DNA of 40,685 nt from a virus: the IMG/VR virus record IMGVR_UViG_3300005289_000011, positions 1 to 40,685 of that record; one strand, 5' to 3'. Below the pieces are notes generated by a model. That model ran no database searches, was not told the origin of the DNA, and saw only the letters and a program-made list of their open reading frames with translations. The translations under genes and the position numbers were made by a program. The first letter of the stretch is position 1. Every line of letters begins with the position of its first letter. Positions 1-40,685 of the stretch are shown piece by piece.

Positions 1-50
1 CGCCGGATGCTCGTTGCGCAGCTTGGAAAAATAGCGAACCGTTTTTATAA
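1..50. repeat. 50-bp terminal direct repeat, left copy
   Basis: Bases 1-50 are identical to 40636-40685. Because an open reading frame runs in frame through the joined ends, this is best read as assembly overlap of a circular (or circularly permuted) genome and not as a packaged terminal repeat. Confidence 0.95.
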
Positions 51-1033
51 ATGTACACACGATACAGAGCGCCGTCGGAAACCGTTCCGGCCACGAACAG
101 GACGCAGTTCACTTGATACGTTCCGGCGACAAGAGGCGTAAATCTTGAGTTCGCGGCGTCGTAATACCCACCAACGTCCTCGACTTCAGTCGTGAATGTC
201 AGCTTTGTGGGGGTCGTTCCAAGTCCAGTCTGATCAGTCCCGTTTTTGTTGGCACTGAACCGGACCCCGTTGAGAGCGTTCGCAACAAACGCCGTGGTAG
301 CGATCTGTGTTGTGCTAGTGCCTGCGGACGCCGTGGGCGCAGTAGGTGTACCCGTCAAAGGAGGGCTTGCCAAGTTAGCCTTGAGATTAAGCGCGGTCTG
401 CGTGGCTGTACTGACCGGCTTGTTGGCGTCACTGGTGTTGTCAACATTGCCAAGGCCGATATTTGTTCTGGCCTGGATCTGTTCACCACTCGTAAGAGTT
501 TGAGGCGCATAAGAAACCGCAGTTGCCGCTGCTACCGTAGCCCAAGCGACATCATAATCAGTGTTCGAAGATTTCTGCAAAACCTGTGACGTTGTGCCAC
601 CGCCTATCAAAAGACGACTTTGTGCAGTTGCGTCGAGACCTACGGTGTCTCCCGCAACGGAGATGCCAGTCCCAGCCCCGACGTTGAGAGTTACGTCGGC
701 AGAAAGCGCCCCTCCTCCAGTTAGCCCAGAACCGGCAATAACCTGCCTGGACGGCTGGACGGCCGTAGAGGCTAGAATGCCTTGCGCTGCGCTAGCTATA
801 GTTACGCCTACCTCAGACGCGATTGACTGCTTTGTGCGTAGAGCAGTCATTCTGTCATTGTTATTCAAACCCGCTTCTGCGTTTGCTTGCGAGACAACCG
901 GCGCGGCAGCGTCAACAACGTCTTGTGGGTCAGCAGCGTTAACACCGCCAGCGCCTTGATCTACGACTACGAGATCGGTTACGCTAAGCGGAGTAGATGC
1001 AGAAGGAAGTTGATTAGGTCTCAGGATTGCCAT
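1..1033 (-). CDS. Tail fibre with C1q-like head domain (5' part, continues across circular join)
   Basis: Starts at ATG 1033, seven bases after the previous stop, with a GAGGGG ribosome site. It reads to base 1 without a stop and continues in frame at 40635, ending at TAG 40490, giving 392 residues in all. The middle carries phrases typical of phage fibres: an NIGLGNVDNTSDANKP segment, then LTGTPTAPTAS followed by TTQIATTAFV. The last ~110 residues (from about GVRFSANKNG, with GGYYDAANSRFTP and AGTYQVNC) look like a C1q/TNF-type jelly roll, a trimeric fold often used at receptor-binding tips. Role inferred: host-recognition fibre in the late operon. Domain assignment is by eye; the fibre character is near certain. 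Confidence 0.85.
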   Translation of the reverse strand, partial: MAILRPNQLPSASTPLSVTDLVVVDQGAGGVNAADPQDVVDAAAPVVSQANAEAGLNNNDRMTALRTKQSIASEVGVTIASAAQGILASTAVQPSRQVIAGSGLTGGGALSADVTLNVGAGTGISVAGDTVGLDATAQSRLLIGGGTTSQVLQKSSNTDYDVAWATVAAATAVSYAPQTLTSGEQIQARTNIGLGNVDNTSDANKPVSTATQTALNLKANLASPPLTGTPTAPTASAGTSTTQIATTAFVANALNGVRFSANKNGTDQTGLGTTPTKLTFTTEVEDVGGYYDAANSRFTPLVAGTYQVNCVLFVAGTVSDGALYRVYIYKNGSLFFQAAQRASG

Positions 1034-1040
1034 TTGCCCC

Positions 1041-2069
1041 TCAAATCTTTATGCAATAGAGCAGTGAGATGTTTCTAGGTCTCGTTTCGCTACCGCCTGC
1101 TTGTGCAGTTTGCGAACCGTTGGTGTCAGCACCAGCAGCAACACTAAACCAGTCTCCTACGCCCGCGTCTCTGTTTGAGATAACAGAATATCTTTGGATA
1201 TGCGCGTGGGCCTCCAACTGGCCCGCCTGGAACGTGCCAAACACTCTACCGCTATCGATGCCCCTGCCGTCGTCCCACCCACGGACAAACTCCCCACGCA
1301 AATCAGGCAAAACAATAAAATTGCCAGTTGTTGAACGGCTAGTAGATGGGCTACCGGGATTGGTGCACCTGTAACCAAACAAGGCTGTAGCGTTGAGACC
1401 ATCTCCTACGTATATTGCTGCATCCAAATTAGAATATGTAGACCTCAAAACAGCAGAACCATTTGCCTTAAGCCATCCCGTCGGTGCGGTTTGCCTTGCG
1501 AAGGATGCGACCTGACCAGATGGCGTTGCAAGAGATTGCACAGAAGCATAATCTTGAAGCGCAAAAAATGCCGTTCCGTTGCACCAGACAAGTGTTGAAT
1601 ACCCATCCGGAATTACGATTGTAGCCGCTCCGTTAATTGTCTCAGCGCCGCTTGGGTCAATCGTGACATTGCCTCCCGATGCCTGAGCTGTGAAATAAAA
1701 CCCATTGCCCAAGGTTGCGGCAGGATCAAGCGAGCAAGTCACTGTAGCCGTGAATCGCTGCAAGCTATTTTTATCGCCTGCTACAATCGTGTAATTGGCA
1801 ACGCGAATGGCAAATGTTTTGGCCGGTTCAGTTTGACCAAACAAGGCGGCGTCAGTCGGCAGTGTAGGCGCACCCAAATTGCTTACACGAAATCCAGACA
1901 TATCCAGATTAGCTCGCATACCTCCTTGGCCGTCACGGCTAAGGGATTGCGTCATCATCGCATATATATCAAGCATCGCCGGGTTATGCTGCGACGGCAG
2001 AACCGTTTCACCAGTGCTGACAATGGTTCCAGAAGGCGGCGAAGTGTTGCCGTTTATATCTCTAGGCAC
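1041..2069 (-). CDS. Tail fibre / phage tail collar-domain protein
   Basis: A 342-residue late structural protein. The C-terminal half has the tail-collar pattern: GQVASFARQTAPTGWLKANG at about 185-205, PDLRGEFVRGWDDGRG at about 254-270, QAGQLEAHAH, and the terminal RPRNISLLYCIKI. In T4 gp12-like and many other fibres this domain forms the trimeric tip. The N-terminal ~180 residues are unlike known catalytic domains and are probably the attachment and shaft part. It abuts the ejection-protein gene upstream (2070) and the C1q-type fibre downstream, so it is likely one of several adhesins on a short tail. Confidence 0.88.
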   Translation of the reverse strand: MPRDINGNTSPPSGTIVSTGETVLPSQHNPAMLDIYAMMTQSLSRDGQGGMRANLDMSGFRVSNLGAPTLPTDAALFGQTEPAKTFAIRVANYTIVAGDKNSLQRFTATVTCSLDPAATLGNGFYFTAQASGGNVTIDPSGAETINGAATIVIPDGYSTLVWCNGTAFFALQDYASVQSLATPSGQVASFARQTAPTGWLKANGSAVLRSTYSNLDAAIYVGDGLNATALFGYRCTNPGSPSTSRSTTGNFIVLPDLRGEFVRGWDDGRGIDSGRVFGTFQAGQLEAHAHIQRYSVISNRDAGVGDWFSVAAGADTNGSQTAQAGGSETRPRNISLLYCIKI

Positions 2070-4181
2070 TTACTGCCCTCCTTGGGTAGCTGCTACCGTT
2101 GGGTATACCACATTTCTACCCATGCCCAATATCCTAGCAATCTCCATTGCGCGAACGTCATTAGCGGCGATGCGACCGCCGAAGTTCTGCACCGCTTCGA
2201 ATGCCGGAATGGCCACGCCAGAGGGGCGGGTCAGGAAGTCCGCAATATCAGAATAAACCATATCCTGCTGCCCGCGAATAGCTTCCGGGGTGCGACCCGT
2301 AAGGGCCTGGATAAGACGCTTGGAAGCGTTAAGCGGCTCACCTTCTTGGAGCGTGTTGAGGACGCCACCGCTTGTCTGGCTTTCCACCATCTCGCGTGTT
2401 GCCTCACGGGCTGCTGTCTTTGAGTTCTGAGCAACGGAAGCCTTAAGTCCGAACGACTGAGACACGCGGTCGAGTTCATCAAAGAGCTTCTTCGCCTCTG
2501 CTTCACCAAGAAGCGTTGTCAGCTTATCGCGGTTTGCACGGCTCGACAGGCTCTTGATGGCCGAAGCCGCTTCGCGAGCGTCCATATTCGGATCTGTGAA
2601 GGCGGTTTTTACACGCGCCATCTGGTCATCAATGAATGAACGAACGCCTTGCCTAGCTGCAGTCTTTTCAGCGTCTGACATGCGATCAAGCATTATTGCA
2701 GCCTGGTCGCGAGTTACACGATCAGACAGTAGCGATCCGCCAACCTCTGTGGCGGCCACACGCTGCAATGGATCTGCGGCAGTCTTCAAAGCTTGGCCAT
2801 ATTCGGGAACGGCGGATGAAACAGCATCGCGGAGATCGCGGGCCATGCGAGACGCAAAGGAAGCCTCTGCGCTCATCTTTCCGCCGATATCGGTTCCATC
2901 TCTTGCAATCTCATCCAAGGCCTTTTTTATGGCGTCGGCCTGTGCAACGTTGGGCATTTCACGGAATGCAACGGAACCATCGTCGGCAATGTCAGCCATG
3001 ATCTGAAGGTTTGGCGTCCCATCGTATGCCAAACGCTCATTTGCCCGCTGGATAGCCTGAGACTTGAAACGGTTGGGAATGCGGTTAATAACATCCTCAA
3101 CCGCTGCGCCTTCTGGCGTGGCATAGTTGATTGGTGCCGCTTCCGCTGCCTGATACGCTGCGTTGACACCGGGGCGGGAAGCCTGACGAATCGCGTTTTG
3201 TGATGCCAAGATACCTTCCGGTGTTCCTAGCGTTTGGTCAAGCATTCCAGTCATTGCAGCCGCATCACGCCCTAGGCGTTCATCAATACGCTGTCTTGCA
3301 AGAACGGAGCCGGGGCCGGGCCGCTGGATGGCATAATCAAGTACCTGTTGCGCGTTCGGTCCAGCGTCCGCAAGCATAGCCTCATTACCGGCAAGCGCCA
3401 TGTTTGCTCGACCTGTCGGCCCTAGTGTCTGATCCGCATTTGTTACATTCGCCAGGAGCCGCGCCACCTCTGGACGGACGCCCGCCTGTTTTGCCACGTC
3501 TGATTTTGCAAGCGCATCCTTAACATTCCTGTATCCAGCGGAGATGCCGGAAGCCACAACGGGAACGGCTGCACCTAATGCACCACCCGCGATGCCGCTC
3601 ATGACGCCGCCCGCTAGTCTGTCATCAAAGCCCTCACCAGATCCTGCGCCATACACGCCACCCATCGCCGCACCTTCAGCGCCGCCCACAAGAGCGCGAG
3701 ACAGCAATGAAGCGCCTGGAGACATATTTGCAGATGGCAGGGCAGACATAACTCCACGGGTTGCTATGCCGGGAGCCTTCATGGCCCCGCCAACCATGCC
3801 GAGCCCGCCCGCGACCTGACCAGTGCCAAACGCAATAGGGTTAGACTTCTGCTGCGCCTCCATAAGCGCCCGCTCTTGCTCAACAGATGACCCGGGAGTG
3901 ATCGCTCCAAAAAGCTCGTCACCCCATCCAAAAGTTACCGTGTCACGAATACCAGATGCGCCCGCGCCGATAGATTGGGCGATTGGTCCAAGTGGGTTAT
4001 ATTGACCAGAATAAATGCCAGACGAATAGAAATCATCAAGCTTCCGGCCTTGATCCGCAACGCCTGATTCCGTTACGGTTGGCGGCTGAAACTTTGTGAA
4101 CGCCTGAATAGCGGAAGACTGATCGGGAGCGTCAACTTCATAAATTTTGCCGTCTGCACCCTCAATTTCAAAGATGGGCAT
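2070..4181 (-). CDS. Internal virion / DNA ejection protein (703 aa)
   Basis: Begins with a small domain MPIFEIEGADGKIYEVDAP followed by a SAIQAF helix, a module seen at the N-terminus of ejection-type proteins in alphaproteobacterial phages. Residues ~60-215 are Gly/Ala-rich and amphipathic (GGAEGAAMGG, SGIAGGALGAAVPVVASG), suited to membrane insertion; the rest is a long, charged, mostly helical region. Its ATG overlaps the stop of the lysozyme-type ejection gene (4181), so the two are translationally coupled. Inferred role: released into the cell envelope with the DNA to help form an ejection channel. The family is not named with certainty. Confidence 0.7.
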   Translation of the reverse strand: MPIFEIEGADGKIYEVDAPDQSSAIQAFTKFQPPTVTESGVADQGRKLDDFYSSGIYSGQYNPLGPIAQSIGAGASGIRDTVTFGWGDELFGAITPGSSVEQERALMEAQQKSNPIAFGTGQVAGGLGMVGGAMKAPGIATRGVMSALPSANMSPGASLLSRALVGGAEGAAMGGVYGAGSGEGFDDRLAGGVMSGIAGGALGAAVPVVASGISAGYRNVKDALAKSDVAKQAGVRPEVARLLANVTNADQTLGPTGRANMALAGNEAMLADAGPNAQQVLDYAIQRPGPGSVLARQRIDERLGRDAAAMTGMLDQTLGTPEGILASQNAIRQASRPGVNAAYQAAEAAPINYATPEGAAVEDVINRIPNRFKSQAIQRANERLAYDGTPNLQIMADIADDGSVAFREMPNVAQADAIKKALDEIARDGTDIGGKMSAEASFASRMARDLRDAVSSAVPEYGQALKTAADPLQRVAATEVGGSLLSDRVTRDQAAIMLDRMSDAEKTAARQGVRSFIDDQMARVKTAFTDPNMDAREAASAIKSLSSRANRDKLTTLLGEAEAKKLFDELDRVSQSFGLKASVAQNSKTAAREATREMVESQTSGGVLNTLQEGEPLNASKRLIQALTGRTPEAIRGQQDMVYSDIADFLTRPSGVAIPAFEAVQNFGGRIAANDVRAMEIARILGMGRNVVYPTVAATQGGQ

Positions 4182-6193
4182 TAGTTGCCCCCTTTCGTGC
4201 GGATCTTGACGCCATCAACGACAGTCCATCCATCTTGCGCGGGAGCGGGCGCGTCCGAACCGCCGCCAAACTGCGAATTGAAGAGTTCTCGTCCTGCGTC
4301 GGGGCCGTGGATGATTTCAAGCATGGTGCGCGTGTAATCCTTAAGATCCCTCTCAAAGTTAGGGCTGTTAGGATCAAGAGCGCCAGACTTTGCAGCAAGC
4401 ATTGCGCTTTCCGAATCCGAAACGGCACCAAGCGCGCCGCCTGTCGGAGACGACTGGCGCATTGCCTGAAGGTTCTCGACCTTGGCATTTGCCTTGAGAA
4501 CGTCAACCTGCCTGCGGACTTCCGCCGCATTACTTTCTGGCAGATACGACATTGCAGCGCCAAGGACACCACTTGCGGGAAGCCCTTCAGCCTTCATGGC
4601 TTCCATGGCACGGGTTGCCGCATTCGTCACAACGCTGCTCGCAACTTCTCGCTGTCCACCTGCCCTATCGTTTGCGGCGGCGGTCCTTGCTGCGTCCATA
4701 TCGGCAGGACCGCCAGGGATAGCAACAAGGCGTGAAGAATTTCCATCGCGTACAAGTTCCATGCCCGGGGGAATGGAGCCAATGTTAGACGGGGCCGATG
4801 CGGAAGCCTTCTGCAATGACCATTCATTGTAAGGCAATGGTGTTTGCCCTGCTGACGCCGCCTGATTGGCATAGAAATTATATTCTTGGACGCTTGTGGG
4901 CATCTGCTCAGGGCCAGTGAAGATCGGCTTTCCAGTCCGATTGTCAACAACAGTAGTCCCAACAGTAGACGTCGAAGGAGCCGCAAACACGTTGCCCGTC
5001 GCACCCTTCCATAGCTCGTCATCAACAGCATAGGCGGGGTCGATGCCCGTCTGCTGCGCGACCTGCTGCCTACGCTGAATCTCAGCCGCCCGCTGTTGTT
5101 CCGCAAGCGCCCGCTCTTGCGCCGCCTGCGCCTGTGCCTGCTGCTGCGTAAGGAGTGTTTGGGCCAACTGGACATTACGCGGATCTGCGTAAGGATCGCT
5201 CAACACGCGGGCTACGGCAGGGTTAATTCCGCCTGCTTGGGGCGCTGCGTCGGTCATGGTCTGCGGGCCAGCCTGAGGCATGAGGGCTTGCGCTACCTCA
5301 ACGCGGGGTGCGTTAGGCGTTGATACCATGGGATCTGTGTAACCGCCGCCCCCCGATGAAGGGAGAGACGCATACTTAGCCATCCGGCTATCGCGGTATT
5401 CTGGGGATGGACGAAGAAAGTTCTTCACAATCGCTTGTGCTGCTGTCGAAGTGTCAGGCGCGGAAAGGATGGATTCAAACGCCTTACGCTCAGGCCCTTG
5501 ACCTTCCATCATGAGGAAGTCCAACTGCGCATCAATGTTATCAGGCGTGACGCCACGTTCCTGTGCGAACTGCTCGTAAGCAACGCGGCGGGGCCCTGTA
5601 AGCTGGTAAAGGCCATAGCCTCCACGCGAGCCGGGAACGATAGGGTTCTGCTCATTAATACCTGGATTTAGGCCGCTTTCATCTTTGAAGTTGACTACGA
5701 AGGCGTCGGCCACATGCTCAGGCAAACCACGCTGGACAAGGCCCTGACGAATGTAGGCTTCCCCGCCTTCGCCGCTTGCTTGCAGGCCGGGAATGGGGGG
5801 CTGGTTAGCCGCCATGGGGGTTGAAAACATGTTTGTGGCGGGAGGCACTGATGCCGGGCCACTCATGCCCATAGGACTGGGAGCAGCCACAGGCGCACTC
5901 ATCCCGCCGCCCAAAACATCAAGCAGCGCCGCAGTATCAGCCGAAGACGCCTTTGCGTTCGCAGCCGCGCCCCGTTCCGCCTGCTTTTCTTTCCAGCCGG
6001 AAGCAAAACCCATCGCGCCCTTGGCAAGCACAGAAGTCCAGCCGCCCGCATTGGGGGAGGTGTCCGTTGCCTGCGCTAGCAATGACTGCGCCACTTCCTG
6101 CCGACGGGCAATCTGCTCAGGGGTCAGGCGCTCGCCATTCGGGCCGGTAAAGATTGCCGGGATGATTTCGGCTAGGTTCCTCGCTACCATCAA
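4181..6193 (-). CDS. Virion-associated phage tail lysozyme / ejection protein (670 aa)
   Basis: Residues ~145-280 resemble the phage tail lysozyme family: AYIRQGLVQRGLPEHVADAF, then NFKDESGLNPGINE with a candidate catalytic Glu, then RGGYGLYQLTGPRR, and a helical tail around EYRDSRMAKYASL. Such domains cut peptidoglycan locally during DNA entry. The N-terminus (FTGPNGERLTPEQIARRQEV) and the Gln/Ala-rich middle (ALAEQQRAAEIQRRQQ) are helical. It lies between the S74-domain protein and the large ejection protein with 4-base overlaps on both sides, the usual arrangement of an ejectosome gene set. The lysozyme assignment rests on motif spacing read by eye. Confidence 0.8.
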   Translation of the reverse strand: MMVARNLAEIIPAIFTGPNGERLTPEQIARRQEVAQSLLAQATDTSPNAGGWTSVLAKGAMGFASGWKEKQAERGAAANAKASSADTAALLDVLGGGMSAPVAAPSPMGMSGPASVPPATNMFSTPMAANQPPIPGLQASGEGGEAYIRQGLVQRGLPEHVADAFVVNFKDESGLNPGINEQNPIVPGSRGGYGLYQLTGPRRVAYEQFAQERGVTPDNIDAQLDFLMMEGQGPERKAFESILSAPDTSTAAQAIVKNFLRPSPEYRDSRMAKYASLPSSGGGGYTDPMVSTPNAPRVEVAQALMPQAGPQTMTDAAPQAGGINPAVARVLSDPYADPRNVQLAQTLLTQQQAQAQAAQERALAEQQRAAEIQRRQQVAQQTGIDPAYAVDDELWKGATGNVFAAPSTSTVGTTVVDNRTGKPIFTGPEQMPTSVQEYNFYANQAASAGQTPLPYNEWSLQKASASAPSNIGSIPPGMELVRDGNSSRLVAIPGGPADMDAARTAAANDRAGGQREVASSVVTNAATRAMEAMKAEGLPASGVLGAAMSYLPESNAAEVRRQVDVLKANAKVENLQAMRQSSPTGGALGAVSDSESAMLAAKSGALDPNSPNFERDLKDYTRTMLEIIHGPDAGRELFNSQFGGGSDAPAPAQDGWTVVDGVKIRTKGGN

Positions 6194-7158
6194 TGAACCT
6201 TCCCATAATCAACCATCATAAAGCCGGAAGCAGGATCGATAGAGACAGCCTCACGCGGGCTTTCCTGAGCCATAACGCCCATCTGGATAGGCCCGCCCCA
6301 TACATAACGATAGGTGTAAATCGGCTGCCCGCCTTCTGTCTTGCCTACTCTGACAATATCAGTCTTAAGCCGCTCATCCGAGAACAGCGACAAGCCAGCC
6401 CCAAACAAGCCGCCAAGCGCACCCATCTTGGCGTTATACGCCTGCATGTCCGCATTGTACTTGTTCTGAACAAGTCCGGAATAATCGACGCCTGCGACCT
6501 GAGACTGTGGCGTTTGTGCAAAAGTAGCGCCCGGGGCCTGAATCTGCGTACCAGAGGCAAGTGCAAGCGGTTCGTTGAACTGCTGATTACGAGCGGTAAG
6601 GGCCTCATTGAAGCCCTGAGAGCGGCCCTGCAATGCAAGCTGGTTAAGCTGATCCGTGTTGGCGTTCGTAAGGCGCGACATCTCAGAATCCCAAGCAGCC
6701 GTGCCGCGCCGGATACCAGAGTTCACAAGCTGGTTTTCAAGCTGCTTGCGATTCTGCTCTTGCTGCGGAAGGATGCGCTGTGAGCCAAGGTCAAATGCCC
6801 AATTCTCCGCATCTTTGTTGGTGTACTGGAACGGATCATTCAGCAAATCACCAAGCTTGTCCGTCTGCGTATTCGCGATGGTAGCAAGGTTTAGGTCCGC
6901 CGCCTGCTGCTGGTCAAAGATAGCCTGTTGACCTGCCGACAGCGTAGTATTCGCCGTATACATTGGGACCTTAACGGGCTTGCCATTAGGATCAATGATG
7001 GTCTGCGTTCCGGTCTGCTGATAGGCAAGAGAACCCCACGGGGTATTTTGCCCCGTCATATTCATGGCCTGCTGCTGCTGCGCCGTGAATGAATTCCACT
7101 GGCCCTGTGCTGCGGCTGTCTGTGCGGGATCTGGTGCCTTGGGTTGTTTCTTACCCAT
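6190..7158 (-). CDS. Virion protein with C-terminal S74 (intramolecular chaperone)-like domain
   Basis: The start chosen is ATG 7158 (MGKKQPKAPDPAQT), after GGAAGGA. An upstream GTG-type start at 7185 would only add residues shared with the preceding gene. The N-terminal ~250 residues are Gln/Asn-rich and helical. The last ~60 residues match the S74 signature: SDERLKTDIVRVGK, IYTYRYVWGG, GVMAQESPREAV, and MVDYGKV at the end. In endosialidases this domain chaperones trimer folding and then cleaves itself; in head or ejection proteins of podoviruses it is common in a short form. It overlaps the acetyltransferase-like gene by 8 bases and the lysozyme gene by 4. Confidence 0.78.
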   Translation of the reverse strand: MGKKQPKAPDPAQTAAAQGQWNSFTAQQQQAMNMTGQNTPWGSLAYQQTGTQTIIDPNGKPVKVPMYTANTTLSAGQQAIFDQQQAADLNLATIANTQTDKLGDLLNDPFQYTNKDAENWAFDLGSQRILPQQEQNRKQLENQLVNSGIRRGTAAWDSEMSRLTNANTDQLNQLALQGRSQGFNEALTARNQQFNEPLALASGTQIQAPGATFAQTPQSQVAGVDYSGLVQNKYNADMQAYNAKMGALGGLFGAGLSLFSDERLKTDIVRVGKTEGGQPIYTYRYVWGGPIQMGVMAQESPREAVSIDPASGFMMVDYGKVH

Positions 7159-7603
7159 TGTATGGGGATTCCTTCCACTGGTCATCAGTCAGGGAGAATA
7201 TGAATTCGCCCTCATCCCGACCGCGCAAGCGTGGAATATAGACCTTAGAGAACCCGAATTTTCTGGCGATTTGGCACATTCCCGTGTTGCGCTCCGAAAC
7301 TCTCAATACGACCAATTGACAGCCCAGACACGCGAATGGCAGGTGAAACATAGCACGGATGACAGGACGTGTCAGCCATCTTTTGTTAAGGCTAAAAGAG
7401 GACAATTGAATAACGCCTTCATCGGGTTGCCATTCGTGATAGAGCGTACCAGCGATAAGGCTAGGGCCATCCAAAACCGCCATGCTGCAATAGTCTCGGA
7501 TGGCCTTAGGATCTCCCCAAATGCCCATGGAGACAAACCGCCCAACGACGGCGTTTTCCACCGGGGATGATTCAGGGCCGTGGTATGCGGTGGTTATTGA
7601 CAT
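7151..7603 (-). CDS. GNAT-like acetyltransferase, virion-region
   Basis: Start ATG 7603 gives 150 residues. A longer version from TTG 7651 is possible but adds a segment overlapping a rightward promoter. Late features fit the GNAT fold: a strand AGTLYHEWQPDEGVIQLSSF, a helix starting RPVIRAMFHLPFA, a strand CQLVVLRV, then NTGMCQIARKFGFSKVYIPR, the usual last helix and strand, and a tail ending DDQWKESPYNG. Similar small proteins sit beside tail genes in many podoviruses, and their substrate is unknown. No ribosome site is obvious at 7603, so the start is uncertain. Confidence 0.68.
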   Translation of the reverse strand: MSITTAYHGPESSPVENAVVGRFVSMGIWGDPKAIRDYCSMAVLDGPSLIAGTLYHEWQPDEGVIQLSSFSLNKRWLTRPVIRAMFHLPFACLGCQLVVLRVSERNTGMCQIARKFGFSKVYIPRLRGRDEGEFIFSLTDDQWKESPYNG

Positions 7604-7625
7604 GGTGGTTATCTTGTGGGATAAT
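7597..7625 (+). promoter_or_regulatory. Rightward promoter TTGACA-N17-GATAAT for an antisense moron
   Basis: TTGACA at 7597-7602, a 17-base spacer, and GATAAT at 7620-7625: five of six -10 and six of six -35 consensus bases. The spacer shares TG at its start, TTA at positions 7-9, TG at 13-14 and G at 16 with four other promoters in this genome. It points against the late operon, toward the small gene at 7653, and overlaps the start of the acetyltransferase-like gene. Confidence 0.82.
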
Positions 7626-7652
7626 CCTTGAGGATTAAAGAGAGGGTTCAAG

Positions 7653-7883
7653 ATGAAAGTTTACTCATATAGAGAAATTGTAGCTTCTATAATTTTCACA
7701 CGCGGCGAAAAAAACATAGAGGTTAGGGAGCCAATCCCTGGATTGAGGCACAACCAGCAAACGGTTTATGTAAGACACAGATTTCCAGTAAAGGGAGGAA
7801 TCGACAGCGCTGAACACATCGCTAGGATTATAGAATCATCAAACCCTTTATTTAATAAATTCAAAGGAGAAAGTTTCAGTTAG
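7653..7883 (+). CDS. Antisense moron, unknown 76-aa protein
   Basis: One of only two rightward genes in the leftward late operon. It has its own consensus promoter 28 bases upstream and a GAGAGG ribosome site ahead of ATG 7653. The product (MKVYSYREIVASIIFTRG...) is soluble, basic and of unknown family. The DNA is clearly more A+T-rich than the flanking structural genes, a sign of separate origin. Its stop overlaps the stop of the stabilisation-protein gene in a tail-to-tail arrangement. With its own promoter and insertion between structural genes it fits the definition of a moron; its function is not predictable. Confidence 0.75.
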   Translation: MKVYSYREIVASIIFTRGEKNIEVREPIPGLRHNQQTVYVRHRFPVKGGIDSAEHIARIIESSNPLFNKFKGESFS

Positions 7884-9796
7884 CTCAACACCTCCCCCGT
7901 CGTATACGTAAACTCCAGCCGCACAATCTCGGCGTCAACCGGCACGGGCGAACCTGATGTGACCTGATAAGCAAGGGAACATGAGTATCCAGTGCCGCCA
8001 AGAGATTTCCATGACTGCGTAACCTCGCTTGCAGTCGTCCCGCCCCATACAGCCTGCCCCCAGATGCCCGCTCCCCATGAGTTGTCACCGGCAACGGGCG
8101 TTGCGGTGGGTGCCGCACCTAGATTCTGATCAAAGTCACCCTTGAACCTTAAGGTATACTCAAGCTTGGCTTTTGCGCGGGCAACAGCACGGCCCATCTT
8201 GGGAACCTTTAGGTTTGACGGAGATCCCATGTCATCGAAGAGGGGCAAGAAGATGCCAGTATATGTCTCGCTGTCGTCGTTGCCTGTGACGTTGGCTAGA
8301 TAGATCTTCCCGCCAGGGCCGCCAAAATAAAGCTGACCTTGAAACACTTCCATGGCCCGCGCATCCCAATTGGTGTAGCGGCACCATGCGCCTGTATCTG
8401 TATTGGATACATACAGTGCAGGGCTATAATCTCCGGATGGCGACGGAGGAGAAACGACGGCCATCTTGCGTTCCGGCCAAAGGGCGCAAACCCAATCCGC
8501 CGATCCACGCGTGTCAATCGCCTCCTGCCATGCGTCTTGAATATTGTAGGAAACGGCGGCAGGGGAAAGCGCCGTCACGTCCAAGGATATTGCCTTTGAA
8601 AGAGGGATCAGGCCAACCGTAGTGGCAACGGCAATGTCCCCACCGCCCCGGAAGAACGCCTTATTTCCAAGCGGGTTGCCAATCCTGTATACACCAACAG
8701 GGAGCCAGGAAGCCGTATCTTCCGGGAATGTGCCTTGAAATACCGCAACCTCACCCTCAGAAGTGGTCATAACCAACTGATCGGAAAGGCCGCCCGCCGC
8801 ACCGCTTGATAGCGACCACGAAGCCCCCCACACCAATGAACCGCCTCGCTGTACGATGCCGCCCAATGGGTAGACAACAGGCGCTCCACCGATGGCGTCA
8901 ATCTCGTCCATGTACCACGCGTTAAGAGAATCCTTCTCAAGGAACCAAAGCCTGTTCTTGAACACGAAAACATAAGACATATTGGCGGTAGTCAGCGATC
9001 CGGGAAAGGTAATGCCGGGGGCAAGAACCGTATCAACGCTGGAGGACGTAGCCGAGCCGCCGCTGCTATCGCTCAGTCCTTCCCCGCTTTGGAATACGCC
9101 TGTTACATCTTTTAGAGTCAGTGCGCCTCCTGGCTCTACGGAAACGATTGTTGCCGTGGCCCCGGAAATTGCGCCTGTCAGTGTTGCGCCAACCGTAAAC
9201 GGCGTCACAAGCGTGGTGTAAGATATGATTGATATACCACCCTCGACGTAAGGGTAAAAACTTGCACCATCGTAAATAAACCCATCGGATTCCCCATTTA
9301 CTCCGACAAGAAATATACCCCCCGTCGTGGCAAACTGGACAACCACCCAATTGCCGCCAAGCGCATCTTCAAAAACCTCTAGGTTTTCTGTCGATAGCTG
9401 GCCAATCGTGTTCCCAAGGCCGTCACCGATAATATCACCGTCTTCAGTGCCTAATTCCCAATTGTACGGCACAAGAACATTGGTGATGTCGTATATTGTC
9501 ATGGCGGTTGAGGCGAACAGGCGACGGTTGGCACCGTTCACGTATGAAAACAGCGCCGTTACATCTTCGCTGCCATCGCCTAGAGTGGCGTAAAGCTCTT
9601 TACCCCGCCTCAGAATGGCCGTGGTCGCAGTCGGAAACCAGTTGTCAAGGATTGCCGCGCCCTGCTTATCGCCAAGCGCCATGGGGCTAGACAAGGATCT
9701 ATTGGAGATCCAGCCTGCAACGGGGGAATCAAACTTTTTGACTTCAGAGGCCCGTGGGGATGGAATGCGGGGCTTCAATAACGGTCTGGCGTACAT
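7880..9796 (-). CDS. P22 gp10-like packaged DNA stabilisation / tail hub protein
   Basis: 638 residues, beta-rich throughout, with the conserved opening SPVAGWISNRSLSSP then LDNWFPTATTAILRRGKELY, a hallmark of the podoviral packaged-DNA stabilisation family. It also has VFKNRLWFLEKDSLNAWY in the middle and ALYVSNTDTGAWCRYTNWDA, a beta-propeller-like repeat. Family members close the portal vertex below the adaptor and form the tail hub. It follows the head-tail adaptor in gene order, as expected. A Gly/Ser/Thr-rich insert at about 190-250 (GATLTGAISGATATIVSVEP) looks like an added beta domain. Confidence 0.82.
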   Translation of the reverse strand: MYARPLLKPRIPSPRASEVKKFDSPVAGWISNRSLSSPMALGDKQGAAILDNWFPTATTAILRRGKELYATLGDGSEDVTALFSYVNGANRRLFASTAMTIYDITNVLVPYNWELGTEDGDIIGDGLGNTIGQLSTENLEVFEDALGGNWVVVQFATTGGIFLVGVNGESDGFIYDGASFYPYVEGGISIISYTTLVTPFTVGATLTGAISGATATIVSVEPGGALTLKDVTGVFQSGEGLSDSSGGSATSSSVDTVLAPGITFPGSLTTANMSYVFVFKNRLWFLEKDSLNAWYMDEIDAIGGAPVVYPLGGIVQRGGSLVWGASWSLSSGAAGGLSDQLVMTTSEGEVAVFQGTFPEDTASWLPVGVYRIGNPLGNKAFFRGGGDIAVATTVGLIPLSKAISLDVTALSPAAVSYNIQDAWQEAIDTRGSADWVCALWPERKMAVVSPPSPSGDYSPALYVSNTDTGAWCRYTNWDARAMEVFQGQLYFGGPGGKIYLANVTGNDDSETYTGIFLPLFDDMGSPSNLKVPKMGRAVARAKAKLEYTLRFKGDFDQNLGAAPTATPVAGDNSWGAGIWGQAVWGGTTASEVTQSWKSLGGTGYSCSLAYQVTSGSPVPVDAEIVRLEFTYTTGEVLS

Positions 9797-9834
9797 ATGG
9801 CGTCTCCGGTTGGGGAGAATATAGCACGGGGGTC

Positions 9835-9863
9835 TTGACTTGTCATTTATCTTGGGGGATAAG
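9835..9863 (+). promoter_or_regulatory. Rightward promoter TTGACT-N17-GATAAG for second antisense moron
   Basis: TTGACT 9835-9840, a 17-base spacer, and GATAAG 9858-9863. The block TTATCTTGGGGGATAA differs by one base from the matching block at the 7597 promoter, although surrounding sequences are unrelated. It faces away from the stabilisation gene start and toward the small gene at 9891. Confidence 0.78.
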
Positions 9864-9890
9864 GATTGTGTGTGAAATATGGAGATATCA

Positions 9891-10130
9891 ATGCAAGACC
9901 ATTATCTGTGCGGCCCATGCGAGGGAGTTTCGTTACACACCAACGGCTCATCTCTGGAGATCAGTGAGCCTTCTGGAAGTACATATTTTCAATATAATTC
10001 TGATCAAGAAGCTTCCGAAGCTCTTTGGAAAAAGCGTGATGAACTTTACGAAAAGTACGGAAGACTGCATTCACCCCAACTGATAAGGCCAAGCCGTCCT
10101 GACATTACCCCAACGGGAGCGGGCGCGTGA
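9891..10130 (+). CDS. Second antisense moron, unknown 79-aa protein
   Basis: Start chosen at ATG 9891 because GGAG lies seven bases upstream; ATG 9879 in the same frame has no ribosome site. The product is acidic and soluble, with a CGPC motif near the start (HYLCGPCEG) and a helix around SEALWKKRDELYEKYGRL. No family recognised. The last ~60 bases overlap, antisense, the 3' end of the head-tail adaptor gene, so the C-terminus may have been created by insertion next to that gene. Promoter and placement match the 7653 gene. Confidence 0.65.
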   Translation: MQDHYLCGPCEGVSLHTNGSSLEISEPSGSTYFQYNSDQEASEALWKKRDELYEKYGRLHSPQLIRPSRPDITPTGAGA

Positions 10131-10772
10131 ACGCAAAACACGCGACCCGCGATCCTTGGCGGCAAGCTCATCAAGAGCTTTCACAAAGTTCTCCTGATCT
10201 CCTGTCGCGTCCAGCTTCTTATTCTCACGCCAGCGCCAGACAAGCCAAAGTGTCAGCAAGCGTTCGCCACCCAGAATGCGGAATTCATCCGTGTCTGCCG
10301 TGAATGCAGGCTTGGCGGTGCCGTCCTGCCCCAAGGCGTAATTCTTGTTTATGTATGGAAACACCGCAACCTGCCCCGATGCCGGGACAGGGTAAAAATT
10401 GAACTGATTGTTAAAGACTGCCCAAACGCCAGGATACGGCCCCCACCCCCGCGCTTTCATCCATATATAATCATCAATCGAGTTTACGGCCTGATAGCCC
10501 CAAACCCAATTGTTCGTATCCTGAACGTCGGCTGTGAGCATCATGCGACTGTAGCCAGCTGGAAGGTCGAAGGCTTCCTTTATACCGTCTCCAGTCAGGG
10601 TTGCCTGCGTAATCAGCGATTGCCAATCCTGATAATCCGTAATGTCTGCCGCCGCCTCATTGATCAGGTCAACGATTTCGCTTTCAAACGTATCGCTAGA
10701 ACCAAAAAATACAGAAGGCTTTTCACCCTTCAGGCGCAAGGAGGCAGATTGCATTGCGGATAATATCGGCAT
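10071..10772 (-). CDS. Phage head-tail adaptor protein
   Basis: 233 residues, mixed helical and beta. The pattern is that of podoviral adaptors placed under the portal: an N-terminal helix pair around FESEIVDLINEAAADITDYQ then DWQSLITQATLTGDG, the strand ending DLPAGYSRMM, FNNQFNFYPVPASGQ, and a C-terminal helical region GGERLLTLWLVWRWRENK. The position between the 235-residue protein and the DNA-stabilisation protein also fits. It overlaps the preceding stop by one base. The name is by motif and context. Confidence 0.75.
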   Translation of the reverse strand: MPILSAMQSASLRLKGEKPSVFFGSSDTFESEIVDLINEAAADITDYQDWQSLITQATLTGDGIKEAFDLPAGYSRMMLTADVQDTNNWVWGYQAVNSIDDYIWMKARGWGPYPGVWAVFNNQFNFYPVPASGQVAVFPYINKNYALGQDGTAKPAFTADTDEFRILGGERLLTLWLVWRWRENKKLDATGDQENFVKALDELAAKDRGSRVLRSRARSRWGNVRTAWPYQLG

Positions 10773-11479
10773 TAGAGCCCCTTCGCCAGATTAACAAGGC
10801 TCTCATGCTTCAGGCGACCATCTGGCTTAGTGCCGGTCTTATCAAAGATGAAATCTCGCAACTCGTCCTCAGTCATCGCGCCAAGCAGTTCGGTATCGGC
10901 GATGTCAACAACCTCTGCCGCCTGCTCCGGCGTCGGCTCATCAACAGGTATAACGCGGGACATAGCCGCAAGCTTGGCCTCAAGTTCCGCGATGCGGTCC
11001 AAGGCCTGCTTGCCGCTCATGCGGTCAGACATGTACTTATTAGCCATCTCCTTGAGACGGTTGGAGTTCATGCCAAGATTCTTGAGATTTGAACCTTCAA
11101 GAGCATGCATTGCTTCAATGCTATAAACGCGCATGGCGCGGCAAAGTGAAAGCTGCTCGGGGGTGATTCCATAAGGCATAAGCATTTCCAGCGGCGTACC
11201 TGTCACCTGCTGCGAATTGCCTTCCTTGAAGTCGCGATACTGGTCTTTCCAGCGCTCGGCATAGGTGATGACCTGATTGCCCTCACGCTTCCAAAATGCA
11301 TGCGCTGGGAAGATGGGAGAGTAGTTGTTAGATCCTGCAAAGCGGACCTGAACCACTTCATGCAATTCCTTGACGAGATGACCGGCCTCTTCGGACTTAG
11401 GAACATTCTCGATTTCCATCATGCGAAAGATAGGCGTGACGGTAATATCTCGCGGATCGATTTCTGCAACGTTTGCCAT
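10772..11479 (-). CDS. Conserved virion-region protein (235 aa), head completion candidate
   Basis: I recognise no enzyme motif. The N-terminus (DITVTPIFRMMEIENVPKSE, then HEVVQVRFAGSNNYSPIFPA) is beta-rich. The middle has a coiled coil around QALDRIAELEAKLAAMSRV, and the C-terminus (MTEDELRDFIFDKTGTKPDG, then HESLVNLAKGL) resembles the small helical repeats of SAP/Rho-N-type domains. The gene sits between capsid and adaptor genes, so a role in head completion or connection is inferred. Its ribosome-site region is an exact copy of that of the next upstream gene (see the 21-bp repeat). Confidence 0.6.
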   Translation of the reverse strand: MANVAEIDPRDITVTPIFRMMEIENVPKSEEAGHLVKELHEVVQVRFAGSNNYSPIFPAHAFWKREGNQVITYAERWKDQYRDFKEGNSQQVTGTPLEMLMPYGITPEQLSLCRAMRVYSIEAMHALEGSNLKNLGMNSNRLKEMANKYMSDRMSGKQALDRIAELEAKLAAMSRVIPVDEPTPEQAAEVVDIADTELLGAMTEDELRDFIFDKTGTKPDGRLKHESLVNLAKGL

Positions 11480-11483
11480 GCTT

Positions 11484-11504
11484 TTTTCCTTTGTCTGAGA
11501 AAGG
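11484..11504. repeat. 21-bp direct repeat, copy 1 (leader/RBS of 10772-11479 gene)
   Basis: Identical to 11809-11829. Read on the minus strand it contains TCAGACAAAGGAAAA just before the start codon, so the repeat is the ribosome-binding leader. The copies are 325 bases apart and bracket the 96-aa gene. Confidence 0.95.
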
Positions 11505-11513
11505 TTTCAGATT

Positions 11514-11804
11514 TTAGTTCTTTTTTGCCACTACAGAAACTCTTCCCTCTTCCATAAGGGAAAGCCCTGGATATTGTGCGGTCGATTTCTGTTCGCCATC
11601 ACGAATTAGCGCCGCCACGTGAAGGACCGCAGAGTTATAATCTTCACTCTTACGCGCGTCATCCCAAAGTGATTCCGCCATGGCTCCAATTGTTCGTCTT
11701 TGTTTTTCGAGAATTGAATAAATTCTTGATGTTAAGCTTTCGATGTCTTTTCTATAAAAATCTTCAGCTTGAGATCGTGCCTCTTTGTAGAGTTCTCTTT
11801 CCAT
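11514..11804 (-). CDS. Small helical protein (96 aa) on a repeat-bounded cassette
   Basis: Begins MERELYKEARSQAEDFYR and is charged and almost wholly alpha-helical. The middle helix continues to EKQRRTIGAMAESLW; the tail is AAKK-like and basic. No family recognised. It is co-directional with the late operon but A+T-rich, and the same 21-base leader precedes both this gene and the next. That suggests insertion as a unit or tandem duplication of the leader. Exchange between the repeats would remove the gene cleanly and leave the downstream gene with an intact ribosome site. Confidence 0.62.
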   Translation of the reverse strand: MERELYKEARSQAEDFYRKDIESLTSRIYSILEKQRRTIGAMAESLWDDARKSEDYNSAVLHVAALIRDGEQKSTAQYPGLSLMEEGRVSVVAKKN

Positions 11805-11808
11805 TGTG

Positions 11809-11829
11809 TTTTCCTTTGTCTGAGAAAGG
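11809..11829. repeat. 21-bp direct repeat, copy 2 (leader/RBS of 11514-11804 gene)
   Basis: Exact copy of 11484-11504; it supplies the AAAGGAAAA ribosome site of the 96-aa gene on the minus strand. Confidence 0.95.
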
Positions 11830-11850
11830 GGGAAGGGGCCGAAGCCCCTT
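11829..11850 (-). terminator. UUCG-loop hairpin after decoration gene, probable partial terminator
   Basis: On the minus strand AAGGGGC-TTCG-GCCCCTT forms a seven-pair stem with a very stable UUCG loop directly after the decoration-protein stop. The tract that follows is C/T-rich, not pure T, so it probably lets part of transcription through. That would give more capsid and decoration message than downstream message. Confidence 0.65.
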
Positions 11851-11854
11851 CTTA

Positions 11855-12193
11855 TTACGGAACCGCGTTGTAAGCGCCCTTACGTGCCCAGAAGTAGGCG
11901 CCGGAAGGAACGGCGGTATTAACCGGGGTGTAGTAACCACCGGCGCCGGTTGCCACGGTCCAGGCGGGGAACGTGACGGTTACCTGAGTGCCTGTCGTAG
12001 CCGTAGCAGCGATGAGCGCAGAAGCCTGAACGTAGACGTAATCAGCGCCATCATTGCCCACTTCCTTGTTGCCCAGCTTGGGCGAAGGGGAAGTGATACC
12101 AGCAAGAGCATCCCAATACGGCAGAACCGTAGAGACCTCGTTAAGCTGCTGGCCAAGCTGCGGGGTAGTGCGGAAAGGCTGTGCCTGGGGCAT
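11855..12193 (-). CDS. Probable capsid decoration protein (112 aa)
   Basis: Small beta-rich protein directly after the major capsid gene, with Ala/Thr/Gly-rich strands (ALIAATATTGTQVTVTFPAW) and an exposed-loop character (TGAGGYYTPVNTAVPSG). Genes of this size and position usually encode head decoration or stabilising proteins. Good ribosome site (AGGAGG) ahead of ATG. A strong hairpin follows its stop. The assignment is from position and composition, not from a recognised sequence family. Confidence 0.55.
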   Translation of the reverse strand: MPQAQPFRTTPQLGQQLNEVSTVLPYWDALAGITSPSPKLGNKEVGNDGADYVYVQASALIAATATTGTQVTVTFPAWTVATGAGGYYTPVNTAVPSGAYFWARKGAYNAVP

Positions 12194-12205
12194 GGGTATT
12201 CCTCC

Positions 12206-13216
12206 TTATGCCGTGATGATGCGGTAAGAGAACAGCGGGTTCTCAAGGACCATCTGACCAGACCAGACAATGCCCTGTGCGACGGCATCCTGGTTGATCG
12301 GGCGCATGCCGTCACCGGAGTGGAACGGAACAAATTCCTGACCGGGGAAGGTGTAGATGGAAAGGCCCTTGCTATCGATGCCGTAAACCGTATTCGTCGG
12401 CATTACGTTACCGATACCACCGGCAGCGACGATATCAACGGCACCTGCCGGAGTCATGTAGGTCAGACCTGCAAAACCAAGGCGGGCAAGACGCTCCGAA
12501 CCAAGACGCTGATGCGCCACGAAGCTGGACGCAATCGGCTCATAAGAACGCGAATCCGCAATCAGCAAATCGGCATAGCGACCGTTACGCGAACGGGCAA
12601 GCGAAATGCGGTCGATGATCGGGCGAACAGTGGTTACGTCCCAGGTCGTGAACCCTGCAACATCGCCAGCGGTGATATTGAAGGTAGACGTGCGCCATGC
12701 CGGAACGGTTGCGCGGTCAATGCCACCGTAAACACCCGTATTCGGCAGGATCGGGATAGCACCGCCAAGGCCGACCATCTGGCGACCACCTGAACCAGAA
12801 CCGTCACCGACGATAGAGGTTTCAAACTCTTCCTTAGCGGACATTTCAGCCGCATTCAGATAGGTCTGCATCAGGTCGATGACTTCTTCCTGACCACGGG
12901 TATAGAGCAGTTCCGTACCGGTCAGGGAGAACATGGAGACGACACGCGACCAGTTGTAAACTGCGGAGTTCAGCAGTTCCTTGGGCGTGATTTCGATCTT
13001 GTCATAGCCAGTGAACCACTGAGCATTGAGCTTATCGAACATGATCGGAACACGAAGTTCCGGGCCTCCTGCCCGCTTGGACTGAATGCGGCCCTCATCA
13101 CGAAGAATGCGGGTGAGCGGGGTGGCGTTGTAGACAATATCCTGCACATCACGCGAACGCCGTGCAACGGCGGCGGTGAGAAGCTGGCGATACTGCCGAT
13201 CAGTAGTGATAGGCAT
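12206..13216 (-). CDS. Major capsid protein
   Basis: 336 residues. It lies directly after the scaffold gene and before the decoration gene, as in podoviruses. The N-terminal arm (MPITTDRQYRQLLTAAVARR) is helical and is followed by PLTRILRDEGRIQ, LRVPIMFDKL, and a middle with TYLNAAEMSAKEEFETSIVG and ARSRNGRYADLLIADSR. This is the long-helix and strand layout of HK97-fold capsids. The codon choice is the most C/G-ending in the window, as expected for the most highly expressed gene. Exact family is not stated. Confidence 0.88.
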   Translation of the reverse strand: MPITTDRQYRQLLTAAVARRSRDVQDIVYNATPLTRILRDEGRIQSKRAGGPELRVPIMFDKLNAQWFTGYDKIEITPKELLNSAVYNWSRVVSMFSLTGTELLYTRGQEEVIDLMQTYLNAAEMSAKEEFETSIVGDGSGSGGRQMVGLGGAIPILPNTGVYGGIDRATVPAWRTSTFNITAGDVAGFTTWDVTTVRPIIDRISLARSRNGRYADLLIADSRSYEPIASSFVAHQRLGSERLARLGFAGLTYMTPAGAVDIVAAGGIGNVMPTNTVYGIDSKGLSIYTFPGQEFVPFHSGDGMRPINQDAVAQGIVWSGQMVLENPLFSYRIITA

Positions 13217-13232
13217 TTTCTGTTAACTCCTG

Positions 13233-14438
13233 CTAGGCTCGGCGGGACAGCTTCCGCGCTTCCTCTTCGAGCATATCTCTCATTGACATCTTCCGATGCG
13301 GCTCCGAAACTTCGGTAACTGCGCCAGGGGAAGACTTGATGGATCTATCGCCTCGAAGATCACCAGCAGGCGTGTCATTGTCAGCTTGTGCTTGCCGAAC
13401 CGATTCGCCCCTTTGAGCGCCTGCGTTTGGGTTAACCATTCGCAATGCAGCCTCAAGTTTGTCTCGCGGACTCAAGCTAGAGCCGTGTATCTTTTCAACT
13501 ATACCAGATAGTAGAATTTCTTCAATAGCGGGCCACGCGTCCTGCGCTTCCGGGAAATCCTGAAAGAATGGCGCAATAACCGTGGCGTGAACCTGCTGTG
13601 CCTGCATTTGTGCAAGCTGCTGCTTAAGTCCGGAAATTTCCGGATCTGGAGCGGGCTGCGCCTGTGCCTGCTGCTGAACCTGCATCTGGGGTACATTGTG
13701 CGATGCCATAGGATTGTAGCGATGCGGTTCACGCTGCATATGCTCAATAAGCTGCTGCGGTGTTACGCCTGCCGACTGAAGAATTGCACCGATTGCCCTT
13801 GGCGGGTCCATCTGCAAATTCTGGAATAGCTGTTTAAGACCCGTTGCCGGATCTTGGCGGATTGCCTTTTCCATCGTTACGTAGTTGGACAGCGCTTCTT
13901 TAACGGTTGTCCCCGTGCTTTTTGCCAGATCGTCAAACTCCTTCAATTCCTCACGGAACTGATGAGATTCGCGGTACTGCGATATTTCGCGCTCGTATTC
14001 CTGTTCACGGCGCACCCATTCTTCACGGATTGGATGCGCTACACCTTTCCAAAGCTCGCGGTTCTGAGGGAGCAAGCGGGCAGGTGCCTCAATAATCTTT
14101 CGGCCCTCAGACGGCTTAGGAGTCTTGGCCTCCTGCCCGCTCTCATCCTTGGCCTTCGCCTCGGATTCCTTTTCCTCTACTGCGGGAGGAGCTTTCTTTT
14201 CGGCCTTTGGTGCCGGTTCGCTGTCGTCGTCTTCACCTTTATCCGGTTCGGCAGCAAGCTTTTTGGCCTCGGCCTCCAGGCTATCGCGAACGCTTTCGGA
14301 CTTGCGGGCAGGCTCCGGCTTTTCCGGTACAGGTTCAGGCGCAACTTTACCGCCGCCTGACTTGACACCATCAATCTCGGCATCAAGGACGGTTGAGTTT
14401 GTATCTGGGGTATCGATTACGGGAGATAGTTCGGTCAT
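13233..14438 (-). CDS. Scaffold protein
   Basis: 401 residues, strongly charged. The first ~130 residues are low-complexity Glu/Lys/Pro/Ala (KSESVRDSLEAEAKKLAAEP, AEKKAPPAVEEKESEAK). The middle has a coiled coil (REQEYEREISQYRESHQF) and a Gln-rich helix (QVQQQAQAQPAPDPEISG then LKQQLAQMQAQQ). The tail is short and basic, ending MLEEEARKLSRRA, which would bind the capsid interior. The position just upstream of the capsid gene and the disordered acidic N-terminus are the standard picture for a podoviral scaffold, which would leave before packaging. No protease domain is visible. Confidence 0.82.
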   Translation of the reverse strand: MTELSPVIDTPDTNSTVLDAEIDGVKSGGGKVAPEPVPEKPEPARKSESVRDSLEAEAKKLAAEPDKGEDDDSEPAPKAEKKAPPAVEEKESEAKAKDESGQEAKTPKPSEGRKIIEAPARLLPQNRELWKGVAHPIREEWVRREQEYEREISQYRESHQFREELKEFDDLAKSTGTTVKEALSNYVTMEKAIRQDPATGLKQLFQNLQMDPPRAIGAILQSAGVTPQQLIEHMQREPHRYNPMASHNVPQMQVQQQAQAQPAPDPEISGLKQQLAQMQAQQVHATVIAPFFQDFPEAQDAWPAIEEILLSGIVEKIHGSSLSPRDKLEAALRMVNPNAGAQRGESVRQAQADNDTPAGDLRGDRSIKSSPGAVTEVSEPHRKMSMRDMLEEEARKLSRRA

Positions 14439-14470
14439 GGGTTCCTACCTGTCTGAGAGGTGGTGTGGGT

Positions 14471-14830
14471 TTAGTCTAAAGGCACGTATTCCGGCACTGG
14501 AACATTGCCGGTCTCAACGTCATGAATCGCATGCTTGATGGCCTCAACCCGTGCGGCCTCATCAATCGCGGGCGGCACATATTCAGGAATCGGCTCATTG
14601 CCGTACTCAATGTACTCTTCGCCCTTGGGGTTTCCCGATGGGCGCAGGGTAGCGCGATAAGCTGACATGCTTGTGTATAGCTTACCATCCGCGCCCCAAG
14701 TTGGCTCTATGGAGTCGTTGACGACGCGCGGGCATGGGAATGAAGATCCTGAACCGGCAGAACGCGATTGAGGGACGGCACGATAAATCTGCCGCCCATC
14801 TGCAAGCGTGTACCAGCGTTTTTCAATCAT
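14471..14830 (-). CDS. Conserved head-region protein (119 aa)
   Basis: Begins MIEKRWYTLADGRQIYRAVP and contains SFPCPRVVNDSIEPTWGADG then KLYTSMSAYRATLR. This pattern recurs in proteins encoded between portal and scaffold in other podoviruses, but no biochemical role is known to me. The C-terminus has two EYVP repeats (PEYVPPAIDEAAR and PEYVPLD). It overlaps the small head-fibre gene by 4 bases. A role in assembly or as a minor head component is inferred from place only. Confidence 0.6.
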   Translation of the reverse strand: MIEKRWYTLADGRQIYRAVPQSRSAGSGSSFPCPRVVNDSIEPTWGADGKLYTSMSAYRATLRPSGNPKGEEYIEYGNEPIPEYVPPAIDEAARVEAIKHAIHDVETGNVPVPEYVPLD

Positions 14831-15036
14831 GCCTTGAGGGCCGCAATAAGAGCGTTAACCTTCGCCTTTGTCGCATTGGCAAGAGTAATCGCCGTGGCAA
14901 GATCAGTTGCATCAGCCGTAGAGATAGCCGTGATTGCCGCGACATTAGGGTTGGACCCAGAAAGGTTGTCTGCAACAATCTTTGCAAGAGGCGGAACCAT
15001 GCCTGCTTCAGCAAGCGCACGGTAAGAAGTAGCCAT
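14827..15036 (-). CDS. Small head-fibre-like protein (69 aa)
   Basis: Ala/Thr/Asn-rich, helical and repetitive: AAITAISTADATDLATAITL followed by ANATKAKVNALIAALKA. The closing pattern resembles the short head-fibre or whisker-type proteins annotated in some podoviruses. ATG preceded by AGGAGAAA. Its stop overlaps the start of the 119-aa gene. Function is inferred; it could equally be a minor decoration protein. Confidence 0.55.
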   Translation of the reverse strand: MATSYRALAEAGMVPPLAKIVADNLSGSNPNVAAITAISTADATDLATAITLANATKAKVNALIAALKA

Positions 15037-15072
15037 ATTTATTTCTCCTATGTTTGTTCATGTTTAACACTG

Positions 15073-15510
15073 TCACGGCTCAAGAGCAATGCAGTGTAAA
15101 GTTGCCGCCACAGGCGTAGGGTTGATGGATAAAGCGCCTGTCAACAACGACAAAAGACCAGAAGAGACACGATTGATCTGAAATACGCATTGCGTGTTTG
15201 TTGGCTGGCCAATGACCTGAACATTGAAAAGGTCCTGATTGCCCGCAGATACCTGCACAATGGCGCTGACTATGGGGACTATGCCGGAGGCAAACGCAGT
15301 CGGATAAACCCACGTGTACGTAGACGCAGCACTGCCCATGGTGACCCGCTGCTTGCGGGCCTTGCTGGCATGAGTGTGATTCTCCAGAGCATATTTCTGG
15401 CTTGTCCCAACCGCGCCACTGTCGGAAACGCCGGGAGGCATTGCGGTTGCGGGCTGCGGAATAAGAGCCTGCAAGTCTGAGGGCGGATAAGATACGGTTA
15501 TATCTGGCAT
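15073..15510 (-). CDS. Structural protein, fibre-like C-terminus (145 aa)
   Basis: Start chosen at ATG 15510, forming TGATG with the previous stop. It contains SQKYALENHTHASKARKQRV, a phrase like the joint regions of tail and head fibres (ENHTH is frequent there). A beta-rich domain with aromatic and hydrophobic strands follows (TYTWVYPTAFASGIVPIVSA, IGQPTNTQCVFQINRVSSG). Probably a small virion fibre or spike. No catalytic motif. Confidence 0.55.
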   Translation of the reverse strand: MPDITVSYPPSDLQALIPQPATAMPPGVSDSGAVGTSQKYALENHTHASKARKQRVTMGSAASTYTWVYPTAFASGIVPIVSAIVQVSAGNQDLFNVQVIGQPTNTQCVFQINRVSSGLLSLLTGALSINPTPVAATLHCIALEP

Positions 15511-15881
15511 CAATACGTTTCCATGTATGAAAGCGTCTGAGCCGCTGTAGGAGAGGTTGCGTAAATGGCTGCAGCAGTTGGAATGGAAACGGACGCGCCT
15601 ACCGCACCGGCAACAAACAAGCCCGTCGCCGCCGCAACTGCGCTCGTGCCAAGATACACAGGCTGGGTACCGGTGATATTGGAAATTACCACCGACTGCC
15701 GACCAGCGCGGGCGGGAACAATCAAGGTTGCGGCAGCGGGAGAGATGGAACTAGCCGCCTGACCTGTTGCAAGAGCTGAAGAACCAACCGAACGAGAGAA
15801 CGACGGAGACGATGCAGAAACACCCCCAACATCATTACCCTGACGATCAACCAAAGTTACAGGCGCTCCACCAATAGGCAT
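15510..15881 (-). CDS. Small virion-region protein (123 aa)
   Basis: Starts within TAATG at the portal stop, so translation is coupled to the portal. Ala/Ser/Thr/Val-rich beta protein: SSISPAAATLIVPARAGRQS, VVISNITGTQPVYLGTSAVA, GASVSIPTAAAIYATSP. This resembles the small beta-sandwich proteins often found between portal and capsid genes and annotated as structural. No enzyme motif. Function not known. Confidence 0.55.
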   Translation of the reverse strand: MPIGGAPVTLVDRQGNDVGGVSASSPSFSRSVGSSALATGQAASSISPAAATLIVPARAGRQSVVISNITGTQPVYLGTSAVAAATGLFVAGAVGASVSIPTAAAIYATSPTAAQTLSYMETY

Positions 15882-18202
15882 TATTCCGTCTCCATCATCG
15901 CTTGTTGTTCGCTAAAACCTTGGCTGCGTTCAGCGCGGCTTTCGCCGCTGATCTTAAGCGCCGTATCCACTTGGCTCTGTTCGGTTGCGCGGGCTTCCCT
16001 GTACTCTTCAAGATCCTGCCTACGTGCGTCAAGGCCGATGCTAGAAAGGATCTTGGCGGTTTCTGCCTGCATCTTATTGATCCGCGCATCAGTTTCAGCC
16101 ATCTTTGTGGCGAAATCCTGCTGTTGCTTTGATAGCTGCAATTGAAGCTTCTGGTTTTCAGCCTGAGCCTTCGCGGCGTCAGACTGAGCCTTAAGCTGCA
16201 ATTCTCCCATCTTTCGTTCGTTCTCGGCCTGAGCCTGAGCGGCCCGCGCCTGTACAGTGGCCATTGCGGCTTGGGCTTTCACACCTTCAGCCTTGGCAAG
16301 CTCCATCTGCGCTGCCGCAAGCTCTGCGCTGCCATCACTTGCCTGCTCACCCTGTGGAGCCTGCCCAACGCTATCAATCCAATCGTCAATGAGCGTTTCA
16401 AGCTCGCGGCCCGTGCGGAACGGCGCAAGCTGAAATTTCAGCATGGCACCAGCGAGCTTTGCGCCCTGCGGTCCTGTCTGCACCAATGGCAGAAGCGCCT
16501 GGGATGCGGTCGCGAATGCCGACATGAATTCATTACGGCTGGACTTTTCCGCCTGCTCATCGGCCCAGATGGTCGAGCCGTCTTCGATCTCAAACGCAAA
16601 GCTGCGCGCCTTGTCATCACGCAACAGCTTCATGATGTCCTCGATTGGGACTTCATTCTGCATCTCGTTCAGCATAGGCGCGTAGCGGGCAATGATGGCC
16701 TGCTGTGCCTGCTGGAATTCCTGCTGCGCCTGTTGAGCCTGTTCAGTCGGGATCTGTGGTGCGGTTTCCTGCGCCTTCTGGCCTAGAGCCTTAAGCTCCT
16801 GCTCTGCGGCCTTTTCAATATCCTTGATGCGCTTTTCAATATCCGCCTTGGACGGGATATCAAGCTGCGACATATCCAGCAGGGTTTCTTTAGTGAACGT
16901 CTCCGCAATAATCTCGGCAGCAATGCGCACAGCATCACGGGCAATGCGCTGTAGTTCCTGAATCTTCTCGCGAACACGCACAGAACCATATTGCGTCTTA
17001 AGCTGCTGCGCACCTAGCGTCTCTTCCGCTTCGGTAGCACCTCGCATGATGTCGGAAATGCCCGATAGCTGATAGAAATCATCAATCAACTGCGAGCGAG
17101 CGGAAATAAGCCCCTGAATTGTCGTGGCCACCATGTCGATAGGCAACCACTGCACAAAATTGGACATGTCGCCAGACAGGGACGCGGACGGAACCGGAAT
17201 CAGGATCTCGTCATCATCGGAGCGCATAAGCTCCTCAATGGCGTTGCCAACGTCGCCACCAGCCGGGATAAGCCCCTTCATCTTCACCTTGTCGAGCAAG
17301 AGATAGATGCGGCTGGTTAGCGTGTTGATCTTGTTGAAATGCGAGGCATAGCGCTCGTAATCCGGGACCGGGACCAAAGAGCGGCGCTGCAATGTGCCAT
17401 AGGCTGGCTTCGGGCAAGGGAAAAATCCCTCCAGCTTTACGTCTGGTTCGGACGAATCCAAGAGAACGTCAACGCCCTCGGATACCCAATAAACGCGGTT
17501 ATCGACCTTGTGCCAGACTTCCCAGACAGACGCCTTCTTGCTGTTGTCGGTCGCGCCGTGTTCGTAATCGTCGCGCTTGGTGGTGAGAGCCGCATTCTTG
17601 TAGGCATCGCCGCTGTATTTGCGAAACCGCTTGCGCATGTCTTTGCGCGTCATCCATGACCGGCCAGCCACCCAACCTACTTCGCACCATTTACGGGCGA
17701 CCTCGTGCCGGAAGTCTGTGCGATCCTTGTGCTCAAAACAGACCTTCTGGCCTTCTTTGCGAATCCACATCACACCGCGATTGGTGAAAATCAGATCATC
17801 GCGGATCTCACACATGACCTCGTCAATATTGGATCGATCAAGCGCGGAAACAGAAGTGCGCTCCAATAGCTCAGCGGTCTTGTTCTTGAGCGGGCGGCTG
17901 TCCTTGAACTGCGGCGCAACAACGGGCTTTGGCGCATGGGCATATATAGCGGGCTTCAGGATCTCATAAGATGCCCAGAACAGATCTAGCTCAGCATCAG
18001 CCCATGTGGAATCAAGCGGCGAAATCTTGCCCAGGCGTTCAGTATCGCGGCGCGAATAGATATCATCGATTTCGTTGCAGATATCCTGCCAGTCGCGAAA
18101 AGCCTTTTGGGAATTTTCAAGCGCCGCAAGGATAACGCGGGATGATTTCGCATCTTCCTGATCCTTCAGGGAATCTTCCGGCTGGATTTCGTCTTCGTCC
18201 AA
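15881..18202 (-). CDS. Portal protein (773 aa)
   Basis: The size and layout match P22-type portals. There is an N-terminal helical region (AFRDWQDICNEIDDIYSRRD) and a core with PLDSTWADAELDLFWASYEI, WYKVDNRVYWVSEG-like strands and LEGFFPCPKPAYGTLQ. A stem and crown region (YYQLSGISDIMRGATEAEET) follows, and about 240 residues of Gln/Ala-rich coiled coil form the tail (QQAQQEFQQAQQAIIARYAP, KAQAENQKLQLQLSKQQQ), the barrel. The start codon is TTG (18202) with GAGG upstream; there is no in-frame ATG before about residue 128. It is the first gene of the late unit, behind its own candidate promoter. Confidence 0.9.
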   Translation of the reverse strand: MDEDEIQPEDSLKDQEDAKSSRVILAALENSQKAFRDWQDICNEIDDIYSRRDTERLGKISPLDSTWADAELDLFWASYEILKPAIYAHAPKPVVAPQFKDSRPLKNKTAELLERTSVSALDRSNIDEVMCEIRDDLIFTNRGVMWIRKEGQKVCFEHKDRTDFRHEVARKWCEVGWVAGRSWMTRKDMRKRFRKYSGDAYKNAALTTKRDDYEHGATDNSKKASVWEVWHKVDNRVYWVSEGVDVLLDSSEPDVKLEGFFPCPKPAYGTLQRRSLVPVPDYERYASHFNKINTLTSRIYLLLDKVKMKGLIPAGGDVGNAIEELMRSDDDEILIPVPSASLSGDMSNFVQWLPIDMVATTIQGLISARSQLIDDFYQLSGISDIMRGATEAEETLGAQQLKTQYGSVRVREKIQELQRIARDAVRIAAEIIAETFTKETLLDMSQLDIPSKADIEKRIKDIEKAAEQELKALGQKAQETAPQIPTEQAQQAQQEFQQAQQAIIARYAPMLNEMQNEVPIEDIMKLLRDDKARSFAFEIEDGSTIWADEQAEKSSRNEFMSAFATASQALLPLVQTGPQGAKLAGAMLKFQLAPFRTGRELETLIDDWIDSVGQAPQGEQASDGSAELAAAQMELAKAEGVKAQAAMATVQARAAQAQAENERKMGELQLKAQSDAAKAQAENQKLQLQLSKQQQDFATKMAETDARINKMQAETAKILSSIGLDARRQDLEEYREARATEQSQVDTALKISGESRAERSQGFSEQQAMMETE

Positions 18203-18229
18203 GGTGCGCGCCTCGCTTTGTGTGGGGTA

Positions 18230-18258
18230 GTTATAGCGCGGGCGTGGGGAAATGGGAA
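18230..18258 (-). promoter_or_regulatory. Candidate late promoter before portal
   Basis: On the minus strand TTCCCA (18258-18253), a 17-base spacer and TATAAC (18235-18230). The -10 is good (five of six) and the -35 fair (four of six). It starts inside the tail of a GC-rich hairpin and would place the transcript start about 20 bases before the TTG start of the portal. Confidence 0.5.
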
Positions 18259-18288
18259 GCCCCGCCGCTACGTGGTGCAGGGCGGGGC
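18259..18288 (-). terminator. GC-rich hairpin ahead of late promoter
   Basis: An eight-pair stem GCCCCGCC/GGCGGGGC with a 14-base loop. On the minus strand it is followed by TTCCCATTTCCCC, a broken T-tract. It sits after the leftward early genes and before the portal, where a terminator or attenuator would separate early from late transcription. Confidence 0.5.
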
Positions 18289-18388
18289 CTAGAGAGTGTC
18301 GGGAGATGCCTCGGCCTGAGCGCTCTAAGCGTACGGCATCAGCAGTCCTGCATATTCCTGTACGGGGCTGAAACCCTCTGCGGCCACT

Positions 18389-18600
18389 TTATGCCTCATG
18401 CGGCTCGGACGCGGCCACGATTCGGCTTTCAAGTGTTCCAGTACTTGCGATCAATCCGCTTTCCCGATCTGTGTTGACGCTATGCGTCGAATTAGTGGCC
18501 CAGCCATTTCTGGCTACCCTTACAAGGGGCTGATCGCGCGGGCCTCCGCATTGGAACTTTGCCGCTAGATTGATAATTCCTAGAAGCAATTACATTAGAC
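18389..18600 (-). other. Structured intergenic stretch, possible non-coding RNA
   Basis: The gap 18203-18622 (420 bases) holds no convincing gene. On the minus strand it can fold into a chain of stems: an outer GGCCC/GGGCC pair (18540-18544 with 18497-18501) enclosing CCCTT/AAGGG and AGCCA-GAAA-TGGCT, followed by GACGC/GCGTC and CAAGT/ACTTG. A 66-residue reading frame with a TTG start (18589-18389) crosses it but has no ribosome site. It may be a small RNA or leader, or a decayed gene. Confidence 0.35.
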
Positions 18601-18622
18601 TGGCATTGACCACCAGTATTTA

Positions 18623-18826
18623 TCAAACCTTAGGCTTCCCGTCACTCTCTTTCTGAAGACGGGCAATATCCTCTTCCTTCTGGCGCTCCATTTCCTCGAA
18701 GCGCTCACTCTCACGCTGGTCTAGGGGCACCTCAGTCGTGCCGTTGGTAATGACAGGGTTCGGCGTCATTTCGGCTTCACGTTCCTTGGCTGCGGCTTCG
18801 ATAGCCGGATCTTTCTTGCGCGACAT
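18623..18826 (-). CDS. Small charged protein (67 aa)
   Basis: MSRKKDPAIEAAAKEREAEM then a Glu/Arg/Lys-rich helix with RESERFEEMERQKEEDIAR. Strong ribosome site CTAGGAGAATCACC before ATG. The C-terminal half is a probable coiled coil and the rest is likely disordered. No family recognised. It lies after the terminator of the upstream cassette and before the portal leader; no clear promoter of its own is visible. Confidence 0.6.
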   Translation of the reverse strand: MSRKKDPAIEAAAKEREAEMTPNPVITNGTTEVPLDQRESERFEEMERQKEEDIARLQKESDGKPKV

Positions 18827-18900
18827 GGTGATTCTCCTAGCTAGGGTTGGGTTTGGGTGTAACTAGGATTGTGGGGTTTGGGTTCCTTAATGGGGCAAGG

Positions 18901-18923
18901 AAAAGCCCGCGCAGTGGCGGGCT
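18901..18923 (-). terminator. Intrinsic terminator closing the 19.5-18.9 kb cassette
   Basis: On the minus strand AGCCCGC-CACTGC-GCGGGCT followed by TTTT (18904-18901). It overlaps the stop codon of the 74-aa gene, so the three-gene cassette that starts at the 19546 promoter ends here. Confidence 0.82.
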
Positions 18924-19146
18924 AGGTTGGTCCATTGTGGAGGACTGATCTTGCTTTTATCAATGCATGGTTCAGTCGAAGCCAATGCGGCCCAGCAATT
19001 GCGCCCAAACGACTCACACCGGATGCGCACCTTTCTAGCTCAATCAGGGCGTCTCGAATTTCTCCTGATCGTTGATCGCCTGCTTTCTTGACATAAATCC
19101 CTTCCCGATACTCTTTCCACGTTTCTTCTTTTGGGTCATAGCTCAT
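18922..19146 (-). CDS. Unknown 74-aa protein, third gene of accessory cassette
   Basis: Start chosen at ATG 19146, overlapping the previous stop as TAATG; a longer upstream reading runs through the previous gene in another frame. MSYDPKEETWKEYREGIYVK opens a hydrophilic N-terminus; helices follow (EIRDALIELERCASGVSRLG, LRLNHALIKARSVLHNG). No family recognised. Its stop is embedded in the terminator stem. Confidence 0.6.
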   Translation of the reverse strand: MSYDPKEETWKEYREGIYVKKAGDQRSGEIRDALIELERCASGVSRLGAIAGPHWLRLNHALIKARSVLHNGPT

Positions 19147-19304
19147 TAACGTGCACCTGTTTTTCGAAAAACTTCTGTCGTAAACCAGTGGCCGACAAGC
19201 TGTTGTGCAGACTCTGGCTTCATCGCGCATCGGTCGGCAAGAAGGCTTTCCGTCGCCTCGCGGCTTAGGCGGCGCTTGGACGCGAACCTGTAGATCGCGC
19301 CCAT
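19146..19304 (-). CDS. Unknown 52-aa basic protein, second gene of accessory cassette
   Basis: MGAIYRFASKRRLSREATES and on to a helical C-terminus (AQQLVGHWFTTEVFRKTGAR). Strongly basic N-terminus, and possible nucleic-acid contact is only a guess. ATG 19304 lies eight bases after the stop of the 55-aa gene. The one-base overlap with the next gene suggests translational coupling. Too short for family recognition. Confidence 0.5.
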   Translation of the reverse strand: MGAIYRFASKRRLSREATESLLADRCAMKPESAQQLVGHWFTTEVFRKTGAR

Positions 19305-19311
19305 TCTTATC

Positions 19312-19479
19312 TCATACACTCCAGACATCGCCGTCCACGCTTGTGTGTGCGAACTTCGGTGCGGCGGCGTTCTGCTCGTCTACCAGTTTGCGGACGACGA
19401 CCATTGCGGCTTCCCAAGCTGGCGTTCCGAACTTGTGGTTGGAGACTTCTGCGCGGGCTACCTTGAGTTCCTTGGTCAT
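19312..19479 (-). CDS. Unknown 55-aa protein, first gene of accessory cassette
   Basis: A good GGAGAACGAAG ribosome site precedes ATG 19479, about 39 bases after the -10 of the 19546 promoter. The product begins MTKELKVARAEVSNHKFGTP, then a helix AAMVVVRKLVDEQNAAAP, and ends FAHTSVDGDVWSV. Family unknown. The tight promoter and ribosome-site placement is the main support for a real gene. Confidence 0.68.
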   Translation of the reverse strand: MTKELKVARAEVSNHKFGTPAWEAAMVVVRKLVDEQNAAAPKFAHTSVDGDVWSV

Positions 19480-19517
19480 CTTCGTTCTCCGTGGTGCTTG
19501 GTTCGTTTCGATGACCC

Positions 19518-19546
19518 TTTATCTCACACGTTAAAACGCATGTCAA
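19518..19546 (-). promoter_or_regulatory. Leftward promoter TTGACA-N17-GATAAA of accessory cassette
   Basis: TTGACA 19546-19541, a 17-base spacer, and GATAAA 19523-19518. The spacer shares TG...TTA.CGTGTGA with the promoter at 21626 and TG...TTTAA.GTGTGA with that at 34806. It begins just after the large-terminase stop and drives the three small genes ended by the terminator at 18901. Confidence 0.85.
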
Positions 19547-19555
19547 CACCAAATA

Positions 19556-21091
19556 TCAACGCCCTCGTCTACCCCCAGGCAACGCAGGAGCATAAATAGC
19601 CCCAATCTCCAGCTGCCTCTCAGGCTCCTTACGCACCGGCCCCGTCGCCATGCGATCCATAAGCTGACCCGCCAAGCCTAAACTGTCGACCATATCGTCA
19701 TGCACACCAACAGGAAATGACATCATCTCACTGATCAAGTCCGACAATCCCGGAAAATCCGCCCGCACATACATGCCAGATAGCGCCATACGGCCACGGA
19801 TAGACTGCGCGCGGACGGCCTTGTCACCACGGGTGGCAAACTGCTCACGGGCCACATATGACGCCGTCTCCATCATGCGTTTGACAAGGAACGGCCCAAC
19901 GCCTGACTTGATCTGCCCAGTCTCTTCAGCCCATCCAATAGGCTTCCACTTGCGCACAAGGTTGCAGAACGCATCAACCCATACGTCAGATGCCGTTTGA
20001 CCGCGCCACATATCGAGCAGCCACAAGCGCCCCTCAGAATCCACGCCAACGATAACATGCACGGTATAGTCGCCGCCGTTAGCCGTTACCGCATAGTCGG
20101 ACGCGCCGTATATCGATAGCGTCTCGCGCGGCGGCACAGATTCAGGCGGGACAGCCTTGATCCACTCGCGCTTGAAATAGTCACCAGTGTCGGGCGATGG
20201 TCGCTGCTGAAAGAGAGCGGACCATGTACGCGGGTTCTTGCGGAAGTTTGACCAGTGCTTTTCATCGAACCATTCAGGCCATATCATATCACCGATCTTG
20301 CGCCCTAACGGATCATCGTGACGCTCACACTCAGCGGCAAGGCAAATCACCTCCCACTCAAAGCCATCGCGGCCCATGATGATACCGGATTCGCCCTTGT
20401 AGTTCTCAGGCAATATGCGACCAGCTGGGTCATCGTTATGCCAGCGGGTAAGGATCATGGCGAGCGATCCGCCTGGAATAAGACGCGTCTTCACGCTCTC
20501 TTCGTATTCATCCCATGTGCGTTGTCGGATGACTTCGGAATCAGCGTCTTGCCTTCCTCGGATAGGGTCATCAATGGCCACGAACTTTGCACGATTGCCG
20601 GTGATGCCAGACAGAATGCCGCCTGACATGTATTCACTACCATTCTCAAGCGCCCATTCATCTGCCGCCGCCTGATCACCTGAAAGACCAGTGCCGAATA
20701 GAGCTTTGTATTTCGATTGCTTGATGATGGATCGAGTACGACGGCCAAACTTCTTCGCCATATCGGATCCATACGACACGCCAATCATGCGGTAGTTTGG
20801 CCATTTGCCCATCGCCCACGACGGCGCGACAACGGACGCATATGTGGACTTGGCCGACCCTGGAGGCATGAAGATCATGAGCCGACCGTGCGGCTTTTCA
20901 ATGCACCGCTGCAGGGCTTCCAGCGTAAGGACATGGTGCGCTGCTAACGGTGTCTCGACGCGTGCGCAATCGTCGCCGTCTTCAGATACGGGAGCGCCCG
21001 GCACGTCGATGTAACGGGCGTATTCCACCAGTGAGGAGCGAGCGCGACGACGTGCCAGTAGTTCGGCGGCGGCTTGTTGGCGGGTGGTCAT
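19556..21091 (-). CDS. terL: Terminase large subunit
   Basis: 511 residues. The ATPase half has Walker A MPPGSAKSTYASV (about 76-88), the substrate segment IGVSYGSDMAKKFGRR, Walker B KFVAIDDP (about 169-176) and the coupling motif LTRWHNDDP. The nuclease half has SIYGASDYAVTANGGDYTVH with its metal-binding Asp residues and HDDMVDSLGLAG near the end. It cuts and pumps DNA into the procapsid through the portal, with the small subunit encoded at 21708. ATG overlaps the previous stop as ATGA. The packaging type (cos, headful or repeat) cannot be read from the window. Confidence 0.95.
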   Translation of the reverse strand: MTTRQQAAAELLARRRARSSLVEYARYIDVPGAPVSEDGDDCARVETPLAAHHVLTLEALQRCIEKPHGRLMIFMPPGSAKSTYASVVAPSWAMGKWPNYRMIGVSYGSDMAKKFGRRTRSIIKQSKYKALFGTGLSGDQAAADEWALENGSEYMSGGILSGITGNRAKFVAIDDPIRGRQDADSEVIRQRTWDEYEESVKTRLIPGGSLAMILTRWHNDDPAGRILPENYKGESGIIMGRDGFEWEVICLAAECERHDDPLGRKIGDMIWPEWFDEKHWSNFRKNPRTWSALFQQRPSPDTGDYFKREWIKAVPPESVPPRETLSIYGASDYAVTANGGDYTVHVIVGVDSEGRLWLLDMWRGQTASDVWVDAFCNLVRKWKPIGWAEETGQIKSGVGPFLVKRMMETASYVAREQFATRGDKAVRAQSIRGRMALSGMYVRADFPGLSDLISEMMSFPVGVHDDMVDSLGLAGQLMDRMATGPVRKEPERQLEIGAIYAPALPGGRRGR

Positions 21092-21264
21092 GAGACGAGG
21101 GAGGATTTGATAGCCTTAATTCCAAATACAAACATTTCCCATCGGCTCATGCGCCACTTAGTTTCAATGTGAGGATTTAAATCCTCAATGTAAATAAAAT
21201 CACCATCATATTTAACCAACGGCCCCGCCTCACTCCAGAAAAGGTTGTTCACTTCAATCTCCAT
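21088..21264 (-). CDS. Unknown small protein before terL (58 aa)
   Basis: The frame ends MSRWEMFVFGIKAIKSSLVS and stops within the terL start (ATGA). The start is uncertain. ATG 21264 (MEIEVNNLFWSEAGPLVKYD) has no clear ribosome site, and an upstream in-frame GTG/TTG overlapping the end of the 79-aa gene would allow coupling. Hydrophilic N-terminus, basic C-terminal helix, no family recognised. Confidence 0.45.
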   Translation of the reverse strand: MEIEVNNLFWSEAGPLVKYDGDFIYIEDLNPHIETKWRMSRWEMFVFGIKAIKSSLVS

Positions 21265-21295
21265 TTGAGAACAGCAAAAAACAGAAATAGGGTGC

Positions 21296-21535
21296 TTAAA
21301 GCGCCCCAATCCCACCAAAAAGAGAACCGTCATGTTCACATACTCTGAACATTTCGACATATTCCGCGCCTCGACGTTTCCAGTCGTACGCAGTGCCAAA
21401 AGCATGATCAAAATCATCACAAGCAATTTCGCTTTCGCCATGTTGCGTCTTAACGCGAACAACGAACGGGCAAGCACTGAAGATTGCAGAAGACTGCACG
21501 AGGGCGAAACGTTCTGCGTCCGTAGCGTAAGCCAT
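21296..21535 (-). CDS. Unknown 79-aa protein of promoter-driven accessory unit
   Basis: ATG 21535 follows a strong AAGGAGG site and lies about 60 bases after the 21626 promoter. The protein begins MAYATDAERFALVQSSAIFS. It has CDDFDHAFGTAYDWKRRGAE with an aromatic/acidic helix and ends GSLFGGIGAL. No family recognised. It is inserted between the two terminase genes, an unusual place that splits a normally adjacent pair. Confidence 0.62.
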   Translation of the reverse strand: MAYATDAERFALVQSSAIFSACPFVVRVKTQHGESEIACDDFDHAFGTAYDWKRRGAEYVEMFRVCEHDGSLFGGIGAL

Positions 21536-21597
21536 GATTTTAGCGCCTCCTTAGCGCGATGGGCGACGGCGTGATTGCCTCGCTCTCTTGTGACTTA

Positions 21598-21626
21598 CTT
21601 ATCTCACACGCTAAGAAACATGTCAA
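21598..21626 (-). promoter_or_regulatory. Leftward promoter TTGACA-N17-GATAAG
   Basis: TTGACA 21626-21621, a 17-base spacer containing TTAGCGTGTGA, and GATAAG 21603-21598. Same architecture as the promoters at 19546, 34806, 7597 and 9835. It drives the 79-aa gene and probably contributes to terL. Confidence 0.85.
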
Positions 21627-21707
21627 CACACAATTTACGCGGCTCGCATCTGAATTGCCGGATGAATGCAGCTATCGGGGGCCGGTTCAGACGCTAAAGA
21701 ACTCCCC

Positions 21708-21971
21708 CTAAGCTTTACCAACCGCAATCGCGGCCAATTCCTCATCGCTCATGTCGGTGAGGGAATGACGGAGATTAAGCTCACCAGAATGTTCTACTGC
21801 CTTAACATCAGGCAACACCTTGCCGATGAGGATTTTAGCAGCATTAACCTGTGATGCATCCATAATAGGCAATTCGGAAAGTGCGTGTTCCGTCAATCGG
21901 TTAATCAACTGACTAGTTTGAATTTTAGCCTTCACATCATCTGGATGAAAAAGCTGCTTCCGCGCTGCCAT
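21708..21971 (-). CDS. terS: Terminase small subunit-like protein
   Basis: 87 residues. HPDDVKAKIQTSQLINRLTE then QVNAAKILIGKVLPDVKAVE followed by HSGELNLRHSLTDMSDEELA. This is the pattern of small proteins annotated as terminase small subunits in alphaproteobacterial phages: DNA-binding helices plus an oligomerisation helix, and a C-terminal LTDMSDEEL. ATG follows the DUF3309 stop by one base. It would recognise phage DNA for TerL. The C-terminal motif is also seen in other DNA-binding phage proteins, so the name is probable, not proven. Confidence 0.72.
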   Translation of the reverse strand: MAARKQLFHPDDVKAKIQTSQLINRLTEHALSELPIMDASQVNAAKILIGKVLPDVKAVEHSGELNLRHSLTDMSDEELAAIAVGKA

Positions 21972-22124
21972 TTACACACGCCCCAAAAGCACAAGCACCA
22001 ACAGAACCACAAGAATAATCCCTAAAGCACTAGAAGGCCCATAGCCCCAACCTGCAGCATGAGGCCATGAGGGCAAAGCTCCAACCAGAAGCAAAACGAG
22101 AATGATAATCAGGATGGTTGTCAT
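21972..22124 (-). CDS. DUF3309-type double-hydrophobic peptide (50 aa)
   Basis: Reads MTTILIIILVLLLVGALPSW then PHAAGWGYGPSSALGIILVV and LLVLVLLGRV. Two hydrophobic stretches flank the WPHAAGWGYGPS turn, which is the DUF3309 signature found widely in bacterial genomes, notably alphaproteobacteria. It overlaps the GcrA-like stop (ATGA) and has AGGAAATTTCG as ribosome site. Location: inner membrane hairpin. Function of the family is unknown. Too short for most gene callers, yet the match is close to full length. Confidence 0.85.
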   Translation of the reverse strand: MTTILIIILVLLLVGALPSWPHAAGWGYGPSSALGIILVVLLVLVLLGRV

Positions 22125-22756
22125 CGAAATTTCCTAGCATCACGAACAGCCCTTCGCTCGGAAACCGTTCCGGGGCCTGCGACTTTAACGGCATGATAAG
22201 CGCAATAAGGTTTTAGTTCAAGCTTATTGCATCCACAAAATCTATGCGGCCCCGTTTGAGTGAGAGGGTATTTGCAACCCTCGTTTTCCCAAAGCAATAA
22301 CCCAGGCAATCGCGATTGATCGTAATCGTCCAGTGATGGCTCTGTGTATGCGGTAACCGATACCGGCCCTGCTGAGCGCCACCCTGTTGACAGGTTCTTT
22401 GCCACGGGTGGTTTGTTCTGATACTTAGGTCCTGCCTTTCGCTTTTCAAACATGCCTGGATGCTTTGACGCGATTTCCCTCACACGTTCTTGGCTAATTC
22501 CGAATTGCCTGCCAATCTCGGCTGATGACTTAGTCGTGCCATTCCAGACAGTGGCCATTGCCTCAAGATCCGGCTGCAACTGCACGATTCTTGCTGGAAA
22601 CATGTGCCGAAGCCTTTTGGCCTTCGATGCAATCATGCTTCTTGTGTACGTATGCCCCAATGCTGAAGCGATCTCGGAGCATGACATACCACGGCCCCAC
22701 ATCTCGGATGCACGTGTGAGATCATCTCCTTGCCAGTTTTCGGTAGGGGTGCTCAT
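22121..22756 (-). CDS. gcrA: GcrA-family transcriptional regulator, phage-encoded
   Basis: 211 residues. The N-terminus has the GcrA helix-turn-helix pattern: WQGDDLTRASEMWGRGMSCS then EIASALGHTYTRSMIASKAK followed by RLRH. A second helix-turn-helix follows (SSAEIGRQFGISQERVREIA). The C-terminus keeps the GcrA cysteine module: LLLWENEGCKYPLTQTGPHR then FCGCNKLELKPYCAYHAVKV. Cellular GcrA binds sigma-70 and activates promoters carrying methylated GANTC sites in alphaproteobacteria. A phage copy could redirect host RNA polymerase to late promoters. The added second helix-turn-helix makes it longer than I expect for the cellular form. ATG overlaps the DUF551 stop. Confidence 0.82.
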   Translation of the reverse strand: MSTPTENWQGDDLTRASEMWGRGMSCSEIASALGHTYTRSMIASKAKRLRHMFPARIVQLQPDLEAMATVWNGTTKSSAEIGRQFGISQERVREIASKHPGMFEKRKAGPKYQNKPPVAKNLSTGWRSAGPVSVTAYTEPSLDDYDQSRLPGLLLWENEGCKYPLTQTGPHRFCGCNKLELKPYCAYHAVKVAGPGTVSERRAVRDARKFR

Positions 22757-22974
22757 GGGGTGTCTCCGGTTTTTGGAGGGCTTGGTAGGGGCATCCAGTG
22801 TGTTGGAGGCCAGTACCGGTTATTGAACGCACCGAACCCGTTGTATTCGCGCACCCATCTATCCACCTGCATTGTGCCGATCCGGTCTTCACTTCCGTTG
22901 GAAGCTTTCATACAAACACAGAGGATGAGAGTCCCATCCTTCGGAGCCGTGTCGATTGTCTGCCACTCCCCCAT
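22753..22974 (-). CDS. DUF551-like small protein (73 aa)
   Basis: Has the family hallmarks at both ends: GEWQTIDTAPKDGTLILCVC and YWPPTHWMPLPSPPKTGDTP, with a WVREYNGFGAF segment between. Such proteins are frequent in phages and prophages with no known role. TGATG start overlap with the preceding membrane-protein gene; ATGA overlap with the GcrA-like gene, so it is in a tightly coupled leftward operon. Confidence 0.8.
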   Translation of the reverse strand: MGEWQTIDTAPKDGTLILCVCMKASNGSEDRIGTMQVDRWVREYNGFGAFNNRYWPPTHWMPLPSPPKTGDTP

Positions 22975-23438
22975 CACTGCCCCTCCACCGGCGCAAAGAA
23001 CGCCTTAGCCATCGTCTGGCAGAATGTGCCCAACGTTCCATCATTGGCGTACGCCCTGCCGATCTCACCGGCTGCAGCGTAACCGGCCTGCGTTAGCTGC
23101 TGGCCATTCATGCCCGTTTCATTCATGGCATTGGTTGCGATGAACCTTGCCAAGTCTGTAGGCGCATTGATCCCGCAGAATTGCTCGGCAACAATCACGT
23201 TAACGAGTGCCTTTGTCGCTTCCTGAGAAAACGCATACGACGCGGCAAACACGACAACTGCCGCACTGGCCAATCCAATCACAAGACCAGCGCGCCTGCC
23301 GTTTGGTGTTGATCTCACGTCCGGCTCCGCTGGCTTGGCATTGTCCACGTGATCGTAAACGCATGGGTCATTCGACCCAAAGCAGCAATAACCTTGTGTG
23401 TCCCGAAAGATCGGGCATGCGTGTGTTGAGGGGGTCAT
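22974..23438 (-). CDS. Single-pass membrane protein with Cys-rich N-terminus (154 aa)
   Basis: N-terminal ~45 residues contain five Cys (HACPIFRDTQGYCCFGSNDP and CVYD). One membrane segment follows (AGLVIGLASAAVVVFAASYA), and then a ~85-residue domain with two Cys (AEQFCGINAPTDLARFIATN, LGTFCQTMAKAF). With the positive-inside rule (RR just before the segment) the N-terminus is cytoplasmic and the larger domain periplasmic. An envelope role such as superinfection exclusion is possible but unproven. No family recognised. Confidence 0.62.
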   Translation of the reverse strand: MTPSTHACPIFRDTQGYCCFGSNDPCVYDHVDNAKPAEPDVRSTPNGRRAGLVIGLASAAVVVFAASYAFSQEATKALVNVIVAEQFCGINAPTDLARFIATNAMNETGMNGQQLTQAGYAAAGEIGRAYANDGTLGTFCQTMAKAFFAPVEGQ

Positions 23439-23662
23439 TTTGGTTCTCCTTCGCGAGCGGCAAGCATGGCGTCTGCGATTGCGTATGAATTAGAAGCTAG
23501 TTCACTAAGAGAAAGATTTGCGCCGTGCGGTAAAGCATCTGTTACGGCCACAATCGCCTGCCCCGCAAACCAATCGCGCAACGTCATGCCACTCATCCCA
23601 TTGTCTCCGCAGCCCGGTATGCTGACCGGATATGCAGGCCCACCCGTTTTAATCTCACTCAT
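23435..23662 (-). CDS. Small phage protein with MTLRDWFAGQA motif (75 aa)
   Basis: GPAYPVSIPG then GMSGMTLRDWFAGQAIVAVT and the ending SYAIADAMLAAREGEPK. This composite pattern recurs in small early proteins of many phages; no function is known. First gene of the leftward early operon, starting about 30 bases downstream of a consensus -10. Overlaps the next gene as ATGA. Confidence 0.75.
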   Translation of the reverse strand: MSEIKTGGPAYPVSIPGCGDNGMSGMTLRDWFAGQAIVAVTDALPHGANLSLSELASNSYAIADAMLAAREGEPK

Positions 23663-23691
23663 CTCTCATCTCCATCTCGTTCGATGCCCCA

Positions 23692-23719
23692 ACGATACGC
23701 CATAACGGGCGGATGTCAA
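23692..23719 (-). promoter_or_regulatory. Leftward promoter TTGACA-N16-TATCGT
   Basis: TTGACA 23719-23714, a 16-base spacer, and TATCGT 23697-23692, placing the start about 23 bases before the 23662 ATG. It lies downstream of the mirrored promoter, so the leftward operon may have two starts. Confidence 0.6.
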
Positions 23720-23751
23720 CGGGCAAGATAAAGATTTTAACTCTTTGAAGG

Positions 23752-23780
23752 ATAGTACACGCAATAGACCGCCATGCCTA
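23752..23780 (-). promoter_or_regulatory. Mirrored early promoter, leftward (TAGGCA-N17-TACTAT)
   Basis: Minus strand TAGGCA 23780-23775, a 17-base spacer and TACTAT 23757-23752. The -35 overlaps the end of the 21-bp element 23778-23798, so a protein bound there would block or contact polymerase. Weak -35, fair -10. Confidence 0.55.
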
Positions 23781-23798
23781 TCGTTTAACATGTTGAAA
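23778..23798. repeat. 21-bp inverted element, left copy (operator-like)
   Basis: Perfect inverted copy of 24057-24077. Contains a palindromic core AACATGTT within TTTAACATGTTGAAA, plus an asymmetric CTATCG arm facing the -35. No third copy was seen in the window. Confidence 0.9.
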
Positions 23799-24056
23799 TA
23801 ACTGGTGAATTTCCCTGATTTTAGATGGATAGACAGATAGGCATATACACCCATATAGACACCCGCCCCCTAAGATCAGAGAAAGTGAAGGAAATACAGT
23901 GCCTTAATAGATATCAAAATATATAGATATAGATAGATTTTACCTTAAAGACTACCCGCTACCCTACCCCATCTTAAGGGCCTATCTCCTACCTATCTAT
24001 ATGTATGTTATAGCCTACCCGTCTATCCATCCCAAAACGGCAAAATCAGCGTTGTT

Positions 24057-24077
24057 TTTCAACATGTTAAACGATAG
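24057..24077. repeat. 21-bp inverted element, right copy (operator-like)
   Basis: Perfect inverted copy of 23778-23798. Its GATAG end overlaps the -35 of the rightward early promoter. Confidence 0.9.
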
Positions 24078-24103
24078 TCAAGTGCGCCTATTGTATGTAC
24101 TAT
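24075..24103 (+). promoter_or_regulatory. Mirrored early promoter, rightward (TAGTCA-N17-TACTAT)
   Basis: TAGTCA 24075-24080, a 17-base spacer and TACTAT 24098-24103, the mirror image of the leftward promoter. It would start the replication operon transcript near 24110, with a 125-base leader. Confidence 0.58.
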
Positions 24104-24174
24104 GCTACTCCCCCAATCCTGAAATCAGGAGGTGGCCACTTGCGATCGGGTGAAGTTGGGGGTACAAAAGAACA

Positions 24175-24207
24175 AGGCCCGGAGCGTGTGGTGCGCTCGA
24201 CGGGCCT
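24175..24207 (+). promoter_or_regulatory. Long hairpin in the early leader RNA
   Basis: AGGCCCG + GAGCG pair with CGCTC + GA bulge + CGGGCCT around a seven-base loop: twelve pairs. No T-tract follows, so it is not a simple terminator. A smaller palindrome CCTGAAATCAGG (24119-24130) lies upstream. It may protect the message or act as an RNA element on polymerase or translation. Confidence 0.6.
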
Positions 24208-24236
24208 CTAACCAAGGATGACAGGGGAAGTGTCAA

Positions 24237-24473
24237 ATGGCTGATAGCCAAATTATCAAATCAGAGACGTGGCCGCAAGAAGACAATTCAAGGCGGAAAA
24301 ATTTCATAGACGAACTTGATGTCGGCGAATTCATGATTCGGTGCATAGACACTATCAAGGTGTCTCAAAGAGTTTATTCGTATGCCTACAGAACTGGCAA
24401 GAAGTTTAAGATAAGGCAGCGCGAAGACGAATTTGGTCGCCCTAACGGCATCCTTATCACTCGCGTAGAATAG
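24237..24473 (+). CDS. Unknown 78-aa protein, first gene of replication operon
   Basis: MADSQIIKSETWPQEDNSRR and on through DELDVGEFMIRCIDTIKVSQ to a basic strand-rich end (YRTGKKFKIRQREDEFGRPN then GILITRVE). The ribosome site AGGGGAAG lies ahead of ATG. The C-terminal part resembles the start of small single-strand DNA-binding or plasmid-control folds, but I cannot name a family. It is eight bases upstream of the primase gene. A replication-linked role is inferred only from place. Confidence 0.65.
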   Translation: MADSQIIKSETWPQEDNSRRKNFIDELDVGEFMIRCIDTIKVSQRVYSYAYRTGKKFKIRQREDEFGRPNGILITRVE

Positions 24474-24481
24474 GCTTCATC

Positions 24482-26857
24482 ATGAAAAAAACAGAACTCC
24501 TGCGCTCCTTCGCTGAGAACGATATTGCCGTTCTACTGCTTAAGGCCATTGATCCAGAATACGATTCACCCGTTAACGGTAAGCAGCCCCTCAAGTCCAA
24601 ATGGCAAGCCTCAAGCGTGCCTGACGCAGATGACCTAGAAGACATGATTGAGATCGTGGAGCTATCTGGGTGCGGCTACGGCGTACTTGTTAGCAACCTC
24701 CTGGTCATCGACGTTGACGCTAGAAATGGTGGCGTCGAATCGTATGAAAATCTGGTTCAGCAATTCCCAGAAATATTAGGGTGCGGCCTCATTGTCGAAA
24801 CCGGCAGCGGCGGCGGATCTCGGCATCTTTATTTCAAACTTGATCCAAGCGTTAGAGTTTCCAAGAACGTCAAGGAATACCCTGGTATCGACTTCAAGCA
24901 CTCTGGGATGGTCGTCGGCCCCGGCTCTATGCATCGCTCTGGCCGTGCATACACGGTTCTATCAGGCTCAGTCGAAGACATAGACGAAGCTCCTGACGGA
25001 TTGGTCGAACTTCTTAAGCCCCAAGCTTACGAACGCATCCAGCACGACGGCGAAGACATGGTAGTGACTGACTTCCTGCTGAAGTCGGCACTGGAGCACG
25101 TCACCTGCTATGACGACTACCATGAATGGATCAACATCGGCATGGCTATTCACCATGCCACGAATGGCGATGGACTGGCGATCTGGGATGGATGGTCATC
25201 AAAGAGTAAGGAATATTCCGCCCGTGACGTGAATTACAAATGGGGCGGATTCGGCAAGGTAGGTGTCGCACCTGTAACAGCCGGAACAATCTTCAAACTC
25301 GCAGCTGACAACGGCTGGAAACGCCCCTATGACGAACTGGAAAACGTCGTCATCCCGGAAGCATGGTATTCATGGGCATACAAGGAACAAGCAGCAACAG
25401 AAGAGTTTGAGGCAGCGGTAGCGGCTGGAGATCCTATTCAGGAAGAAACCAGAGTTGATTATCGTCTTGCCCAAATCGACAACTTCCCGATACCACTTGA
25501 CGATATCGACATTACGCAGCCTCCAGGGTTTGCCGGGGAACTTGCAAGGTGGATCGATGCAAGATGTTCAAAGCCGCGAAGATACCTATCGGCAATGGGG
25601 GCCGTCTATGCACTATCCGTTATCGGTGGATTGCGACACGCTGGCACTGATGGGCAGAACACGCGGTCTAACATGATCGTGATAGGTTCCGCGCAATCGG
25701 CATCCGGCAAGGGTCCGGTGCTTGGAGCGGTCAGGACGATTATCTCTGCGGCTGGGTTGGGTGAAACCACCTATGGCGGTATCACATCAGAACGCGAGAT
25801 GATTGACAATCTAATCGAACATCAATCGGCAAACTACGTCATGGACGAAATCGGGGACAAGCTTGGAAACGTGTCATCCACAAAGGCAAACGTCGCCAGC
25901 TACAACATCGGGACCATACAGGCGATCCTTGATCTGTTCACCAAGTCTGGCGAGGACCATCCTCTTAACGGCAAGCATCGTCGTGACTTGCGGGAACGGA
26001 TCAAGGCGGAATACGCGCAGCATCAAAAGCGTGTGGAAGAGAACGAAGACGAGAACGGATATTCAGCACGAAAGCTTGAAAACCTGAAGGCAAGGCTAAA
26101 TGCTGAAAGTCTTAACTGCCCATATCTCTCCATATTCGGGGTGACGACGCCAGGGCAGTTGCGCCCGACAATGAATCTTCACAACGCCAGTAATGGCTTG
26201 CTTGGCCGTGCTTTCCTGTGCGCTGAGGACGATGACCACCCGCGAACCCGCAAGAACTTTTCGCCGCCGTCTATGCCAATGGGGATGATGATGCGGATTT
26301 GTAATATCGCCAACGGCGGCGACCTGGAAATGTATTCCATGCGCGTGGAATCGCCGTCTAACATGGTGCCTATTGCCTATTCTAAGGAAGCCGCCGCCTT
26401 GTTGGAGACATTCAACGAATGGCAGGAGAACTACGCAGAGTTCCAGGAGATGGAATTCGGCGGGCCATTCGGTCCTATTTACAACAGAATGACTGAGAAG
26501 GCGAAGAAGATCGCGCTCACTTTGGCCATGGAAGAGAAGATCGTAACGGAAGAGTTTGCCAGATGGGCCATTGCCGCGTCATGGAAAGACGCAAATTCCA
26601 AGATCGAAATGATCAAGCAATATGACCCTGAATATTCCAAGCGCGTTGACATCAAAGATATGCTGGTAAAGCAGATCACCAAAAAGCCAGGGCAGGCCGT
26701 GGGGCAGATCTGCAACGGCAACCGCACCTTGCGAGACATGGACCGGGAGAAGGTCAACACTATCCTTGGAATCCTTGTGAAGGAAGGCAAGGTGACGGCG
26801 CACGTGTCGGTTAACTCTCAGACAAAGCAGAAGGTGGTTAAGTACCATCCGAAATGA
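24482..26857 (+). CDS. Bifunctional DNA primase/polymerase with helicase-like DUF3987 region
   Basis: 791 residues. The prim-pol domain has LLVIDVDARNGG (Asp77, Asp79, metal site), VETGSGGGSRHLYFK (His115) and PGIDFKHSGMVVGPGSMH. A PriCT-2-like module lies at about 195-290 (DYHEWINIGMAIHHATNGDG). The third region (about 360-700) has Walker A-like SAQSASGKGP near 402-411 and NYVMDEIGD near 450, as in DUF3987 helicase-like proteins. It would lay primers and unwind DNA at the origin. The phage shows no separate replicative polymerase, so host polymerase III is presumably used. The gene ends just before a bidirectional terminator. Confidence 0.9.
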   Translation: MKKTELLRSFAENDIAVLLLKAIDPEYDSPVNGKQPLKSKWQASSVPDADDLEDMIEIVELSGCGYGVLVSNLLVIDVDARNGGVESYENLVQQFPEILGCGLIVETGSGGGSRHLYFKLDPSVRVSKNVKEYPGIDFKHSGMVVGPGSMHRSGRAYTVLSGSVEDIDEAPDGLVELLKPQAYERIQHDGEDMVVTDFLLKSALEHVTCYDDYHEWINIGMAIHHATNGDGLAIWDGWSSKSKEYSARDVNYKWGGFGKVGVAPVTAGTIFKLAADNGWKRPYDELENVVIPEAWYSWAYKEQAATEEFEAAVAAGDPIQEETRVDYRLAQIDNFPIPLDDIDITQPPGFAGELARWIDARCSKPRRYLSAMGAVYALSVIGGLRHAGTDGQNTRSNMIVIGSAQSASGKGPVLGAVRTIISAAGLGETTYGGITSEREMIDNLIEHQSANYVMDEIGDKLGNVSSTKANVASYNIGTIQAILDLFTKSGEDHPLNGKHRRDLRERIKAEYAQHQKRVEENEDENGYSARKLENLKARLNAESLNCPYLSIFGVTTPGQLRPTMNLHNASNGLLGRAFLCAEDDDHPRTRKNFSPPSMPMGMMMRICNIANGGDLEMYSMRVESPSNMVPIAYSKEAAALLETFNEWQENYAEFQEMEFGGPFGPIYNRMTEKAKKIALTLAMEEKIVTEEFARWAIAASWKDANSKIEMIKQYDPEYSKRVDIKDMLVKQITKKPGQAVGQICNGNRTLRDMDREKVNTILGILVKEGKVTAHVSVNSQTKQKVVKYHPK

Positions 26858-26861
26858 GAAA

Positions 26862-26880
26862 GGCCCGCACTAGGCGGGCC
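26862..26880. terminator. Bidirectional terminator between primase and leftward operon
   Basis: GGCCCGC-ACTAG-GCGGGCC, seven perfect pairs, with AATTT after it on the plus strand and TTTCTC after it on the minus strand. It lies between the converging primase gene and the 26922 gene. Confidence 0.8.
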
Positions 26881-26921
26881 AATTTACAAGAATGTATGAG
26901 TATTCGGATTTTGATTTTCCG

Positions 26922-27140
26922 TCATTTGGCATCACCTCCTTTCTTCGCCCCTGCTGGGCCAAAAAGAGAAACATGCAGCCATTCAACTAGGCGCTCCCCG
27001 TCTTTTGGATTGGGAGCGCCCCCATGCGGTTCAAAATCTGAAGTCAAAATGTAATCTCCTAAATTTACATTCCTTGTTAGAATGTAATATTGCCCATCCG
27101 GGCCGTCAAAGCGATAGCCCTTTTCCCTTAAGTTAGCCAC
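26922..27140 (-). CDS. Unknown 72-aa protein, last gene of leftward operon
   Basis: Start chosen at GTG 27140, seven bases after GGAGG; it overlaps the end of the 30-aa membrane peptide gene. The product (MANLREKGYRFDGPDGQYYI, then LTSDFEPHGGAPNPKDGERL, ending FGPAGAKKGGDAK) is probably a small beta fold with a disordered basic tail. No family recognised. Confidence 0.6.
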   Translation of the reverse strand: MANLREKGYRFDGPDGQYYILTRNVNLGDYILTSDFEPHGGAPNPKDGERLVEWLHVSLFGPAGAKKGGDAK

Positions 27141-27220
27141 ATCAATACCTCCCAAACCGTAACCCCAACCACCATCATGACCGCCGATAGCGTGGCGAGT
27201 TTTGCCAGGGTGGAGTTCAT
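27128..27220 (-). CDS. 30-aa membrane micropeptide
   Basis: MNSTLAKLATLSAVMMVVGV then TVWEVLMWLT: a single hydrophobic helix with a one-Lys N-terminus. Very strong ribosome site (AGGAGAGAAGCC) just ahead of ATG. The start overlaps the previous stop as ATGA, and the next gene starts inside its 3' end. Coupling on both sides argues that it is translated. Single-helix phage peptides often act in the inner membrane (lysis control or exclusion); its role here is unknown. Confidence 0.6.
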   Translation of the reverse strand: MNSTLAKLATLSAVMMVVGVTVWEVLMWLT

Positions 27221-27501
27221 GGCTTCTCTCCTAGGATGGCGGCGGCTACAGTCTCATCCATCCTTTGCCTAAAATACGGGTCTTCATCGTATGACTTGAA
27301 CTCAAACGGGTATTCGCCATTATAGCCCTCACCAGAGTTCATGAAACCAAGCTTATAGCCCTCGCGCAAGGATCTATCTCTCTCAGCAGCAAGGGCGGCG
27401 GCGATGATGTAGGTCCACGATTTTTCCGCCACGCCGTTCCATGCGCCCTCCGCCGCTACCTCTTCCGCTGCTCTAAGAATATCTTCAGGATAAGCTGTCA
27501 T
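27217..27501 (-). CDS. Unknown 94-aa protein
   Basis: Start chosen at ATG 27501 (MTAYPEDILRAAEEVAAEGA) with GGGAG eight bases upstream. Acidic, with two N-terminal helices. The end RQRMDETVAAAILGEKP and the opening YPEDILRAAEEV are common in small phage early proteins. No function known. It overlaps neighbours by 4 bases on both sides. Confidence 0.62.
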   Translation of the reverse strand: MTAYPEDILRAAEEVAAEGAWNGVAEKSWTYIIAAALAAERDRSLREGYKLGFMNSGEGYNGEYPFEFKSYDEDPYFRQRMDETVAAAILGEKP

Positions 27502-27698
27502 GCTCGACGCTCCCAAGGGTATGGCTGTCGCGGCTTATTCAGTCGCTTCAAAGCATCAGGAATTTCCGCGTCTGTGCAATACGGATATCCGTCTTTCGGC
27601 GCGTACTCGTATCCAGTGTGACGGCAGACGGTTCCGACCGCATACGGAATATATTCGCCGTCTTCCGTGAGCTTTATGAACCGCCAATATCCCATCAC
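27498..27698 (-). CDS. Unknown 66-aa protein
   Basis: Starts at GTG 27698 or ATG 27695, in TGATG overlap with the regulator stop. MGYWRFIKLTEDGEYIPYAV then HTGYEYAPKDGYPYCTDAEI and ending PRQPYPWERRA: aromatic-rich and likely a small beta fold. No family recognised. It is in a chain of overlapping genes behind the repressor-like gene. Confidence 0.58.
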   Translation of the reverse strand: MMGYWRFIKLTEDGEYIPYAVGTVCRHTGYEYAPKDGYPYCTDAEIPDALKRLNKPRQPYPWERRA

Positions 27699-27937
27699 GC
27701 ACCCCCACCCTGAGCCAACCGCGCCCGCAAAACCTCAACCTCTTCCGGGTTATCCTTCATATAACGTGACAGCTTTTCCAGCGTGTCATAGCGAGGAATG
27801 CCGCGACGATGGCCGTTCTTGATGCGCGAGATGGTCACGAAGCTGATGCCGGTTGCGTTGGCAACAGTGTTGCCACCCCGGATCTTGAGGCCTTCAATGA
27901 TTTCATCAACGGTCATACCGTTTACAACTAGGGACAT
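27695..27937 (-). CDS. Cro/CI-like helix-turn-helix regulator (80 aa)
   Basis: Start at ATG 27937 with AGGAGAAAATTTGC. The helix-turn-helix spans TVANATGISFVTISRIKNGH followed by RRGIPRYDTLEKLSRYM, the XRE/Cro layout (turn around TGIS, recognition helix FVTISRIKNG). There is no C-terminal protease or dimer domain, so it resembles Cro more than a full CI. It heads a leftward operon facing the rightward ATPase-SSB genes, with an inverted repeat between the two starts, so it probably represses both directions. No lysogeny genes accompany it. Confidence 0.78.
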   Translation of the reverse strand: MSLVVNGMTVDEIIEGLKIRGGNTVANATGISFVTISRIKNGHRRGIPRYDTLEKLSRYMKDNPEEVEVLRARLAQGGGA

Positions 27938-27950
27938 GCAAATTTTCTCC

Positions 27951-27985
27951 TGCGTGTTAAATTTATGCGTTGACACTAACACGCA
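27951..27985. promoter_or_regulatory. Inverted-repeat operator between regulator and ATPase genes
   Basis: TGCGTGTTA at 27951-27959 and TAACACGCA at 27977-27985: a perfect nine-base inverted repeat with 17 bases between. A third half-site-like TGCGTTGAC lies at 27966-27974. It overlaps the regulator leader on one side and the -35 of the rightward promoter on the other. It is the natural target of the adjacent regulator. Confidence 0.78.
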
Positions 27986-27998
27986 TCACCGCCATAGT
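27970..27998 (+). promoter_or_regulatory. Rightward promoter TTGACA-N17-CATAGT for recombination genes
   Basis: TTGACA 27970-27975, a 17-base spacer, and CATAGT 27993-27998. The spacer holds one arm of the operator. It does not share the spacer pattern of the five-promoter family. Confidence 0.7.
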
Positions 27999-28028
27999 GC
28001 AAGCGTTGAAGAGAAAAGGAGAGCGAAT

Positions 28029-28802
28029 ATGTCGCTTCTTGATGAAGCTGCTTCCGATGAAGCAGGCCCATTGATCTGCACCATTGTAGGTGCGGCGGGC
28101 ACTGGCAAGACAAGTCTTGCCGCAACATTCCCGAAACCATTCATGATCAGAACCCAGGGTGAACGCGTACCAGATGACGCGCCTCAGCGGCCTAAGAGCG
28201 TGGGTATTACTGAAACAAGTGAGAGTTTGTGGAATCAGCTAAAGGCTTTGCTGCATGATCCGCATGATTTCCAAACGCTGATTGTGGACTCAGTCTCAGG
28301 ACTGGAAAGCATGTTCACGCAGGAAGTCATTGCATCTGACGGAAAGGCCAAGGGCCTGAACCAAGCACTAGGCGGCTATGGCGCTGGTCCTGCAGCTGTT
28401 GCTGCAATGCATATGCGTGTCCGGAAGGCCGTGGAATACCTTAAGACCAAGCGCAGCATGAATACCGTCTTCTTGGCGCATGCCGATATCACCCGCATCG
28501 ATCCACCGGACGCGGAAGGCTACAGCCAGTATTCGCTGCGGCTGTCCAACAAGTCGGTTGCTCCATACGTGGACAGCGTGGATCTTGTTGGCTTCCTGAA
28601 ACAATCCACCATCCTGACCGGCGAGGAAGGGGCGAAGAAGGCAAAAACCACAGGCGATATCAGCCTTGTGACATATTTGACGCCTGCTTTCGTGTCGAAG
28701 AACCGCTTGGGTATCAAGGAAGATTTGGACGTCAAGCATGGGGAAAACCCGCTTGCGCCTTGGATGGTGAAGGCCGTGGCGAAGAAGGAGGAGAAGGGAT
28801 GA
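28029..28802 (+). CDS. RecA-like AAA_24/Sak4-type ATPase (257 aa)
   Basis: Start at ATG 28029 after AAAGGAGAGCG; an upstream in-frame extension crosses the repressor gene and is not real. Walker A GAAGTGKTSLAATFP (21-35), Walker B TLIVDSVSGLE (about 84-94), then LAHADITRIDPP and VDSVDLVGFL. This matches the phage AAA_24 group, which overlaps Sak4-type single-strand annealing proteins. The SSB-like gene two genes on supports a recombination role: loading or annealing single strands during replication or repair of phage DNA. Confidence 0.82.
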   Translation: MSLLDEAASDEAGPLICTIVGAAGTGKTSLAATFPKPFMIRTQGERVPDDAPQRPKSVGITETSESLWNQLKALLHDPHDFQTLIVDSVSGLESMFTQEVIASDGKAKGLNQALGGYGAGPAAVAAMHMRVRKAVEYLKTKRSMNTVFLAHADITRIDPPDAEGYSQYSLRLSNKSVAPYVDSVDLVGFLKQSTILTGEEGAKKAKTTGDISLVTYLTPAFVSKNRLGIKEDLDVKHGENPLAPWMVKAVAKKEEKG

Positions 28803-28984
28803 GCCATACAATCAGGAAACTGTCAGAATTCAGCACGTCTGAAGAATACACGTTTAGGGTAGATAGCGACGGAAGCCTTGTTACTGATGAGCTTCTTTTG
28901 GTTGAGCCTGAAGATATGCCAGCCTTCATTGAATGGCTGACACGAGAATTCAACACACTCCCGGATAAGGAAAAATCAGCATGA
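28799..28984 (+). CDS. Unknown 61-aa acidic protein between ATPase and SSB
   Basis: ATGA overlaps at both ends, so it is coupled into the ATPase-SSB message. MSHTIRKLSEFSTSEEYTFR then LLLVEPEDMPAFIEWLTREF and DKEKSA. Probably a small alpha-beta protein. No family recognised. Its conserved-looking placement hints at an accessory subunit, but this is only inference. Confidence 0.65.
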   Translation: MSHTIRKLSEFSTSEEYTFRVDSDGSLVTDELLLVEPEDMPAFIEWLTREFNTLPDKEKSA

Positions 28985-29562
28985 GCTTCTGGTCCACATC
29001 AACCGGCGAATCCGCCATCACCGAAACCAAGTCCTTTGAGATTGAAGGCGGCGGCAACATGGCCCCAATCCCGGATGGCGCGCATGTGCTTTCCATGATT
29101 GCCGACGCCAAATGGGCAGAAACGAGGGACAAGGACGCGACTTACATCAACATCAAGTGGGACGTTCTGAAGCCTGAACCTTACGCAAACCGCAAGGTAT
29201 TCCAGAAGCTTTGGGTTGGCGATCTTGACCCATCCGTGAAGGACAAGGACAAGGCTGTCGCCAAGCGTGACAAGGCGTTGCGCATGTTCTCTGTCATTGA
29301 CGCCAATGCAGGCGGAAAGCTCGCCAAGCTGCGCGAGAAGCCGGATGACGACGACTTGGCAGCAGCACTGGTAGGCAAGATGATGGTGATTGGCGTCCGC
29401 GTTTGGGAAACAAAGAACGCCATGGGCGACGACGCTTCCGGCAACTGGGTTTATTTCGTCGGTGAGAAGAATTCCGAGCTTAAGGAGGGGGCCGTGAAGG
29501 CGGGGAAGCCGGTGAGTAAGGCATCGTTTAAGGAAGATATTGCAGACGATTTGCCATTTTAG
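28981..29562 (+). CDS. DUF669-like single-stranded DNA-binding protein
   Basis: 193 residues. MSFWSTSTGESAITETKSFE then GGGNMAPIPDGAHVLSMIAD, WDVLKPEPYANRKVFQKLWV and IGVRVWETKNAMGDDASGNW. This is the DUF669 pattern, an OB-fold-like group found next to phage recombinases. The last residues DIADDLPF copy the acidic tip of bacterial SSB, which docks SSB to host repair proteins. Role inferred: coats single strands in the ATPase and exonuclease pathway. Confidence 0.82.
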   Translation: MSFWSTSTGESAITETKSFEIEGGGNMAPIPDGAHVLSMIADAKWAETRDKDATYINIKWDVLKPEPYANRKVFQKLWVGDLDPSVKDKDKAVAKRDKALRMFSVIDANAGGKLAKLREKPDDDDLAAALVGKMMVIGVRVWETKNAMGDDASGNWVYFVGEKNSELKEGAVKAGKPVSKASFKEDIADDLPF

Positions 29563-29630
29563 TCATTGCGATAAATAACGGGCGCGCTATGGTGGCGCGT
29601 CCTACTAACTGAGGAAGACGGAGAGAGACG

Positions 29631-30020
29631 ATGGTTAAGATTGAAGAAGGCAAGTTTTACAAGACGCGGGAGGGGCGCAAGGTTGGGCCTATGAAGTGGG
29701 AGGAAACAGGAAAATCTTATGTATATCCTAAAGGCGGTTACTGGAGGGCCGATCAGGAAGGCACATGGTGGCCCGATGGCTCTTATTATAAAAATAGAGA
29801 AGCCCAGAAAGACATCATCTCCGAATGGCCCTCCGAAGACAACTGCCCCATCCGTGAAATCCGCCGCCGTGAGATCGTTCCGGGGGTTTATGGGATTGTG
29901 GATGTAAGAGACAAAGCGGGAAGTATTTATATACATGCGGCTCCAACGGCAGATCAACTCCGAGAAGCCGCGCACCTGTTCAATCAATTGGCTGAGTTTT
30001 TGGATGGGGAGGGGGAGTGA
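29631..30020 (+). CDS. Unknown 129-aa phage protein
   Basis: MVKIEEGKFYKTREGRKVGP then WEETGKSYVYPKGGYWRADQ and EGTWWPDGSYYKN: a small beta domain rich in Gly and aromatics, of a kind repeated in other alphaproteobacterial phages. The second half (IVPGVYGIVDVRDKAGSIYI then PTADQLREAAHLFNQLAEFL) is alpha-beta. No function known. Preceded by a GC hairpin at 29580-29602 without T-tract. Overlaps the exonuclease gene start. Confidence 0.68.
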   Translation: MVKIEEGKFYKTREGRKVGPMKWEETGKSYVYPKGGYWRADQEGTWWPDGSYYKNREAQKDIISEWPSEDNCPIREIRRREIVPGVYGIVDVRDKAGSIYIHAAPTADQLREAAHLFNQLAEFLDGEGE

Positions 30021-30646
30021 TGGCGGGACCATTCTCTTACCTTGATATCGAAACAATACCCGACCAATCCGAAGGCGCACTAGAGCGAGCAAGGGAAGGC
30101 GTCTCTATCCCCGCCAACTACAAGAATGAAGAGACAATAGAGAAATACAAGGACGAAAAAGCGCAAGAAGCATGGGAAAAGACAGCTCTGGACGGCTTCA
30201 AGGGTCATGTGTGCTGCATTGTCAGGGACCAAACTCGCTACATCCTGCGCAGCGTTAAAGAAGAAAAAGACCTGTTGGAGCGCTTTTTCACTGGCATGAA
30301 AGAATGCGTCTTAGTTGGTCACAACATCATAGGATTTGACATTCAATTCCTGACGCGCCGCGCCCTGGTTTTGGGTGTTGAGCTTCCATATGAATACATA
30401 TGGCCACGTGCTTTGAAGCCTTGGGATAAGTCCGTATTTGACACTATGACGGCTCTTGGCGGAAAGGATTGGGTGTCCTTAGACAATTTAGCCAAAGCTC
30501 TACGAATCAGAGGAAAAAGCGGAAATGGAGGCGCGGTAAATTTCATGTGGCAACAAGGTCTGCATGATGAAATTTCTGATTACTGCGCAGATGATGTTCG
30601 TGTTGTACGTGAAATTCATAAACGGTTCTTGGCGTGTGGGTGGTGA
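30020..30646 (+). CDS. DnaQ-like/PolB-related 3'-5' exonuclease (208 aa)
   Basis: RNase H-fold exonuclease motifs: SYLDIETIPD (Asp9, Glu11), VGHNIIGFDIQFL (about 98-110), VFDTMTALGG and YCADDVRVVREIHKRF (about 187-202), giving the D-E-D-D set. Similar to the predicted 3'-5' exonuclease group related to the PolB proofreading domain. It forms TGATG with the previous stop. With SSB and ATPase it probably trims ends in recombination; no attached polymerase is present. Confidence 0.87.
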   Translation: MAGPFSYLDIETIPDQSEGALERAREGVSIPANYKNEETIEKYKDEKAQEAWEKTALDGFKGHVCCIVRDQTRYILRSVKEEKDLLERFFTGMKECVLVGHNIIGFDIQFLTRRALVLGVELPYEYIWPRALKPWDKSVFDTMTALGGKDWVSLDNLAKALRIRGKSGNGGAVNFMWQQGLHDEISDYCADDVRVVREIHKRFLACGW

Positions 30647-30726
30647 TCTGTTAAAATGAAATTGCGCGGCTAGGTTAGCTCCCGAAAGTCCATTACGCTG
30701 ATGGATTGCCGCGTATAATTCTAGCG

Positions 30727-30743
30727 AAACCTTAGCGGGGTTT
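30727..30743 (+). promoter_or_regulatory. Hairpin over the ribosome site of the homing endonuclease
   Basis: AAACC (30727-30731) can pair with GGTTT (30739-30743), burying part of the GCGGGG ribosome site two bases before ATG 30746. Upstream, CGCGGC/GCCGCG and TCCAT/ATGGA can also pair. It would hold translation low, as is known for some phage homing endonucleases. Confidence 0.42.
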
Positions 30744-30745
30744 TA

Positions 30746-31333
30746 ATGTCAGATAAAGTTTATTGCGTTTACACGCATAGCCGTCAAAGTGACGGGAAAA
30801 TTTTCTATGTCGGAAAAGGAAAGAAAAATCGCCCTTATTTTTTTAAGGGGCGTTCTTCGCTGTGGAGCAGAATCACAGCTAAGCACGGCTGCGTTGTTTC
30901 GATATATGCATCTGGTCTTTCTGAAAATGATGCGTTTGATTTAGAGAAAAAGCTCATATCAGAAATAGGAAGAAATAACCTTTGCAACCATACTGATGGC
31001 GGCGATGGGTGCAGTAATCCTTCACCAGAAACTAGAAGAAAAATGTCTTTGGCCAAAATAGGTCATGTTAAATCACCAGAAGCGATTCAGAAACACGCTG
31101 AAAAACTCAGAGGCAAAAAAATGCCTCCTGAAGCTATTGAAAAAACTAGACTTGCTCACTTAGGCTCGAAGAGAAGCGATGAAAGCAGAAGGAAAATGTC
31201 TGAAGCGGCAAAAAACAAACCTAAGTGCTCAGAAGAGGCAAGAAGAAAAATGTCCGCGAGCAGAAAGGGAAAAAAACAGTCCCCAGAACTCATTGCAAAA
31301 AGGTTTGCAAAATATTGGGGAGAGCCAAAATGA
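30746..31333 (+). CDS. GIY-YIG homing endonuclease with NUMOD3 repeats
   Basis: 195 residues. The nuclease domain opens YCVYTHSRQSDGKIFYVGKG (GIY-YIG core) and continues to LEKKLISEIGRNNLCNHTDG with the catalytic Glu. Four NUMOD3-type DNA-binding repeats follow: SPETRRKMSLAKIGH, SPEAIQKHAEKLRGKK, SDESRRKMSEAAKNK and SEEARRKMSASRKGKK. It is A+T-rich against its neighbours, as for a recent arrival. It sits free-standing between exonuclease and helicase; its stop overlaps the helicase start (ATGA). No intron splicing core was seen. Its target is probably the intact exonuclease-helicase junction of a related phage. Confidence 0.9.
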   Translation: MSDKVYCVYTHSRQSDGKIFYVGKGKKNRPYFFKGRSSLWSRITAKHGCVVSIYASGLSENDAFDLEKKLISEIGRNNLCNHTDGGDGCSNPSPETRRKMSLAKIGHVKSPEAIQKHAEKLRGKKMPPEAIEKTRLAHLGSKRSDESRRKMSEAAKNKPKCSEEARRKMSASRKGKKQSPELIAKRFAKYWGEPK

Positions 31334-33135
31334 CCTTCTCCCCCCGCCCCTACCAAGCCAAATGCCACGAAAAACTAACCGAATACCTCCGCTCCAGCGT
31401 TGAGCCCTGCCTGATCGATGCAGCGCCCGCCGCAGGTAAGTCCCACCTCATCGCAATGATTGCTGATTTCCTCTACAAAGTCAGCAATGGAAAGCGCGTC
31501 TTGTGCCTTGCGCCATCGCGGGAACTGGTCTTGCAGAACGCGGAGAAGTTCAAGCTGACTGGCGAAGCTTGTTCCATATTCTCCGCAAGCGCGGGGGCGA
31601 AATCCACGCGGCACAAAGTCGTGTTTGCCACCCCGTTAACCGTGAAGAATGCGATATCCAGGTTTAAAGATGGTTATGCAGGCGTGGTTGTCGATGAGTG
31701 CCACGGCATCACCCCGACCATCCGCGATATCATCGAACAGATGCGCGAACGCAATCCCATGTTGCGAGTCATAGGTTTCTCAGGGACGCCATTTAAGCTT
31801 GGGGATGGCTACATTTACCGGATCGGGCCGGATGGGCGCTCATTGGGCGAGGACGTGTCAAAGAACCCGTATTTCCTGAAATGCGTCCACCGCGTTTCTG
31901 CGAGGGAGATGCTTGACCAGGGGTTCATCACGCCAATGAAGATTGGCGCGACTGGTCACGAGCAATACGATACTTCCGGCCTGCACTTGAACCGTATGGG
32001 CCAATGGAATGCAGACGAGGTGGATCGCGCATTTGTGGGCCACGGCAGAAAGACCGCTGCAATCGTTGCTGACGTTGTTGAGAAGTCCAGGGGCTACGAT
32101 GGCGGGGTTATGCTGTTCGCGGCCACTGTGCGCCACGCTCATGAGATCATGGCGTCATTGCCGCCTTCGCTGTCGGCTTTGGTGACGGGTGAGAGCGAGA
32201 ACCGCAAGGAAACGATTAAGGCATACCGTGAGCGTCGGATTCGCTACCTTGTGTCGGTTGGAACGCTAACCACTGGCTTTGACGTCGCGCACACGCAGGT
32301 TATCGCGCTGTTGAGAAAGACGGAAAGCGCCGCGCTTTTGCAGCAGATCCTAGGGCGCGCTTGGCGATTGGACGACGGCAAGGAATATTCCGTCTGCCTG
32401 GATTATGCGGGAAATCTCGAATCACACTTCCCAGACGGCGACATCTATAATCCCGTGATCAAGGCAAGTATGAAGAAAGAGGCTGGTAAGCCATTGACGG
32501 CTGTATGTCCAGATTGCCAGTATCAAAATTCCTTCAGTTGCCAAGAGCAGTACAAGGATTATCCCGTAGATGAGAATGGTTATTGCCTTGACGTGTTTGG
32601 GGCGCGTGTCGAGACAGAATATGGTCCCATGCCCGCGCACCACGGGCGGCGCTGCTTTGGGTATGTTTCTGTAGGGGCAGGAAAGCTTGACCGTTGTTCG
32701 TACCGCTGGAGCGGCAAGCCGTGCCCTGAATGCCAGGAGCCGAACGATATCGCGGCCCGATACTGCTATGTTTGCAAGGCGGAGATAGTAGACCCCAATG
32801 AAAAGCTCCGGGGCGAATTCAAAGCCATGAAACGCGACCCCCATTTGCCACAGTGCGATGAGGTTTTGGCGATGGAATGTAAGGCCACGATTTCCGCAAG
32901 ATCAGGAAAGGAAACGTTGCGCGTCGATTGGGTAACGCCTTACAGGCAGTTTTCGGTATGGCTATTTCCGGGAAGCCCAGAACACAAACGTTTCATGGAC
33001 GTGACGGATAACGGCAACGTGAAACCGAAAACGGTTGGCTATCGCAAGACGGATGACCGATTTTTCAAGGTACATTCGTACAATCTGCCCGCTGATGAGG
33101 TGGAGACGATTGACATTGTGAGGCGGGCGGGATAA
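31330..33135 (+). CDS. SF2 DEAD/DEAH-type DNA helicase with zinc-finger tail (601 aa)
   Basis: Start at ATG 31330; an earlier in-frame start lies inside the homing-endonuclease gene. Motif I DAAPAAGKSHL (about 29-39), Ia LCLAPSRELVLQNAEKF, II VVVDECHG (DECH, about 120-126), III GFSGTPF, and in the second domain TLTTGFD and QQILGRAWRLDDG (motif VI). The C-terminus has Cys pairs CPDCQYQNSF, PCPECQEPND and YCYVCKAE, a zinc-binding module. Probably unwinds phage DNA in replication or branch repair. Full-length and intact despite the neighbouring homing endonuclease. Confidence 0.9.
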   Translation: MTFSPRPYQAKCHEKLTEYLRSSVEPCLIDAAPAAGKSHLIAMIADFLYKVSNGKRVLCLAPSRELVLQNAEKFKLTGEACSIFSASAGAKSTRHKVVFATPLTVKNAISRFKDGYAGVVVDECHGITPTIRDIIEQMRERNPMLRVIGFSGTPFKLGDGYIYRIGPDGRSLGEDVSKNPYFLKCVHRVSAREMLDQGFITPMKIGATGHEQYDTSGLHLNRMGQWNADEVDRAFVGHGRKTAAIVADVVEKSRGYDGGVMLFAATVRHAHEIMASLPPSLSALVTGESENRKETIKAYRERRIRYLVSVGTLTTGFDVAHTQVIALLRKTESAALLQQILGRAWRLDDGKEYSVCLDYAGNLESHFPDGDIYNPVIKASMKKEAGKPLTAVCPDCQYQNSFSCQEQYKDYPVDENGYCLDVFGARVETEYGPMPAHHGRRCFGYVSVGAGKLDRCSYRWSGKPCPECQEPNDIAARYCYVCKAEIVDPNEKLRGEFKAMKRDPHLPQCDEVLAMECKATISARSGKETLRVDWVTPYRQFSVWLFPGSPEHKRFMDVTDNGNVKPKTVGYRKTDDRFFKVHSYNLPADEVETIDIVRRAG

Positions 33136-33166
33136 GGTTTTTAAAGTTACGGTGAAGGAGCAAAAA

Positions 33167-33544
33167 GTGGGCAATAGATACGGAAGAAATCAAAAGCGAG
33201 CGCACAGAGAAGAGATTGAACGGCTAAATAAGGAGCTGTCCGAATTAGAGTTTCGGGCATATAGAGCCGAAAGAACCGCCTCTGACGCAGTTTCAAAAGC
33301 ATACCAAGATTTCGTCAGAAATGGCGAATATGTAGATTATGCCACTAAGGAAATATGCCGAGAGCTTGCCCGTTCTTATGCTCCAGCTTTACGTGAGGCG
33401 GCTGAAAAAGTTCTATCATCACGTAGGAATTCGCCTCCTATCCGTTTTGATGCTTATTCAAGCCCCGCAATTGGTATGATGACCAGCACTGTAATCAGAG
33501 GTGAGATTCCCGCCTTGCGCTATAATATTCAGGTGATGACATGA
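33167..33544 (+). CDS. Coiled-coil protein of unknown function (125 aa)
   Basis: Start chosen at GTG 33167 with AAGGAG six bases upstream; GTG 33152 is a weaker alternative. Basic N-terminus (GNRYGRNQKRAHREEIERL), then a coiled coil (NKELSELEFRAYRAERTASD) and a less regular C-terminus. A TTGACA and a GATAAG lie upstream but only 15 bases apart. Overlaps the VRR-NUC gene start. No family recognised. Confidence 0.6.
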   Translation: MGNRYGRNQKRAHREEIERLNKELSELEFRAYRAERTASDAVSKAYQDFVRNGEYVDYATKEICRELARSYAPALREAAEKVLSSRRNSPPIRFDAYSSPAIGMMTSTVIRGEIPALRYNIQVMT

Positions 33545-33978
33545 TCATCCCCGACCACATCCCCGTATACGGCGACAAATCATTCCGTGGCACATGCCCG
33601 CGTGAGGATTTGGAGCAAATATCAGTCATCGGGAGAATCCGCCGTGAATACCCGGAAACATACGGGAGGATAGCATTCCATCCTAGGAATGAGGGCCTCA
33701 AAGAGCGGGGCCAATTCTCCACGGTCATGAAGCACAATGCGGAAGGCATGACCCGTGGGGCCAGCGATTTAATCATCCCCGGTCGCCCTGCGTTCGTGTG
33801 TGAAATAAAACGCCAGGACCATACGCAAAGCAAATGGCAGGACGGGCAAATCGCCTATCTTGAGGCAGCACAAAAGGCGGGCGCGTTTGTATGCGTGGCA
33901 CTAGGGGCTGTTGCGGCTTGGCAAGCGTTTGAGGAATGGGTTAAGCTTGTTGAGGTGCTAGAGAATGAGGATAGCTAA
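33541..33978 (+). CDS. VRR-NUC (PD-(D/E)XK) nuclease (145 aa)
   Basis: GASDLIIPGRPAFVCEIKRQ carries the metal-binding Asp76 and Glu88-x-Lys90, and Gln103 with Tyr106 (DGQIAYLEAAQKAG) completes the VRR-NUC set. Family members cut branched or flapped DNA, so it may act as the Holliday-junction or flap enzyme with the helicase and ATPase. It is the usual size for a stand-alone phage copy. Overlaps the next gene by 14 bases. Confidence 0.88.
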   Translation: MIIPDHIPVYGDKSFRGTCPREDLEQISVIGRIRREYPETYGRIAFHPRNEGLKERGQFSTVMKHNAEGMTRGASDLIIPGRPAFVCEIKRQDHTQSKWQDGQIAYLEAAQKAGAFVCVALGAVAAWQAFEEWVKLVEVLENEDS

Positions 33979-34201
33979 CGCCATCAACGACGTACTGGAT
34001 GGGCGCACTCTTTTGAGTGATGCGGACCCGTCCATCCAGTCATGCTTGCGACTGCCGATTTACCACAAGGCTTGTGAGATCCTGTCTTTGCCAAAGGTGG
34101 ATAGGAAACACGCTCTGTCAAAAGCGCCGCCTTTGATCAGGCCTTTTATCGAGGATGAGGTTATCAGGATATGGAGAGAGAGAAGTGGGAAAGAGAAGTG
34201 A
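33965..34201 (+). CDS. Unknown 78-aa protein
   Basis: MRIANAINDVLDGRTLLSDA then QSCLRLPIYHKACEILSLPK and PPLIRPFIEDEVIRIW: mostly helical, hydrophobic pairs and charged ends. Overlaps nuclease and methyltransferase genes on either side, so it is part of that message. No family recognised. Confidence 0.62.
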   Translation: MRIANAINDVLDGRTLLSDADPSIQSCLRLPIYHKACEILSLPKVDRKHALSKAPPLIRPFIEDEVIRIWRERSGKEK

Positions 34202-34700
34202 ATTCGAACGCATAGATAAAGACTATTACCGCACAATAGATAAGAGGGCGGTTGAGGCTCTAGCGCCGCACCTGTTGCCACGGACTCGATTTTGTGAACC
34301 GTGCGCGGGCGCTGGCGATCTTATGGATCAGTTGACGGCTCTTGGCCATGTTTGCGCTAGAGCTAGAGATATAGACCCACAGCGAGAGGACATAGAGCGA
34401 AAAGACGCTCTAACAACTCTTACAGGCAACATTGATTGTTTCATTACAAATCCCCCTTGGTCTAGAGAAATACTGCACCCTCTTATCGATTTTTTGAGTT
34501 TGCAAGCGCCTGTTTGGCTTTTGTTTGATGCCGATTGGGCACACACAAAACAGAGCGCTCCATATATGAAATGGTGCAGTGACATAGTTTCAGTGGGAAG
34601 GCTGATATGGATTCCGGGAACAAATACGAGTGGCAAAGACAATTGCGCGTGGTATCGTTTTAGCCGTGATTCGAAATTTACAAAATTCCACGGTAGGTAA
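34185..34700 (+). CDS. Small DNA N6-adenine-type methyltransferase (171 aa)
   Basis: Start chosen at GTG 34185 after GGAGAGAGA. Motif I FCEPCAGAGDLMDQL (37-50) for S-adenosylmethionine, and motif IV NPPW (89-92), the catalytic motif of N6-adenine/N4-cytosine enzymes. The acidic motif ARDIDPQRED lies between. There is no target-recognition domain of normal size, so specificity may be low or need a partner. It could protect phage DNA from restriction or mimic host CcrM marking, which would matter for the phage GcrA-like protein. Site specificity cannot be read here. Confidence 0.82.
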   Translation: MGKRSEFERIDKDYYRTIDKRAVEALAPHLLPRTRFCEPCAGAGDLMDQLTALGHVCARARDIDPQREDIERKDALTTLTGNIDCFITNPPWSREILHPLIDFLSLQAPVWLLFDADWAHTKQSAPYMKWCSDIVSVGRLIWIPGTNTSGKDNCAWYRFSRDSKFTKFHGR

Positions 34701-34765
34701 GTTGCGTGGAAAGCCGAAATGAATTATGTTTTCCTTGTTTCCTCCCAGAAACTCCTCCGCACCTG

Positions 34766-34801
34766 AAGCCCTACGGTCCTCATCTGCCGTGGGGCTTTTT
34801 T
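34766..34801 (+). terminator. Strong intrinsic terminator after replication operon
   Basis: AAGCCCTACGG pairs with CCGTGGGGCTT (eleven pairs, one G-T) around a ten-base loop, followed by six T. It ends the 24.2-34.7 kb operon; the next promoter follows five bases later. Confidence 0.92.
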
Positions 34802-34805
34802 CTTG

Positions 34806-34834
34806 TTGACGTGCTGTTTAAAGTGTGAGATAAG
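34806..34834 (+). promoter_or_regulatory. Rightward promoter TTGACG-N17-GATAAG of the seven-gene run
   Basis: TTGACG 34806-34811, a 17-base spacer with TTTAAAGTGTGA, and GATAAG 34829-34834. Fifth member of the promoter family; lies directly behind the terminator, so it drives an independent unit. Confidence 0.87.
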
Positions 34835-34886
34835 GTTGTTATTGAAGAAAAACGGGGCAAGTCCCCGGCAACCAGAGGCAAGGGGA

Positions 34887-35201
34887 ATGACGATGGCGAT
34901 CTACAAATTCAACGACCAACAATTCGAAGCGATCCAGTCGGCCCTGAATGCGGCGATTGGAATGGCCCTCCGGTTCGACAATTCGATGATTGGCAAGATG
35001 TCGGATGCATCAAGCATGATGGACGACGTTGCCAATGAAGAAGGCGATTTGAAGCCTTTCAGCACGTACCCGGAAGATCGCGATAAGCTTCTCGACCTCG
35101 CCGGCAAAGCTGAACAAAGCGACGACGCTGCGGCCATCGAGCTCGCGGATCTAGTCAAGGCCATCCTGACCGATGAGCAGGCATTGATAGACGCCGCCTG
35201 A
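34887..35201 (+). CDS. Unknown 104-aa acidic protein
   Basis: Start at ATG 34887 with AGGGG; an earlier in-frame start would read through the promoter leader. MTMAIYKFNDQQFEAIQSAL then ASSMMDDVANEEGDLKPFST and KAEQSDDAAAIELADLVKAI: helical, strongly acidic, Met-rich. Charge and size resemble DNA-mimic or inhibitor proteins of early accessory genes, but this is inference. First gene after the promoter, hence probably best expressed. Confidence 0.68.
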   Translation: MTMAIYKFNDQQFEAIQSALNAAIGMALRFDNSMIGKMSDASSMMDDVANEEGDLKPFSTYPEDRDKLLDLAGKAEQSDDAAAIELADLVKAILTDEQALIDAA

Positions 35202-35224
35202 CCCTCTCAGCAAGGAGCACGACA

Positions 35225-35611
35225 ATGATCCGCTATGTGAACACCGGCGAATGCATCCTGATCAAGAGCAAGTACACGCACTGCGACAAGCCTTTCGAAG
35301 CCTATGGCGAGGCAATCGTCCAGCGCGTTCGTGAAAGCCTCACAGACGCCCTCAAAGGCCTGCTGGATGACAACACGGTTCAGGTGCTTCTGTTCGATAC
35401 CGACACCCTCAAGGCAGAGGACATCACGGAAGAAGCCGCGACTGTTTTCCTCGACGGCTGGAACGGCGATCCGGATGAAGATCAGGTTCCCGATTTCGTC
35501 GCCCAGTCAGAGGCCTATGAGGCTTGGTGCGAGCAAGAGCGCATTGAGAAGGGTTTCAACGCCCGCCGCCATTACGGCACCTACAGCACCGTGAACGGGA
35601 GCGTGGCATGA
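35225..35611 (+). CDS. Unknown 128-aa protein
   Basis: MIRYVNTGECILIKSKYTHC then DALKGLLDDNTVQVLLFDTD and VFLDGWNGDPDEDQVPDFVA: alpha-beta and acidic in the middle, with a basic end around FNARRHYGTYST. AAGGAGCACGAC ahead of ATG. G+C-rich with even codon use, more host-like than the late morons. No family recognised. Confidence 0.66.
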   Translation: MIRYVNTGECILIKSKYTHCDKPFEAYGEAIVQRVRESLTDALKGLLDDNTVQVLLFDTDTLKAEDITEEAATVFLDGWNGDPDEDQVPDFVAQSEAYEAWCEQERIEKGFNARRHYGTYSTVNGSVA

Positions 35612-35940
35612 GCGACGTTGTCCGCATGGTCCAGGCGTTAAAGACGCCATTCTGCGTTTTGTTTTTAGATGGCCGAAATGAACACGGCGCACACGTCTTG
35701 GCTAGCTACCCGAGATCATTTGAAGTCGTTGAAGATGACCTAACGGGGCAAGCAGAAGCCATATTGGATGCGGCTGAAAATGCTGGCTTCCAGACCGGCC
35801 AGCATGTTTGGGCTGAGTTTGGCTGGGTTGCACCTCAGATCGGCGACGAGGGTCGCGTGGAGATCGCCGGTTATTGGGATTTTCGGTGGATCAACGAAGA
35901 AATGACGCGCGCCCTCGCAGCCCGTGAGGTGGCGAAATGA
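35608..35940 (+). CDS. Unknown 110-aa protein
   Basis: Overlaps both neighbours by 4 bases (ATGA). MSDVVRMVQALKTPFCVLFL then SYPRSFEVVEDDLTGQAEAI and GYWDFRWINEEMTRALAARE: alpha-beta, acidic. No family recognised. Confidence 0.62.
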   Translation: MSDVVRMVQALKTPFCVLFLDGRNEHGAHVLASYPRSFEVVEDDLTGQAEAILDAAENAGFQTGQHVWAEFGWVAPQIGDEGRVEIAGYWDFRWINEEMTRALAAREVAK

Positions 35941-36161
35941 GAATTCACCCGGACGTTCTGAACGCTCACGCTCAGTTCGGTGGCGACCTAGGTCTGATGC
36001 AGAAGGCTTACGCGCACCACGATTTGGTTTCCGCCCTCCGCGAAGTCCTCGGCTGGGTTCGTCACTGGCAAGCCGACGTAGCTGGCAACCTCAAGCCCAC
36101 CCCCGACAGTCTCGCAATGGTCGAGGCAAAGATCATCAAGGCGCTGGGAGACGGGGCATGA
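35937..36161 (+). CDS. Unknown 74-aa helical protein
   Basis: MRIHPDVLNAHAQFGGDLGL then HHDLVSALREVLGWVRHWQA and MVEAKIIKALGDGA. Mostly helical, with His-rich stretches. Overlaps the previous and next genes as ATGA. No family recognised. Confidence 0.6.
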   Translation: MRIHPDVLNAHAQFGGDLGLMQKAYAHHDLVSALREVLGWVRHWQADVAGNLKPTPDSLAMVEAKIIKALGDGA

Positions 36162-36325
36162 GCGCCATCCTCCTCGAAGCCCAAGCAACCCGCCTCCGCA
36201 TCACCGTCTACGGACTGCTCACCCTTGCCGTCATGGGCTGCATCGGGGCGGCGGCTGTGAAGGCCGATGACCATTACCGCGCTGAGGCGATGATCAACCA
36301 GGAGGCCACAGCAACATGGAAGTGA
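36158..36325 (+). CDS. 55-aa single-pass membrane peptide
   Basis: MSAILLEAQATRLRITVYGL then LTLAVMGCIGAAAVKADDHY and RAEAMINQEATATWK. One membrane helix (about 16-34) with a basic cytoplasmic side and a short outward acidic tail. ATGA overlap with the gene before; the following gene starts inside it. An envelope-acting accessory peptide is plausible. Confidence 0.66.
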   Translation: MSAILLEAQATRLRITVYGLLTLAVMGCIGAAAVKADDHYRAEAMINQEATATWK

Positions 36326-36570
36326 ACGGCAAGGCTGTACGAAAGGAACCCGGAATGAACGTGACTGATGAAATGATCGAGGCTGCGGCATTGTCTGACG
36401 CAGAATTTGACGGTCGGAATTTCATGTGCATGGGCCGCGTGGATCGTGACCGTTACATCCTGCGCGCCAAGGCCTCCCTCGCCGCAGCCCTCTCCCTTGC
36501 GCCACAGGTGAAGAAGACCCCATCGCCCGAGACGAAAACGGAGGTACAGGAGGGAAACGGCCATGAGTGA
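36316..36570 (+). CDS. Unknown 84-aa protein
   Basis: Two starts are possible: ATG 36316 (AGGAGG eleven bases ahead) and ATG 36355 (AAAGGAACCCGG directly ahead), the latter giving 71 residues (MNVTDEMIEAAALSDAEFDG). RDRYILRAKASLAAALSLAP is a helix common at the end of small phage early proteins; the C-terminus is a disordered Lys/Glu/Thr tail. Function unknown. Confidence 0.6.
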   Translation: MEVNGKAVRKEPGMNVTDEMIEAAALSDAEFDGRNFMCMGRVDRDRYILRAKASLAAALSLAPQVKKTPSPETKTEVQEGNGHE

Positions 36571-37060
36571 GACAAAGCCGGTGGCGTACATCGATAAAGG
36601 CGCATTGGCAGAGCTTGAGAAGCATCCGGTTGCGTCTGCGACCGTTTGGAGCGGGAAGGCAAGTCATCGGTTTGCGCAAGCTGCCGAACCACTCTACCCC
36701 GCCTCCGCCCTTACCTCCTTGATGGAGGAGAATGAACGATTGCTAGCTAGAAATTCTGAAGCCAACGCAAAAGGTCAGGAAGCCTTTCAACTCGCTCTTT
36801 TCCATCAATCTCGCGCCGACGCCGCCGAAGCCCGCGTGAAGGAACTGGAGGCCAAGCTTGCCGAGGCCGACGCACTGATTGAAGCGCAACAGCACGACTT
36901 CGCGCAGAACAACATTCGCAACGCAGAGAATGCACACCGCGCAGAAGCCGCAGAGGCGCTGCTGAAGGAGGCGGCAGACTGGTGGGAATATTGGGACAAT
37001 GGCGATAAGTGCGCGCCACATTGGGTTGCCGCCATCCGCGCCCTGAAGGAGAAGCCATGA
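36563..37060 (+). CDS. Coiled-coil protein, Ead/Ea22-like early type (165 aa)
   Basis: The N-terminus PVAYIDKGALAELEKH with PLYPASALTSLMEENERLLA is typical of variable early phage proteins. A long coiled coil follows (AEARVKELEAKLAEADALIE), then AEALLKEAADWWEYWDNGDK. Function unknown. Its stop is two bases from the stop of the converging leftward gene at 37063, with no terminator between, so the two transcripts must overlap or meet. Confidence 0.68.
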   Translation: MSETKPVAYIDKGALAELEKHPVASATVWSGKASHRFAQAAEPLYPASALTSLMEENERLLARNSEANAKGQEAFQLALFHQSRADAAEARVKELEAKLAEADALIEAQQHDFAQNNIRNAENAHRAEAAEALLKEAADWWEYWDNGDKCAPHWVAAIRALKEKP

Positions 37061-37062
37061 CC

Positions 37063-37722
37063 CTAACCCCCGGGAGCGCGATAGCCAGCCTTTTGCGCTT
37101 CCTCAACCGTCTTGTAGCACCGGCGAGGGACGACTAGCGCACGATATGGTGATGCCGCGTCATGATAAACACCCTTGGAAGAAACCATGACGGGCAAAGA
37201 CGAATGGCACGATGGCATGGAAATTGACGCATCAACAATGCCGTCAACGCGAAATGATGCCGCTAAAACAAATCCAGCTATAGCCCCGCCTATGAATAGA
37301 GCCACGCTCTTCCATATTCCCCCTCTCGATCCCGCGTTGTAATCGTCAACGTCAGGGGCTATGAATGCCAGGGAAACGGACCATGCTAGCATCCAAGGGA
37401 TGAATATGGTCATTGCGGAATCGGTAAGCCACAATGGCCTGTCATAGATTCTGAGAACTATACCCCATACGCGCTGCATTAAAACCACGAGCGCAATAGA
37501 GAAGATGGCCGCAATTAGAAAATGAGTTCCTGTCTGTCCTTCGCGGACAGATCTCACGGCATCAATCACGTACCTGATTACCGTCGCCAAAGCGGCGCCA
37601 AGGGCCAAGCTCAAGGCTAGGTCAAGCATTTGCCCGTATGGTAGGACCTGGTAGAGAATACCAAAAGCAGCAAGAGCAAAAGCCCCTGACCATGCCACAA
37701 TTGAGGTTTTAATTCTTTTCAC
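37063..37722 (-). CDS. Polytopic membrane protein with C-terminal sunset-like module (219 aa)
   Basis: GTG start 37722 overlaps the preceding gene by 14 bases. About five hydrophobic segments (AWSGAFALAAFGILYQVLPY, LALSLALGAALATVIRYVI, THFLIAAIFSIALVVLM, TIFIPWMLAWSVSLAFIA, WKSVALFIGGAIAGFVLAA). The soluble end has VSSKGVYHDAASPYRALVVP then RCYKTVEEAQKAGYRAPGG. This resembles the small Cys-containing domain at the end of some nucleases, but with metal-ligand Cys mostly lost. Last gene of the late unit. Role unknown; an envelope or superinfection function is possible. Confidence 0.6.
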   Translation of the reverse strand: MKRIKTSIVAWSGAFALAAFGILYQVLPYGQMLDLALSLALGAALATVIRYVIDAVRSVREGQTGTHFLIAAIFSIALVVLMQRVWGIVLRIYDRPLWLTDSAMTIFIPWMLAWSVSLAFIAPDVDDYNAGSRGGIWKSVALFIGGAIAGFVLAASFRVDGIVDASISMPSCHSSLPVMVSSKGVYHDAASPYRALVVPRRCYKTVEEAQKAGYRAPGG

Positions 37723-37888
37723 TATTGCGGCCTTTGTGCATAACTAACATAACGTCACGGGCCACTTGCTCCACTTGGGATTTAGTGCGCTCAATCTTCA
37801 TGAAGGATTGCGCCAACTGGCCTTGCAGTTGCTTTTTTTCCCGCTCAAGCTTTCCCGCTTTTGGATAAATCCATGACAATACACTCAC
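37709..37888 (-). CDS. 59-aa coiled-coil peptide, GTG start
   Basis: A near-perfect ribosome site (AGGAGGTGACAG) before GTG 37888, with GTGA overlap on the previous stop. MSVLSWIYPKAGKLEREKKQ then LQGQLAQSFMKIERTKSQVE and QVARDVMLVMHKGRNSEKN: an amphipathic, highly charged helix. Next to two membrane proteins of the lysis group; possibly a soluble partner of one of them. No family recognised. Confidence 0.6.
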   Translation of the reverse strand: MSVLSWIYPKAGKLEREKKQLQGQLAQSFMKIERTKSQVEQVARDVMLVMHKGRNSEKN

Positions 37889-38103
37889 CTGTCACCTCCT
37901 GATTTGGAGACGACATTCAGGGCGGTTTTCATCGTGGATTCGAATTTCTCCATCAAGGGCAGTACCGCCTTGAGATTATCGACGTTTTGCTGTTGCGCAG
38001 CATCTCCGCGCTTTAACAGGTAGACAATGGCAATAAATTGAAGGGCGCAAATAATTCCAGCTGCGCCCCAAAACTCACCGAGTCTTTGAATCAATGTATC
38101 CAT
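37885..38103 (-). CDS. 72-aa membrane protein, holin-like or lysis accessory
   Basis: MDTLIQRLGEFWGAAGIICA then LQFIAIVYLLKRGDAAQQQN followed by VDNLKAVLPLMEKFESTMKT. One clear membrane helix, then a soluble helical tail. The start overlaps the Rz1 stop (TAATG). Size and place suggest a holin or holin regulator, though one helix is fewer than usual for most holins. Confidence 0.58.
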   Translation of the reverse strand: MDTLIQRLGEFWGAAGIICALQFIAIVYLLKRGDAAQQQNVDNLKAVLPLMEKFESTMKTALNVVSKSGGDR

Positions 38104-38315
38104 TATATGCAGCCATATTGCTCATAGCGTCCACGGTTGCGGGCTATACTTTCGGCTGTAGGGCGATCATTTTCAACAAGATATGTGTTTGTCTGAGGCT
38201 TTGGGTTAATTGGCACCAATACGTCACATGGGTTTGTGAGATTCGGCGTCGTTTGACAGGCAACCACCAAGAAGGACGCAGAGGCTAGAATCATCAGCCG
38301 AATAAACACTTTCAT
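38103..38315 (-). CDS. Rz1: Outer-membrane spanin lipoprotein (Rz1-like, 70 aa)
   Basis: Signal peptide MKVFIRLMILASASF with lipobox LVVAC, then a short Pro/Asn-containing soluble part (QTTPNLTNPCDVLVPINPKP) ending RGRYEQYGCI. Its first third lies inside the i-spanin gene in another frame, the classical Rz/Rz1 overlap. It would be anchored by its lipid in the outer membrane and pair with the inner-membrane spanin to fuse the two membranes at lysis. The start at 38315 is chosen over 38330. Confidence 0.85.
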   Translation of the reverse strand: MKVFIRLMILASASFLVVACQTTPNLTNPCDVLVPINPKPQTNTYLVENDRPTAESIARNRGRYEQYGCI

Positions 38316-38472
38316 CGATCTGTTTCCCATCCTTGACTATCTTGGCCCGATCTTCCTGCAGGCTAACCACAAGATCCGCTTTGCCTACACTTTTACCATA
38401 GAAAAACGCAGGACCAAAGGCCAAGAGCGCACCCAAGGTTGCACCAATGCCGATATTAAGCCAGCTTAGCAT
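38224..38472 (-). CDS. Rz: Inner-membrane spanin (Rz-like, 82 aa)
   Basis: Start at ATG 38472 after GGAGGCGAAGA; a longer upstream reading crosses the holin gene in another frame. MLSWLNIGIGATLGALLAFG then PAFFYGKSVGKADLVVSLQE and on to DESVYSADDSSLCVLLGGCL. One N-terminal membrane helix and a periplasmic helix. Short for an Rz (often about 150), with two Cys near the end. Overlapped by Rz1. Assignment from topology and overlap. Confidence 0.75.
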   Translation of the reverse strand: MLSWLNIGIGATLGALLAFGPAFFYGKSVGKADLVVSLQEDRAKIVKDGKQIDESVYSADDSSLCVLLGGCLSNDAESHKPM

Positions 38473-38683
38473 TCTTCGCCTCCGGGTCAGATGGCAAGAC
38501 GGCGGGGCGAGGGCGCATCCAAATGTTAAGAATGAACAGGAACGCCAGGAAATACCGCTGGTAATCCTGCGGAACAATGGCAAGGATTTCCGGAGAATTG
38601 AAAACTTCCGGGGCCAGCGTCAGTGCCACAAGGAAAGTGTTGACTACCCATGTGCGCCAGCGGGCGAGGAATGCGAATACCAT
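38456..38683 (-). CDS. Holin-like two-helix membrane protein (75 aa)
   Basis: Start chosen at ATG 38683 with GGGTGA ahead; GTG 38695 is possible. MVFAFLARWRTWVVNTFLVA then LTLAPEVFNSPEILAIVPQD and YQRYFLAFLFILNIWMRPRP. Two hydrophobic segments with a basic end between endolysin and spanins, as expected for a holin that releases the endolysin. No sequence family was recognised. Confidence 0.65.
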   Translation of the reverse strand: MVFAFLARWRTWVVNTFLVALTLAPEVFNSPEILAIVPQDYQRYFLAFLFILNIWMRPRPAVLPSDPEAKNAKLA

Positions 38684-38687
38684 GTGA

Positions 38688-39482
38688 TCACCCACACATT
38701 AGGCCGAACCACTGGCACGGCAGGTTTGAGAAAAATGCAGACGCGGCAGTAAGAACCGCTGCGACCCCACCGGCTGCAATGGCGGCATTCGGTACAGGAG
38801 AGGACGGCGGTGCGGGCTTGGGGCCTGGATCGTCAACCACCACTAGTTTGCGTTCCGGTACGCCTCCCGCTGACTTTATGGCTTTCAGGAACGCGTTGTA
38901 ATAACCTGCGATCAATTCCCACTTGTCAGTGACATTGACCGTGCGACGGGCGTTCTTGAGATCATCCTTGGCGAGATAGAACGCAACTCCTTTCCCTTGC
39001 CCATTCCATCGGCCATCCATCAAGCCACGGATAAGGACGCGGGCAGAGATGACCGGATCAAGCATTTTATCGGGGTATGCCACAAGGTCATATGCAGCAT
39101 CCAATGAGGACTTCTCATAATTTTCAATCCACGTAAGCTGGGCGTGGCCCCGGCCATAATACACATGCCCATATTTTCCCGTAGGCTGAGAGTATCGAGC
39201 AACGGCACTTGCAGGACCGCGCTTTTTGGCGAGCGCATTAACGGCCTTCCTTGCGCCCGCATCCGTCTTTGCAAATCCTTCACGAACAGGAACCATCCTA
39301 GCGCCGGTTTCGTGGTAGGCTGTCGCCAAGACGTAGGCCAGAGTTTTTCCGCTACCGTCACCGTGGGTAACGAAAGCGTCAAGAATGCCCTCCATGCCTT
39401 CTACCTGGGAAGCGGAGAGAGACGTGCCAAACACGCCCGAACCACGGGCGCGAAGGGATTCGTAGAATTTGGCGCGGTTCAT
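38688..39482 (-). CDS. Endolysin, GH19 chitinase-like, with C-terminal membrane segment (264 aa)
   Basis: Start at ATG 39482 (MNRAKFYESL) seven bases after GGAG; an upstream start at 39521 would overlap the previous gene. The GH19 pattern is AYVLATAYHETGARMVPVRE (Glu58 catalytic) and GHVYYGRGHAQLTWIENYEK (about 105-124). It cuts peptidoglycan sugar bonds at lysis. A Pro-rich linker (DPGPKPAPPSSPVP) leads to a hydrophobic segment NAAIAAGGVAAVLTAASAFF near the end, unusual for a GH19 endolysin. It may keep the enzyme membrane-linked until holin action. Confidence 0.85.
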   Translation of the reverse strand: MNRAKFYESLRARGSGVFGTSLSASQVEGMEGILDAFVTHGDGSGKTLAYVLATAYHETGARMVPVREGFAKTDAGARKAVNALAKKRGPASAVARYSQPTGKYGHVYYGRGHAQLTWIENYEKSSLDAAYDLVAYPDKMLDPVISARVLIRGLMDGRWNGQGKGVAFYLAKDDLKNARRTVNVTDKWELIAGYYNAFLKAIKSAGGVPERKLVVVDDPGPKPAPPSSPVPNAAIAAGGVAAVLTAASAFFSNLPCQWFGLMCG

Positions 39483-39496
39483 AATTTCTCCGTTCT

Positions 39497-40099
39497 CTAA
39501 GATATCATTGACGCAGGCCATATCTTCACCGACAGATGGCCATATCCCTGGTCAACGCGGATCGTGCCATTGCCAGCAGCACCGAGACGTTGCGAATAAA
39601 CGACAGCGTTTAGATGCTTGCCGGTCAGGTCTTGCGGCGCGATGTAATCCCCGAAGTGATGTATTGGCTCATGCACACGTAGACGCTCAATGTTGAGCGC
39701 AGTAGGGCTGTTGAGCTTGGGCTTCAATAGCGCTGCATCAGTCGGGCTATCCCCGATCATCAAGAACTTTCCCACCATGTACCGAGCATCCGCGTTTGCT
39801 TCGATGTGGGTCATCTGGAATTGACAGAACGCCTCGATCATATCCCCGGCTTTGATGTCGGGCAGAGGCAGGGAGTACAGAACGTAATATTGATAGGGAT
39901 GACCTTGTGTTGCAACGATGGTCTGCACTCGCTCGGCATTAAATGGGGTGCGTAACGGGCGAAACTTGCGCGCCTCTAGCGCCGCAACTCTCTCCTCAAG
40001 TGTTAAAGGGATAGGTGGAGGTGGTGCAAGAGCCGCCTCAAGTGCTTGGGACAGCTCGTCTGCGATAGCCTCGCTTAATGTGAGATTGATCTTCCCCAT
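39497..40099 (-). CDS. Putative fibre/receptor-binding protein (200 aa)
   Basis: N-terminal helix MGKINLTLSEAIADELSQAL then EAALAPPPPIPLTLEERVAA, a Pro hinge and a beta domain (TPFNAERVQTIVATQGHPYQ, then YYVLYSLPLPDIKAGDMIEA, ending YGHLSVKIWPASMIS). The opening helix has the same LSE..A.EL..AL..PPP plan as the neighbour at 40104, so both probably attach to the same partner. Late operon, after the C1q-type fibre and before the endolysin. No family recognised. Confidence 0.65.
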   Translation of the reverse strand: MGKINLTLSEAIADELSQALEAALAPPPPIPLTLEERVAALEARKFRPLRTPFNAERVQTIVATQGHPYQYYVLYSLPLPDIKAGDMIEAFCQFQMTHIEANADARYMVGKFLMIGDSPTDAALLKPKLNSPTALNIERLRVHEPIHHFGDYIAPQDLTGKHLNAVVYSQRLGAAGNGTIRVDQGYGHLSVKIWPASMIS

Positions 40100-40103
40100 G
40101 ACT

Positions 40104-40478
40104 TCACCGCAAGATTTTTGCGGAAAGAAAATTCGGATCGGCCACCGTGGTGTTATTCCAGCATGTCACGCGAAAAACCTTTGTCGACACGGGTTCTTCG
40201 CAGCGAAGCGCGGGTGATCCGGTTCCGACGCGGCCAGTGAGGATTGGCGCGTAATGCAAATTCGGCATGTCAACGACAAGCTCGAAATCGAACACGCCAG
40301 CCGAGACGCGAGTGACGCCCACGAAGCCATCAAGCTTCCGCGTCGTCATGACGCCGCCAGAAACGGAAATTATAGCCTCGTCGTATGCTGCCGCAGTGGG
40401 TTCAGGCGGGGGGGCCTGTAAAGCCGCCGCAAGTTCTGTCGCAGCTTCTTCGGAAAGTTGAATTGTAACTTCTGGCAT
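40104..40478 (-). CDS. Small fibre-module protein sharing N-terminus with next gene (124 aa)
   Basis: MPEVTIQLSEEAATELAAAL then QAPPPEPTAA, a helix and Pro hinge paralogous to that of 39497-40099. The rest is a compact beta domain (YDEAIISVSGGVMTTRKLDG, then FVGVTRVSAGVFDFELVVDM and FRVTCWNNTTVADPNFLSAK). Strong AAGGAGAACCC ahead of ATG 40478. Directly follows the long fibre gene, so it may be a tip, adaptor or assembly helper of it. Confidence 0.62.
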   Translation of the reverse strand: MPEVTIQLSEEAATELAAALQAPPPEPTAAAYDEAIISVSGGVMTTRKLDGFVGVTRVSAGVFDFELVVDMPNLHYAPILTGRVGTGSPALRCEEPVSTKVFRVTCWNNTTVADPNFLSAKILR

Positions 40479-40489
40479 GGGTTCTCCTT

Positions 40490-40685
40490 CTAGAGCAAGA
40501 ATGCTTCGAAAACGCTGCTTTCAACGCCGCCGGAAACAGTGCCGCCCGCCGCCGCATGTTGATAAAAAATTTCAATATAATCGGTTGAGCCGTTCATAGG
40601 CACTTGTTTGTTGATTGATGGAAATACGCTCGTCGCGCCGGATGCTCGTTGCGCAGCTTGGAAAAATAGCGAACCGTTTTTATAA
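40490..40685 (-). CDS. Tail fibre with C1q-like domain (3' part from circular join)
   Basis: Holds the last 48 whole codons of the 392-residue fibre that begins at 1033 (the first 50 bases here repeat 1-50). Read across the join it gives GSTDYIEIFYQHAAAGGTVS and ends SVFEAFLL, the last two strands of the jelly-roll domain. TAG at 40490-40492; the next gene starts 11 bases on. Confidence 0.87.
   Translation of the reverse strand, partial: YKNGSLFFQAAQRASGATSVFPSINKQVPMNGSTDYIEIFYQHAAAGGTVSGGVESSVFEAFLL
40636..40685. repeat. 50-bp terminal direct repeat, right copy
   Basis: Identical to bases 1-50; marks closure of the circle, giving 40,635 unique bases. Confidence 0.95.

Follow-up and report, generated by a model that had tools for sequence, protein, structure and literature searches.

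The mirror-symmetric region that lies between two divergent operons in this 40,685-bp stretch of phage DNA (hereafter the window; Table 1) is probably the phage's bidirectional, iteron-type DNA replication origin. A preliminary description had read the region as mirrored promoters that switch both operons together. An origin is preferred because in each of the nine contigs scanned that bear a mirror, the least stable 50 bp lie inside it and close to its centre, because in two relatives the mirror follows the primase gene and precedes a gene on the same strand (with repeats beside the primase gene elsewhere), because better promoters lie outside the arms and the presumed -10 hexamer is the reverse complement of a repeat, and because the neighbouring gene encodes a Prim-Pol, PriCT_2 and DUF3987 protein with a predicted C-terminal winged helix.

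Table 1. Positions of the mirror-symmetric region, its component sites and the neighbouring genes in the window.
Feature	Position	Strand	Remarks
Whole mirror-symmetric region, proposed replication origin	23749..24106	.	358 bp; mirror score 49
Left arm	23749..23859	.	111 nt
Right arm	23996..24106	.	111 nt
AT-rich centre, proposed duplex-unwinding element	23905..23954	.	least stable 50 bp of the window
Left 21-bp element (repeat GATAG + IHF-like core)	23778..23798	-	21/21 identical to 24057-24077
Right 21-bp element	24057..24077	+	identical to left copy
Left IHF-like site TTTCAACATGTTA	23786..23798	-	1 mismatch to WATCAANNNNTTR; 135 bp from centre
Right IHF-like site TTTCAACATGTTA	24057..24069	+	1 mismatch to WATCAANNNNTTR; 136 bp from centre
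Outermost repeat GATAGTA	23751..23757	+	leftward "-10" of the preliminary description, read backwards
Repeat AATAGAC	23763..23769	+	
Inverted repeat copy GATAGGC	23776..23782	-	
Repeat GATAGAC	23828..23834	+	
Repeat GATAGGC	23836..23842	+	
Repeat-like TATAGAC	23854..23860	+	
Repeat GGTAGGC, one mismatch	24013..24019	-	mirror of 23836-23842
Repeat GATAGAC	24021..24027	-	mirror of 23828-23834
Repeat GATAGTC	24073..24079	+	mirror of 23776-23782
Repeat AATAGGC	24086..24092	-	mirror of 23763-23769
Outermost repeat-like CATAGTA	24098..24104	-	rightward "-10" of the preliminary description
Sigma-70-like promoter TTGACA-16-TATCGT, outside arm	23692..23719	-	leftward
First leftward gene	23435..23662	-	75 aa
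GcrA-like regulator, leftward operon	22121..22756	-	PF07750, 1.8e-12
Terminase large subunit	19556-21091	leftward	
Portal	15881-18202	leftward	
Small ORF before primase	24237..24473	+	78 aa
Prim-Pol + PriCT_2 + DUF3987 (MCM-like) helicase + C-terminal winged helix (predicted); proposed initiator	24482..26857	+	791 aa

The two arms, separated by 136 nt, are complementary at 80 of 111 positions and mirror each other in exact register about position 23927.5. The mirror score (ungapped, +1/-1) was far above that of 500 dinucleotide shuffles (mean 10.1, sd 1.2, maximum 20), which bears out the earlier statement that the halves are inverted in strict register, and no second mirror was present in the window (next best score 14). 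Counted block by block, 61 of 68 positions matched in the conserved blocks versus 18 of 42 in the gaps; thus, complementarity is concentrated in the blocks. The perfect 21-base element and the 19-base block with 17 matches were recovered as described, and a CATATAGA block matched at 8/8 positions; the outer 18-base block, credited with 16 matches, has 15 on recount. The 10-base gap matches at 4/10 positions; that the gaps had diverged fully is slightly overstated for the 25-base gap (11/25). Between the arms, the central 68 + 68 nt matched at 23/68 positions. The 21-bp element reads as an IHF-like core fused to one repeat; a search with its last 20 bases returned no further copy in the genome within three mismatches.

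Inverted copies of a degenerate, GATAGRC-like repeat are found in both arms of the window. RATAGRC, a motif picked post hoc from the arms, is enriched there, with seven copies in the mirror versus 0.13 expected and a shuffle maximum of two, and de novo motif finding on the window alone was barely better than for 20 shuffles (39.6 versus 38.3). The repeat becomes readable mainly through comparison with relatives. Short repeats confined to one noncoding region, as expected of an iteron origin, are clear in L102 (GATTTCC, with 7/8 copies of the locus inside the region), L103, together with L114 (GATCCC(A); GATCCC, 9/11), L107 (GGACHTAG/GACNTAGTG; GGACHTAG, 7/7) and L128 (GTTACTGAG, 10/10). All ten copies in L128 form one 330-bp array (5361-5688), partly mirrored, before a distant primase gene. 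Repeats lie at -162, -148, -96 and -88 from the centre in the window and at -165, -89 and -82 in L102, in both cases mirrored; judged from these offsets, the geometry is nearly constant between the two despite the differing repeat sequence.

Each arm also carries an IHF-like site between its outer and inner repeats. In the window, both sites depart from the consensus at one position and, judged by number alone, 24 of 200 shuffles did as well; across six regions, seven perfect IHF consensus sites were found where flanking sequence would give ∼0.17, and the window has none of these perfect sites. The paired sites are equidistant from the centre to within 4 bp in the window, L102 (128/128), L105 (106/105), L106 (109/111) and L128 (106/102), and to within 9 bp in L103/L114 (125/116 in L103).

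The AT-rich centre has a calculated stability of -48.7, compared with a window mean of -71.5 (sd 4.6). When whole contigs were scanned, the least stable 50 bp fell within the mirror, no more than 50 bp from its centre, in all nine mirror-bearing contigs (the window, G001-G004, G011, G013, G015 and G016), so that an adjacent, easily melted segment of the kind known from iteron origins is present in each. In L128 and in an 8-kb stretch of the isolated Pseudoalteromonas phage H103, sites less stable than the mirror exist elsewhere. The cumulative GC skew of the window has its minimum near 23-28 kb, which does not discriminate between readings because the skew coincides with divergent transcription.

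Relatives were gathered from viral-contig searches (shared TerL, portal or primase), and their contigs were scanned in full for gapped self-inverse matches. By primase identity, L004 is closest (74%), followed by L102 (49%), L103/L114/L104, L105 and L106 (38-41%) and L107 (34%), with others more distant. One mirror region each was found in the window, G001, G002, G003, G004, G015 and G016, and also in G011, where it lies ∼17 kb from the DUF3987 gene, and in G013, a fragment in which Prim-Pol was not found. Within the TerL-, portal- or primase-sharing set, the mirror lies beside the primase gene in 7/7 phages with an intact Prim-Pol locus; another Prim-Pol contig, the eighth (G005/L104), breaks off within its mirror and was left unscored. 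Relatives without Prim-Pol (G006-G010, G014, Mwe-JY13 and Pan3, six of them long TerL relatives) showed no mirror above 32 in the gapped scan, in which the window scores 90. The gapped score by itself is not enough to tell the groups apart, because G001 (L102) scores only 29; there, the case for a mirror is based on its repeats and its IHF-like sites. Of six isolated Prim-Pol phages that were sampled, three (DDSR119, Sf11 and ct7L0027) had neither a mirror nor a clear repeat array at the thresholds used.

The gene context varies among these phages. The mirror lies between divergent operons in the window, L102, L103, L105, L106 and L114, just 3′ of the primase stop codon and before a same-strand gene in L107 and H103, and in L110, L112, VLCpiS13c and pYD21-A repeats occupy the noncoding gap beside the primase gene. 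The preliminary description had named relatives whose two halves fail to co-vary as evidence against it. Outward-oriented arms of the same phage aligned with local scores of 26-53 in 8/8 phages, whereas arms from different phage groups averaged 10.5 (maximum 26); both halves therefore change together, as that description required. Its notion of paired protein-binding sites held by selection at fixed spacing likewise appears supported by the co-variation in these eight phages. L004, consisting of the right arm and centre only, was outside this comparison. Its leader downstream of the right arm (270-410) contains four ATGTGGGAAAC-type repeats, absent from the rest of the locus. The contigs of both L104 and L004 end in or near the mirror (positions 1-30 in each; in L104 within the AT-rich centre), as if a hairpin had broken the assembly. 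In L174 (7980-8237), L142 (7902-8041) and similar primase-bearing loci, dense CCTGGACAC or GGGACGAGG arrays lie ∼2 kb away from where the primase match starts and are possibly further origins.

The leftward and rightward operons of the window diverge from the mirror region, as had been described. The rightward genes are replication genes (primase, Sak4-like, SSB, exonuclease and helicase), among which lies a homing-endonuclease-like ORF (phrog_314; 30746-31333). The primase matches PF09250, PF08707 and PF13148; its structure model (mean pLDDT 76, pTM 0.52) found the Prim-Pol domains of pRN1 and NrS-1, MCM helicases and Orc1 in Foldseek, and its C terminus is predicted to carry a winged helix, whereas a sequence search of the PDB with the primase returned no match. 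By Pfam and Foldseek, Prim-Pol, helicase and a predicted C-terminal winged helix are thus combined in one protein, as in pRN1. No isolated phage had DNA similarity to the region, and an Rfam search of 23400-24600 gave nothing up to E = 1. The leader of the 78-aa gene contains a stable, GC-rich hairpin (24175-24207; z -2.8) that has no Rfam match; a hairpin shared among primase operon leaders was discarded as the folds in the relatives tried were not clearly beyond those of shuffles. Judged by TerL and portal, Microcystis phage Mwe-JY13 is the isolated phage most closely related. Relatives of TerL are also found in genomes of alphaproteobacteria (e.g., Rhizorhapis and Aureimonas), which, together with the GcrA-like protein, makes an alphaproteobacterial host likely. 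The GcrA-like protein (PF07750), a candidate late-gene regulator, was also present in 10 of the 15 further records examined, nine of them exceeding the family cut-off. Neither the window nor the close relatives tested yielded a tyrosine integrase (PF00589); therefore, the phage is probably virulent.

If the region is an origin, a phage initiator would bind the repeats, most likely the 791-aa primase-helicase via its C-terminal winged helix and possibly assisted by a small partner protein. Host IHF would bend each arm between outer and inner repeats into a compact folded complex, the AT-rich centre would then melt, and two helicase rings would load head to head to establish two forks, the mirror symmetry reflecting this symmetric loading. 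We infer the identity of the repeat-binding protein, the binding of IHF and the origin activity itself from the sequence. The divergent operons would begin at ordinary promoters just outside the arms, and the same stretch may therefore also affect transcription. More tentatively, the region could represent a modular, swappable two-fork origin, in which the mirrored scaffold stays fixed, with outer repeats, an inverted repeat, the IHF site for the host protein, inner repeats and a central unwinding element, and both arms carry a repeat sequence particular to each phage, read by a Prim-Pol protein whose MCM-like motor loads as two opposed rings; we regard this as conceivable, at somewhat less than even chances.

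The promoter reading fared poorly where its hexamers were concerned. The mirrored -35 and -10 (TAGGCA or TAGTCA, 17 nt, TACTAT) match the consensus at only 4/6 + 4/6 positions, so the mirrored blocks lack the good hexamers of a divergent sigma-70 pair, and reverse-complementing TACTAT yields an outermost repeat of the GATAGTA type, which in H103 is the repeat itself. A better leftward promoter lies outside the arm (Table 1), and in relatives the TTGAC(A/T/C)-type promoters likewise lie beyond the arms. Mirrored promoters were rejected, given these weak hexamers and the same-strand contexts in relatives. IHF is common at regulated promoters, and in the promoter reading mirrored operators and promoters would jointly switch both operons under a single phage regulator, IHF serving as an architectural aid. 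The position between divergent operons in the window and five relatives, the co-varying paired sites, the weak hexamers in the outer blocks and the frequency of IHF at such promoters all speak for it. It is nevertheless unlikely, since the arrays of L107 and H103, downstream of the primase gene and amid same-strand genes, have no divergent transcription to control, better promoters exist outside the arms, the centre is the genome's least stable DNA and the repeats are confined to one region. The lack of an integrase also counts against it: an immunity-type operator is not expected, and lysogenic operators were ruled out on this ground for the window and its close relatives. Origin and control may also coincide, as in the autoregulated origins of many plasmid Rep systems, the repeat-bound initiator repressing or activating both flanking promoters. 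This extension of the origin reading, rather than an exclusive rival, is possible if somewhat doubtful: promoter-like sites lie 9-78 bp outside the arms in several phages and the replication gene comes second among the rightward genes, but the arrays of L107 and H103 are away from the primase promoter.

Alternatively, the origin might be of the stem-loop kind put forward for pRN1 and BIP-1/BPP-1, with the arms extruding a cruciform that the primase-helicase recognises. The single strand does fold well (z = -9.7) and the protein has the pRN1-type domains (PMC4234260), but the arms are a series of repeats and IHF-like sites, separated by gaps that pair badly, instead of an iteron-free stem, and the IHF-like pair of L103/L114 is off register, which a stem would tolerate badly and discrete sites would tolerate; we hold this to be quite improbable. 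The flanking of IHF-like sites by short repeats would also fit a centromere-like partition site or an attachment site with IHF (P1 parS-like or lambda attP-like). Such a function is scarcely credible: a P1-type parS was rejected for want of a cognate ParB (PF02195) in the window and five relatives, and the missing tyrosine integrase in the window and its close relatives counts against an attP-like site.

Among known systems, the iteron origins of pSC101 and R6K comprise iterons, an AT-rich unwinding region and an IHF bend; their iterons are tandem and on one side of the AT-rich region, whereas here they form two mirrored arms. Phage P4 differs in its primase, which is of the Toprim type, and we know of no mirrored IHF-flanked layout at its origin. 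The likeness would lie in a winged-helix primase-helicase on short origin repeats, which the P4 alpha protein binds (PMC4234260). Closer are pRN1 (ORF904) and the Bordetella phages BIP-1 and BPP-1, in which an archaeo-eukaryotic Prim-Pol, a helicase and a C-terminal winged helix are combined, with a PriCT_2 variant in the phage proteins, and an inverted-repeat noncoding element lies beside the gene, demonstrated to be the origin in pRN1 and proposed to be so in BIP-1 (PMC4234260). The same kind of protein and an adjoining inverted-repeat element, here a putative origin, recur in the window and its relatives. The origin of pRN1, a stem-loop of 100 bp, has no iterons (PMC4234260), in contrast to the layout in the window, where 111-nt arms composed of repeats and IHF-like sites enclose an AT-rich centre of 136 nt upstream of the primase gene. 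In BPP-1, inverted TTTGCCTCG repeats surround a short centre at 26592-26724 (L239 2593-2725) and are possibly the origin of that phage. The origin of the PLE satellite of Vibrio cholerae, with semi-palindromic iterons bound by the RepA initiator (PMC7145576), is likewise a mobile-element origin with iterons, but differs in its RepA_N initiator and layout.

The origins of most environmental phages are not yet located. The mirrored layout, in which the repeats change, spacing is near-constant and the host-factor site is constant, offers a recognisable signature for Prim-Pol phages, from which their replication start can be predicted. The phages also provide a natural series of matched repeat/initiator pairs for studying how specificity changes. 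If the MCM-like motor indeed loads as opposed rings on the two arms, they would furnish a small and tractable system in which to study symmetric loading of helicases, and the two-fork origin would be a viral counterpart of such loading at the origins of cells.
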